A stretch of 64,000 nucleotides of DNA, from the NCBI RefSeq assembly GCF_902726545.1, contig NZ_CACVAD010000007.1, positions 1 through 64,000 on the forward strand, written 5' to 3'. The first letter of the stretch is position 1. Every line of letters begins with the position of its first letter. This DNA is from Yersinia artesiana. Its GTDB lineage: Bacteria > Pseudomonadota > Gammaproteobacteria > Enterobacterales > Enterobacteriaceae. Positions 1-64,000 of this stretch are shown one piece after another. The notes beneath the pieces are model-generated. The model did no database searches. It saw only the letters and a program-made list of their open reading frames with translations, and was not told the DNA's origin. The translations under genes and the position numbers were made by a program.

Positions 1-15
1 GGTCAGTGGAGGCGC

Positions 16-43
16 ATTATAGGGAGTTCCTGACAGCCTGCAA
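16..43 (-). promoter_or_regulatory. rRNA operon P1-type promoter, firing left out of the window
   Basis: On the minus strand there is a TTGCAG -35 (positions 38-43), a 16-bp spacer and a perfect TATAAT -10 (16-21), followed by a GC-rich discriminator (GCGCCTCC). The 16-bp spacer, the ACTCCC before the -10 and the GCGCC after it match the enterobacterial rrn P1 pattern. An A/T-rich stretch at about 49-70 fits an UP element. In E. coli yieP lies beside rrnC, so a 16S rRNA gene should start beyond the left edge; that is inference. Confidence 0.8.
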
Positions 44-197
44 CCCCTAATTTCAAAAAACTTTTCAACCGTGTTTTTTTTCAGCAAAAATGGGGTAAAA
101 GGCCAGAATTTAAACAATTATTAAGCTAAACATTAACTACCCAAGTTAAACAGTAGAGTAAAATAGAAGTATAAGAAGATAGATAGGACAAAACACC

Positions 198-887
198 ATG
201 CAACTAAATACCCAACAGCAGGCCGCCCAGCGCAATCTTTCGTATCTGCTGGCCGAAAAAATTGGCCAGCGCATTCTCGCAGGGGAATATGAAGCCGGCA
301 GTATATTGCCTGGCGAGATAGAGTTGGGGGAGCAATTTGGTGTCAGCCGCACCGCTGTACGTGAAGCGGTAAAAATGCTCGCTGCGAAAGGGATGTTATT
401 ACCGCGTCCGCGTATCGGTACCCGAGTGATGCCGCAAACCAATTGGAACTTCCTTGACCAAGAGTTGCTGACCTGGTGGATGACCCGAGAGAACTTCGAT
501 CAAGTGATGCAACACTTCCTTATATTAAGGAGGTCACTCGAACCTCAAGCCTGTTATCTGGCAGCTATCAATGCCAGTGAAAAACAAAAAGCCCTGTTAG
601 CATTATTAATGACAGAAATGTACGAGCTGCATACCCATTTTAATCGCGAACGATGGATTCAAGTGGATGCCCAATTTCATCAATTGATCTATGAGGCCAG
701 TGGTAATCCATTTTTAACGTCTTTCGCTAATTTGTTCAGTTCGGTTTATCACAGTTACTTTCGTTCTATTACCGGCGATGAGGTGATTAAGCTGCAACAC
801 CATCAAAATATTGTCGATACCATTCTGGCTGGCGATAGCCAAGGTGCATTGGTGGCTTGTCAGGTGTTATTAAAAGAGAAAGACTAA
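198..887 (+). CDS. yieP: FadR/GntR-family transcriptional regulator YieP
   Basis: A 229-residue regulator. The N-terminal winged helix-turn-helix (about residues 12-80) contains the GntR-type LPGEIELGEQFGVSRTAVREA stretch, and the C-terminal part is an all-helical FadR-like (FCD) ligand domain. Length and sequence match E. coli YieP throughout. The ATG is preceded by AGGA (184-188). It reads toward hsrA, 68 bp downstream, as in E. coli. The effector is not known to me; E. coli YieP is an uncharacterised or lightly characterised DNA-binding regulator. Confidence 0.93.
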   Translation: MQLNTQQQAAQRNLSYLLAEKIGQRILAGEYEAGSILPGEIELGEQFGVSRTAVREAVKMLAAKGMLLPRPRIGTRVMPQTNWNFLDQELLTWWMTRENFDQVMQHFLILRRSLEPQACYLAAINASEKQKALLALLMTEMYELHTHFNRERWIQVDAQFHQLIYEASGNPFLTSFANLFSSVYHSYFRSITGDEVIKLQHHQNIVDTILAGDSQGALVACQVLLKEKD

Positions 888-955
888 CGGTCAGATATTC
901 TTTATATCTATATAGAGAGGGTACTCACGCCCACCCAATATAATCAGGACGGACA

Positions 956-2380
956 ATGATAAAATCTGCGCGCAGCATGGCGGGTCTCCCTTGGATCGCC
1001 GCCATGGCTTTCTTTATGCAGGCTTTGGATGCCACCATATTGAATACGGCACTCCCTTCAATCGCTGAAAGCCTTAATCGCTCACCTCTAACCATGCAGT
1101 CAGCTATTATCAGCTATACCCTCACGGTGGCGATGTTGATTCCGGTCAGTGGTTGGTTGGCCGATCGTTTCGGCACTCGGCGCATTTTCATTTTGGCCGT
1201 TTCATTATTTACGCTGGGGTCATTACTGTGTGCGCTTTCTGGTTCTCTACCATTTTTGGTGGCATCCCGAGTTATTCAAGGGGTGGGTGGTGCCATGATG
1301 ATGCCCGTCGCCAGGCTAGCACTTATCCGGGCTTATCCGCGCAGTGAGTTATTGCCAGTATTAAATTTCGTCACCATCCCCGGATTAATCGGCCCTGTCA
1401 TGGGACCATTATTAGGGGGATTATTGGTCACCTACGCCACATGGCACTGGATTTTTATCCTTAATATTCCCATCGGCTTACTGGGTATCTTTTATGCCCG
1501 TAAATATATGCCCGACTTCACCATGCCGAAACGCGCCTTTGATATTATCGGTTTCCTGTTATTCGGTAGCAGCTTGGTTATGATATCCGTGAGTCTGGAA
1601 ATAATGGGCCGACCAGATATTGCCAGTTACCTGCCAGCCACAGTGCTGTTGGGCGGTTTATTAATGCTGCTCTTCTATATATTCCACGCCAAAGGCCATC
1701 CTAATCCGCTAATTGGTTTGCCGCTGTTTAAAACCCGAACCTTTTCCGTCGGTATTGCGGGTAACGTAGCTTCACGTTTAGGCACTGGCTGCGTTCCTTT
1801 CCTGATGCCACTCATGTTACAAGTCGGGTTTGGTTATTCCGCTATTATTGCTGGTTGTATGATGGCCCCCACCGCCATTGGTTCAATGATGGCAAAATCA
1901 GCGGTAACTCAAGTTTTACGTTCGCTGGGTTATCGCACCGTATTAGTGGGCATTACGGCCATTATCGGCGTACTGATAGCCTTGTTTGCTTTTCAATCGC
2001 CGGGCATGTCACCTTGGATGATGATATTGCCACTGTTTATATTGGGTATGGCAATGTCGACACAATTTACGGCAATGAACACTATTACTCTGGCTGATTT
2101 AACCGATAACAATGCCAGCTCAGGTAACAGTGTTTTGGCGGTAACCCAGCAACTGGCGATTAGCTTTGGCGTTGCCATCAGTGCCGTAGTTTTGCGGTTT
2201 TACGATGGGTTGTCGTTTGGGGATAATATTGACCACTTCCACTACACCTTTATTACGATGGGTGCCGTGACATTGCTGTCATCCGTGGTGTTCTTATTAC
2301 TCAAACCTAAAGATGGAGATAACTTGATTCAGGGCCGTAATGTGAAAAAAATTACGCAACCCGCAGAGAGTGAAGTTTAA
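956..2380 (+). CDS. hsrA: MFS multidrug/drug-proton antiporter HsrA (DHA2-like)
   Basis: A 474-residue inner-membrane major facilitator with about 14 hydrophobic segments. The loop 2-3 motif [11 protein letters not shown] and the antiporter motif C region ([10 protein letters not shown]) are visible. It aligns end to end with E. coli HsrA (YieO), a putative drug exporter whose overexpression affects RpoS-related phenotypes; the natural substrate is not known. The start has a good AGGACGGA ribosome site. Its last codons overlap the end of convergent rbsR by 4 bp, with no terminator between them. Confidence 0.93.
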
Positions 2381-3378
2381 CGGACGGCGACTGAGCCGCG
2401 CTCGATTAGCTCGGGAGTGAGAATCAGAACTTGTGGTTCCGCTTCCGGGTTATTTAGTCGATGAATAAGAGTATCAATAGCCAGCTCACCGAGATCATCT
2501 TTTGGTTGATGAATAGTCGTCAACGGTGGCGTCATATATTGTGCAATTTCGATATCATCATAACCAATGACCGCCATGTCCTGCGGAATCGATAACCCAG
2601 CCTGATGTAAGGCCTGATAAACCCCAACTGCCATCGCATCATTACTGGTAAAGACCGCTTCAGGGGGCTGCGGCAATGCCAGTAACTGCTTCATGGCAAC
2701 CAATCCGCCACTAAATTCAAAATCACTGATCACTTCATAATCAGGAAGCACCGGTAGACCCGCGCGATCCATTGCCTGGCGGAATCCTTGCAAACGTTCT
2801 TTCGCCGGTGTTTTATCTTGTGGGCCAGCAATACAGGCGATACGAGTATATCCTCTGGCAATCAGGTACGAGGTTGCCATTTCCCCACCTAATAAAGAGT
2901 TATCCTGAATGACATCATTCACCCCTTCAAAAGGGGCCCAGTCCATCATAATAATCGGTAGAGAGGGGTAGCAGCGCAGAATATCCTGCGATGGGCGGTG
3001 ACTTTCGGTACACATCAGCAGCAAACCGTCGACACGTTTTTGCATTAGAGTTTCAATACTACGACTCATGCGATCGATGTCACCCTCGGTATTACACAAA
3101 ATCAAACTGTAGCCGCGCTCATAGCAACTACGCTCCACACCACGAACCACTTCGGCGTAAAACGGGTTGCTACTGGCAGTGACTAACATGCCGATCGTCC
3201 GGGTTTCATTGAGTTTTAAACTGCGCGCTAACGCAGATGGGGCATAGTTAAGTTGCTTGATGGCAGCCAGCACTTTGTCGCGAATAGGATCGCTAACAAA
3301 ACGATTTTTATTAATAACATGCGAGACTGTAGAGGTTGATACGCCCGCTAAACGGGCGACATCTTTCATGGTGGTCAA
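2377..3378 (-). CDS. rbsR: Ribose operon repressor RbsR (LacI family)
   Basis: A 333-residue LacI/GalR repressor. The N-terminal helix-turn-helix begins [20 protein letters not shown], followed by the hinge helix (ALARSLK) and a periplasmic-binding-protein-like core that would bind D-ribose or a ribose phosphate. It is the last gene of rbsDACBKR, 2 bp after rbsK. The palindromes upstream of rbsD (8250-8267 and 8328-8345) contain the CGAAACGTTTCG core expected for RbsR, so autoregulation of the whole operon is likely. Confidence 0.97.
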
Positions 3379-3380
3379 AG

Positions 3381-4307
3381 TTATACCCGACCTTGTAAGA
3401 AACTATCGATCTCGGCCCGCCAAGGAATGGAAGGTTGTGCGCCAGGGCGAGTCACTGCAATCGCAGCCGCAGCATGAGCAAAACGGACAGCGGAATCCAT
3501 TGCCTGGCCTTCCAGTAAAGCAGTCAATAATGCGCCATTGAATGTATCACCGGCGGCAATAGTATCTACTGCATTAACTTTAAAGCCAGCGACCAATTTA
3601 CCCAGGCCCTGCTCACTAAGCCATACACCACGGCTACCCAAGGTAATGATGACGGTGGCGATACCTTTATCATGCAAAATTTGCGCGGCTTTCGCTGCGT
3701 CATCATCCTGCTCAATATGAATGCCCGTTAAGTGCTCAGCTTCTGTTTCATTTGGAGTAATCATATCCACCAGCGATAACAGCTCATCTGGCAGTTCGCG
3801 GGCAGGAGCTGGATTCAGGATAACCTGAGTGTGATGCAGCTTTGCCAATTTAGCGGCGGCGATAACCGTCTCAAGTGGAGATTCCAGTTGCATCAATAAT
3901 GCATCGGCATCAATAACTTGCTGTTGATAACGGCCAAGATACTCTGGTGTTACTGCCGAGTTTGCCCCAGCATGAATACCAATGACGTTCTCGCCTTCAC
4001 CATTAACAAATATCAGCGCTACCCCCGTGGTAGTGCCTGCTACCGCTTCAATAGGTGCGGTATCAATATTGTCACTGGCTAATTGCAGACGTACCCGGTC
4101 ACCAATATCATCTTCACCCACACAGGCAATAAACGCGATATTCGCCCCACTACGGCCAGCAGCAACGGCCTGATTAGCACCTTTGCCACCGAAAGCAACT
4201 TTATACTGCTTCCCGATCACCGTTTCACCTGGACGCGGAAACTGCTCAATATTCAGAATATGGTCGGCATTAATGCTGCCCAGGACCACCAGTTTACCTG
4301 CTTCCAT
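3381..4307 (-). CDS. rbsK: Ribokinase RbsK
   Basis: A 308-residue PfkB-family sugar kinase that phosphorylates D-ribose to ribose 5-phosphate in the cytoplasm. Visible motifs are the N-terminal GSINADH and [13 protein letters not shown] and the C-terminal catalytic [13 protein letters not shown] with the base Asp. An in-frame start exists 26 codons upstream (4385), but the ATG at 4307 is chosen: it has an AAAGGAA site about 8 bases before it and gives the E. coli length (309). Confidence 0.96.
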
Positions 4308-4415
4308 CGTATTTATTCCTTTGTGAATGATGCCGCTGCCGGTACGTTTTGTTTTCCGTTTTAAGGCAGCGGCGTTATATGCCATGCTTTTCGATATTAT
4401 TAGTGAATGACGATA

Positions 4416-5303
4416 TTATTTAGTCACTAACTTCAGATCTACTGGGATAACGGCCTGGACTTTCTCGCCTTTCAATACTTTATCCGCAGTTTGTACACCA
4501 ATGACACCAATCTGGTCTGGGCGTTGAGCAATAGTTGCGCCCATTTTGCCACTCTCGACAGCTTTAATACCATCGTCAGTACCATCAAAACCAACCACTA
4601 ACACATCAGTTTTGCCCGCAGTCTGCAAGGCGCGTAAAGCACCCAGTGCCATTTCATCATTCTGAGCAAACACGGCCTGAACATCTGGATGAGCAGTCAG
4701 CAAGTTCTGCATGACGTTCAAACCTTTAGTCCGGTCAAAATCTGCTGGCTGACTAGCCAACAACTGGAATTTGTTTTTTTCCATTGATTGCTTGAAGCCT
4801 TCACCGCGCTCACGAGCAGCAGACGCGCCAGCAATCCCTTCCAACTGAATGACTTTGGCATCACTACCGACTTTCTTAGCAATATAATCACCAGCCATTT
4901 TGCCACCGAAGCGGTTGTCAGAGGCAACGTGGCTCACCACCGTACCGGCATTAGCCAGGCGGTCGAGAGTTATAACGGGAATGTTTGCCTGATTAGCCAT
5001 TTTAACCGCGTTGCCCACGGCATCGGAGTCAGTTGGGTTGATCAATAGCAATTTGGTGCCGCGCACCGTTAAATCCTGCACGTTGGCTAATTCTTTAGCT
5101 GGGTTGTTTTGGGAATCCAAAATCACCAGGTTGTAGCCCAGTTTATCTGCTTCTTTTTGCGCGCCGTCTTTCATTGAAACAAAGAACGGGTTATTCAGCG
5201 TGGAAACAACCAACGCAATCGTGTCTTTTGCCAGCGCGTTAGCACTGACAGTAGCGCTCAATGCAACAACAGAGATCAAAGTAGCCAGTTTCTTCATTTT
5301 CAT
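4416..5303 (-). CDS. rbsB: D-ribose periplasmic binding protein RbsB
   Basis: A 295-residue type I periplasmic binding protein that captures ribose for the RbsAC permease and, in E. coli, for the Trg chemoreceptor. A Sec signal peptide ([20 protein letters not shown], cleavage after ANALA) precedes the mature [16 protein letters not shown]. Ligand residues such as the N, F and R of the E. coli protein lie in conserved blocks ([17 protein letters not shown]). The start has AGGAATT upstream. It lies 108 bp before rbsK and 26 bp after rbsC. Confidence 0.97.
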
Positions 5304-5329
5304 GGTCGCAATTCCTGTAGGGAGAGAGG

Positions 5330-6298
5330 TTATTTGCTGCTTTTATTGTCTACCAATACCGCAAGCAGGATAACCACTGCTTTGACGATCATTTGGTAGT
5401 AAGAGGAGACACCCAATAAATTCAAACCGTTATTTAAAAACCCGAGGATTAATGCGCCGATCAGGGTGCCAACAATCCGCCCTTTACCCCCAGCAAGACT
5501 GGTACCCCCCAGAACCACGGCTGCTATCGCATCCAGTTCATAACCGGTACCGGCAGTAGGTTGTGCTGATGATAAGCGGGCAACTTCGATAATTCCCGCC
5601 AATGCCGCCAACAATCCACAGAGTGAATAAACAATAATTTTAACTTTATCAACGCTGATACCAGAGAGGCGTGTTGCGGACTCATTGCCCCCCAGCGCAT
5701 AAATATAACGACCCAGACGCGTGTGATGCAGCATGTACCATGCCGCAATAAAGACAATCGCCATCAGCCAGATAGGTGTTGGGATACCCAATGGGCGACC
5801 AATACCGAACCAGCCAAAGGTATCTGCCACATCAGTAAAACCGGTATTTATCGGGCTACCATTGGTGTAAACCATGGTGACACCACGCAGTAACAGCATC
5901 ATGACCAGGGTAGCAATAAAGGCCTGCACTTTACCTTTCGCCACAATCACCCCAGTGATGCCACCGACAAACGCCCCCAATGCCAGCGCGGCACCCACGG
6001 CAACCAGCGCATTAACTTCCAACCCGACAATGGAGGCCGCAACCGCACCGGTCAGCGCCAATAATGACCCCACTGACAGGTCAATCCCTGAAGTCAGGAT
6101 AACCAGTGTCATCCCGACGGCCATAATGGCGTTGACGGAAGTCTGCTGGAGAATGTTAAACATGTTATTCAGGGTAAAGAAGTTCGGGCTTAGTGACGAA
6201 ACCACAGCAATCAGCACCAGCAGCGCAATCAGTGATTTTTGTTCTAATAACCATTCCTTACTGAACCAGCGCTTGGTATTGATAGTTTGGGAACTCAT
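5330..6298 (-). CDS. rbsC: Ribose ABC transporter permease RbsC
   Basis: A 322-residue inner-membrane subunit of the CUT2-type ribose importer, with 8-10 hydrophobic segments and the family signature [19 protein letters not shown] near the C-terminus that contacts the ATPase. It corresponds in full length to E. coli RbsC (321). The gap to rbsA is 6 bp, with a GGAG ribosome site inside the gap. The short cytosolic N-terminus precedes the first membrane helix at about residue 22. Confidence 0.97.
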
Positions 6299-6304
6299 AT
6301 CTGA

Positions 6305-7810
6305 TTACTCCTGCTCTACGCTGTATTGCTTGCCGACGGCAGCTGCCATCAACACTTCCTGGGTAGCCTGTTCAATGGAGAACTCGCCGCTTAGCTGGCC
6401 TTCATGCATCACAATGATGCGGTCACTCATGCCCAACACTTCCGGCATTTCCGAGGAGACCAATATGATGCTCAGCCCTTCTTGTTTGAATTGGTTTATT
6501 AGCTGGTAGATCTCTTTTTTAGCCCCGACGTCCACACCACGAGTCGGTTCATCAAGGATCAACACTTTTGGCCGGGTCATCAAACCTCGAGCGATAGCCA
6601 CTTTTTGCTGATTACCACCGGATAACAGGCCAATAGGCTGTTCCATGGAAGGCGTTTTGATATTAAATAAACGAATGAAATCCGCCACCGCCTGCTGCTC
6701 ATCAGCATGTTTGAGCGAACCGCCTGAACGACTGAAATAACGCAATGCAGTCAAAGACATATTCTCTTTAACTGACATTCCGAGCACTAAGCCATCCCGT
6801 TTGCGGTCTTCGGAAATATAAACAATGCCGTTTGCCAAACCATCCTGCGGCGAATGAGTCACCACTTCGCGGCCATCTAACATCACAAAGCCCGATTTAC
6901 GCGGCAGCGCACCATAAATGATTTTCATCAGCTCAGTGCGGCCTGCGCCCATCAAGCCCGCTACCCCCAAGATCTCACCACTGTAGAGAGTGAAATTGAC
7001 ATTCTCGACCCCAGGGCCGCATAGCTGTTTGACCTGTAAACGTTTTTCGCCGCGCGGTAAATTCAGACGCGGGTATTGCTCTTCCAATTTACGGCCAACC
7101 ATCATTTCAATCAGAGAGTTTTCAGTGAGTGTATTAACCGGTTTTTCGGCGATAAACTGCCCATCACGGAATACCGTGACGTCATCGCAAATCTCAAAGA
7201 TTTCTTTAAGACGGTGGGAAATATAAACAATGCCGCGACCTTGCGCTTTCAGCTCCTTAATAACATTAAATAAAGAAGCTGTTTCGGTGTCAGTCAGCGC
7301 ATCGGTAGGCTCATCCATAATGATGACTTTGGATTCAAAGCTCAGCACTTTGGCGATTTCCACCATTTGCTGATCACCAATCGAAAGCTCGCCCACCAGC
7401 CGATGGCTGCTATAGCTGATATTAAGGCGCGCCAACAGTAAATCAGCTTCGGCATACATTTTTTTCCAATCAATGCCGCCAAAACGATTTACAAACTCGC
7501 GCCCTAAAAAGATATTTTCTGCGATGGTTAACTGTGGAATCAGGTTAAGTTCCTGATGAATAATGCCAATACCCGCTTCCTGCGACTCTTTCGGGCCATT
7601 AAACACCACTTCTTTACCCAAAAAATGCTGACTGCCGGCATCCTTATTGTAGATGCCAGTCAGCACTTTCATCATGGTCGATTTTCCGGCCCCATTTTCG
7701 CCTACAAGTGCCATCACCCTGCCAGGATAGACACTTAGCGCAGCACCTGAGAGTGCTTTGACGCCGGGAAAGGCTTTATCAATCCCTTTCAGTTGCAGCA
7801 AAGGTTGCAT
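6305..7810 (-). CDS. rbsA: Ribose ABC transporter ATP-binding protein RbsA
   Basis: A 501-residue protein made of two fused ABC domains, as usual for CUT2 sugar importers. The N-terminal domain has Walker [10 protein letters not shown], signature [13 protein letters not shown] and Walker [11 protein letters not shown]. The C-terminal domain has a degenerate Walker A-like GLMGAGRTE and the signature LSGGNQQK with [11 protein letters not shown]. The degenerate second P-loop is normal for the family. It energises RbsC transport of ribose and follows rbsD by 7 bp. Confidence 0.97.
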
Positions 7811-7817
7811 AAACGCC

Positions 7818-8237
7818 TCAGAAAGTTACGCCGGAGCAGAGAATGATGTTAGCAAAGGGGGAACATTCCCCGCTACGAATCACTGCCCGGCTTTGTTTGG
7901 TCTGCTCTTTAAAAGCCTCATGGCTGATATAGTGCAAAGCAATTTGGTTTCCCTGGTGTTGCTCAAGTTGTGATAATTGTGCGAGTAACGTTTCATGGAG
8001 TTGCGGATTATTTTTAACAATCTCCTGCGCAAGGTAAGCACTCTCAACCTGCATTTCTTGCGTTACCACCTCAAGAACCTGGAGGAATCCAGGGACGCCT
8101 TGAGTCAGTGCCAAATCGATACGTGTGGTGGTTGCCGGTATTGGCAGCCCCGCATCACCTATCACAATCTGATCGGTATGGCCCAGGCGAGAGATAACAG
8201 CGGAAATATCAGAATTTAGTAACGCGCCTTTTTTCAT
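7818..8237 (-). CDS. rbsD: D-ribose pyranase RbsD
   Basis: A 139-residue cytoplasmic enzyme, the exact E. coli length, that interconverts beta-pyranose and beta-furanose forms of ribose so ribokinase can use it. The N-terminus [22 protein letters not shown] holds the catalytic His20 region, and GDAGLPIP follows. It is the first gene of the rbs operon. A GGAG site lies before the ATG, and the main RbsR operator ends 12 bp upstream of the start codon. Confidence 0.97.
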
Positions 8238-8249
8238 TTTCTACTCCAA

Positions 8250-8267
8250 CAGCGAAACGTTTCGCTG
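8250..8267 (-). promoter_or_regulatory. RbsR operator O1
   Basis: This is a perfect 18-bp palindrome, CAGCGAAACGTTTCGCTG, of LacI-family type with a central CG. It covers the predicted transcription start of the rbs promoter (-10 at 8274-8279), an arrangement expected for steric repression. Confidence 0.88.
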
Positions 8268-8273
8268 ATACTG

Positions 8274-8301
8274 AGTTTAGAAAAATGGCAGCAGAAGGCA
8301 A
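8274..8301 (-). promoter_or_regulatory. Probable rbs operon promoter
   Basis: On the minus strand there is TTGCCT (8296-8301), a 16-bp spacer and TAAACT (8274-8279). The start would fall near 8267, inside operator O1. A possible CRP site (TGTGA at 8319-8323 and a weak second half to 8334) is centred near -60, the class I position; the second half is degenerate, so the CRP claim is tentative. Confidence 0.6.
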
Positions 8302-8327
8302 ACCCAATTTGATGAAATTGTGATCGC

Positions 8328-8345
8328 CATCGAAACGTTTCGCTG
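8328..8345 (-). promoter_or_regulatory. RbsR operator O2 (upstream copy)
   Basis: CATCGAAACGTTTCGCTG shares the 12-bp core CGAAACGTTTCG with O1 and is imperfect at one outer arm. The centre-to-centre distance to O1 is 78 bp, which would permit looping or blocking of the tentative CRP site. Confidence 0.75.
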
Positions 8346-8373
8346 AACAAATGAAAAGCGGGATGATGAATGT

Positions 8374-8399
8374 AAAAAAGGCCGTTATGTTTAACGGCC
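8374..8399 (-). terminator. kup Rho-independent terminator (distal copy)
   Basis: On the minus strand a perfect GGCCGTTA-AACA-TAACGGCC hairpin (8380-8399) is followed by six T residues (8374-8379). It is separated from kup by a YPAL repeat, and 18 bp of its stem-loop are repeated at 8533-8550. Confidence 0.85.
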
Positions 8400-8532
8400 C
8401 AGACTGCTGACAAAATCTAATAAAGGGGAATCGTACCGTTGGGGTCGTAGTGGCGTGAGCCACCGAAGTGCCCCTAGGTGCGATCCCCCCTTCAATCACT
8501 GAACTATCAGCGACTTTATTATTAACTTCAGT
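8400..8532 (-). repeat. YPAL-type miniature palindromic element, copy 1
   Basis: A 133-bp palindromic repeat related to the one at about 47362-47492. Long complementary arms (AAGGGG...CCCCTT, GGGG...CCCC) close on an apical GTGGC-GTGA-GCCAC hairpin at 8450-8463. Identical 18-bp sequences (8382-8399 and 8533-8550) flank it, consistent with a target duplication of the kup terminator hairpin. YPAL elements of yersiniae are known to insert just downstream of stop codons and into terminators. It sits between rbsD and kup and would be co-transcribed with kup. Confidence 0.8.
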
Positions 8533-8550
8533 CCGTTATGTTTAACGGCC
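8533..8550 (-). repeat. Proximal copy of the kup terminator hairpin (direct repeat)
   Basis: These 18 bp are identical to 8382-8399 (CCGTTATGTTTAACGGCC on the plus strand), 7 bp after the kup stop codon. They form the same hairpin but lack the T-run on the kup-transcript side, so this copy should be a poor terminator. Confidence 0.8.
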
Positions 8551-8557
8551 TTCTAAG

Positions 8558-10429
8558 TTAAATCTCTACCTGCGTCCCCAGCTCAATAACCCTATTCGGA
8601 GGGATCTCAAACTGATCGGCTGCACGCAGCGCATTACGACTAAGGGCCACAAACAACTTGCCGCGCAAGAACAAATACCACGGCCGCTTGGTCAGGATAA
8701 GTGACTCGTGGGACATAAAGAATGACGTTTCCATCATCTGGCAAGGTAACCCCTCCAAACCGCAGCGATGGAAAATCTCTTCCACATTCGGGGTTTCGCG
8801 CCAACCGTAACTCGCCACTACCCGCCAGAATGTCGGCGAGAGCTGCTCGATAGTTACTCGATTAACGTTATGAACATAAGGCGCATCTTCAGTTCGCAGT
8901 GTCAGTAGAACAACCCGATCATGTAACACTTTGTTATGTTTAAGGTTATGTAGTAATGCAAACGGGATAACATTCATCGCCCGAGACATATACACCGCCG
9001 TGCCCGGAACCCGTACCGGAGGCGATTTCTCCAATGAGGCAATCATCGCCTCCAGAGAGTTACCGTGTTCGTGCATACGGCGCAGCAAGCTGAAACGTTC
9101 ACTCTTCCAAGTGGTCATGATGATAAACATCACCAGGCCCAGTGACAGTGGTAACCAACCGCCGGAGAACAATTTCAATGCGTTAGCGGAGAACATTGGC
9201 ACATCAATAACCAATAACGCCACCAGCAATAAGTAGACAAAGAAGCGGTTCCAGTGCCAATTTTTCAGTGCCACGGTGCAGAACAGAACACTGGTAATAA
9301 CCATCGTGCCCGTCACCGCGATGCCGTAAGCCGCTGCCAGATTACTGGAACGTTCAAAGCCAACAATCACCAATACCACCGCCAGATACAGTGTCCAGTT
9401 AATCACCGGGATATATATCTGGCCTGACTCCATTTCTGAGGTATGAATAATACGCATCGGCGGCAAATAACCTAAACGGACGGCTTGCCGGGTCAGGGAA
9501 AAGACACCGGAGATAACAGCCTGTGAGGCAATTACCGTCGCCAACGTTGCCAGTATTAACAGTGGAATCAATGCCCAGTCAGGGGCGAGTAGGAAGAAGG
9601 GGTTTTTGATAGCTTCCGGGTTTTTCAATAATAACGCGCCCTGGCCAAAATAATTCAGCACCAATGACGGTAAAACCACAGTAAACCACGCCAACCGAAT
9701 AGGAAATTTACCAAAGTGCCCCATATCTGCATATAAAGCCTCCACCCCGGTAATTGCCAACACCACCGCACCAAGGGCAAAGAAAGAAACAGATTTATAT
9801 TCAGTAAAGAAGCTGATTGCCCATTTAGGATTCAGTGCAGCCAATACTTCTGGATTGGCGATAATGCTGCGCAACCCCAGCAGCGCCAGTGTCAGGAACC
9901 AAACCAGCATCACCGGGGCAAATAATTTACCCACGCTACCGGTACCGTGTTTTTGAATAACAAACAGTAGGGTTAAAACGGCAATCGAGCAGGGGACAAT
10001 ATAAGGATCAAGTGCAGGCGCGGCAATTTCCAGCCCTTCGATGGCCGACATAACGGATATGGCCGGCGTGATGACCACCTCACCATAAAAGAAGCTGCCG
10101 CCAATTAAACCGAGGATAACCAAAATTGAAGTGGCTCTGGAAGAGGTATTACGCCCAGCCAAAGACATTAATGTTAAAATCCCCCCTTCACCGGCGTTAT
10201 CCGCACGCATGACATAGGTCAGATATTTAACCGAGACAATCAGAATTAACATCCAGAAGATCAGTGATAAAAAACCAAATACCACATCAGGGCGGACATC
10301 AAAACCATAATGACCAGAAAAACACTCTCGCAGGGTATAGAGTGGGCTGGTACCAATATCACCATAAACGACCCCTATTGCAGCCAGGGTTACCGCCGAT
10401 AAAGATTGTTTTTTATGTTCTGTGCTCAT
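8558..10429 (-). CDS. kup: Low-affinity potassium uptake protein Kup (TrkD)
   Basis: A 623-residue K+/H+ symporter of the KUP/HAK family (E. coli 622). About 12 membrane helices occupy residues 15-455, with the N-terminal [17 protein letters not shown] signature, and a cytoplasmic tail follows. An extra 15 codons upstream (start at 10474) are possible, but ATG 10429 (MSTEHKKQS) matches the family start. It imports K+ constitutively, especially at low pH. Downstream lies the terminator interrupted by a YPAL. Confidence 0.96.
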
Positions 10430-12247
<1,818 letters not shown>

Positions 12248-12250
12248 TCT

Positions 12251-13717
12251 ATGCTCAGCCTGGCAACCCTGGATTTGCTGCTATCGATAAGTGAAAGTGA
12301 GCTTATCGAAGAGATGGTGGTGGGGTTACTGGCCTCACCGCAGTTAGCCATATTCTTTGAAAAATTTCCGCGCATTAAACGGGCATTAATGAAGGATATC
12401 CCTGGCTGGAAGCAAAACTTACAACAGCGAATTCGGGAGGCAAAAGTCCCAGCTGGTCTGGCAAACGAGTTTGCTTTATACCAACAGAGTCAATTGGAAG
12501 ATAGCTCACTATTTTATGCCCATCTCCCGCAGATTGTGGTGCAACTGCAACAATGGCATTCCCCTTTCGCCACACAAGCTAAAACATTGCTGCATACCGC
12601 TGATTTAGAAAGAAATCCCCAAACCGGTGATAGTTTTCAAACTCTCTTTTTACAGCGCTGGCGTGTCAACCTGACCTTACAAACCATCACCATCCATCAT
12701 CAGCTACTGGAGCAAGAGCGAGAGCAACTTTTAGCTGAGTTACAACAGCGACTTGCGCTCAGTGGTGCTTTGGAACCCATTCTTGCAACCAATGATGGGG
12801 CGGCAGGCCGGCTTTGGGATATGAGCCAGGGACATTTGCAGCGTGGTGATTATCAATTATTGCTGCAATATGGCGATTTTCTACAACAGCAGCCGGAATT
12901 ACAGCAACTTGCAGAGCAATTGGGGCGCAGCCGCAGTGCTAAAGCGCAACCTACTCCTGATGCCCGCTTTGAACCTTACACCGTCATGGTTCGCCAACCT
13001 GATACCGTGCCAGAAGAGGTCAGTGGCATTCACCAGAGCAATGATATTCTACGATTATTGCCGACCGAATTAGTTATGTTGGGGATGAGCGAGCTGGAGT
13101 TTGAGTTTTATCGCCGCTTACTGGAGCGACGTTTACTCACCTATCGCCTACAAGGTGATAATTGGCAGGAAAAGACCTTGCAGCGGCCAGTCAGCCTTAA
13201 AAGTCATGACGAACACCCGCGCGGCCCTTTTATCGTCTGTGTTGATACCTCCGGTTCGATGGGAGGCTTCAATGAACAATGTGCCAAAGCTTTCTGTTTA
13301 GCGCTGTTACGTATTGCGCTGGAGGATAATCGCCGCTGTTACATCATGCTGTTCGCGACAGAAATCATTCACTACGAGCTATCATCAGCCAGTGGTATTG
13401 AGCAGGCGATACGCTTTCTCAGCCAACATTTTCGTGGCGGCACTGACCTGGCAGCCTGCTTAGCCAGCACTCTGAGCAAAATGGAAGAGCGAGACTGGTA
13501 TGATGCCGATGCCGTGATTATTTCAGATTTCATTGCCCAGCGCTTACCCGAGGAATTGATCCGAAAAATTAAAATCCAGCAGCAAGCTCATCAACACCGG
13601 TTTCATGCCGTGGCGATGTCGGCCTATGGCAAGCCCGGTATCATGCGGATTTTCGATCATATCTGGCGCTTTGATACCGGGTTAAAAAGCCGTTTAATGC
13701 GCCGCTGGAAGCGCTAA
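12251..13717 (+). CDS. viaA: RavA partner protein ViaA (VWA domain)
   Basis: A 488-residue protein. The helical N-terminal half begins [18 protein letters not shown] and the C-terminal half is a von Willebrand factor A domain. The MIDAS motif DTSGSMGG lies at about residues 330-338, with the metal-binding Thr in GGTDLAACL near 398. It stimulates the ATPase of RavA. It forms an operon with ravA (gap 3 bp) and ends 9 bp from the convergent DUF1345 gene. Confidence 0.96.
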
Positions 13718-13726
13718 GAAACTATT

Positions 13727-14398
13727 TTAGTTCAGTAACCCTGCCCCGACGTTAATTGATAATCCCAAGATCGTCATATTGAAAATAAAGGATAACACTG
13801 ACTGCAAAAGCACCACACGACGGATATCTGACGTGCCGGTCGAGACATCAGCGGTTTGGGAAGCGACACCAATAGTGAATGAAAAATAAAGAAAATCCCA
13901 ATAAGTAGGTTCAGTAACCTCTTTAGGGAAAATTAACGGGAGAACAGCGTCTGACTCATCGCGGGATAAATAAAATAGATGGGCATAATGCATAGTAAAA
14001 GCAGTTGGCAATAATAGCCAAGAGACCAATAACGTCATTCCAGTAAGGACTAAATGGAATGCTTTGGCCGAACCCGATAATTGATTCGCCGTGCTTAACT
14101 CAAACAGAATAACCAGAATACTCGCCAGACACGCCATGCTGACAATACTCAGCACCATGGTGGCACTTTCATCCTGCACACGAGCTATTAATCTGATTTT
14201 TTTCGGATCATTGCGCAATAATTGCAGCCATAAAAAGAACAAATAGAGCCACGCAAATATATTCCAACTCACCATCAAGCGCAGTAATACAGTGAAATGC
14301 GATGGCAACAGGAAGTAAGTGATTATTCCAGCACCAACGGATAATAGCAGCCTTGGACGCGCATGTGAGTAGTGTTTAAGAGGGTGAAATCGGGCCAT
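13727..14398 (-). CDS. DUF1345 family inner-membrane protein
   Basis: A 223-residue protein with about five hydrophobic segments and a basic N-terminus (MARFHPLKHYSHARPR). The C-terminal YWDFLYFSFTIGVASQTADV stretch is typical of DUF1345, a family with no established function; it resembles the pore-loop region of two-helix ion channels, but that is speculation. It is transcribed alone, convergent with viaA, and starts 150 bp from asnA's terminator side. E. coli K-12 has no gene here. Confidence 0.85.
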   Translation of the reverse strand: MARFHPLKHYSHARPRLLLSVGAGIITYFLLPSHFTVLLRLMVSWNIFAWLYLFFLWLQLLRNDPKKIRLIARVQDESATMVLSIVSMACLASILVILFELSTANQLSGSAKAFHLVLTGMTLLVSWLLLPTAFTMHYAHLFYLSRDESDAVLPLIFPKEVTEPTYWDFLYFSFTIGVASQTADVSTGTSDIRRVVLLQSVLSFIFNMTILGLSINVGAGLLN

Positions 14399-14483
14399 AA
14401 TATCAACAACCTTATAGGTGAAATACCTCAGTATTATGCCACCTACAGCATAGATGAAAGAACTCGCTTATGTTTATAATGTT

Positions 14484-14519
14484 AAAAACCCGCTATAGCG
14501 GCATAAGCCATAACGGGTT
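14484..14519 (-). terminator. asnA Rho-independent terminator
   Basis: On the minus strand, 30 bp past the asnA stop, an AACCCG...CGGGTT stem with an inner GGC-TTAT-GCC helix is followed by TTTTT (complement of 14484-14488). Confidence 0.75.
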
Positions 14520-14548
14520 GAAATAATTCAGAGATAACCTGGAGGGAA

Positions 14549-15541
14549 TTACAGCAAGCCTTCTACCTGCTCGCTGACGTCTGGCCCCCATACACCACAT
14601 TGCACCTGACCAATATGCTGCAGTTGCAGCAATAACATCACTAAACGGGATTGCCCAATGCCACCACCGATTGTCTGCGGCATTTCACCTTTCAGCAGCG
14701 ATTGATGCCATTCCAGTTTCAGGCGATCTTCATCAGATGTCAGCGCCAATTGACGTTTCAGCGCTTCTGCATCAACGCGAATTCCCATGGATGAAATTTC
14801 AAAAGCATCTTCCAACACGGGGTTCCAAACAATAATGTCACCGTTTAGCCCGGCAAAACCTTCCCCGCACGGAGAGGTCCAGTCATCATAATCCGGGGCA
14901 CGAACATCATGAGATTTACCGTCAGCCAATTTGCCGCCAATCCCAATCAAGAAGACGGCACCCAACTCTTTAGCAATGGCGCGTTCACGGCCTTTCGCAT
15001 CCAGATCAGGGAATTTAGCGCGCAGGCTTTCACTGTGGATAAAATGAATCTGTTCTGGCAAGAAAGGTTTTATATCAAATTCTGCACTGATCGCGGCTTC
15101 GGTTTCTTTAATAGCCGCGTAGATTTTGTTAACAGTGGATTTCAGGTAAGCCAGGTTGCGCTCGCCATCACCCATAACGCGCTCCCAATCCCACTGATCG
15201 ACATACACAGAATGAATGGCACTCAAGCGATCTTCATCAGGACGCAATGCTTTCATATGAGTGTAAATTCCTTGGTCAGCACCAAAATCAAAGCGACCTA
15301 AGGTTTTACGTTTCCATTTAGCCAATGAATGAACAACTTCAAAAGTTGCATCTGGCAAGCTTTTTACTTTTACCTGAACGGCTTTCTCTGAACCAGACAG
15401 GTTATCTTGGGTACCGTCACCCACACGGCTCAGGATAGGTGCCTGCACCTCAATCAGGCCCAATTGCTGCTCTAATTGACGGGAAAAGAAGGATTTTACA
15501 AAACTGATCTGTTGTTGTTTTTGGATAAATTGCTTTTTCAT
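14549..15541 (-). CDS. asnA: Aspartate-ammonia ligase AsnA
   Basis: A 330-residue ammonia-dependent asparagine synthetase (ATP + Asp + NH3 to Asn + AMP + PPi) with a class II aminoacyl-tRNA synthetase fold. Conserved blocks include [27 protein letters not shown] and the C-terminal GGGIGQSRL motif. A longer frame begins at 15577, but ATG 15541 ([17 protein letters not shown]) reproduces the E. coli length of 330. It is divergent from its activator asnC. Confidence 0.97.
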
Positions 15542-15691
15542 TGTCGTTTTCTCAATTCGTTGCTGTCGATTATGCAAATTGTCTGTTGTGCCGTTTGGCT
15601 TGTCATCGATTAAGCAACAGAATGAGGGTTAAATTCAATATCCAACAAACAATATTGCCTTTTCACTTTTAATCATTCATTTTTATGCATC

Positions 15692-15697
15692 TATAAT
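15692..15697 (+). promoter_or_regulatory. asnC promoter -10
   Basis: A TATAAT lies 30 bp before the asnC start with no good -35 at the right distance, in the 185-bp asnA/asnC divergent region. A weak -35 is compatible with regulated transcription; AsnC autoregulates in E. coli. Confidence 0.5.
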
Positions 15698-15726
15698 TAG
15701 ATAATCGATAAAAAAACGGGGTTAAT

Positions 15727-16188
15727 ATGAGTGAAATTTATCAAATCGATAATCTCGATCGCGGCATCCTGAACGCGTTAATGGAAAATGCGCGTACGCC
15801 TTATGCGGAATTAGCTAAAAATTTTGGTGTCAGCCCAGGAACAATTCACGTCCGAGTTGAGAAAATGCGTCAGGCGGGGATTATCACCGCAGCCTGTGTT
15901 CATGTTAATCCAAAGCAACTGGGTTATGACGTGTGCTGCTTTATCGGCATTATTTTGAAAAGTGCCAAAGATTACCCTTCGGCCCTAAAAAAACTGGATA
16001 GTTTAGAAGAAGTTGTCGAAGCCTATTACACCACTGGCCATTACAGCATCTTTATTAAGGTCATGTGTAAATCGATAGATGCACTGCAACAGGTACTTAT
16101 CAACAAGATCCAAACCATTGATGAGATCCAGTCAACCGAGACGCTTATTTCCCTGCAAAACCCCATCATGCGTACCATCGTGCCCTGA
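15727..16188 (+). CDS. asnC: Lrp/AsnC-family regulator AsnC
   Basis: A 153-residue feast/famine regulator. The N-terminal helix-turn-helix (LDRGILNALMENARTPYAEL then FGVSPGTIHVRVEKM) is followed by the RAM ligand-binding alpha/beta domain that senses asparagine. It activates asnA, transcribed divergently 185 bp away, and represses itself in E. coli. The preceding ACGGGG is an acceptable ribosome site. Length equals E. coli AsnC (152) within one residue. Confidence 0.97.
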   Translation: MSEIYQIDNLDRGILNALMENARTPYAELAKNFGVSPGTIHVRVEKMRQAGIITAACVHVNPKQLGYDVCCFIGIILKSAKDYPSALKKLDSLEEVVEAYYTTGHYSIFIKVMCKSIDALQQVLINKIQTIDEIQSTETLISLQNPIMRTIVP

Positions 16189-16210
16189 GCACTAAATAAC
16201 TATACCCACA

Positions 16211-16219
16211 TTATCCACA
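16211..16219 (+). promoter_or_regulatory. DnaA box upstream of mioC
   Basis: A perfect TTATCCACA lies 61 bp before the mioC start codon. In E. coli a DnaA box in the mioC promoter lets DnaA repress transcription that would enter oriC. Confidence 0.85.
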
Positions 16220-16279
16220 GGTAGATCCCAGCTGATTCACAGCGTACAATACCGGTTCATTACTTCGGTTGGGTTCTTT

Positions 16280-16720
16280 ATGGCTGACATTACCTTGATC
16301 AGTGGCAGTACGCTTGGCAGTGCTGAATACGTTGCTGAACATTTAGCTGAGAAATTAGAAGAGGCGGGTTTCACGACAGAAACACTGCATGGCCCGGAAT
16401 TAGACGAGCTTACTCTGGATGGTATGTGGCTAATTATCACTTCCACCCATGGTGCGGGTGATCTGCCAGACAATCTTCAACCCTTATTAGAGCAAATCGA
16501 GCAGCAGATACCGGATCTCTCGCAGATTCGCTTTGGTGCTGTTGGTTTGGGCAGTTCAGAATATGACACTTTCTGTGGTGCGGTCAGGAAATTGGATCAA
16601 CAACTGATCACTCAAGGAGCGATTCGTGTGGGTGATATTTTAGAAATTGATGTCATTCAACATGAAATTCCTGAGGACCCGGCAGAGATTTGGGTTAAAA
16701 ATTGGATTAATTTACTCTAA
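16280..16720 (+). CDS. mioC: FMN-binding flavoprotein MioC
   Basis: A 146-residue flavodoxin-like protein (E. coli 147). The FMN phosphate loop SGSTLGSAEY is at residues 8-17, followed by STHGAGDLP and the GLGSSEYDTFCG flavin loops. E. coli MioC has been linked to biotin synthase electron transfer. The gene borders oriC and reads into it, so its transcription can influence initiation. Confidence 0.95.
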   Translation: MADITLISGSTLGSAEYVAEHLAEKLEEAGFTTETLHGPELDELTLDGMWLIITSTHGAGDLPDNLQPLLEQIEQQIPDLSQIRFGAVGLGSSEYDTFCGAVRKLDQQLITQGAIRVGDILEIDVIQHEIPEDPAEIWVKNWINLL

Positions 16721-16745
16721 TTTGCTTAAAGATCATGCGAACGAA

Positions 16746-16989
16746 TGTGGATAAGTAAGCTTGAAAGCAGGGTATAAGCAGTACATATCCACATAACAAC
16801 CTTAGTGACTTAAAGTGCCTGTGCATAACATGCCATTTAGATCCCAGCTTATACGCAATAGGATCACCGATCATTCACAGCAAACGATCCTCCTTAATTA
16901 CATGATCTTAAATGTGAATAGTCACTTATCCACAGAGGATCACGATCCTAATAAGAGATCTAATAAAGAGATCTTTAAATAAAAAGATC
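16746..16989. other. oriC: Chromosomal replication origin oriC
   Basis: This is the enterobacterial origin, inverted relative to the usual E. coli map. From left to right it has an R4-type DnaA box TGTGGATAA (16746-16754), ATATCCACA with one mismatch (16785-16793), an R2-type box TGTGCATAA (16820-16828), and an R1 box TTATCCACA (16926-16934). Three 13-mers of the duplex unwinding element, each ending in GATC, follow at 16948-16960, 16961-16973 and 16977-16989. Thirteen GATC sites lie between about 16731 and 17030, suiting Dam/SeqA control. The GTATAAGCTGGGATC block (reverse strand) is shared with E. coli. The rest of 16721-17100 has no gene. Confidence 0.96.
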
Positions 16990-17100
16990 TTCTTTTAATT
17001 AAGAGCGATCCTAAGCTGCTTGGTCGATCGTCTAAACTTGAGTAGAATCCCCCACCCCAGGGCAAACACAGAAATTCGCATAACGGCGAGGTGCAGTACC

Positions 17101-18990
17101 ATGTTTTATCCAGATCAATTTGACGTCATCATCATTGGTGGTGGCCATGCCGGCACGGAAGCTGCAATGGCAGCGGCACGCATGGGACGTCAGACCTTAT
17201 TGCTGACGCACAATATCGACACTCTGGGACAAATGTCTTGTAACCCAGCGATTGGCGGTATCGGTAAGGGGCATTTGGTAAAAGAGATCGATGCTCTGGG
17301 CGGGTTAATGGCAATGGCAACTGACCAGGCGGGTATTCAGTTTAGGATACTAAACGCCAGCAAAGGGCCAGCGGTAAGAGCAACTCGAGCCCAAGCCGAC
17401 CGTGTTTTGTATCGCCAGGCTGTACGTACCGCATTGGAAAACCAGCCTAATTTGATGATTTTCCAGCAGCCAGTAGAAGATCTGATTGTTGAAAACGATC
17501 GAGTGGTCGGTGCTGTGACCCAAATGGGGTTAAAATTCCGCGCTAAAGCTGTGGTTTTAACTGTCGGCACTTTCCTCGATGGCAAAATTCATATTGGTCT
17601 TGAGAACTACAGCGGCGGCCGTGCGGGTGATCCGCCATCCATCTCCTTGTCACAACGCCTGCGTGAATTACCGCTACGGGTAAATCGCCTTAAAACCGGC
17701 ACTCCGCCACGTATTGATGCACGAACTATTGATTTTAGCCAATTGGCCCCGCAACTGGGCGATACACCTATTCCGGTCTTTTCATTCTTGGGGAATGCCA
17801 GCCAGCATCCAGAGCAAATGGCATGTCATATCACCTACACCAATGAAAAAACCCATGAAGTGATCCGCAATAACCTGGATCGCAGCCCGATGTATGCGGG
17901 GATCATTGAGGGGATCGGGCCACGTTATTGCCCATCGATCGAAGACAAAGTCATGCGCTTTGCGGATCGTAATTCACATCAGATCTTCCTTGAACCTGAA
18001 GGCCTGACCAGCAATGAGATCTATCCAAACGGTATTTCTACCAGCTTACCTTTTGATGTTCAGATGCAGATAGTCCGCTCGATGAAAGGGCTGGAAAATG
18101 CACGTATCGTCCGGCCTGGTTATGCCATTGAATATGATTTCTTTGATCCTCGCGATTTGAAACCGACTCTGGAAAGTAAATATATCCAGGGCTTGTTCTT
18201 TGCCGGACAAATCAATGGGACTACGGGCTATGAAGAAGCTGCTGCCCAAGGGCTGCTTGCAGGCCTCAATGCAGGCCGTTTCGCCAACGATGAAGACGGA
18301 TGGTCACCTCGCCGCGATGAAGCTTACCTTGGCGTGCTGGTGGACGATTTAAGCACCCTCGGTACCAAAGAACCGTACCGCATGTTTACCTCACGAGCGG
18401 AATATCGTTTGATGCTGCGTGAAGATAATGCGGATCTGCGTTTGACCGAAATGGGCCGTAAACTAGGGCTGGTCGATGATACCCGGTGGGCTCACTTTAG
18501 TCAGAAAATTGAGCAAATTGAAAAAGAACGCCAGCGCCTGCGTGATATTTGGGTTCATCCTCATTCTGAGAACGTAGCTGAAATCAATGCGCTGCTGAAA
18601 GCCCCATTGTCAAAAGAAGCCAACGGGGAAGAATTACTGCGTCGCCCTGAAATTGACTATCGTTTGTTAACAACGTTGCCTTCGTTTGGCCCGGCATTAA
18701 CCGATCCCCAAGCGGCAGATCAGGTTGAGATTCAGGTTAAATATGAAGGTTATATTGCCCGTCAGCAGGAAGAGATCGAAAAGCAGTTACGGAATGAGAA
18801 TACCTTATTGCCCGCTGATCTCGATTATCGCCAAGTGTCTGGTTTATCGAATGAAGTTATCGCTAAATTGAATGACCACAAACCTAATTCGATCGGGCAA
18901 GCTTCACGTATTTCAGGCATTACACCTGCGGCAATTTCCATCTTGTTGGTTTGGCTGAAAAAACAAGGTCTGTTGCGCCGTAGCGCGTAA
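17101..18990 (+). CDS. mnmG: tRNA uridine 5-carboxymethylaminomethyl modification protein MnmG
   Basis: A 629-residue FAD enzyme, exactly the E. coli length. With MnmE (encoded at 51537-52901) it installs (c)mnm5 on wobble U34 of tRNAs. The N-terminal dinucleotide fold [17 protein letters not shown] follows [25 protein letters not shown], a conserved Cys-containing block, and the helical C-terminal domain that binds MnmE and tRNA are present. An open frame extends 27 codons upstream (17020) into oriC, but ATG 17101 is the family start. Confidence 0.97.
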
Positions 18991-19001
18991 CCATCAAACA
19001 T

Positions 19002-19033
19002 TTACCGGGTTGCAAGAATAAGCGGCCCGGTAA
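19002..19033 (+). other. mnmG-rsmG intercistronic hairpin
   Basis: A perfect 8-bp stem TTACCGGG/CCCGGTAA encloses a 16-base loop in the 146-bp gap. There is no T-run, so it is more likely an RNA-processing or stability structure than a terminator. Confidence 0.45.
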
Positions 19034-19136
19034 TTCAGGCCACAACCAACTATTCAAACCACTGCTAAGCTAGATTATCATTCCACATATTGGCTCATTA
19101 CACGCTGACAGATTTTTTCAGTCAGAGGATACTGTT

Positions 19137-19757
19137 GTGTTAAAAAAATTAGATTCCCTGCTGAATGCAGCAGGTATTGCGTTACCCGATCAGCAAAAAC
19201 ACCAATTGATAGGCTATGTGGAACTGCTTGATAAGTGGAACAAAGCTTATAATCTGACTTCTGTGCGTGACCCAATGCAAATGCTGGTGCGGCATATTCT
19301 GGATAGCATTGTCGTTAATCCACACTTGCAAGGTAGCCGTTTTATTGATGTTGGCACAGGGCCTGGACTGCCTGGAATACCGTTAGCCATTGTGCGCCCT
19401 GATGCACATTTCGTATTGCTCGATAGCTTGGGTAAACGGGTTCGTTTTCTACGTCAGGTACAGCATGAGTTAGGACTAAGCAATATCGAACCGGTACAAA
19501 GCCGTGTTGAGGACTTTGCCGCAACACCACCATTTGACGGTGTTATAAGCCGTGCATTTGCATCCTTACAAGATATGCTGTCCTGGTGCCATCATTTGCC
19601 AGCCAAGCCTGAAGGGCGTTTTTATGCGCTTAAAGGGGTAAGGCCGGATGATGAATTAGCCACATTGCCTGAAGGAATAGTTCTTGAGTCGGTTGTTCGA
19701 TTGCAGGTACCGGAGTTGGACGGTGAACGTCATTTGGTTATTCTTAAGTCAAACTAA
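19137..19757 (+). CDS. rsmG: 16S rRNA m7G527 methyltransferase RsmG
   Basis: A 206-residue SAM-dependent methyltransferase (E. coli GidB, 207). It methylates N7 of G527 in 16S rRNA; loss gives low-level streptomycin resistance in other bacteria. The SAM motif [10 protein letters not shown] is at residues 71-80, with [15 protein letters not shown] next and the catalytic-side ISRAFASL later. It starts at GTG 19137 with AGAGGA about 8 bases upstream. It is probably co-transcribed with mnmG. Confidence 0.96.
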
Positions 19758-20302
19758 CTTTGTTATTTATCAAAAAAATGTAATAAATCCTTAGAGTAAG
19801 CAAGGTAATTTGTCGACTATAGCACTTTTAATATTGGCGATTATTTATCCGCTGGCTATAGTTCGAAAAGAATATATTTAACGGCTTGTTTACAATATCA
19901 GCAGCAATGAACGACATAATCATATTGAAGATGATCAAATAGTCACCCTGGTCATTATTTTATCGAAGATGTCATTCTTTTTATGTGTCCGAAGTGTTGC
20001 AGGATTATTATCTGAAATGTCAACGGTAAGTTTTTACTAAGTAGATAAGTTGTTTGATAATGGTTTAATTTTAACATTATGATTTATAAAAGTTTTTAAT
20101 GGCTCTTTTCGTTAAAGACAAATCAGGCTGTTATGGGCTATAAATCGTTTTGTTTTAAGTTTTGTGATCCGTTGCACGCTTTATTGATAATAATTGGAAT
20201 CGTCAGACAATTAAATTTGGCCTATATTCCGAGAGCAATCTGCTGAAAAGAGCCAGAAAGTAAAAAAATTGAATAATTGTTCACCTTTTCGTTACTTATC
20301 GA
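19758..20302. other. rsmG-atpI intergenic region
   Basis: A long, strongly A/T-rich spacer. I see no convincing reading frame, rRNA/tRNA, ERIC or YPAL in it, and no clear terminator for rsmG. The atp promoter candidate begins at its right end (20303). Confidence 0.5.
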
Positions 20303-20330
20303 TTGAATTCGTTTGAGTGGCCCGTATAAT
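20303..20330 (+). promoter_or_regulatory. Probable atp operon promoter
   Basis: TTGAAT (20303-20308), a 16-bp spacer and a perfect TATAAT (20325-20330) lie about 95 bp before atpI. It is the best sigma-70 match in the spacer; start near 20337. Confidence 0.6.
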
Positions 20331-20424
20331 TTGCTCGTTTTTTGCTGCTTGACTCAATGGGGTAAAAGGCAGTTCTATACCTCACTCAATATACCTTTAG
20401 TGTGGTTCGGAGAGAACAAACGTC

Positions 20425-20808
20425 ATGCCTGTATCCCTTTACAGTGGGAAAATTGCACGAAAGTTGCTGTTGTTGCAGTTAATGACTTTTGTTGTTCTCA
20501 GTGCTGTTTTTGGTTTTAAAAGCCTGGAATGGAGTGCTTCTGCTTTGGCGGGAGGGTTGGCAGCCTGGTTACCCAGTGCCATATTTATGTTGTTTGCTTG
20601 CCGCCATCAGGCAAAAACAGCTGCTCCGGGTCGTGTTGCGTGGTCATTTGCCATTGGCGAAGGGTTAAAAATTATCATGACGATAATTTTGCTGATCGTG
20701 GCATTAGGGCTGTTTAAAGCAGCGTTTGCGCCACTCGGTTTAACCTATTTAGCGGTGCTGATTGTGCAGATATTGGCACCGGCCGTGATAAGCGGCTACC
20801 GTACTTAA
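20425..20808 (+). CDS. atpI: ATP synthase assembly protein AtpI
   Basis: A 127-residue, four-helix inner-membrane protein, first gene of the atp operon and not part of the final enzyme. It assists c-ring assembly or Mg2+ handling in other bacteria. The N-terminus MPVSLYSGKIARKLLLLQL, the central GGLAAWLP and RVAWSFAIGEGLK, and the C-terminal VQILAPAVI match E. coli AtpI (126). It is preceded by a GGAG site. Confidence 0.95.
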   Translation: MPVSLYSGKIARKLLLLQLMTFVVLSAVFGFKSLEWSASALAGGLAAWLPSAIFMLFACRHQAKTAAPGRVAWSFAIGEGLKIIMTIILLIVALGLFKAAFAPLGLTYLAVLIVQILAPAVISGYRT

Positions 20809-21672
<864 letters not shown>

Positions 21673-21703
21673 TTTTCTTATAACACTACTGCGTTTTAAC
21701 TGA

Positions 21704-21961
<258 letters not shown>

Positions 21962-22021
21962 GTAGAGTTTTCTCTACTGTGAACTACACCAAACTATTAA
22001 CTTTTAAAGAGGCATTGTGCT

Positions 22022-22492
22022 GTGAATCTTAACGCAACAATCCTCGGCCAGGCCATCGCGTTTGTCCTGTTTGTCCTGTTTTGTATGAAGTATATATGGC
22101 CGCCGATTATGGCTGCCATCGAGAAGCGTCAAAAAGAAATTGCTGACGGTCTCTCTTCTGCAGAGCGTGCCAAAAAAGATTTGGACTTAGCGCAAGCCAA
22201 TGCGACCGACCAACTGAAGAAGGCCAAAGCAGAAGCACAGGTGATTATTGAGCAGGCAAGTAAACGCAAAGCTCAGATCCTTGATGAAGCTAAAGCAGAA
22301 GCTGAACAGGAACGTAACAAAATCGTGGCGCAAGCGCAGGCAGAGATCGACGCCGAACGTAAGCGTGCTCGTGAAGAGTTGCGTAAGCAAGTCGCGATGT
22401 TGGCTATAGCTGGCGCCGAGAAGATCATCGAACGTTCCGTGGATGAAGCTGCTAACAGCGACATCGTTGATAAACTGGTCGCTGAACTGTAA
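22022..22492 (+). CDS. atpF: ATP synthase Fo subunit b
   Basis: A 156-residue peripheral stalk subunit. A single N-terminal membrane helix (residues 5-25, [10 protein letters not shown] then FVLFVLF) is followed by a long charged coiled coil (about 30-130) and a C-terminal delta-binding segment. The start is GTG 22022 with AAAGAGG upstream. It dimerises and links subunit a to the F1 head. It lies 60 bp after atpE. Confidence 0.97.
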
Positions 22493-22506
22493 GGAGGGAG
22501 GGGCTG

Positions 22507-23040
22507 ATGTCTGAATTTGTAACTGTAGCTCGCCCCTACGCCAAAGCAGCTTTTGACTTTGCTGTTGAGCACCAGGCGGTTGATCGTTGGCAAGATATGC
22601 TGGCTTTTACTGCCCAAGTGACTCGCAATGAACAGATCGCTGAATTGCTTTCCGGTGCGGTAGCGCCAGAAACAATGTCTAAGACGTTTATTGCAGTCTG
22701 TGGTGATCAGCTCGATGAACCCGCACAGAACTTCATTCGAGTTATGGCGGAGAATGGCCGTTTACTGGTTCTTCCTGAGGTACTACAGCAGTTTATTCAA
22801 CTGCGTGCCTCGCTGGAGTCGACCGTCGACGTTGAAGTGAGCTCTGCGAGCCCATTGAACGACGAACAGCTGGCTAAAATTGCCGCTGCGATGGAAAAAC
22901 GTCTATCACGCAAAGTTAAGCTGAATTGCAAAATCGATAAGTCCGTAATGGCCGGCGTAGTAATACGTGCAGGCGATATGGTGATAGATGGCAGCGTTCG
23001 CGGTCGTCTAGAACGCCTGGCGGACGTCTTGCAGTCTTAA
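22507..23040 (+). CDS. atpH: ATP synthase F1 subunit delta
   Basis: A 177-residue peripheral stalk cap that joins the b dimer to the N-terminus of alpha. The N-terminal six-helix domain begins [19 protein letters not shown] and the C-terminal [14 protein letters not shown] is typical. It lies 14 bp after atpF with an AAGGAGGGA ribosome site, and 14 bp before atpA. Length equals E. coli AtpH. Confidence 0.97.
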
Positions 23041-23054
23041 GGGGACTGGAGCAT

Positions 23055-24596
23055 ATGCAACTGAATTCCACCGAAATCAGCGAACTGATCAAGCAGCGCA
23101 TTGCTCAGTTCAATGTAGTGAGCGAAGCTCACAATGAAGGTACTATTGTTTCCGTTAGTGACGGGATCATTCGTGTACACGGTCTGGCTGATGTAATGCA
23201 AGGCGAGATGATCGCACTGCCTGGCAACCGTTACGCAATCGCACTGAACCTGGAGCGCGACTCCGTAGGTGCTGTAGTTATGGGTCCGTACGCCGATCTT
23301 GCTGAAGGCATGAAGGTTAAATGTACTGGCCGTATCCTGGAAGTTCCAGTCGGTCGTGGCCTGTTGGGTCGCGTCGTCAATACTCTGGGTGAACCTGTTG
23401 ATGGTAAAGGTCCGGTAGAAAACGACGGCTTCTCAGCTGTTGAAGCTATCGCGCCTGGCGTTATCGAACGTCAATCCGTTGATGAACCTGTTCAGACTGG
23501 CTATAAGTCAGTCGATGCCATGATTCCAATCGGTCGTGGTCAGCGTGAATTGATTATCGGCGACCGTCAGACAGGTAAAACTGCTCTGGCGATTGATGCG
23601 ATCATCAACCAGCGCGATTCAGGCATTAAATGTGTGTATGTTGCTATCGGCCAGAAAGCCTCTACTGTTGCAAACGTAGTGCGTAAACTGGAAGAACATG
23701 GCGCGTTAGCTAACACCATTGTGGTGGTAGCGACTGCATCAGAATCTGCAGCATTACAATACCTGGCACCTTACTCCGGTTGTGCCATGGGTGAATATTT
23801 CCGCGACCGCGGTGAAGATGCGCTGATTATTTATGATGACCTGTCTAAACAGGCTGTTGCATATCGTCAAATCTCCTTGCTGCTCCGTCGTCCACCAGGT
23901 CGTGAAGCTTATCCTGGCGACGTATTCTACCTCCACTCCCGTTTGTTGGAGCGTGCTGCGCGTGTTAACGCCGATTACGTTGAAGCCTTTACCAAGGGTG
24001 AAGTGAAAGGTAAAACCGGTTCTTTGACCGCATTGCCAATCATTGAAACCCAAGCAGGGGACGTTTCCGCGTTCGTTCCGACCAACGTAATTTCTATTAC
24101 CGATGGTCAGATCTTCCTGGAATCCAGCCTGTTTAACGCCGGTATTCGTCCTGCGGTTAACCCAGGTATCTCCGTATCCCGTGTGGGTGGTGCAGCGCAG
24201 ACTAAGATCATGAAAAAACTGTCCGGTGGTATCCGTACCGCTCTGGCACAGTATCGTGAACTTGCTGCGTTCTCCCAGTTCGCATCCGATTTGGATGATG
24301 CAACACGTAAGCAGCTGAGCCACGGTCAGAAAGTGACCGAGCTTCTGAAACAGAAACAATACGCACCGATGTCAGTTGCGCAGCAGTCTCTGGTTCTGTT
24401 CGCAGCTGAACGTGGTTATCTGGGTGATATCGAGTTGGCGAAGGTAGGTAGCTTTGAAGCTGCGCTGTTGGCGTTTGCTGACCGTGAGCATGCCGAGCTT
24501 CTGCAACAAATCAACCAAACTGGCGCGTATAACGATGAGATCGAGGCCAAGCTGAAAGGCATCCTTGATACATTTAAGGCAACCCAGTCCTGGTAA
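23055..24596 (+). CDS. atpA: ATP synthase F1 subunit alpha
   Basis: A 513-residue non-catalytic nucleotide-binding subunit. The beta-barrel N-domain is followed by the P-loop GDRQTGKTA (about residues 169-177) and the arginine-finger region ([10 protein letters not shown], near 374-383), with a helical C-terminal domain. The N-terminus [19 protein letters not shown] binds subunit delta. Length is identical to E. coli AtpA. Confidence 0.98.
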
Positions 24597-24657
24597 CGCT
24601 ATGCGGCCCTGCTTTTCATTAGGAAAGCAGGCCGTCTGGCAATGAGGAGAAGCAGAA

Positions 24658-25521
24658 ATGGCCGGCGCAAAAGAGATACGTTCCAAGATCGCCAGCGTGC
24701 AAAACACGCAAAAGATCACCAAAGCCATGGAGATGGTCGCCGCCTCCAAAATGCGTAAATCGCAGGAACGCATGGCGGCCAGCCGTCCTTATGCAGAAAC
24801 AATGCGTAGTGTGATTGGTCACCTTGCGCTAGGTAATCTGGAATACAAACATCCATACCTGGAAGAGCGTGATGTTAAGCGCGTTGGGTATCTGGTGGTT
24901 TCTACAGACCGTGGCTTGTGTGGTGGTTTGAACATTAACCTGTTCAAAAAACTGTTGGCTGAGATGAAAGGTTGGTCTGAAAAAGGCGTTGAATGCGATT
25001 TAGCGCTGATTGGATCAAAAGCAGCTTCTTTCTTTGGTTCCGTGGGCGGCAAAATTGTTGCTCAAGTGACTGGCATGGGGGATACCCCTTCTCTGTCAGA
25101 ACTTATCGGGCCGGTGAAAGTGATGCTGCAAGCCTATGATGAAGGTCGTTTGGATAAACTGTATATCGTTAATAACAAGTTTATCAATACGATGTCTCAG
25201 GAACCACGGATCATGCAGCTATTACCTCTTCCGCCTGCGGAAGACGGTGAGCTGAAGAAGAAATCCTGGGATTACCTGTATGAACCCGATCCTAAAGCAC
25301 TGCTGGATACCCTCCTGCGTCGCTATGTAGAATCGCAAGTTTATCAGGGCGTCGTTGAAAACCTGGCCAGCGAACAGGCCGCGCGAATGGTAGCGATGAA
25401 AGCCGCCACCGATAACGGCGGTAGTCTGATCAAAGAGCTGCAGTTGGTTTACAACAAGGCTCGTCAGGCCAGCATCACTCAGGAACTCACCGAGATCGTC
25501 GGGGGAGCCTCCGCGGTTTAA
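24658..25521 (+). CDS. atpG: ATP synthase F1 subunit gamma
   Basis: A 287-residue rotor shaft of F1. The N-terminal helix [21 protein letters not shown] and the C-terminal helix ([15 protein letters not shown], ending [11 protein letters not shown]) form the coiled coil inside the alpha/beta hexamer. The start has GAGGAGAAGC upstream. Unusually, an ERIC repeat occupies most of the 156-bp gap to atpD. Confidence 0.97.
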
Positions 25522-25528
25522 CCAGGTT

Positions 25529-27060
<1,532 letters not shown>

Positions 27061-27081
27061 CGCTGTTGACTGGAGGGTGAC

Positions 27082-27504
27082 ATGGCTGCAATGACTTACC
27101 ATCTGGATGTTGTGAGCGCGGAGAAGAAGATGTTCTCTGGCGTGGTGCAAAAAATTCAGGTGACGGGTAGTGAAGGTGAGCTAGGGATCTTCCCTGGTCA
27201 TGCCCCACTGCTCACTGCCATTAAGCCTGGCATGATACGTATCGTTAAGCAGTTCGGTGAGGAAGAGTTTATTTATCTTTCTGGCGGCATCCTTGAGGTG
27301 CAACCGAGTGTGGTGATCGTATTGGCTGACACTGCTATTCGTGGAACTGATCTGGATGAAGCTAAGGCGTTGGAATCTAAACGCAAAGCAGAAGAACATA
27401 TCAATAATTCCCACGGCGATGTCGACTATGCACAGGCATCCGCTGAATTGGCGAAGGCGATTGCAAAACTACGTGTAATCGAGCTGACCAGGAAAGCGAT
27501 GTAA
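27082..27504 (+). CDS. atpC: ATP synthase F1 subunit epsilon
   Basis: A 140-residue subunit with an N-terminal beta sandwich ([17 protein letters not shown]) and two C-terminal helices that inhibit ATP hydrolysis. It is last in the operon, 21 bp after atpD with a GGAGGGTGAC site. One residue longer than E. coli AtpC because of an extra Ala at position 3. Confidence 0.97.
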
Positions 27505-27514
27505 TTTTACAATG

Positions 27515-27534
27515 GTGGGTTTTTAGTAACCCAC
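27515..27534 (+). other. Hairpin just after atpC
   Basis: A 7-bp GTGGGTT/AACCCAC stem begins 11 bp after the atpC stop. It has no T-run; it may protect the 3' end or act with the terminator at 27641. Confidence 0.45.
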
Positions 27535-27640
27535 TAATTTGTAAAGTTATTATATATTCAACGTAATTGAGGTTGTCGGTTGTCAGCGAAGGTTGCTAAA
27601 CCGCCCGTAACTTCAAATACGAAGATATAAAGAACGATAG

Positions 27641-27677
27641 AATGCCAGTCAGTAAAGCTGATTGGCATTTTTTTTTT
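27641..27677 (+). terminator. atp operon Rho-independent terminator
   Basis: AATGCCAGTCAG and CTGATTGGCATT pair over 12 bp (one G-T wobble) around a TAAAG loop, followed by an uninterrupted run of T (to 27677). Confidence 0.92.
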
Positions 27678-28019
27678 ACCTTCGCACCCAATAATATGCA
27701 TTCGTTAGCCACCTTCTTCCGACTTTCTGCTATTTAATTAAGCCTCAGCTAAACTAAAAGCGTTTCTTTCTAAAAACTCTTGTTTCTTGCCGTAAAATAA
27801 GTAGTTAATAATCTCTGTGGTAGATTGTTTTTTGAGAAAAATAGGTCAAAAAACGTCGCTGATCGCAGACACTTTTTGCGACATTTTTTTATTACATGCC
27901 TCATCGCTACAACCCTCTAACCATGCGGGTTGAGTACGTTTTTCGCTGAGAAATATGTAGTAATTATTTCGCTAAACAGGTTTACTTCCGTCTATTAATT
28001 TGGAGTTATCAGGTTGCTT
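27678..28019. other. atpC-glmU intergenic region downstream of the terminator
   Basis: About 340 bp of A/T-rich DNA that must contain the glmUS promoter. No confident -35/-10 pair, operator or small gene is apparent. A weak GTCGC...GCGAC hairpin followed by ATTTTTTT near 27856-27892 might attenuate transcription. Confidence 0.4.
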
Positions 28020-29390
28020 ATGTCTAACAGCTCAATGAGTGTAGTCATCCTTGCCGCAGGTAAGGGGACACGTATGTATTCCGACCTTCCTAAGGTGTTA
28101 CACCCACTGGCAGGTAAGCCGATGGTTCAGCATGTTATTGATGCTGCCATGAAGTTGGGTGCACAACAGGTTCATCTGGTTTATGGGCATGGCGGCGAGT
28201 TGTTGCAAAAAACACTCACTGACCCGGCATTGAACTGGGTGCTGCAAGCTGAGCAGTTGGGTACCGGGCATGCGATGCAACAAGCTGCGCCACATTTTTC
28301 TGATGATGAAGATGTCCTGATGCTGTACGGCGATGTACCGTTAATCTCAGTTGATACGCTCCAGCGCTTGTTAGCGGCTAAGCCACAAGGTGGTATTGGC
28401 TTGCTGACAGTGAAGCTGGATAACCCTAGTGGCTATGGCCGTATTGTTCGCGAAAATGGTGATGTAGTCGGAATTGTTGAGCATAAAGATGCCAGCGACA
28501 CGCAGCGTGAAATTAATGAAATCAATACCGGGATTTTGGTTGCCAACGGTCGTGATTTAAAGCGTTGGTTATCACTGCTGGATAACAATAATGCCCAGGG
28601 TGAGTTTTATATCACCGATATTATTGCGCTGGCCCATGCTGATGGTAAGAAGATAGCTACGGTGCATCCCACTCGTCTGAGTGAGGTTGAGGGGGTCAAC
28701 AACCGCCTGCAATTAGCCGCTCTTGAACGCGTTTATCAGTCAGAGCAAGCTGAGAAGCTTTTGCTCGCTGGGGTGATGTTGCTGGACCCAGCGCGCTTTG
28801 ATTTGCGTGGAGAATTAACACATGGCCGCGACATCACTATTGATACCAATGTCATCATCGAAGGTCATGTGACTTTAGGTGATCGGGTTCGTATTGGTAC
28901 TGGATGCGTTCTCAAAAACTGTGTGATTGGTGATGATTCCGAAATCAGCCCATACAGTGTATTAGAAGATTCTCGTTTGGATGCCGGTTGTACTGTTGGG
29001 CCATTTGCCCGCTTGCGGCCTGGTGCGGAATTAGCTGAAGGCGCACATGTCGGTAACTTTGTTGAGATCAAGAAAGCCCGCTTGGGTAAAGGCTCTAAAG
29101 CGGGTCATCTCTCCTATTTAGGTGATGCTGAAATTGGCTCTGGCGTAAATATTGGCGCAGGAACTATAACTTGCAACTATGATGGAGCTAATAAGTTTAA
29201 AACGATTATCGGCGATGATGTCTTTGTCGGATCCGATACTCAACTGGTGGCTCCGGTCACTGTTGCAAACGGCGCGACGATTGCCGCAGGGACAACTGTC
29301 ACCCGTGATATCGCCGAAAACGAGTTAGTGCTTAGCCGTGTTAAGCAAGTCCATATTCAAGGATGGCAGCGTCCGGTTAAGAAAAAATAA
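28020..29390 (+). CDS. glmU: Bifunctional UDP-GlcNAc pyrophosphorylase / GlcN-1-P acetyltransferase GlmU
   Basis: A 456-residue cytoplasmic enzyme for the last two steps of UDP-GlcNAc synthesis. The N-terminal nucleotidyltransferase domain carries [15 protein letters not shown]. The C-terminal left-handed beta helix (from about residue 250, hexapeptide repeats) is the acetyltransferase, with GNFVEIKKA and [11 protein letters not shown] active-site segments. TTG 28014 is an in-frame alternative start; ATG 28020 is preferred because AGG lies 6 bases before it and because it gives the family length. Confidence 0.95.
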
Positions 29391-29403
29391 TATATAAAAC
29401 AGT

Positions 29404-29435
29404 CCCTTCAACGTTCGTTATTCTGCATTGAAGGG
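29404..29435 (+). other. glmU-glmS intercistronic hairpin
   Basis: CCCTTCAA/TTGAAGGG forms an 8-bp stem 14 bp after the glmU stop. Without a T-run it is more likely a processing or attenuation structure. In E. coli glmUS mRNA is cleaved by RNase E in this area. Confidence 0.5.
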
Positions 29436-29560
29436 ATGTTTTGCCCTGTATTTTTGGCATATATATTTCTGCTGAGAGTACAGAACAAAACATAATAATC
29501 CCCAACTCTACAGGCTCGGGGAACCCGGAAAATCCGGAAATTCAGGTCACTGACATCGAC

Positions 29561-29588
29561 AAGGTTCTAAAAGAACCTTACATAGGAA
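29561..29588 (+). promoter_or_regulatory. glmS leader hairpin and ribosome site
   Basis: A perfect AAGGTTC-TAAAA-GAACCTT hairpin (29561-29579) ends 4 bp before the AGGAA ribosome site (29584-29588) of glmS. In E. coli the glmS leader is opened by the small RNA GlmZ; whether this hairpin plays that role here is inference. Confidence 0.5.
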
Positions 29589-29596
29589 TAAAACAG

Positions 29597-31426
29597 ATGT
29601 GTGGAATTGTTGGCGCAGTAGCGCAACGTGATATCGCTGAGATTCTGATCGAAGGTTTACGTCGTCTTGAATACCGTGGCTATGACTCAGCCGGTTTAGC
29701 TGTAGTGGATGCTGAAGGTAATCTGACTCGTTTACGTCGTGTGGGCAAAGTTCAGGCGCTGTCTGATGCGGCCGAAAAGCAGGCTTTACATGGTGGAACC
29801 GGGATTGCACATACCCGTTGGGCCACCCATGGTGAGCCATCAGAGGCCAATGCGCACCCTCATGTTTCTGACTATATCTCCGTGGTTCACAACGGTATTA
29901 TCGAAAATCACGAACCTTTACGTGAATTATTGATTAGCCGTGGCTACCGTTTCAGTTCTGAAACTGATACTGAAGTTATTGCTCATCTGGTGCACTGGGA
30001 GCTACAGCAGGGCGGTTCTTTGCTGGAAGTGGTCAAACGTGTGATCCCGCAATTGCGTGGCGCGTACGGCACTGTGGTGATGGATAGTCGTGACCCAAGC
30101 CGCTTGGTCGCCGCCCGCTCTGGTAGTCCTTTGGTGATTGGTTGTGGTGTAGGTGAAAACTTTATCGCCTCCGACCAACTGGCTCTGTTGCCAGTGACCC
30201 GTCGCTTTATCTTCCTGGAAGAAGGTGATGTGGTTGAAGTGACTCGCCGTAGCATCGCTATTTTTGATAAGCAGGGTAACGCAATTGAGCGCCCTGAAAT
30301 CGAATCTCAGGTGCAATATGATGCCGGTGATAAAGGTGTTTACCGCCATTATATGCAAAAAGAGATTTATGAACAGCCGATGGCGATTAAAAATACGCTG
30401 GAAGGCCGTTTAAACCACGGGGCGATTGATTTATCAGAGCTTGGTCCGAAAGCCGATGCTCTGTTGGCCGATGTGCAACATATCCAAATCATAGCCTGTG
30501 GTACTTCTTACAACTCAGGTATGGTTTCACGCTATTGGTTTGAGTCATTAGCCGGTGTGCCTTGTGACGTAGAAATCGCCTCTGAATTCCGCTACCGCAA
30601 ATCTGCTGTGCGCCCTAATAGCCTGCTGATCACCTTGTCACAATCGGGTGAAACTGCAGATACGCTGGCTGCTCTGCGTTTATCCAAAGAGTTAGGATAC
30701 TTAGGTTCGCTGGCAATTTGTAACGTCGCCGGTTCCTCGCTGGTTCGTGAGTCAGATTTGGCCTTGATGACCAAAGCTGGTACCGAGATTGGCGTGGCCT
30801 CAACCAAAGCCTTTACCACTCAGTTGACCGTGTTATTAATGCTGGTGGGGCGTATCGGCAAGTTAAAAGGTGCTGATGCCAGTCTGGAGCACGATATTGT
30901 TCATGCGTTACAGGCGCTGCCTGCCCGCATAGAGCAGATGCTGTCTCTGGATAAAACCATTGAAGCGCTGGCTGAAGGTTTCTCTGATAAGCACAATGCA
31001 TTGTTCCTTGGTCGTGGTGATCAATACCCGATTGCGATGGAAGGTGCGCTGAAACTGAAAGAGATCTCTTATATTCATGCCGAAGCTTATGCTGCGGGTG
31101 AATTGAAACACGGCCCATTGGCATTGATTGATGCTGACATGCCGGTCATCGTGGTCGCGCCAAATAACGAATTGTTGGAAAAACTGAAATCTAACATTGA
31201 AGAAGTGCGCGCACGCGGCGGTTTACTGTATGTATTCGCTGATCAAGATGCAGGTTTTGCTGATAGCGAAGGCATGAAAATTATTCAGTTACCACATGTG
31301 GAAGAGATTATTGCCCCTATCTTCTACACCGTGCCGTTACAGTTGCTGTCTTACCATGTCGCGCTGATTAAAGGTACCGATGTGGATCAGCCACGTAACC
31401 TGGCAAAATCGGTCACAGTTGAGTAA
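29597..31426 (+). CDS. glmS: Glutamine-fructose-6-phosphate aminotransferase GlmS
   Basis: A 609-residue enzyme making glucosamine 6-phosphate, the first committed step to UDP-GlcNAc. The N-terminal glutaminase begins MCGIVGA; Cys must become residue 1, which fixes ATG 29597 rather than the upstream in-frame start at 29441. HTRWATHG and the two SIS isomerase domains ([27 protein letters not shown]) follow, ending LAKSVTVE. The last codons form the Tn7 target recognition sequence. Confidence 0.97.
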
Positions 31427-31455
31427 TAAGCGGAAAATCGCATAAATAAAAGCCG
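31391..31455 (+). other. attTn7 attachment site (unoccupied)
   Basis: The conserved 3' end of glmS (CCACGTAACCTGGCAAAATC onward) is the sequence TnsD-type proteins recognise. Insertion would fall about 25 bp past the stop codon, at about 31450. The glmS terminator follows directly and pstS comes 340 bp later, so no Tn7-like element is present. Confidence 0.7.
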
Positions 31456-31480
31456 GCATTTTGTCGGCTTTTTTGTTTTT
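31448..31480 (+). terminator. glmS Rho-independent terminator
   Basis: AAAGCCGGCA/TGTCGGCTTT pair (one G-T) around a 3-base loop, followed by TTTTGTTTTT. Confidence 0.9.
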
Positions 31481-31642
31481 ATGATCCCGTCATAAACTGT
31501 CATTTTCGCGCAAAAAATAAACCAGTAATACAGTGTGTTAAAATGGGGAAAGTGAGGTTTTTACGAAATAAAGGATAAATTAATTACTATAAATAGAGAT
31601 TAATTTGTTGATATATAATGTATTTATTTAAACCCTTCTTGT

Positions 31643-31660
31643 TTGTCATATAACTGTAAT
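31643..31660 (+). promoter_or_regulatory. Pho box 1 upstream of pstS
   Basis: TTGTCATATAACTGTAAT fits the PhoB pattern of two 7-bp CTGTCAT-like half sites separated by 4 A/T bases. It is 33 bp upstream of the second box, three 11-bp PhoB steps, so the two are in phase. Confidence 0.75.
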
Positions 31661-31675
31661 ATTCCGTACATTTTT

Positions 31676-31693
31676 CTGTCATTAAACTGTCCT
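31676..31693 (+). promoter_or_regulatory. Pho box 2 upstream of pstS
   Basis: CTGTCATTAAACTGTCCT is a near-consensus PhoB site. No good -35 is seen and a possible -10 (TACTTA) begins at 31712, as expected for a PhoB-activated promoter in which the box replaces the -35. Confidence 0.85.
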
Positions 31694-31768
31694 ATTTTCC
31701 CTCCTGCACCATACTTAATCTGATGAAAACATTTTAGAGTTAATTCTAATATCCCATTAGGAGGGATT

Positions 31769-32809
31769 ATGAAACTGATGCGTACCACCGTAGCCAGCAT
31801 TGTGGCAGCGACTTTATCTATGACCACTGTGTCCGCGTTCGCTGCTGCAAGCCTGACAGGTGCAGGTGCGACATTCCCCGCGCCGGTGTATGCCAAGTGG
31901 GCAGATTCTTATCAGAAAGAAACAGGTAACAAAGTTAACTATCAGGGGATCGGTTCTTCAGGCGGCGTGAAACAAATCATTGCCAATACTGTAGATTTCG
32001 GTGCTTCTGATGCGCCATTAGCAGACGACAAACTGGCTGCTGAAGGTTTGTTCCAATTCCCGACAGTGATTGGCGGTGTGGTGTTGGCCGTGAATATCCC
32101 TGGCATTAAATCCGGTGAGCTGACTTTAGACGGTAAAACACTGGGTGATATCTATCTGGGCAATGTGAAAAAGTGGAATGACCCGGCTATCACTAAGTTG
32201 AACCCAGGCGTTAAATTACCAGATCAAAACATCGCTGTAGTGCGCCGCGCTGACGGTTCCGGTACCTCATTCGTATTCACCAGCTACCTGGCTAAAGTGA
32301 ATGCAGAATGGAAAGAAAAAGTGGGTGCAGGTTCTACTGTTAACTGGCCGACCGGTTTGGGCGGCAAAGGTAATGACGGTATCGCCGCATTCGTACAGCG
32401 CCTACCAGGCTCCATTGGTTATGTCGAATATGCTTACGCCAAACAGAATAACCTGGCTTACACCAAACTGGTTTCTGCTGATGGCAAACCCGTTAGCCCG
32501 ACTGAGCACAGCTTTAGCTCTGCGGCAAAAGGTGTAGACTGGAGCAAAACATTCGCTCAAGATTTGACCAATCAAAAAGGTGATGATGTATGGCCAATTA
32601 CATCAACAACTTTCATCTTGGTACATAAAGAGCAAAAAAATGCCGCTAACGGCGCTGAAGTATTGAAATTCTTTGACTGGGGTTACACCCACGGTGCTAA
32701 ACAAGCCAACGAGCTGGATTATGCAACATTGCCAGCTGAAGTTGTCGAGCAAGTCCGTGCTGCCTGGAAAACTCAGATTAAAGACAGCAGCGGTAAGCCA
32801 ATCTTTTGA
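31769..32809 (+). CDS. pstS: Phosphate-binding periplasmic protein PstS
   Basis: A 346-residue periplasmic receptor for inorganic phosphate. A Sec signal peptide ([20 protein letters not shown], cleavage after SAFA) precedes [16 protein letters not shown]. Phosphate-binding elements include GAGATFP, GSSGG and RADGSGTSF. It is the first gene of the Pho operon pstSCAB-phoU, behind tandem Pho boxes and an AGGAGGGA ribosome site. An ERIC separates it from pstC. Confidence 0.97.
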
Positions 32810-32851
32810 TTTCCTGGCAACAAGCGGTTTATGAAATATTGATTCACAATA

Positions 32852-32978
32852 TATACCCTAAATAATTCGAGTTGCAGGTAGGCGGCAATTGAGATAATCC
32901 CCAGGAGCTTACTCAAGTAAGTGACTGGGGTGAGCGAAAGCAGCCAACACCCCTGCAGCTTGAAGTATTAGCGGTAGG
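32852..32978 (+). repeat. ERIC element 2, between pstS and pstC
   Basis: A 127-bp ERIC with a near-consensus core (AATCCCCAGGAGCTTACTCAAGTAAGTGACTGGGGTGAGCGA, at about 32897-32937). It starts 42 bp after pstS and ends 15 bp before the pstC start. It lies inside the pst operon and would be transcribed with it. Confidence 0.95.
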
Positions 32979-32993
32979 ATGAGAAGAGAGTCT

Positions 32994-33950
32994 ATGGCTG
33001 CGAACAAGCCGACAATCAAAGCACCGAGTCAATACGGTGACATCATTTTCAGTGCGCTGGTTAAACTGGCTGCGCTGATTACGCTATTTCTGTTGGGCGG
33101 CATTATCGTTTCACTGATTATTGCTTCCTGGCCAAGTATCGAGAAATTTGGTTGGGCTTTCCTGTGGACTAAAGAGTGGGATGCGCCAGCTGAACAGTTT
33201 GGTGCATTAGTACCGATTTACGGTACGGTTGTGACCTCGGTTATCGCTTTGCTCATTGCGGTTCCGGTTAGTTTCGGTATTGCCCTGTTTCTCACTGAAC
33301 TCGCGCCGAACTGGCTAAAACGCCCGTTAGGTGTGGCGATTGAATTGCTGGCGGCCATCCCAAGTATTGTTTACGGCATGTGGGGTCTTTTCGTCTTCGC
33401 TCCGCTGTTTGCCCGCTACTTCCAAGAGCCGGTCGGCAACGTGATGTCCGGCATCCCCATTGTTGGCGTATTGTTCTCTGGCCCGGCATTCGGTATTGGT
33501 ATTCTGGCCGCCGGTGTCATCCTGGCTATCATGATTATTCCTTACATTGCCGCGGTTATGCGCGATGTGTTCGAACAAACCCCCGTGATGATGAAAGAGT
33601 CGGCCTATGGCATTGGCTGTACCACATGGGAAGTGATTTGGCGCATTGTGCTGCCTTATACCAAAAATGGTGTTATCGGCGGTGTGATGTTGGGCCTGGG
33701 TCGTGCATTGGGTGAAACCATGGCAGTGACCTTTATTATCGGTAATACCTATCAGCTCGACAGCTTCTCACTGTTTATGCCGGGTAACAGCATTACCTCT
33801 GCGTTGGCAAATGAATTTGCTGAAGCTGAATCTGGTTTACATACCGCCGCGTTGATGGAACTGGGCCTAATCTTATTCGTTATTACCTTTATCGTACTGG
33901 CTTTATCTAAGCTAATGATTTTGCGTCTGGCTAAGAAAGAGGGGCGCTAA
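32994..33950 (+). CDS. pstC: Phosphate ABC transporter permease PstC
   Basis: A 318-residue inner-membrane subunit (E. coli 319) with six hydrophobic segments. The EAA-like loop [20 protein letters not shown] is the contact for PstB. An in-frame ATG at 32979 would add five residues, but ATG 32994 (MAANKPT) matches the family and follows GAGAAGAGAG. It forms the channel with PstA, encoded 1 bp downstream. Confidence 0.96.
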
Positions 33951-33951
33951 G

Positions 33952-34839
33952 ATGACAACGATGAATATGCAAAGTGATGCGACGCTGATGGAAACCCGCC
34001 GTAAAAAGCAGGCCTGGCGTCGTCAAAAGAATCGGATTGCCTTGATACTTTCAATGGCAACTATGGCGTTTGGCCTGTTCTGGTTAGTGTGGATTTTATT
34101 TTCTACTATCACCAAAGGTATCGACGGCATGTCTTTGGCGCTGTTTACCGAGATGACACCACCGCCGAATACCGCTGGCGGTGGTTTGGCTAACGCCATT
34201 GCCGGCAGTGGATTACTCATTCTGTGGGCGACCGTCATCGGCACCCCATTGGGCATCATGGCGGGAATTTATCTGGCGGAATATGGCCGTAAATCCTGGC
34301 TGGCAGAAATTACCCGCTTTATTAATGATATTTTGCTATCAGCTCCTTCTATCGTGGTCGGCTTGTTTGTTTACACCATTGTGGTTGCCAAGATGGAGCA
34401 TTTCTCGGGCTGGGCTGGGGTGATTGCACTGGCGCTGTTACAGATACCTATTGTTATCCGTACCACTGAAAATATGTTGAAACTGGTGCCTGATAGCCTG
34501 CGCGAAGCGGCCTACGCATTAGGAACGCCAAAATGGCGCATGATATCGGCCATTACGTTGAAAGCCTCTATATCAGGTATTTTGACCGGGATCTTGCTGG
34601 CAGTCGCACGTATTGCCGGTGAAACGGCACCTTTGCTGTTCACGTCGCTCTCCAACCAATTCTGGAGCACCGATCTGACGCGGCCTATTGCGAACTTGCC
34701 GGTCACTATCTTTAAGTTTGCCATGAGCCCGTTTGCCGAATGGCAGCAGTTGGCATGGGCCGGGGTGCTGTTAATCACGCTATGTGTACTGTTACTGAAT
34801 ATTCTGGCTCGCGTTATTTTCGCTAAGAAAAAATATTAA
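33952..34839 (+). CDS. pstA: Phosphate ABC transporter permease PstA
   Basis: A 295-residue inner-membrane subunit with a long basic N-terminal tail ([15 protein letters not shown]) and about six membrane segments. The coupling loop is [20 protein letters not shown]. It pairs with PstC for high-affinity phosphate import. It starts 1 bp after the pstC stop, so translational coupling is likely, and ends about 100 bp before pstB. Confidence 0.97.
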
Positions 34840-34924
34840 TCGGCTGAGAAAGTGCCATTAATTAGCAAAGAAAATAACGATTCGCCAATAAATTCCAAAA
34901 TGCGGCTACGGCGGCATTGGCTAA

Positions 34925-35716
<792 letters not shown>

Positions 35717-35767
35717 TTTTACTCATAGGCTACTACATTTATTTTGCCTACTTGTACGGGAAGTATC

Positions 35768-36490
35768 ATGGATAACTTGAATCTTAATAAACATATTTCC
35801 GGCCAGTTCAATGCAGAACTTGAACATATCCGCACCCAGGTTTTGACCATGGGCGGGCTGGTGGAACAACAATTATCTGACGCCATCACCGCCATGCACA
35901 ATCAGGATGGTGAGTTAGCAAAACAGGTCATTGCTGGCGATAAGAAGGTCAATATGATGGAAGTGGCTATTGATGAAGCCTGTGTGCGCATCATTGCCAA
36001 ACGCCAGCCAACAGCGAGTGATCTGCGCCTGGTGATGGCCATCATCAAAACGATTTCTGAGCTAGAGCGTATCGGTGATGTGGCCGATAAAATCTGCCGT
36101 ACTGCGCTGGAAAAATTCTCGCATCAACACCAACCTCTGTTGGTCAGTTTGGAGTCTTTAGGACGCCATACTGTACAGATGCTGCACGATGTCCTGGATG
36201 CCTTTGCCCGCATGGATTTGGATGAAGCTATTCGAATTTATCGCGAAGACAAAAAAGTCGATCAGGAATATGAAGGCATTGTGCGCCAGTTGATGACGTA
36301 TATGATGGAAGATCCGCGCACCATACCAAGCGTATTAACAGCGCTGTTTTGCGCCCGTTCAATTGAGCGTATTGGCGATCGCTGCCAAAATATTTGCGAA
36401 TTCATCTTCTACTTTGTCAAAGGGCATGATTTCCGTCATTTGGGCGGCGACGATTTAGAAAAACTGCTTTCTAATAAAGCTGAAAAGTAA
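35768..36490 (+). CDS. phoU: Phosphate signalling regulator PhoU
   Basis: A 240-residue cytoplasmic protein of two three-helix bundles, each with the metal-binding E/DxxxD motif ([12 protein letters not shown] and [12 protein letters not shown]). It couples the Pst transporter to PhoR and keeps the Pho regulon off when phosphate is plentiful. ATG 35768 ([15 protein letters not shown]) matches E. coli (241); an in-frame ATG lies 8 codons upstream. It is last in the pst operon. Confidence 0.97.
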
Positions 36491-36498
36491 CCTCTTTA

Positions 36499-36532
36499 CC
36501 CCAATCATACCGAAGTTAAGGTGTGGTTGGGG
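36499..36532 (+). terminator. Hairpin after phoU
   Basis: CCCCAATCATACC pairs with GGTGTGGTTGGGG over 13 bp (two G-T wobbles) around an 8-base loop, 9 bp after the phoU stop. There is no T-run, so termination is not certain; it may instead protect the mRNA end. Confidence 0.5.
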
Positions 36533-36718
36533 GCTATTCCGTGTTCCCTCCTTCTTATGCTCCAACCCTTCTTAATGCGCGATTTTTTATCAATATAACG
36601 AGTCTTATTCACTGAGATTAATTGGTTATAAATATATCGTTTTATATTATTTCCTGACCTAACGCCGAATTGATAGCTTACACACAGCGCAACATCTTAA
36701 TCCTCTTAGGAGCTTTCA

Positions 36719-37573
36719 ATGAAGCAATCTCTATCCACAAAAAAAAGCGTTCTGGCACTGACGTTGTTAGCAAGCCTGGCCACACTTTCTGGTGCGGCTC
36801 ATGCAGATAAACTGGATGATATCAAGAAGGAAGGAGTGGTGCGGATTGCTGTTTTCGATAGCAACCCTCCATTTGGCTACATCGACCCACAGACCAAAAA
36901 ATTGGTGGGATATGATGTGGATGTGGCGAATGCGATTGCGAAAGATTTAGGCGTAAAAGTTGAATTGCGGGCAACCAACCCGGCTAACCGTATTCCGTTA
37001 CTGACATCTAAAAAAGTGGATTTGATTGCTGCCAACTTTACCATTACTAATGACCGCGCCAAGGAAGTGAACTTCAGCTTGCCGTATTTTGCCACCGGTC
37101 AGAAATTTATTGCTCATAAAGGTGTGCTGAAAACGCCAGAAGATATCGGCAAATTACGTATCGGTGCGGATAAAGGCACAGTACAGGAAATAACCTTGCG
37201 TGATCGCTATCCAACCGCAAAAGTCATTTCCTACGATGATACTCCAGTGGCATTTACCGCTCTGCGCAATGGTAATGTTCAAGCTATCACTCAGGATGAT
37301 GCCAAATTAGTCGGGCTACTGGGTAACCTTCCTGAAGCACAAAAAGCAGATTTTGAAATCTCACCATTCAGTATTACCAAAGAATATCAAGGTATTGGCA
37401 TTCCTAAAGGTGAAGATCGTTTAACCGCTGAAGTGAACGAGACACTGGTTAAACTGGAAAAAGATGGCGAAGCAGCGAAAATTTATGATCGCTGGTTCGG
37501 GCCAGAAACCAAAGCTGCTCAGCCACGTGGTGATTTCAAATTTGCACCATTGGATCAACAGCCTAAAGCATAA
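36719..37573 (+). CDS. Polar amino-acid ABC transporter substrate-binding protein
   Basis: A 284-residue periplasmic protein with a signal peptide (cleavage after GAAHA) and a family 3 solute-binding domain (NPPFGYIDPQTKKLVGYDVDV; later VNFSLPYF). The fold and the pocket residues (NPANRIPLL region with an Arg, and the TNDRAKEV block) suggest an acidic or polar amino acid such as glutamate/aspartate or glutamine, but the ligand cannot be fixed. AGGAG lies 8 bases before the ATG. An ERIC begins right at its stop codon and two permease genes follow; no ATPase gene accompanies them. Absent from this place in E. coli. Confidence 0.88.
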   Translation: MKQSLSTKKSVLALTLLASLATLSGAAHADKLDDIKKEGVVRIAVFDSNPPFGYIDPQTKKLVGYDVDVANAIAKDLGVKVELRATNPANRIPLLTSKKVDLIAANFTITNDRAKEVNFSLPYFATGQKFIAHKGVLKTPEDIGKLRIGADKGTVQEITLRDRYPTAKVISYDDTPVAFTALRNGNVQAITQDDAKLVGLLGNLPEAQKADFEISPFSITKEYQGIGIPKGEDRLTAEVNETLVKLEKDGEAAKIYDRWFGPETKAAQPRGDFKFAPLDQQPKA

Positions 37574-37700
<127 letters not shown>

Positions 37701-37800
37701 ACGTTATGGCTCATAGGTATGTAAGAGTAAAAAATGGATTTTATTGTGTGCCCAAAAAAGACCCTATTGAAGCGTCAAACAGAAATAGGTCTAAAGCCCT

Positions 37801-38538
37801 ATGAATCTACATCACCTCACTGACTGGTTACTGGCCCCGCAGTATCTTGGCTGGTTGTGGCACGGTTTTCTGCTGACGTTATGGATTTCAGCCTGCACCG
37901 TGGTGGCCTCGACGTTATTGGGTTTTTTGCTGGCCGCCGCCAGAGACAGTGAACTCAAAGCACTACAATGGCTTGCCATTGGTTACAGCACCCTATTTCG
38001 CAACACACCACTGCTGATCCAGTTGTTCTTTTGGTACTTCGCTGCCAGTCAGTTTCTACCCGCATCCTGGATACCTTGGCTTAATACTCCTCATGAAATC
38101 ACGTTTTTCGGGTTAACCCTCGGCTGGCCTTCTTTTGAATTTTTGGCTGGTTTTATCGGGTTAACCTGCTATTCCACGGCATTTATTGCTGAAGAGTTGC
38201 GTTCGGGGATCAGCGGGGTTGCGAAGGGGCAAAAGTATGCTGCCCATGCACTGGGGTTGACGGGATGGCAGGCCATGCGCCATGTGGTGTTGCCGCAGGC
38301 GTTGAAGATAGCGATGCCGCCGTTACTTGGCCAATATATGAATATTATTAAAAACTCGTCATTAGCAATGGCTATTGGGGTGGCGGAGCTTTCTTATGCC
38401 TCTCGTCAGGTTGAAACCGAAACATTGCGCACATTCCAGGCTTTCGGGGTTGCGACGGTGTTGTATATCGCGATTATTGCGTTGATTGAGGCCTGGGGCA
38501 TGTGGCGTCAGCAGCGAGCCGTCGCTAAGGGGCACTGA
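37801..38538 (+). CDS. Amino-acid ABC transporter permease (HisM/GltJ type), first subunit
   Basis: A 245-residue inner-membrane permease of the polar amino acid family with about five membrane helices. The signature is STAFIAEELRSGISGVAKGQ followed by ALGLTGWQAMRHVVLPQALK, the ATPase-coupling loop. It starts 1 bp before the second permease gene region and belongs with the binding protein upstream. Its partner ATPase is not encoded nearby. Confidence 0.88.
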   Translation: MNLHHLTDWLLAPQYLGWLWHGFLLTLWISACTVVASTLLGFLLAAARDSELKALQWLAIGYSTLFRNTPLLIQLFFWYFAASQFLPASWIPWLNTPHEITFFGLTLGWPSFEFLAGFIGLTCYSTAFIAEELRSGISGVAKGQKYAAHALGLTGWQAMRHVVLPQALKIAMPPLLGQYMNIIKNSSLAMAIGVAELSYASRQVETETLRTFQAFGVATVLYIAIIALIEAWGMWRQQRAVAKGH

Positions 38539-38539
38539 G

Positions 38540-39295
38540 ATGGATTTTACCATTATTGCTGATAACTGGACTTATCTGTTGTGGGGCACTTTTCCTGATG
38601 GCCCGCTAGGTGGAGCGGCATTAACATTGCTGATCAGCCTGTTGGCTGGGGTGGCTTCGGCAATTTTAGGCACGGTGCTGGGCGTGGCGTTGGCGATGTC
38701 CCGTGGTGTTTGGGCCGGAGTATTGGCCGCCGTTCTAGGGTTTTTCCGCGCCATTCCGGTGATTATGTTGATTTTCTGGACATATTTTCTTCTGCCAATT
38801 GTGTTTGGTGTGGATATACCGGAAATCACCACGGTGGTGTGTGCGCTGGCACTGATTGCATCAGCTTATCTGGCTCATGCGGTGAAAGCCGGGATCGCGG
38901 CAATTGGGGCAGGGCAGTGGCAGGCGGGTTTGTCATTAGGTTTCAATCGCTGGCAGGTTTTGTGGTTTATCGTCTTGCCACAGGCCTTACGCATGATGGT
39001 GCCATCATTCATTAATCAATGGATTTCTTTGATTAAAGACACCTCGCTGGCCTATATCGTCGGGGTAAATGAACTGACATTTTTGGCCACTCAGGTTAAT
39101 AACCGCAGCATGGTTTACCCGATGGAAGTGTTCCTGTTCGTGGCATTGGTCTATTTCGTTTTATGTCTGACTTTAGACTTGCTGGCAAATGCACTTAATC
39201 GTCGTTTTAGCCCGCAACATACCATTAATAAACAAAGCGCCATGAAGCGATCATGGCGTTGGTGGCGAAATAAGTCAGTATTACCAGCAAGTTAA
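38540..39295 (+). CDS. Amino-acid ABC transporter permease, second subunit
   Basis: A 251-residue permease paralogous to the preceding one, with the coupling loop AGIAAIGAGQWQAGLSLGF and FIVLPQALRMMVP. A longer frame starts inside the upstream gene (38486), but ATG 38540, one base after the upstream TGA, is chosen. The basic C-terminal tail (KRSWRWWRNKS) is unusual. The stop overlaps the end of convergent yieH by 4 bp, so no ATPase gene can follow. Confidence 0.88.
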   Translation: MDFTIIADNWTYLLWGTFPDGPLGGAALTLLISLLAGVASAILGTVLGVALAMSRGVWAGVLAAVLGFFRAIPVIMLIFWTYFLLPIVFGVDIPEITTVVCALALIASAYLAHAVKAGIAAIGAGQWQAGLSLGFNRWQVLWFIVLPQALRMMVPSFINQWISLIKDTSLAYIVGVNELTFLATQVNNRSMVYPMEVFLFVALVYFVLCLTLDLLANALNRRFSPQHTINKQSAMKRSWRWWRNKSVLPAS

Positions 39296-39960
39296 TGGCG
39301 GGTAATCTGCCAGCCTCTTTCACGCCATAAGTCAGGCAGTTGCCGCATATCATCAAACATGGTGACCAATGGATGGTGAATCGGTTGGTTATGCGGGTCG
39401 GCGCAGTAATAATACACCGGTATCCCTGCGGCTATTCCGGCATGGGTGCCGGCTGCTGAGTCTTCAACTAAAATGCAGCGCTCGGCCGCAACCTGCATCT
39501 CTTCTGCTGCATGATAAATCAGTGTCGGATCGGGCTTCCAACGCTGAATGTCGTAGCCGCTATAAAGTCTGTCTTCAAAAAACGGCAGTAAGCCAGTCAG
39601 GCCAAGCGAGTGCTGCATTTTACTCACTGGCCCATTAGACACCACACAAACCGGCAATGTGATTTGCTCTAGCAGCTCTTTTGCTCCAGCAATAGGTTGT
39701 AGCTCCGCATCAAATAAGCGGGCAACTTCGGCACGGTAGAGTTTTTCCAGCTTTTCAATAGATTCATCCAGGCCGTTTTCTTGACTCACCCGCGCGACAA
39801 TCTCATTGAGTTTTACGCCTTTAAACCGCTTAATCACTTCTTCCAGTGACAGGTGAATATCATAATGGGCAAACATCACGACATAGGCCCGACAACACAA
39901 GATTTCACTGTCGACCAGGGTTCCGTCGCAATCGAACATAACGCATTCAATATTACTCAC
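39292..39960 (-). CDS. yieH: HAD-superfamily phosphatase YieH (6-phosphogluconate phosphatase)
   Basis: A 222-residue HAD hydrolase. The nucleophile motif DCDGTLVDSE is at residues 10-19, followed by an alpha-helical cap with RFKGVKL, motif II SNG and C-terminal LVEDSAAGTHAGIAAG. It matches E. coli YieH (221), which dephosphorylates 6-phosphogluconate and other small phosphates in vitro. In E. coli it also neighbours adeP. It is divergent from adeP here. Confidence 0.93.
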   Translation of the reverse strand: MSNIECVMFDCDGTLVDSEILCCRAYVVMFAHYDIHLSLEEVIKRFKGVKLNEIVARVSQENGLDESIEKLEKLYRAEVARLFDAELQPIAGAKELLEQITLPVCVVSNGPVSKMQHSLGLTGLLPFFEDRLYSGYDIQRWKPDPTLIYHAAEEMQVAAERCILVEDSAAGTHAGIAAGIPVYYYCADPHNQPIHHPLVTMFDDMRQLPDLWRERGWQITRH

Positions 39961-40111
39961 TTATTTCTCCCTTTAATCATCCCAACCCTCTTTATTCCAC
40001 TTTAACCATCCTGCCCCAGAATGCGATAGATAATTACCTTGCCAGCAATATTACTCATATCAACTGAATAAAATTCAATAAGTTGAATAACACTGGTTAA
40101 TGTTTAATCAG

Positions 40112-40125
40112 TTGTTGCGCAACAA
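40112..40125. promoter_or_regulatory. Perfect palindrome upstream of adeP
   Basis: TTGTTGCGCAACAA is a 14-bp perfect inverted repeat about 105 bp before adeP in the yieH/adeP divergent gap. It does not match the PurR pattern I know (ACGCAAACGTTTGCGT), so the cognate regulator is unknown. Confidence 0.45.
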
Positions 40126-40228
40126 GGCAGATAAAAAATAGCCAAATAGAGTGTGATCTCGCTCTAAACAACAGTTTTTTTGTTATAGGATATCCCTAAC
40201 TATCACTCCCTTCTGTGGAACTCCTCGA

Positions 40229-41557
40229 ATGAGTAAACCAAACCTTGATACTGAGCAGGGGCTGCTCGAACGTGTTTTTAAACTGAAACAACATGGGACT
40301 ACCGCCCGTACTGAGTTAATTGCGGGTATCACAACCTTCCTGACCATGGTCTATATCGTGTTCGTTAACCCACAGATTTTAGGGGTTGCGGGTATGGATG
40401 TGCAGGCCGTATTCGTGACGACTTGCCTGATTGCCGCCTTTGGTAGCATCTTTATGGGCCTATTGGCTAACTTACCGGTCGCACTTGCACCGGCGATGGG
40501 GCTTAATGCTTTCTTCGCTTTTGTGGTGGTTGGCGCGATGGGTATTTCATGGCAAGTCGGTATGGGTGCTATTTTCTGGGGCGCAATCGGTTTCCTTTTG
40601 CTCACCATTTTCCGTATCCGATACTGGATGATCGCTAACATTCCGCTAAGCCTGCGAGTAGGGATCACCAGCGGTATCGGCCTGTTTATTGCCATGATGG
40701 GGCTGAAAAATGCCGGCATTGTGGTGGCAAACCCAGACACGTTAGTCGCGGTTGGTAATCTAACCTCGCACAGTGTGCTGTTAGGGGCGTTGGGCTTCTT
40801 TATTATCGCAGTTCTGGCCTCTCGCAATATCCATGCCGCAGTCCTGGTATCGATTGTGGTGACGACATTAATCGGCTGGGCGCTGGGTGATGTCCATTAC
40901 TCTGGCATCTTCTCCATGCCGCCAAGTGTAACCTCAGTGGTCGGGCAGGTCGATTTAGCCGGTGCGCTGAATATTGGTATGGCGGGAATCATTTTCTCCT
41001 TCATGTTGGTTAACCTGTTCGATTCATCCGGTACATTGATTGGTGTGACGGATAAAGCCGGTTTAACTGACCATAAAGGCAAGTTCCCGCGCATGAAACA
41101 AGCGCTGTATGTGGACAGCATCAGCTCTGTTGCCGGCGCGTTTATTGGTACGTCATCAGTGACCGCTTATATCGAAAGCTCTTCCGGTGTTTCTGTCGGT
41201 GGCCGTACCGGTTTAACTGCCGTGGTGGTGGGGATTCTCTTCCTGCTGGTAATGTTTGTTTCTCCGCTGGCGGGAATGGTGCCTGCCTATGCCGCAGCCG
41301 GTGCGTTGATTTATGTCGGCGTGTTGATGACATCCAGCTTATCCCGTGTGAAATGGGATGACCTGACCGAAGCGGTTCCGGCGTTTGTTACCGCAGTGAT
41401 GATGCCGTTCAGCTTCTCGATTACAGAAGGGATCGCGCTGGGCTTTATCTCTTACTGTCTGATGAAGTTGGGTACTGGCCGCTGGCGTGAGATCAGCCCA
41501 TGCGTGGTGGTGGTTGCGCTACTGTTTGTGCTGAAAATTGCGTTTGTTGATCACTAA
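40229..41557 (+). CDS. adeP: Adenine permease AdeP (NCS2/AzgA family)
   Basis: A 442-residue purine:proton symporter with 12-14 membrane segments. Family motifs include NLPVALAPAMGLNAFFAFVV, the substrate region VNLFDSSGTLIGVTDKAG and TSSVTAYIESSSGVSVGGRT. It aligns end to end with E. coli AdeP (YieG), a high-affinity adenine transporter. It starts at ATG 40229 after a weak ribosome site (TGGAAC) and ends before a two-way terminator. Confidence 0.95.
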   Translation: MSKPNLDTEQGLLERVFKLKQHGTTARTELIAGITTFLTMVYIVFVNPQILGVAGMDVQAVFVTTCLIAAFGSIFMGLLANLPVALAPAMGLNAFFAFVVVGAMGISWQVGMGAIFWGAIGFLLLTIFRIRYWMIANIPLSLRVGITSGIGLFIAMMGLKNAGIVVANPDTLVAVGNLTSHSVLLGALGFFIIAVLASRNIHAAVLVSIVVTTLIGWALGDVHYSGIFSMPPSVTSVVGQVDLAGALNIGMAGIIFSFMLVNLFDSSGTLIGVTDKAGLTDHKGKFPRMKQALYVDSISSVAGAFIGTSSVTAYIESSSGVSVGGRTGLTAVVVGILFLLVMFVSPLAGMVPAYAAAGALIYVGVLMTSSLSRVKWDDLTEAVPAFVTAVMMPFSFSITEGIALGFISYCLMKLGTGRWREISPCVVVVALLFVLKIAFVDH

Positions 41558-41592
41558 TCGCAAATACTGTTGATCATTAATAGCAAATAGCG

Positions 41593-41630
41593 AAACGGCC
41601 CGCTCTCAGTATTGAAAGTGGGCCGTTTTA
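41593..41630 (+). terminator. Terminator shared by adeP and the HbpS-like gene
   Basis: AAACGGCCC/GGGCCGTTT pair over 9 bp, followed on the plus strand by TTTTATT. It lies between convergent genes and could work in both directions, better for adeP. Confidence 0.75.
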
Positions 41631-41642
41631 TTGAATATCGTA

Positions 41643-42134
41643 TTACTTCAGTTGAGCGCTGATTTGCTCCAGTGCTTTTGTGGCACATTGTGCATCCAGA
41701 TGCCCGCCGGGCGCGCCAGCAACACCTATCGCACCAACCACTTCATCTCCTGCTTTCACCGGCACACCGCCACCTAAAAGTAAGAAACCGGGAATATCTT
41801 TCAGGTTATTGGCCGCGGGTGTTTTCTGACTGTTTTCCATAACTGTCCCACTTGGGGTTTTGGTCGACAGCGCAGTAAAGGCTTTTTGCTCACTGGCTTT
41901 TACGGTATGTGGGCCAGCATTATCAGCACGCAGCACAGTTTTGATGATGCCAGCGCGATCCACAACAGTTACCGCAACGTTATAGCCATCAGCCTGGCAA
42001 ACGGCGAGGGCACGGCTTGCTACGTCGGTAGCCAGAGCCAAAGAGATATTGCGTTCAGTATTCAGACCCGCAGCAGAAGCTTGAGTTATCAGGCCGATGA
42101 ATAAGGCAGAGGTCAGGGCAATAGGCTTGATCAT
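41643..42134 (-). CDS. Secreted GlcG/HbpS-family (haem-binding-like) protein
   Basis: A 163-residue protein with a signal peptide (MIKPIALTSALFIGLITQ, cleavage after ASA) and one GlcG/HbpS domain (PF03928 type). The typical blocks are VAVTVVDRAG, TVKASEQKAFTA, PGFLLLGGGVPVK and GDEVVGAIGVAGAPGG. Streptomyces HbpS of this family binds haem and modulates the SenS sensor kinase. The gene lies 272 bp downstream of a response regulator gene on the same strand, with an ERIC between. Haem binding here is inference; no haem ligand can be assigned from sequence. Confidence 0.85.
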   Translation of the reverse strand: MIKPIALTSALFIGLITQASAAGLNTERNISLALATDVASRALAVCQADGYNVAVTVVDRAGIIKTVLRADNAGPHTVKASEQKAFTALSTKTPSGTVMENSQKTPAANNLKDIPGFLLLGGGVPVKAGDEVVGAIGVAGAPGGHLDAQCATKALEQISAQLK

Positions 42135-42244
42135 ATAAAATCCTTATTGTTAGCGAAGTGAATTCCTCACAGTAACGCTATGCTACGGCGAAAAGTGGTG
42201 AAAAAACATTCGGCTAACTACCCGTTTTACTAGGTACTTATACT

Positions 42245-42371
42245 TATACTCGTCATACTTCAAGCCGCATGTGCGTTGGCTGCATTCGTTCACCCTAGTC
42301 ACTTACTTGAGTAAGCTCCAAGGGATTCGCTCAATTGCCGCCTTCCTGCAACTCGAATTATTTAGAGTATA
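42245..42371 (-). repeat. ERIC element 4, between response regulator and HbpS-like gene
   Basis: A 127-bp ERIC (TATACTCGTCATACTTCAAG ... TTTAGAGTATA) in the reverse orientation, with core CACTTACTTGAGTAAGCTCC. It ends 36 bp before the stop codon of the response regulator gene. Confidence 0.95.
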
Positions 42372-42406
42372 TTGGCGCCTACCTGTAACGCCAATTGCCT
42401 TGGGGA

Positions 42407-43009
42407 TTATTGGGAGGATAAGTGATAGTGATGAATCAGTAATGCCAGCGAGTTGACCTCTAGCTTGGCAAAGATATTCGCGCGGTGAGCCTCAACGGTG
42501 CGCGGTGATAGCGACAATATATGGGCAATCTGTTTGCTGGTTTCCCCTTGAATGATCAGGGCGGCAACTTCCCGCTCGCGGGCTGAGAGTTGGTTGAATA
42601 ACTGTTGATAGCTCGCCCGCTGCTTATGGGCTGTCAGCGATTGTTCATGCTGCTCCAGCGCCATACTGACGGTTTCGATCAGGACATCTGCATCAATCGG
42701 TTTGGTTAAAAACTCCAGTGCACCACCTTTAAAGGCCCGGCGGCATAATTCAACATTACCATGCCCCGTCATAATGATGACCGGCAGGGCGCTATTACGC
42801 TCTTGAATAGCTTCTAATATCGTCATGCCACTTTTACCCGGCATGCGAATATCGAGCAGTACACAACTTGGCTGAGTAATGGCAAAGGTATCGAGGAATA
42901 TCTGGCCATTACTGAATGCGTTAACCTCCCAGCCCATAGTCGTGAGTAATGCGCTCAATGCTGTGCGAACACCCTCATCATCATCAATCAGATAAATGTG
43001 TTTTGTCAT
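42407..43009 (-). CDS. FixJ/NarL-type response regulator
   Basis: A 200-residue two-domain regulator. The receiver domain has the acidic pocket DDD (residues 9-11 from ATG 43009), phosphoacceptor Asp53 in LLDIRMPGKSG, and the conserved Thr and Lys in MTGHG and FLTKPID. The C-terminal LuxR-type helix-turn-helix is LSAREREVAAL through LSLSPRTVEAHRANI. The start overlaps the 3' end of the sensor kinase gene by 26 bp (ATG 43024 is an alternative), so the pair is translationally coupled. Target genes unknown. Confidence 0.9.
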   Translation of the reverse strand: MTKHIYLIDDDEGVRTALSALLTTMGWEVNAFSNGQIFLDTFAITQPSCVLLDIRMPGKSGMTILEAIQERNSALPVIIMTGHGNVELCRRAFKGGALEFLTKPIDADVLIETVSMALEQHEQSLTAHKQRASYQQLFNQLSAREREVAALIIQGETSKQIAHILSLSPRTVEAHRANIFAKLEVNSLALLIHHYHLSSQ

Positions 43010-44333
43010 GCGTACTCCCGGCAATTAGAGGAAAAGTGAGGGTAAAGCAAGCGCCCCCATGTTCATTGTTTCCCGCTTTTATGTCGCCCCCCATTCGTTG
43101 TACCAAGGTTTCACAAAGAGTCAGCCCTAAGCCCAACCCGCTCTCTCGAGTGGTATAGAAGGGGGTAAACAGGCTATCTAACTGCTGCTGACTAAGTCCC
43201 GGCCCGTTATCTTCAATCTGAATAACCCATTGTTTGGCTGTGATATTTACTGTGAAAGTCACCGTCGGGGTAGGGGTATGTTGGAGAGCCTGAATGGCAT
43301 TGCTGAGTAAATTATGAAAAACCTGCTCCAGCCATAAAGGGTCACTTTGTAGTGTGGGTAGATTTGCCGGAATCATGTTTATGATTTTGACATTCGCCGC
43401 GGTTATTTCCTGACTCAACAACACATTCACTCGTCGCCAGATATCAGCCACGACAACCGGTTGTAAATTTATCTGCCCACGGCTGAGTAAGGTTCGCAGC
43501 CGGTCTAATAAAGCAGCAATGCGTTTGATTTGCTCGACAGAGGCCACCAGCAGTGGGGCAACTTGCTTGTCCTGCGGTGGTAACAGCCGTAGCGCGGTCT
43601 GGTTATAGGTCAATGTTGCGGTGAGCGGCTGGTTTAATTCATGGGCGATGCCGGTTGCAATCTCCCCCATGGCATTGAGTCTGGCTTGATCGGCAAACTT
43701 GGCGCGCTGCTCGGCATGTAAACGGTGTTGAGCCAATTGTTGCCAGCGCTGCCAACTGTATAAGGCGGCGGCTATTATCAGCGAAAGCAGTAGGGCGGTG
43801 AACCAGGGTAAATCACGCCAAACCGGGGTGGCATGACCTATTAAAGTGAAAGATTGCGCCCCTTCGCCCACCGGTTTTTGCCACTGCCAGAAACTTTCAG
43901 GCGCTGAATGGCCCAAAATCGCGAGTTGATGCTGCTGATAGCGCAATACCAGACTATCAAAATGGGGCGGTAAACCTACCACTTGTAGCAACTTCTGGGC
44001 ATTAACCTGCAAACCACTGCCGCTGTAGGAGTTCGCTAAACGATAATCTCCATCCTGAAGGTGCAAGGTGAGTTGACCGGGTTTCGATTGATCTGCTGGT
44101 GTTTGGTTTATCGCTACCAGTTGGGGGAAATGGCGCTGTAATTGCACCAGTTGGCTTGGTTCCAACGCCAAAAATAAAATCGCCTGCTGCTGCGCCAACT
44201 GTTGGCTCAATTCGCGATAAATAGTACGAAAATCGGCTTCTCGCTCAGCTTGCTGTGTATTCAGCCCGTACCAGCCTAGCCAGAGAGTGGACATCAGGGT
44301 CAGGATAAACCAGACAGTGATTTTAAAGGCCAT
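42984..44333 (-). CDS. Membrane sensor histidine kinase
   Basis: A 449-residue kinase with TM1 at about 5-22, an extracytoplasmic sensor region of about 150 residues (25-174) that I cannot assign to a known family, and TM2 at 175-195. The HisKA domain has phospho-His231 in GIAHELNQPLTATL, and the HATPase domain contains N box NLLSNAIQAL, G1 EDNGPG and G2 ESGLGLGLTLC. HELNQP-type kinases pair with FixJ-type regulators, as here. ATG 44333 is chosen: an upstream start (44417) would place the N-terminus inside a terminator hairpin. Confidence 0.9.
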   Translation of the reverse strand: MAFKITVWFILTLMSTLWLGWYGLNTQQAEREADFRTIYRELSQQLAQQQAILFLALEPSQLVQLQRHFPQLVAINQTPADQSKPGQLTLHLQDGDYRLANSYSGSGLQVNAQKLLQVVGLPPHFDSLVLRYQQHQLAILGHSAPESFWQWQKPVGEGAQSFTLIGHATPVWRDLPWFTALLLSLIIAAALYSWQRWQQLAQHRLHAEQRAKFADQARLNAMGEIATGIAHELNQPLTATLTYNQTALRLLPPQDKQVAPLLVASVEQIKRIAALLDRLRTLLSRGQINLQPVVVADIWRRVNVLLSQEITAANVKIINMIPANLPTLQSDPLWLEQVFHNLLSNAIQALQHTPTPTVTFTVNITAKQWVIQIEDNGPGLSQQQLDSLFTPFYTTRESGLGLGLTLCETLVQRMGGDIKAGNNEHGGACFTLTFPLIAGSTHDKTHLSD

Positions 44334-44394
44334 GAGTGGGTTGCATCCACAAAAGAGAAGGTGGTTATTGATAACATGGGGCGCGATACAGAGG

Positions 44395-44425
44395 AAACCC
44401 CCAACACCGCATGACATGGGGGTTT
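44395..44425 (-). terminator. Terminator between chrR and the sensor kinase gene
   Basis: AAACCCCCA/TGGGGGTTT form a 9-bp perfect stem around a 13-base loop, 15 bp after the chrR stop. On the minus strand TTTCC follows. It should separate chrR transcription from the kinase gene at least in part. Confidence 0.7.
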
Positions 44426-44440
44426 TGTAACCTTCGAGAG

Positions 44441-45013
44441 TTATTTCACCCGAACGCGTTCAATGTAAGTGGCAAAGGCAGCAAGCTGTTTGGTCAGAAA
44501 ATCCAGCGTTCCCTGATCCGTCAGTTCTTTCGTTTGTTCATCGACTTTGCTTTGAATCACGCCGCCCATAAATTCAGGTTTATTCATCACCATCGCTTCA
44601 AGGAAAACCAAAATCTGACGCAGATGATACTGGCAACGCGCTCCACCAATCGGCCCCATGGAGCTGGTCTGAATCGCGACCGGTTTGTTGGCGAGTGGCT
44701 GGTTGGGTAAACGGGATAACCAGTCGATGGCATTCTTCAACCCGCCAGGAACCGAATAGTTATATTCCGGTGTCACGATAATGACCCCATCGGCCTGACG
44801 AATCTGCTCAGCAATGGCCTCTATCGTGGATGGGAACCCATTTTCCTGCTGGATATCAGCATCATAAAGCGGTATATCGCCTATAGATGGCAGTGCTTCG
44901 ATAGTCACCCCAGCCGGCGCTAACTTAGGCAGCGCACGCGCCACCATGGCATTGTAGGAACCACTACGCAAGCTACCCAATAGGGTAACTATTTTAAGGG
45001 ATGGTTGTGACAT
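44441..45013 (-). CDS. chrR: NADPH-dependent FMN reductase / quinone-chromate reductase ChrR
   Basis: A 190-residue flavodoxin-fold reductase matching E. coli ChrR (YieF, 188). The FMN phosphate loop GSLRSGSYN is near residue 14, with TPEYNYSVPGGLKNAIDWLS and SSMGPIGGARCQYHLRQ. It reduces quinones (and chromate or other acceptors) by two electrons and guards against oxidative stress. The frame runs upstream to 45052, but ATG 45013 (MSQPSLKIVTLLGS) after CGGGAGCATGCC is the better start. Confidence 0.94.
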   Translation of the reverse strand: MSQPSLKIVTLLGSLRSGSYNAMVARALPKLAPAGVTIEALPSIGDIPLYDADIQQENGFPSTIEAIAEQIRQADGVIIVTPEYNYSVPGGLKNAIDWLSRLPNQPLANKPVAIQTSSMGPIGGARCQYHLRQILVFLEAMVMNKPEFMGGVIQSKVDEQTKELTDQGTLDFLTKQLAAFATYIERVRVK

Positions 45014-45272
45014 GGCATGCTCCCGATAAGTGAATAAAAGATGCTGTTCCACCCCCAGAGTAGGGCAAACTTGTGCGATAAAACAATGACTATCTGCCCT
45101 GTTATCCCTTTAAATTTCACTTAAATCAGTCTCAGTTGCGGATTTATTGCACTGAAATTGTGATCGCAGGATAAAAACAGAAAAATCGTTTCTTTCCGTT
45201 ATCAAGTCTATGAGTGGAATGCCGTTAATAGATCTGGAGCTATCCAGCTCTCTTACATTGAGCGACACGATA

Positions 45273-47177
45273 ATGCTAAAAACCACTCAAGCCCGATTCA
45301 CCTTACTCGTAAGTGCGTTTTTCATTTTCTTGCTGATAATCACCGTGGTGGTTATTCAGCTTTTTGTGACACCACAACTCAAGCAATCTGAAAGCACCAT
45401 TGTTAGCAACAGCGTTGATCAAATCGCGACAGCGATAACGGCGCAAATGAACAAAGTAGAAGCACAAGCCCGCAGTATTACCCAGGCCGTTGCCATAATG
45501 GACAGTAATACCATCGACTCATTATTGCCGGGGTTAGTGGATCAATATGGTGACAGTAATGTCTTTGGTGGTGGGATTTGGCCATTACCCAATAAACGCG
45601 AGCAAGGAGTGATTAAATTCAGCACTTTCTTTGCCCGTAATGGGGAAAATAAGTTAACGGTAAATACCCACTGGAATTCGCCAGAGTCACAAAATTATTT
45701 TGAACAACCGTGGTACAAAGATGGCTTAAATGCTCCGAAAGGCTTCTGCGCGTGGGCGAAAGCCTATCAGGATGATGCCAGTCCGCAACCGAGAACCAAC
45801 TGCGCGATGGCGATTTATAAAGGTGACGAGGCTTATGGTGTTTCTACCATTGATGTCACTTTAGGCTTCTTTAACCGCTTGGTTAAGGAGATGGAACAGA
45901 AGGTCAATGGCACCATTTTGATTGTCGAAGCGGATGGCAAAGTTGTGGGTAGCAGTGCCTTGGCCGATGGCAAAGCAGAATTAAAAAATCTGTCCGACTT
46001 TGCTGCCAGCTCACCAATGGCAGCGGAAACACAGCGGTTGTTGGCACAGATGAAAAACCAGAAATCACTGGAAAGTGAATTTGATGTCGATGGAACCTCT
46101 CATACCCTGTTTATCCGCCCGATCGCCAATAGCCCGTGGTATTTGGTCACTGACCTGCCAACCAGTTTGTTAGTCAAACAGAGCCACAGTATCTTGCTGC
46201 ATCTGGGGTTAGTGCAGATTCCTATCATGCTGATATTGCTGTTGTTCCTGGTGTTCTCTATTCGCGTCTTTATGAAACGCTTGGCGGTTTTGAAAGAGAA
46301 TATTACTGCATTATCTGCGGGAGGAGCTGATTTAACCCAGCGCTTACCACAAAGCAGTAGCCCGGAATTCAATGCTATTAACCAGAGTTTCAACGATTTT
46401 ATCGACTATTTGCAGCAAATGATGCGTCAGGTCGGTGAAAGTAGCTTAGCTATCGCGTCGGCATCGCGCCAAATTGCCAGCGGCAATCTGGATTTATCCG
46501 CTCGCACTGAAGATCAAGCCAGTTCGATTGAAGAAACTGCTGCTTCAATGGATGAACTGACCAGTACCGTTAAACAAAATGCGGATAACGCCAGCCATGC
46601 TAACCAGTTGGCGATGGATGCTTCCACTGTGGCGGTGAAAGGCAGCACGGTAGTGAAGAAAGTGGTGGATACCATGGGGTCAATCAACCATTCGTCGAAG
46701 AAAATCGTCGATATTATCAGTGTGATTGATAGCATCGCTTTCCAAACCAATATTCTGGCGCTGAATGCGGCGGTAGAAGCAGCAAGAGCGGGTGAGCAAG
46801 GGCGAGGTTTTGCGGTCGTTGCTTCTGAAGTGCGTAATTTAGCGCAGCGCTCAGCGACTTCTGCCCGCGAAATTAAAAAGCTGATTGAAGACTCGGTGGC
46901 TGATATTGCGATTGGTACGGGTTTGGTGGCAGATGCGGGTACCACGATGGATGACCTGATGAGTGGGGTTTCCAATGTGGCGGCATTAATGAATGAAATT
47001 ATGTCATCAAGCCAGGAGCAAAGTTTGGGTATCGAGCAAGTTAATCTGGCTATTAATCAGTTAGATAACACAACGCAGCAAAACGCGGCGCTGGTGGAAC
47101 AAGTGGCGGCGGCGGCTCAAGCTATGCAGGATCAAACCTTGCAGTTAGAAAGTGTGATTAGCGGCTTTAAGGTTTAA
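45273..47177 (+). CDS. Methyl-accepting chemotaxis protein with periplasmic Cache-type sensor
   Basis: About 634 residues. TM1 is at about 8-30 ([20 protein letters not shown]), the periplasmic domain of about 270 residues resembles dCache ([26 protein letters not shown]) and may bind an amino acid or other small molecule. TM2 is near 305-330, followed by HAMP and the cytoplasmic signalling domain with hairpin tip [20 protein letters not shown]. The protein ends in ISGFKV without a CheR/CheB-tethering pentapeptide. In-frame ATGs at 45210 and 45219 are alternatives. An ERIC follows 3 bp after the stop. Confidence 0.88.
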
Positions 47178-47180
47178 TTT

Positions 47181-47307
47181 TATACCCGTCATACTTCAAG
47201 CTGCATGTGTGTTGGCTACGCTCAATAACCCGAATCACTTACTTATGTAAGCTCATCGGGATTATCTCGCTTGCCGCCTTCCTGCAACTCGAATTATTTA
47301 GGGTATA
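47181..47307 (-). repeat. ERIC element 5, downstream of the chemoreceptor gene
   Basis: A 127-bp ERIC (TATACCCGTCATACTTCAAG ... TTTAGGGTATA), reverse orientation, with core CACTTACTTATGTAAGCTC. It begins 3 bp after the chemoreceptor stop codon. Confidence 0.95.
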
Positions 47308-47322
47308 TATTGCTGTTATGCC

Positions 47323-47361
47323 AAAAAACTTAACCCCTTTTGAATATCAGAAGGGGTTAAG
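47323..47361 (-). terminator. Terminator of the MetQNI-like operon
   Basis: A perfect 11-bp stem CTTAACCCCTT/AAGGGGTTAAG (47329-47339 and 47351-47361) is followed on the minus strand by TTTTTT (complement of 47323-47328). It lies beyond a YPAL, so the YPAL is within the transcript. The stem could also stop plus-strand transcription from the chemoreceptor gene. Confidence 0.88.
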
Positions 47362-47492
47362 ACTGCTGGCTAAGTCGATTGAAGGGGAAATGTTCCGTTG
47401 GGGTCGTAGTCGCGTAAGCGACCGGAGCGCCCCTAGGAGCAGTCGCCCCTTCACACACCTGGCTTGCCAATGGTTTTATCATTAACCTCAGT
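47362..47492 (-). repeat. YPAL-type miniature palindromic element, copy 2
   Basis: About 131 bp homologous to 8400-8532: shared start AGACTGCTG, core CCGTTGGGGTCGTAGT and CGCCCCTAGG-like block, and shared end ATTAACYTCAGT. The apical hairpin is GTCGC-GTAA-GCGAC (47409-47422), against GTGGC-GTGA-GCCAC in copy 1. It lies 5 bp after the metI-like stop codon. No flanking duplication is visible here. Confidence 0.78.
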
Positions 47493-47497
47493 TTTAT

Positions 47498-48163
47498 TTA
47501 TGACTCACGGCGAATTTTACTGGCAAATAAATTTCCCAGTGATTGGATTAACTGCACGGTGATAATCAATACAATAGCCGTGGTCACAGTGACGAAAGTA
47601 TCAAAGCGCTGATAACCATAAGTAATGGCTAAATCACCAATCCCACCACCGCCTACGGTACCTGCCATCGCCGTGGCTCCAATCAAACCAATAGTAGCCG
47701 TGGTTAACGCCAATATTAAAGATGAGAGTGCTTCGGGCAGTAAAAAATACCAAATAGCTTGTAATGGGGTGGCTCCCATCGATTTCGCCGCTTCCAAAAT
47801 ACCGGGATTAACATCCAGCAGTGAGTTTTCTACCAAGCGACCAATATAGGGCGCGATAAAAATAATCAGCGGCACAATTGCCCCCGGTGTTCCTATGGTG
47901 GTGTTCACAATAAGGCGGGTGAGCGGGATAATCGCCACCATCAAAATAATAAAAGGCAGTGATCGGATGATATTGATGATGGGATTAAGAATATTATAAA
48001 AAGTGCGGTTCTTAATTAATCCGCCCGGCCGGGTCACTACCAGTAAAATGCCTAAAGGAATACCAATAAGGGAACCGATCACCAATGAAATACTGACCAT
48101 AACCAAGGTGTCGTGTAGCGCCTGGACGAATTGGTCTAACGTAATTGCGGTTTCGATCATCAA
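47498..48163 (-). CDS. MetI-family ABC transporter permease
   Basis: A 221-residue inner-membrane permease with five hydrophobic segments. The coupling region is EAAKSMGATPLQAIWYFLLPEA and the conserved GTVGGGGIGDLAITYGY motif is that of MetI. It overlaps the metN-like gene by 4 bp (ATGA-type junction). The substrate is methionine or a related compound if it behaves like MetNIQ; a SfbC-type role is the alternative. Confidence 0.9.
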   Translation of the reverse strand: MMIETAITLDQFVQALHDTLVMVSISLVIGSLIGIPLGILLVVTRPGGLIKNRTFYNILNPIINIIRSLPFIILMVAIIPLTRLIVNTTIGTPGAIVPLIIFIAPYIGRLVENSLLDVNPGILEAAKSMGATPLQAIWYFLLPEALSSLILALTTATIGLIGATAMAGTVGGGGIGDLAITYGYQRFDTFVTVTTAIVLIITVQLIQSLGNLFASKIRRES

Positions 48164-49176
48164 TTTATTTCCTGTATATCAATTCCTGTTCCTGCCAGAT
48201 AATTAACAGCACCATCAATGGTGTGATTCTCGCCGGTTAATAACAGCACCATATGGCCCAATGTGGTATCTTGTATTTCTGACATATTGGCAAACAAAAT
48301 ATTGACGCCAATATCGTATTTCCTAATTAGCTGGTTGATTACCGGTTGGGTGGCTATCGCTCCGACAAATGCCAAACGGAATTGACGGCCGGTATGGCTA
48401 TTATCCAATAGCTTTTTCACGCTATCGGGTAAGCTATCTTTGATGACGGTACGTACAAAGTTAATGGTTGTAGGATGAGTTGGATGACCAAACACCGTCA
48501 ATACTGAACCTTGCTCAATAATTTGACCGTTTTCCATGACCGCCACCTTATTGCAGATTTTTTGAATAACTGACATTTCATGAGTAATCAGCAAAACCGT
48601 AATATTGTATTGCTGATTTATCTTCTTCAGTAATAACAAGATCTGAGCAGTAGTTTGAGGGTCTAGCGATGAGGTGGCCTCATCACACAGCAGAATAGAT
48701 GGATTAGTTGCCAGCGCACGGGCAATACCGACCCGTTGCTTCTGCCCGCCTGATAATTCGTTAGGAAAACTGTGACTTTTATCCCCCAGCCCGACAAAAT
48801 CCAACAGTTCAGCGACACGTTCCTGAATGAATTTTTTGTTTTTCCCTAATAAAATAAGTGGCATCGCGACGTTTTTAAAAACGGTCTTTGATTCCAGTAA
48901 ATTAAAATTCTGGAATATCATGCCAATATTTTTTTTCAATAACCGGAGTTGCTCTTGGCTGAAATCATGCAGGTTTTTGCCATCAATAATGACATTTCCG
49001 GCCGTTGGGCTTTCCAGCGAATTGACCATCCGTAATAAGGTACTTTTCCCAGCACCACTGTAGCCGATGATGCCAAATATATCGCCATCCTCGACGGTTA
49101 AATTAACATCATTAAGTGCCTGTAGTTTGATACCTTTACGTTCAAAGGTTTTAGAAATATGCTGAAGCTCAATCAT
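48160..49176 (-). CDS. MetN-family ABC transporter ATP-binding protein with NIL domain
   Basis: A 338-residue ATPase: Walker A GYSGAGKST (about 38-46), Q-loop FQNFNLL, signature LSGGQKQRVGIARAL, Walker B SILLCDEATSSLD and H-loop THEM. The C-terminal 75 residues are an NIL domain (FRLAFVGAIATQPVINQLI; ILFANMSEIQDT), which in E. coli MetN binds methionine for transinhibition. The substrate-binding gene precedes it by 11 bp. Confidence 0.9.
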   Translation of the reverse strand: MIELQHISKTFERKGIKLQALNDVNLTVEDGDIFGIIGYSGAGKSTLLRMVNSLESPTAGNVIIDGKNLHDFSQEQLRLLKKNIGMIFQNFNLLESKTVFKNVAMPLILLGKNKKFIQERVAELLDFVGLGDKSHSFPNELSGGQKQRVGIARALATNPSILLCDEATSSLDPQTTAQILLLLKKINQQYNITVLLITHEMSVIQKICNKVAVMENGQIIEQGSVLTVFGHPTHPTTINFVRTVIKDSLPDSVKKLLDNSHTGRQFRLAFVGAIATQPVINQLIRKYDIGVNILFANMSEIQDTTLGHMVLLLTGENHTIDGAVNYLAGTGIDIQEIN

Positions 49177-49187
49177 CTGTTATTCCA

Positions 49188-49997
49188 TTAGTTTAGATAA
49201 TCAGGCAGCATATAGCCTGTGTACTTCTCGTTTTCCAGAATATATTTTTTGAATTCAGGAGAGTGATACCCTGCAATAATATCTTTGGCAAACTCGGCAT
49301 CTTTATTTTTACCGGCAACGGTCACCACATTAACAAATTGAGTGGTGGGTTTTTCAAGTTGCAGGGCAGAAGTCAGTTTTATTCCATTAGAAACCGCAAA
49401 ATTGCCTTGGATAGCACCGTAATCGACATCAGGTAATGCTCTGACTTGTTGAGCGTTATCCATTTCTTTGATGACCAAATGATAAGGGTTTTCTGCAATA
49501 TCTCTTTGCGAGAAGGTGGCCGGATCAATTTTTTCTTTCAGTTTTATCCAGCCAATAGATTGCAGCAACAGCGCTGCCCGGTATTCGTTTGATGGCTGAT
49601 TTGGGACTGAAATCCATGCACCGTCTTTGGGCTTATCTTCTTTTTTATGCTGATTAGAATAGAGGCCCATTGGCGGGGTTGGAACCTGAATAATCCCTGT
49701 ATTATCAATTCGTAATCGCTCATTTATCGCTTGCAGATAAATGGGATGCTGCATGATGTTGCCATCAATCTCACCGGTACTGACGGCGTTATTGACCTGA
49801 ATCCCATCATTGAAGTCTTTATATTCGACGCTGTAGCCTTTCTTGATGAGATAGGGTGCCACGCCTTTCTCAAATTGCTCTTTATAAGGGCCAGGATTAA
49901 ACCCTAACTTAATGACTTTCTTCTCATCACTATGAGCATTCAGTGAAGTTAAAATAAGTAAACCAGATAAGGCTATTGCCAGCGAACGCATTTTCAT
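49188..49997 (-). CDS. NlpA/MetQ-family substrate-binding protein, not a lipoprotein
   Basis: A 269-residue NLPA-family binding protein (VIKLGFNPGPYKEQFEKGVAPY; QHPIYLQAINE; VPNQPSNEYRAALLLQ). Family members are usually lipoproteins, but the signal LAIALSGLLILTSLNAHSDE has no lipobox cysteine, so a soluble periplasmic protein is predicted. Of three consecutive ATGs the third (49997) is chosen, 7 bases after AGGGA. Gene order Q-N-I resembles Salmonella sfbABC (linked to iron) rather than metNIQ; the ligand is open. Confidence 0.85.
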   Translation of the reverse strand: MKMRSLAIALSGLLILTSLNAHSDEKKVIKLGFNPGPYKEQFEKGVAPYLIKKGYSVEYKDFNDGIQVNNAVSTGEIDGNIMQHPIYLQAINERLRIDNTGIIQVPTPPMGLYSNQHKKEDKPKDGAWISVPNQPSNEYRAALLLQSIGWIKLKEKIDPATFSQRDIAENPYHLVIKEMDNAQQVRALPDVDYGAIQGNFAVSNGIKLTSALQLEKPTTQFVNVVTVAGKNKDAEFAKDIIAGYHSPEFKKYILENEKYTGYMLPDYLN

Positions 49998-50183
49998 CAT
50001 CATTTCCCTGTGGAATAAATATTAATTCAGACGCTAAAGAGGAATTTATTCACAAGGTTGCAGACTATTGGGTTCTCCGTAAACGAAGAATATAGACTTA
50101 GCTTATCCATTATCTATATATAGGATAAAAAGAGGGTATATCCAGATGGAATAACGAGGGGCACGCGATGAGTAGATTAACAA

Positions 50184-50206
50184 CCCGCTGCATAATACAC
50201 AGCGGG
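50184..50206 (-). terminator. Likely fabV terminator
   Basis: CCCGCTG/CAGCGGG form a 7-bp stem with a 9-base loop 23 bp past the fabV stop, followed on the minus strand by TTGTTAAT. The T-run is poor. Confidence 0.55.
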
Positions 50207-50228
50207 CTGTTTCGGTATAAACCTGAGT

Positions 50229-51428
50229 TTAGCCCTGAATTAAATTAGGAATCTTCACTACAGGGTTAACATCGGCTTCATAGTCCACACCATCGATAGC
50301 GAAACCGAACAGATTTAAGAACTCGGTTTTATAGCCGGTGAAATCGGTTAACTGATAAATATTGTCGTTGGTCACCTGATCCCACAACTGCTGTACCTGA
50401 TTTTGAACTTCAGGAGCCAGTTCTTTGTAATCTGCACGCAGACGACCTTCCTGGTCCATATGTGGTGTGTTACCACACAGACTATCTTTATACAGTGAAT
50501 AAACCTGCTCGATGCAACCCTCATGAGTGCCTTTCTCTTTCATCACTTTGAATAACAGTGACAGATACAGTGGCATCATTGGAATGGCAGAGCTGGCCTG
50601 AGTGACAACCGCTTTCAATACTGAAACACGCGCATCGCCGCCGCCATGGGCAGACAAGCTATCGCGGATTGCCAGAACTTTTTGATCCAAGTCCTTCTTG
50701 GCCGCGCCAATAGAGCCGTTCCAATAGATATCATGGGTGATCTTTTCGCCCAGATAGGTGAACGCCGTGGTTTGTGCGCCTTCGGCCAACACGCCAGCTT
50801 CCAGCAGCGCATCAATCCACATCTGCCAGTCTTCGCCACCCATTACTGCGACAGTGTTGTCGATCTCTTCTTGAGTTGCCGGTTGCAGCACCGCTTCTTT
50901 GATAACTTCTTTATCAGTATCAAGGCCACGGAACTTAACTTCATGCCCAATTGGCTTCAGTGTGGAGTTAAACACTTCGCCAGTTTTCGGGTGAGTACGG
51001 CGCGGTGAAGCCAGGCTGTAGATGACTTGATCAACCTGACCCAAATCTTGCTTGATAGCTTCAATCGTCAGACGTTTAATCTCATCGGAAAAAGCATCAC
51101 CATTGATACTTTTCGCGTACAGGCCTTTTTGCTCGGCAAATTTATGGAATGCGGCGCTGTTGTACCAACCAGAGGTGCCTGGTTTGCCTTCTTCACCCGG
51201 ACGTTCAAAGAACACACCCAGTGTATCGGCACCACAACCAAATGCTGCTGTAATGCGGGCTGCCAGCCCGTACCCAGTTGACGCACCAATCACTAATACT
51301 CTTTTTGGGCCGTTAGCGATTGGGCCTTCTGCGGTGACATAATCGATTTGCTTTTTGACGTTAGCTTCACAGCCCGCCGGATGAGCAGTCACACAGATAA
51401 AGCCGCGTACACGTGGTTTTATAATCAT
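50229..51428 (-). CDS. fabV: Enoyl-[acyl-carrier-protein] reductase FabV
   Basis: A 399-residue NADH-dependent trans-2-enoyl-ACP/CoA reductase for the last step of each fatty acid elongation cycle. The nucleotide fold motif GASTGYGLA is near residue 50. The Y-x8-K catalytic pair ([10 protein letters not shown]) lies at about 235-244, the spacing that defines FabV against FabI (Y-x6-K). The frame extends to 51515 but ATG 51428 ([10 protein letters not shown]) matches the family. FabV enzymes are generally less sensitive to triclosan than FabI. Confidence 0.95.
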
Positions 51429-51536
51429 GGAAACCTCAGGTTTATAGATATAGTTAAGTGTTTGAGCCGTGTTCAGATTGATGGACGGTTCAGACTCATA
51501 GAGCAAGCTTATCAAAATGCTTCTATGGCATCACAC

Positions 51537-52901
51537 TCATTTTCCAATACAGAAACTGGAGAAAATCCGCCCCAGTAAGTCATCAGAGCTAAATTCACCG
51601 GTAATTTCGCTCAATGACTGTTGTGCTAAACGTAATTCTTCCGCCAACAACTCGCCGGCGTAAGCGCTTACTAACTGTTCGTGGCCTTGTGCCAGATGCT
51701 GTGCGGCTGTTTCCAGCGCTTGCAAATGGCGGCGGCGGGCCAGGAAACCGCCTTCGGTATTGCTGGTAAAGCCCATACTCTGTTTGAGATGGTTGCGCAG
51801 CAGGTCAATACCTTCACCGGTTCGGGCTGACAGGCGAATTAGTGAGTGACCATTTACTTCGGTCAGACCTAAGGTTTCACCTGTAATGTCAGCTTTATTG
51901 CGTACCACGGTGATCGGCAGAGTAGCTGGCAAGCGCGCCATAAACTCTGGCCAGATAGCCGCCGGTTCAGTGGCGTCGGTGGTGGTGCCATCAACCATAA
52001 ATAGCACCCGATCAGCTTGTTCAATCTCGTGCCACGCACGTTCGATACCAATGCGCTCAACTTCGTCACTGGCTTCCCGTAGGCCTGCTGTATCAATTAT
52101 ATGCAATGGCATCCCATCGATATGAATATGTTCTCGCAACACATCACGAGTGGTGCCAGCAATATCGGTGACAATTGCGGCTTCACGGCCCGCTAATGCA
52201 TTGAGTAAACTTGATTTTCCAGCATTCGGTCGGCCGGCAATGACCACTTTCATCCCTTCGCGCAGCAAACTGCCTTGTCGGGCTTCAGTGCGCACTTGTT
52301 CTAAATCTGCCATCACGCCATTCAACTGACCTTCAATTTTGCCATCAGACAGGAAATCAATTTCTTCATCTGGGAAGTCAATCGCAGCTTCGACGTAGAT
52401 TCGCAAGTGAGTGAGTGCTTCCACCAATTGATGGATACGGACTGAAAATGCGCCCTGTAATGAATTTACTGCCGAGCGTGCTGCCTGCTCTGAGCTGGCG
52501 TCAATGAGATCAGCAATAGCTTCTGCTTGTGCCAGATCCAGTTTGTCATTTAAGAATGCGCGCTCAGAGAACTCTCCTGGGCGTGCAATACGCAGCCCTG
52601 GCAGGGCCAGAATGCGTTTTAATAGTAAATCCAATATAACGGGGCCGCCATGACCTTGCAGCTCCAGCACGTCTTCGCCAGTGAAAGAATTTGGGCCGGG
52701 AAAGTAGAGCGCGATACCTTGGTCTAAAGTGCTGCCATCGACATCTTTAAACGGCAGATAATCGGCATAGCGTGGTTTGGGCAATTTACCCAAAACTGCT
52801 TGCGCAACCGTGGCGGCAGCACGACCTGAAACACGTAAAATACCAACGCCACCACGGCCTGGAGGTGTTGCTTGTGCCACGATAGTATCAGTGGTGCTCA
52901 T
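51537..52901 (-). CDS. mnmE: tRNA modification GTPase MnmE (TrmE)
   Basis: A 454-residue dimeric GTPase, the same length as in E. coli. An N-terminal tetrahydrofolate-binding domain is followed by a helical domain with an inserted G domain: G1 GRPNAGKSS (about 224-232), G2 IAGTTRD, G3 DTAG and G4 RNKAD. The C-terminus ends in the diagnostic CIGK. It acts with MnmG (encoded at 17101-18990) on wobble uridine. Confidence 0.97.
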
Positions 52902-52927
52902 GGTTATGCCTCTCTTTAAAAGAATAA

Positions 52928-52946
52928 GGCGGTCATATTGACCGCC
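52928..52946 (-). terminator. Hairpin between yidC and mnmE
   Basis: GGCGGTCA/TGACCGCC, an 8-bp stem with a 3-base loop, lies in the 73-bp gap. On the minus strand TTATTCTTTT follows, so it may partially terminate or attenuate before mnmE. Confidence 0.6.
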
Positions 52947-52974
52947 CTTTAATACTTATGACTATCGTTGTGGA

Positions 52975-54615
52975 TTATTTTTTCTTATCGCGGCTGTGTA
53001 AACCACGTTTTTCCAGACCACGATAGATCAACTGCTGTTGCAGGATGGTCACCAGGTTACTGACGATATAGTACAGAACCAGACCGGCCGGGAACCACAG
53101 GAAGAACACTGTGAAGATAACTGGCATGAAGGTCATGATTTTCTGCTGCATCGGGTCAGTCACGGTAGTCGGTGACATCTTCTGAATGAAGTACATGGTG
53201 ATACCCATCAGAATTGGCAGAATGTAGTACGGGTCTTGCGCTGACAAGTCATGAATCCACAAGATGAATGGCGCATGGCGCAATTCAACGGAACTCATCA
53301 ACATGTAGTACAACGCCAGGAAGATTGGCATCTGAATGACCAGCGGTAAGCAGCCACCCAGCGGATTAACCTTCTCAGCTTTGTACAACGCCATCATTTC
53401 CTGACTCATACGCTGCTTATCGTCACCGATACGCTCACGCATGGCAGCCAGTTTAGGCTGTAGCAAACGCATTTTCGCCATCGAGGTGTATTGCGCTTTA
53501 GTCAGCGGGTACATGATACCACGCACGATAAAGGTAATAACGATGATGGAGAAGCCCCAGTTACCGACAAAGCTGTGAATGAATTTCAACAGTTTGAACA
53601 GCGGCTGAGAGATAAACCATAACCAACCATAGTCAACAGTCAGGTCAAGATGTGGCGCGATAGCGGCCATTTTGTCCTGAATTTCTGGGCCAACCCACAA
53701 GGTAGCACCCAGTTGTTTCTGCTCACCTGGCTGAATAACGACCGGCGCACCTTTAAAGCCGATGGCTGCTAAACCGTTACCCAAGTCAGCGGAGTAAAAG
53801 GTGTTGGTTTCGTTAGCTGCTGGGATCCACGCGGTTGCAAAATACTGCTGCAACATCGCAACCCAACCGCCTTTGGTGGTGATGTCCAGGCTCTTATCTT
53901 CGATATCACTAAAGCTATATTTTTTATATTTAGTTTCATCAGAAGAGTAAGCCGCACCACGATAAGTATGCAGCGCAAAGTTATTGCTGCCGGTATCACG
54001 GTGTTTAGGCAAGTTGATGCTTTGCTTTAACTGACCAAACAGCGTCAGCTCCAGCGGGGCAGCAGAGGCGTTTTTAACGTGATAATCCACACCGATGGCG
54101 TAGTCATTACGTTTCAGCACAAAAGTCTTGGTGAAAACGGAGCCATCTTTGCCGGTGAAGGTCAATGGAATACGCAGTTCGTCCTGGCCATCAGCTAATA
54201 CAAAGCTGGTTTGAGGCACTTCGAAAAGTGGGCGCTCGCCGTTTGCTGGATTGTCCGGGCCGCTTTTACCTGTCAGGCCACTTTGCGCCTGATAAATGAA
54301 CGCAGGGGTGGTTTCCAGTAATTCGAAAGTTTTATCTGAACCCAGAGCATCCGGGTAAGCCAGCAGGTTAGCCTGCTCGATGTCACCGCCACGGGTATTA
54401 ATGGTCAGAGACAGCACATCAGTTTTTACAGTAATCAGTTGACCCTGACCACTGCCTGGCACGGCCTGGCTTGCTTTATCACCGGTAGCAGTATTCGCAG
54501 TCTGTTGCGTGGTCTGAGCGGCTGGTTGTGGATTGTTGTCCACTTGCCAGGCTTGCCAGATCATGAAAGACACGAACAGCAGAGCGATGAGTAGAAGATT
54601 GCGTTGCGAATCCAT
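52975..54615 (-). CDS. yidC: Membrane protein insertase YidC (Oxa1 family)
   Basis: A 546-residue insertase (E. coli 548). TM1 ([17 protein letters not shown]) is followed by a large periplasmic domain (about residues 30-340) and five membrane helices with the positively charged C1 loop ([20 protein letters not shown]). The basic tail is [14 protein letters not shown]. It inserts Sec-dependent and independent proteins, including subunit c of the ATP synthase encoded in this window. It starts 2 bp after yidD. Confidence 0.97.
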
Positions 54616-54617
54616 CG

Positions 54618-54875
54618 TTAGTGTTCTCTGTTATCGTCGGGTTTCGGCGGCACGGGATCATCGCCACCTGGGTTCAAAGGGTGGCATTTTAATACGCGTT
54701 TCAGTGTTAACCAACTGCCTTTTATCATACCAAACCGGCTTAATGCCTCAATTCCGTAATGAGAGCATGTCGGATGGAAACGACAACGCGGCCCCAACAG
54801 CGGACTAATCACAAGCTGATAGCCCCTGATTAGCCCGATCAGGATGCGGGAGCCTGGCGACAGTGGCGACGCCAT
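54618..54875 (-). CDS. yidD: Membrane protein insertion efficiency factor YidD
   Basis: An 85-residue basic protein with an amphipathic N-terminal helix ([20 protein letters not shown]) and the conserved [15 protein letters not shown] and [13 protein letters not shown] blocks with three cysteines. It assists YidC in membrane protein insertion. Its start overlaps the end of rnpA by 37 bp in another frame, the usual arrangement in the rpmH-rnpA-yidD-yidC cluster. Confidence 0.95.
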
Positions 54876-55198
54876 AATTTTTCCAAAGCTTCCGTCAACG
54901 CACGGTTGTCGAGGTCAGCCACACCCTTTTTCACCAAAACGACAAAATCCATAGACGGTAACGTATGCTGATGCAACCGGAAGCTTTCGCGAGCTAATCG
55001 CTTGATCCGATTACGTTCATGAGCACGTTTGACATGTTTTTTGGCGACGGTAAGACCGATGCGAGGATGCCCCAGCTCGTTCAGGCGGCCGAGGATGGTG
55101 ATTTGCGGCGTGCCAGCCCGTTGTGGCTGCTGGAAGACAAAAGTGAAATGACTGGGAGTTAACAAACGTAACTCCCTAGGAAATGCGAGCTTAACCAC
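54839..55198 (-). CDS. rnpA: RNase P protein component RnpA
   Basis: A 119-residue basic protein that binds the catalytic RNA of RNase P for tRNA 5' maturation. The RNR motif [12 protein letters not shown] and the N-terminal [10 protein letters not shown] are conserved with E. coli. The start is GTG 55198, as in E. coli, 18 bp after rpmH. The last 37 bp are shared with yidD. Confidence 0.96.
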
Positions 55199-55216
55199 TT
55201 AGATGGTTAGCTTTTA

Positions 55217-55369
<153 letters not shown>

Positions 55370-55461
55370 CTAAACTTAAAATAATTACTGATTCAGTAAA
55401 CGCGTTTGGCTGCTCGGAGTGAAGACACCGACGCCTCAATCGCAACATATAAAGAAGCGGG

Positions 55462-55490
55462 ATTGTAATAATTGTACAGTCCTGAGTCAA
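55462..55490 (-). promoter_or_regulatory. rpmH operon promoter
   Basis: On the minus strand TTGACT (55485-55490), a 17-bp spacer and TACAAT (55462-55467) are followed by a GC-rich CCCGC, a near-consensus sigma-70 promoter with a growth-rate-type discriminator. Confidence 0.85.
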
Positions 55491-55798
55491 TTGACATTGC
55501 GCTCGCCCGCACAGAAGTTTTCTGTACCGGGAGTTTACCAAGAGCCTGTCCGTGTTCACCGCTGCTTTCTTTTTGACCGAGGTCATTAAGAGAACAGGCA
55601 TCACACGTAGGGCTGAGGATTATACGGACTCCCTGATAAATCGCAAGGATCGCGGTGTGATCCTGGGTAGATTAATAGGGATCAGCGACTGGAAAAGGGC
55701 TGGTGATACCAGTAAATTCTGAAATATCCCCAGATCGTGGCTGTTGAAGGGCACGAAAAGCTGTGCGCCAGGTTACACTCCCAGCAGAAGTTATGGCC

Positions 55799-55807
55799 TG
55801 TGGATAA
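55799..55807 (-). promoter_or_regulatory. DnaA box in the dnaA control region
   Basis: A perfect R1-type box (TTATCCACA on the minus strand) about 255 bp upstream of the dnaA start, expected to mediate autorepression. Confidence 0.85.
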
Positions 55808-56060
55808 AAAGGATCTAATCTGTGAGGAAGGGGAGGATCTATTGCTCCTTTTGCGCTATGATCCGCCATTCCGATCACATCCACTACTCTGGGATCATTA
55901 CTCCGAGATCGTGGGGGGATGTTAGTCGTAAAAACAACCGAAAAACGGTTCGCATGTCACTTTGGCTTGCTACAGGCCATATTGGCGTGTGTCAAAAACG
56001 ATGAGTTACAAAAAATCCTGATTTCTTTCTTTTATTGATCTTGTTCGAGTGGAGTCCGCC

Positions 56061-57449
56061 GTGTCACTTTCGCTTTGGCAGCAGTGTCTTGCCCGATTGC
56101 AGGATGAGTTACCTGCCACAGAATTTAGTATGTGGATACGCCCCCTACAGGCGGAACTGAGTGACAATACTCTGGCGCTTTACGCACCTAATCGTTTTGT
56201 ACTGGACTGGGTCCGTGATAAGTACTTAAACAATATCAATGGCTTGCTTAATGATTTCTGTGGCAGCGAGGTTCCCTTACTGCGTTTTGAAGTAGGGAGT
56301 AAACCTGCGGTGAGAGCACACAGTCATCCAGTTACAGCCAGCGTTAGTGCGCCTGTTGCTCCGGTTACCCGCAGTGCACCTGTGCGCCCGAGCTGGGATA
56401 GTTCGCCTGCTCAACCTGAACTTTCTTACCGTTCGAATGTGAACCCTAAGCACACATTTGATAACTTCGTTGAAGGTAAATCGAACCAATTGGCCCGTGC
56501 TGCGGCACGCCAGGTTGCAGATAACCCAGGTGGTGCGTATAACCCGTTATTCCTTTATGGCGGTACAGGTTTAGGTAAAACTCACCTGTTACATGCTGTG
56601 GGAAATGGCATCATGGCCCGTAAAGCCAATGCCAAAGTGGTTTACATGCATTCAGAGCGTTTTGTGCAAGATATGGTCAAAGCCTTGCAGAACAATGCGA
56701 TAGAAGAGTTTAAACGCTATTATCGCTCGGTTGATGCATTATTAATCGATGATATTCAGTTCTTTGCCAATAAAGAGCGTTCCCAGGAAGAATTTTTCCA
56801 CACCTTTAATGCCTTGCTGGAAGGTAATCAGCAAATCATTCTGACCTCAGATCGCTATCCAAAAGAGATCAATGGGGTAGAGGATCGTTTGAAATCGCGC
56901 TTTGGCTGGGGCCTGACGGTGGCGATTGAGCCGCCGGAACTGGAAACCCGCGTTGCGATTTTGATGAAGAAAGCGGATGAAAACGATATTCGCTTGCCGG
57001 GTGAGGTCGCGTTCTTTATTGCCAAGCGTCTGCGTTCCAACGTTCGTGAGCTGGAAGGGGCATTGAATCGAGTGATCGCAAATGCCAATTTTACCGGGCG
57101 AGCCATCACCATTGATTTTGTTCGCGAAGCTCTGCGTGACTTACTGGCATTGCAGGAAAAGCTGGTTACTATCGATAATATTCAAAAGACGGTCGCAGAA
57201 TATTATAAAATTAAGGTCGCAGACCTGCTCTCCAAACGGCGTTCCCGTTCGGTAGCCCGTCCACGCCAAATGGCGATGGCATTGGCGAAAGAGCTAACCA
57301 ACCACAGCCTGCCTGAAATCGGCGATGCGTTTGGTGGCCGCGACCATACCACGGTGTTGCATGCTTGCCGCAAGATTGAACAATTGCGTGAAGAGAGTCA
57401 CGACATCAAAGAAGATTTCTCTAACTTAATCAGAACATTATCCTCCTAG
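56061..57449 (+). CDS. dnaA: Chromosomal replication initiator DnaA
   Basis: A 462-residue AAA+ initiator. Domain I (about 1-86, [17 protein letters not shown]) binds DiaA/DnaB, domain II is a variable linker (about 87-130), and domain III has P-loop GGTGLGKTH and Walker [10 protein letters not shown]. Domain IV carries the DnaA-box signature [15 protein letters not shown]. It starts at GTG 56061, with GGAGT 9 bases upstream, as in E. coli; an in-frame upstream start at 56049 lies on the ribosome site. It acts at oriC in this window. Confidence 0.97.
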
Positions 57450-57453
57450 CGCT

Positions 57454-58554
57454 ATGAAATTTATCATTGAACGTGAGCATCTGCTAAAACCGCTGCAACA
57501 GGTCAGTAGCCCGCTGGGTGGACGTCCTACGTTGCCAATCTTGGGTAACTTGTTGCTACAAGTCACGGAAGGCTCTTTGTTGCTGACCGGTACCGATCTG
57601 GAAATGGAGATGGTTGCGCGCGTGGCGCTGTCTCATCCCCACGAGCAGGGTGCGACCACTGTACCTGCCCGGAAGTTTTTTGATATCTGGCGTGGTTTGC
57701 CGGAAGGCGCAGAAATTACCGTCGCACTCGATGGTGACCGTCTGCTGGTGCGTTCTGGCCGCAGTCGCTTCTCGCTGTCTACGCTACCCGCAGCAGATTT
57801 CCCGAATTTGGATGATTGGCAAAGTGAAGTCGAATTCACCTTACCGCAAGCCACATTGAAGCGTCTGATTGAGTCCACTCAGTTCTCGATGGCTCATCAG
57901 GATGTGCGCTACTACTTGAACGGTATGCTGTTTGAAACTGAAGGCGAAGAGTTGCGCACTGTCGCAACTGACGGCCATCGTCTGGCCGTTTGTGCTATGC
58001 CCATCGGTCAGACATTACCGTCACATTCGGTGATCGTGCCGCGTAAAGGCGTGATGGAGTTGGTCAGGCTACTGGATGGCGGTGATACGCCGTTGCGCCT
58101 GCAAATTGGTAGCAACAATATCCGTGCACATGTGGGTGATTTTATTTTCACCTCCAAGCTGGTTGATGGGCGCTTCCCGGATTATCGTCGCGTATTACCG
58201 AAGAATCCGGACAAAACATTGGAAGCGAGTTGTGATTTGTTGAAACAGGCTTTTGCTCGTGCGGCAATCCTATCTAATGAGAAGTTTCGTGGCGTGCGGC
58301 TCTATGTAAGTCACAATCAGCTTAAAATTACCGCTAACAACCCTGAACAAGAAGAAGCAGAAGAGATCCTCGATGTTAGCTACGAGGGAGCGGAAATGGA
58401 GATCGGTTTCAACGTCAGCTATGTGCTTGATGTGCTGAATGCGCTCAAGTGCGAAGAGGTGAAATTATTACTCACCGACTCGGTTTCCAGTGTGCAGATT
58501 GAAGATGGTGCCAGCCAGGCTGCGGCTTATGTTGTCATGCCTATGCGTCTGTAA
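57454..58554 (+). CDS. dnaN: DNA polymerase III beta sliding clamp
   Basis: A 366-residue clamp of three similar domains, the exact E. coli length ([20 protein letters not shown] to MPMRL). The C-terminal hydrophobic cleft that binds polymerase and other partners, including the terminal MPMRL, is intact. It lies 4 bp after dnaA, with the ribosome site (TCCTAGCG region) inside dnaA's end, and 2 bp before recF, so the three genes are coupled. Confidence 0.97.
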
Positions 58555-58556
58555 GC

Positions 58557-62076
<3,520 letters not shown>

Positions 62077-62104
62077 TTGATCAGATAACTTATTGATTAG
62101 ATTG

Positions 62105-62143
62105 AAAAGCCCAGTGCGGGAAACTGCTACTGGGCTTTTTTTT
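62105..62143 (+). terminator. gyrB Rho-independent terminator
   Basis: AAAGCCCAGT/ACTGGGCTTT form a 10-bp stem, followed by a run of T residues to 62143. Confidence 0.93.
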
Positions 62144-62246
62144 GTCTGATAACGGCGGATAGCATTTGTGCAGTAAACGGACTTACTAGCATTTGAGCGC
62201 TGAATCGCGTTAGCATTAGCTATTCGCTATAAAAATGTGAGGACCT

Positions 62247-63056
62247 ATGGCTATTGAATTAATTGCTATCGATATGGACGGCACGTTGCTGAATACGCAA
62301 CATGAAATCACCCCACGGGTAAAACAGGCTATTGATGCTGCCCGGGAGAAAGGGGTCTGCGTGGTATTGGCTACGGGGCGGCCTTATATCGGGGTCCAGC
62401 GTTATTTACGCGAACTGAATATGGAAAATAGTGGCGATTATTGCATCAGCAATAACGGCGCGTTAGTACAAAAAGCGGCTACGGGTGAGTGTATTTTGCA
62501 GGAAACCCTCAGTTTCGAGGATTATCTTTATTTCGAAGCTTTGGCGCGAGAAATGGGGGTCAGTTTCCAGGCTTTTGATTTTGATACTTTATATACCGCT
62601 AACAAAGACATTAGCAAATACACCCTGCATGAGGTGATGCTGACTGGTATTCCATTGAAATACCGTGCGGTAGAAGAGATGGATCCCACCTTGCGTTTCC
62701 CGAAAGTAATGATGATTGATGAGCCAGAAAAGCTGGATCGCGCCTTAGCGATGATGCCAGCGGAAGCTTTTGAGCGTTTCACTATCATGAAAAGCGCCCC
62801 GTTTTACCTGGAAATTTTGAGTAAACGGGTCGATAAGGGGACTGGAGTGAAAATGTTGGCTGAGCATTTAGGTATCCCACAGGAAAATATTATGGCTCTG
62901 GGCGATCAGGGTAATGATATCGCAATGGTTAATTACGCCGGTGTCGGTGTTGCGATGGGCAATGCTATCCCTGAACTGAAAGAGATAGCGCAGTTTGTGA
63001 CCGGTACCAATAGTGAAGATGGTGTGGCAATGGCTATTGAGAAGTATGTGCTCTGA
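62247..63056 (+). CDS. yidA: HAD-IIB sugar phosphatase YidA
   Basis: A 269-residue Cof-type HAD phosphatase (E. coli 270) active on small sugar phosphates. The nucleophile motif DMDGTLLNT is at residues 9-17, with motif II TGRP, a C2B cap, and motif IV GDQGNDIAM near 219-227. GAGGACC lies before the ATG. It is a single-gene unit between the gyrB terminator and its own. Confidence 0.94.
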   Translation: MAIELIAIDMDGTLLNTQHEITPRVKQAIDAAREKGVCVVLATGRPYIGVQRYLRELNMENSGDYCISNNGALVQKAATGECILQETLSFEDYLYFEALAREMGVSFQAFDFDTLYTANKDISKYTLHEVMLTGIPLKYRAVEEMDPTLRFPKVMMIDEPEKLDRALAMMPAEAFERFTIMKSAPFYLEILSKRVDKGTGVKMLAEHLGIPQENIMALGDQGNDIAMVNYAGVGVAMGNAIPELKEIAQFVTGTNSEDGVAMAIEKYVL

Positions 63057-63094
63057 GTTTTGACGGTGGCCAGTTTCGCTGTAACAGCCAATTT

Positions 63095-63117
63095 AAGGCC
63101 CATATTGTGGGCCTTTT
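63095..63117 (+). terminator. yidA terminator
   Basis: AAGGCCCA-TATT-TGGGCCTT hairpin (8-bp stem) followed by TTAT. Short T-run, but compact and GC-rich. Confidence 0.75.
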
Positions 63118-63170
63118 ATGATGGTTATTCCGATCTGTAAACCAATATTCTTAATGGTGACTAGTCAATA

Positions 63171-64000
63171 TTATGGGACTTGGTGAGTTTGATGAAAATG
63201 ATACACAGCGCCTAATATTCCTGAGTTATTCTTATGAGTTGTCGTATCAATAACAGTATCTTTGATATCAAACCAATTCAGCTGGCTATTTAATTCATCG
63301 AGGAATGTCTCTCTTTCGGTAATTCCGCCGCCAATAAAAATGTTTGTCGGATCAAAAAGATAAACCAGGTTATATATACCGGCACAAATGTCATTATAAA
63401 AAGCATCTACCAGACGTCGGCAAATGGGGCAGCCATTATCATAGCCACTGAATATCTCTTCGCCAGTGACTGATTCAACCGGGCGATTTATTTTTTCGGC
63501 ATAACGTTTACGTAATACCAGTAAGGTAGAGGTTTCGTTCATTGTATAGCTGCCAGGGCGTTCCGCTCCAGGCCGTGAGCTAAACATATAACCAAATTCA
63601 CCAGCGCGGAAATGTCCGCCACGAACCAGGTTGCCATTAGAGAAAATTCCACCGCCAATACCGGTGCCGATGGTCAAACAGAGAAAGTCATTTAGCTGAC
63701 GCGCTTTACCCAGCCATTTTTCTGCCAGTAATGCACAATTAGCATCATTTTCGATGCTTACAGGTAAGTTACACTGCTGTTCTAGCCAAATCTTCAGATT
63801 AAAGTGATCAAATCTGCGAATTGACCCGCCATTGGTAATCAAACCAGTGAATGGATTGACGTACCCAGGGACGCTGATGGCAATGCCTTCGTAACCGTGT
63901 TGCAGGTCGAGCCAGCGTAGTATTTCGGCCAGTATTTGGTCACCATCACTATTCTGTATCGCCGCTTTATCCTGTACCAGAATTTTTCCTTCGGATGAAA
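63171..64000 (-). CDS. ROK-family sugar kinase/regulator-like protein, N-terminus beyond the window
   Basis: The C-terminal ~276 residues of a ROK protein; the frame stays open through the right edge (upstream residues read GKILVQDKAAI and GIAISVPGYVNP). The internal TTG at 63842 is not the real start. Visible motifs are the ENDANCALLAEKWLG catalytic loop with Asp, LTIGTGIGGGIF and GGHFRAGEFGYM. The usual ROK zinc motif (CxCGxxGCxE) is replaced by a single CPICRR. A kinase for a glucoside or hexose (BglK-like) is plausible; the substrate cannot be told. Confidence 0.85.
   Translation of the reverse strand, partial: SSEGKILVQDKAAIQNSDGDQILAEILRWLDLQHGYEGIAISVPGYVNPFTGLITNGGSIRRFDHFNLKIWLEQQCNLPVSIENDANCALLAEKWLGKARQLNDFLCLTIGTGIGGGIFSNGNLVRGGHFRAGEFGYMFSSRPGAERPGSYTMNETSTLLVLRKRYAEKINRPVESVTGEEIFSGYDNGCPICRRLVDAFYNDICAGIYNLVYLFDPTNIFIGGGITERETFLDELNSQLNWFDIKDTVIDTTTHKNNSGILGAVYHFHQTHQVP

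Follow-up and report, generated by a model that had tools for sequence, protein, structure and literature searches.

One of the closest known counterparts of the system analysed here comes from Streptomyces. According to the accessible portions of two papers, HbpS interacts there with SenS, and phosphorylated SenR activates hbpS (PMC3754957, PMC4991794). The 2016 paper states that hbpS-like genes are clustered with senS and senR in actinobacteria only (PMC4991794). An earlier note on the DNA studied here had stated that no such system was known in Yersinia. This was nearly right: a HbpS-like protein of Y. rohdei, whose identity with the protein described below is unconfirmed, is included in a published alignment (legend to Fig. 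1 of PMC3754957), and the accessible part of that paper does not mention a kinase with it. Among the titles listed as matches in a literature collection with few subscription journals, none dealt with a FixJ-type system together with HbpS. We describe a conserved signalling cassette of a kinase, a FixJ-type regulator and a HbpS-like protein; it is real and has apparently not been described before.

Organization of the trio

We analysed a window of 64,000 nucleotides from Yersinia artesiana. The three genes, here called the trio, are located on its minus strand at the coordinates that the earlier note had given, in the order kinase, regulator and hbp, the gene of the HbpS-like protein. Kinase and regulator overlap by 26 bp, counted from the regulator ATG. 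The features are as follows.

42984..44333, minus strand: sensor histidine kinase, 449 aa, ATG start at 44333, HisKA and HATPase_c domains
43803..44252, minus strand: extracytoplasmic sensor domain of the kinase, about 145-150 aa, between two membrane helices (limits by eye)
42407..43009, minus strand: FixJ-type response regulator, 200 aa, Response_reg receiver and GerE DNA-binding domain
42246..42378, minus strand: ERIC-like dispersed repeat, located between regulator and operator and matched 41 times in the genome
42208..42246, minus strand: predicted regulator-binding operator, consisting of a GTA-N4-TAC dyad, another GTA and CCGAAT
41643..42134, minus strand: HbpS-like exported protein, 163 aa, PF03928, Sec-type signal sequence by eye

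The regulator gene and hbp are separated by 272 bp. A promoter of its own is probable for hbp, because this gap contains an ERIC-like repeat and a conserved operator-like block. The repeat, which we take to be ERIC, has a length of about 127 bp, and further copies are located in the window at 32851-32968 and 47182-47308. The copy in the gap lies immediately beside the hbp operator. Several Yersinia whose intergenic regions are short lack it, so the system does not need it. A near-match to the Rfam family V_AS5 at 42249-42372 was rejected; it stays under the cut-off of that family and coincides with the ERIC-like repeat.

The phospho-acceptor His of the H-box is present in 27/27 aligned kinases and the phospho-acceptor Asp in 27/27 aligned regulators. 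The regulator has the receiver and GerE architecture of FixJ response regulators, and FixJ is its best NCBIfam model, although the score of 184.3 bits is below the equivalog cut-off of 255. The earlier note could not assign the kinase domain of about 150 residues, and the N-terminal sensor part indeed gave no Pfam match above the cut-off. A search of the PDB with a profile of 16 sensor sequences revealed nothing credible, the best match (E 0.081) being an unrelated protein. Two AlphaFold runs with 11 Yersinia sequences reached a mean pLDDT of 50.7 and 51.0; the predicted sensor starts with a long helix followed by mixed strands, with a pLDDT too weak for a fold assignment.

Linkage of the genes in Yersinia

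The kinase was matched over its whole or near-whole length in 20 of 25 Yersinia genomes; four of these 20 rows flag one TAA within the matched stretch. The same 20 genomes contain a full-length hbp side by side with the kinase gene, on one contig and strand. In the 18 other aligned rows, identity to the proteins of the window amounts to 93-99% for the HbpS-like protein and 74-99% for the kinase sensor. The remaining five genomes have neither the kinase nor hbp intact. In one of them, G004, the final 23 hbp residues are left between chrR and a permease gene (7787-7855 of locus L016), so the whole trio was probably lost by deletion. In G008 and G016 chrR adjoins the permease gene and the trio is absent, and in G021 and G022 both the trio and a match to chrR are absent.

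ChrR, which the earlier note had seen as a thematic fit to a redox system, was rejected as a trio member and does not appear to be part of the module: the 16-kb stretches of Y. aldovae contain the trio without chrR, and the trio has other neighbours in other genera. The terminator that had been proposed between chrR and the kinase gene is visible as a C5/G5 stem followed by T, but a strict scan of the minus strand did not report it.

Linkage beyond Yersinia

An alignment of the sensor domain matched 12 of 394 genomes of the order, namely three Yersinia and nine others, of which three belong to one genus. An intact hbp follows the regulator in eight of the nine, in varied surroundings; in the ninth (L072) just the two ends of hbp remain, followed by an outer-membrane barrel gene. 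In a family sample the sensor was found in 52 of 392 genomes (E up to 1e-8) and a strong HbpS match in 51 genomes (E up to 1e-50; 62 genomes at 1e-30). In 47 of the 52 sensor-bearing genomes hbp is located on the same strand 1383-1570 bp past the sensor match, which corresponds to the space of kinase core and regulator; the position of the regulator between the two was confirmed in the opened loci only. The earlier note had named conserved linkage in relatives as a check, and with these 47 linked genomes the linkage held, related loci counting as non-independent rows. In total 49 of the 52 genomes hold a trio-type HbpS. In the two that lack adjacency (G834 and G1085) hbp lies elsewhere in the genome, away from the kinase gene. 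The other three (G757, G908 and G1024) contain kinase and regulator without a strong hbp match, and a barrel gene follows the regulator in each. The reverse situation, hbp behind a regulator-like gene with the trio kinase absent, was found in G972 and G874. The regulator-like genes directly before hbp at L175 (5445-6104) and L176 (5039-5752), where the kinase is absent, have altered acidic-pocket residues.

In a thin sample of the class, the sensor was detected in one of 369 genomes, that of the window alone, and HbpS matches were obtained in 117 of 369. We opened 51 class loci outside the family, mostly the best matches of this search. Two (L081 and L082, each with about 52% identity to the window protein) are FixJ-linked, and one (L084) has an OmpR-looking pair beside the HbpS-like gene. 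The other 48, one of which (L083) also shows 52% identity to the window protein, have no matching kinase or regulator within 3 kb, some of their contigs being short. Plasmids gave a HbpS match in 134 records. The 18 regions opened, mostly top-ranked and typed by tblastn where unannotated, comprise 14 FixJ-type kinase-regulator-hbp runs, two OmpR-looking pairs and two with neither. The annotation of a Pseudomonas silvicola plasmid shows kinase and regulator in short, apparently disrupted fragments. Among the carriers are Salmonella houtenae, Duffyella, Pantoea, Variovorax, Microvirga and Rhizobium as well as Agrobacterium, Martelella, Maritalea, Defluviimonas and a Deinococcus, so that the cassette extends to alphaproteobacteria, betaproteobacteria and, on a plasmid, Deinococcus.

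In a HbpS tree of 84 rows from chosen loci, calculated with a quick method without bootstrap, 26 of 29 FixJ-linked rows fall into one clade (SH-aLRT 96). This clade of 31 rows also holds two OmpR-looking and three unlinked HbpS rows, and the fragment of S. reticuli HbpS is placed outside. Because three alphaproteobacterial FixJ-linked rows are placed elsewhere in the tree, the association of kinase and HbpS may have arisen more than once, or HbpS may have been exchanged. In a label test of the tree, in which unlinked rows were not counted, 58 of 500 shuffles were as low for the FixJ label.

Genes accompanying the trio

Recurrent fourth genes encode either a barrel protein (PF13505) or a protein with ankyrin repeats; the start of several of these proteins resembles a signal sequence. 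The outer-membrane barrel gene (about 220-230 aa) lies near hbp at L072, L073, L074, L092, L093, L169 and L172-L174, and it occupies the place of hbp in three genomes. The ankyrin-repeat gene directly follows hbp at L095, L159, L160, L162, L163 and L081, and this order occurs in proteobacteria of other classes and in Deinococcus. Divergent OmpR-looking systems, identified by eye or annotation, are located beside HbpS-family genes at L084, in Vibrio tubiashii (L098) and in Pantoea (L161). The last locus, on plasmid pPAG02 of Pantoea agglomerans, has the arrangement HprSR-uraH-hbp.

A conserved operator-like block upstream of hbp

The DNA upstream of hbp is variable near the regulator gene, and its final approximately 110 bp are strongly conserved in 19/19 Yersinia rows. 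The operator block begins 112 bp before the start of hbp. The same upstream layout recurs in other genera, and in several genomes the stop codon of the regulator falls inside the block. TAC-GTA type boxes resemble FixJ sites.

Of 28 linked loci, 25 carry the GTA-N4-TAC dyad before hbp, at positions -89 to -128, compared with 0.71 expected from shuffles that preserve dinucleotides approximately. None of 50 HbpS-like genes that are not associated with a two-component system has it (0.32 expected), nor does any of the three OmpR-looking loci tested. Only one of 20 kinase upstream regions contains it, and this is not the one of the window. A strict version of the long pattern matched 8/28 linked and 0/47 unlinked loci, a looser version 10/28 and 1/47. 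Ten of 15 genomes contain the exact long pattern TACSNRGN7SGTAN5CCGAAT, each of them once and at the hbp site, a result that is partly circular since the pattern was derived from the same hbp sites. The other five genomes have no exact match; the hbp site of G010 has one mismatch. Allowing one mismatch yielded nine more sites, the G010 hbp site and eight elsewhere, and these eight do not exceed the 15 matches obtained with a reversed-pattern control (up to one mismatch).

The block was followed in the genomes with rearranged loci. In G834 hbp and the barrel gene lie on a different contig from the kinase and have retained the operator, with an exact dyad at -84. The moved hbp of G1085 is preceded by a one-base variant of the operator, and at the kinase locus of this genome the block is located before the barrel gene. 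Where the barrel gene follows the regulator in place of hbp (L172-L174), the block precedes it in all three cases, in one of them with one base changed. In the two genomes with a regulator but no trio kinase before hbp, one has the exact dyad. The exact dyad is thus missing in 3/28 linked, 1/2 moved and 1/2 orphan-regulator loci. Its distribution between linked loci (25 of 28) and unlinked ones (0 of 50) and its co-movement with hbp suggest that the regulator very probably controls hbp directly.

Residues of the HbpS-like protein

The assignment of the third protein in the earlier note as a HbpS-family member with a signal peptide agrees with our data: PF03928 matched residues 30-156 with 106.5 bits (curated cut-off 25; E 1.3e-30), and a Sec-type signal sequence is apparent by eye. 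Its best solved relative is HbpS from S. reticuli (3fpv, E 4.3e-24). However, of the 12 residues named as functional in the S. reticuli protein just four are conserved. The position of the haem-binding Thr-113 is occupied by Phe-117; at this position 25 of 29 FixJ-linked proteins have F and none has T. In the iron motif EXXE (78/81) Glu-78 is replaced by Lys and Glu-81 is kept. Lys-83, Lys-108 and Asp-143 are kept as well, and Asp-141 is exchanged for His (S. reticuli numbering; Lys-108 from the 3fpv alignment). Ser-26 and His-28, which according to the accessible part of PMC3754957 serve oligomer formation and the contact with SenS, correspond to Glu-27 and Asn-29 (3fpv alignment; numbering counted from Tyr-77/Glu-78).

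Cys 46 and Cys 150 were considered as a special redox switch and rejected in this role; they occur in 82 of 83 HbpS-like rows, linked or unlinked. S. reticuli HbpS has neither of them. A disulphide between the two is possible and would be non-specific to the linked proteins.

The genome of the window contains four PF03928 matches. The other three are located in different neighbourhoods, two of them in clusters of the diol or glycerol type (by eye). Within stretches of 11-12 kb around these three genes, inspection by eye and BLAST detected no relatives of the trio kinase or regulator.

Proposed circuit and alternative explanations

The genes of the trio are linked, an operator-like block precedes hbp, and this block moves together with hbp. 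From the sequences we propose, as the probable reading, a two-component circuit dedicated to the periplasmic HbpS-like protein as its conserved output, with the regulator activating through the upstream dyad. The kinase would sense an envelope signal through its periplasmic domain and phosphorylate the FixJ-type regulator, which would bind to the dyad about 85-130 bp upstream of hbp and, in several genomes, also upstream of the outer-membrane barrel gene. The regulator would turn these genes on; activation is favored over repression because, by eye, a possible -10 element lies downstream of the block. The HbpS-like protein would act in the periplasm, where, to judge from its relatives, it most likely binds or neutralises a reactive ligand, with iron, haem, an oxidant and an aldehyde as the candidates. 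By analogy, a redox theme is the likelier signal, since the protein is a relative of HbpS and the HprSR-uraH-hbp arrangement exists in Pantoea. Haem as the signal is weakened by the exchanges at Thr-113, Glu-78 and Asp-141.

It is also conceivable, although we rate it below an even chance, that the trio is a true three-component sensor, the independently evolved counterpart of HbpS-SenS-SenR, in which the HbpS-like target would in addition bind the periplasmic domain of the kinase and set its activity. The pairing of HbpS-family genes with SenS-SenR (accessible part of PMC4991794), FixJ-type and OmpR-looking systems fits this idea, as do the published autoregulation of hbpS by SenR (accessible part of PMC3754957), which has a parallel here, and the trio-type HbpS in 49 of 52 sensor genomes, adjacent in 47. 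Furthermore, a mirror-tree comparison of HbpS and sensor distances beyond kinase core and regulator gave a partial r of 0.22, a value that 3 of 1000 label permutations reached. The kinase core, however, gave a partial r of 0.25, so that the signal is not specific for the sensor; Ser-26 and His-28 are replaced by Glu and Asn; and 3 of 52 genomes have kept kinase and regulator but no intact trio-type hbp, which argues against an obligatory sensory role of HbpS. HbpS may feed back on the kinase here. The fuller version, an independently evolved sensor of the HbpS type with HbpS as both regulator target and ligand-dependent kinase modulator in a closed feedback loop, can be put forward only tentatively, and equally tentative is the extension that such closed-loop sensors are widespread in Pseudomonadota and reach Deinococcota. 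The proposal of an independent three-component sensor in the earlier note stands in part. The trio is a conserved unit distinct from HbpS-SenS-SenR, with S. reticuli HbpS outside the FixJ-linked clade and a different gene order. The role of HbpS as a sensory subunit did not find the same backing: the strongest evidence concerns the reverse arrow, from the regulator to the hbp promoter, and the genomes with no intact trio-type hbp and the residue exchanges count against it.

A small metabolite or aldehyde, rather than redox or haem, is a possible but less likely signal, with HbpS then acting as a metabolic accessory protein. Both the cytoplasmic formaldehyde sensor EfgA and PduO belong to the family (accessible part of PMC8153426), two of the three other PF03928 genes lie in the clusters of the diol or glycerol type and the haem-binding Thr-113 has been exchanged, but the HprSR system beside a HbpS-family gene in Pantoea and the closest solved relative point to redox, and no metabolic neighbour is common to the trio loci examined for their surroundings. 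That hbp merely adjoins the kinase genes by chance in Yersinia is hardly credible. Conserved synteny alone could hold neighbours together within this genus, but the same gene order recurs, amid differing neighbours, across many genera and several classes as well as in one other phylum, together with a shared operator, and on our reading the cross-genus linkage refutes a chance neighbourhood.

Comparison with known systems

The cassette occurs in many Gram-negative bacteria and on plasmids, whereas the accessible literature states that such clustering is confined to actinobacteria (PMC4991794). A recognisable operator makes the function of a large group of proteins, whose sole annotation is "heme-binding protein", testable through one promoter, and the recurrent association of HbpS-family proteins with two-component systems of unrelated types points to a general role of periplasmic HbpS proteins as partners in envelope signalling.

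Among the known systems, FixL-FixJ resembles the trio in that the regulator matches the FixJ model best and PDB entries of FixL constructs are among the matches of the kinase core. In contrast to FixL, the trio kinase has no detected haem-PAS domain and possesses a periplasmic sensor, and the trio scores below the FixJ and FixL cut-offs. HprR-HprS (YedVW) with hiuH, a redox-responsive system, is similar in that it adjoins a HbpS-family gene in Pantoea pPAG02, but differs by its OmpR-type regulator and its divergent arrangement. Common to the trio and to HbpS-SenS-SenR from S. reticuli and S. coelicolor is an exported PF03928 protein clustered with kinase and regulator genes; SenR controls hbpS (accessible part of PMC3754957), and here the operator-like dyad suggests control by the regulator. 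The gene order is kinase-regulator-hbp here and hbpS-senS-senR in Streptomyces, export is of the Sec type (by eye) instead of Tat, and most of the named functional residues, including the haem-binding Thr-113, are exchanged. SenS and SenR also belong to other families than the kinase and the regulator of the trio.
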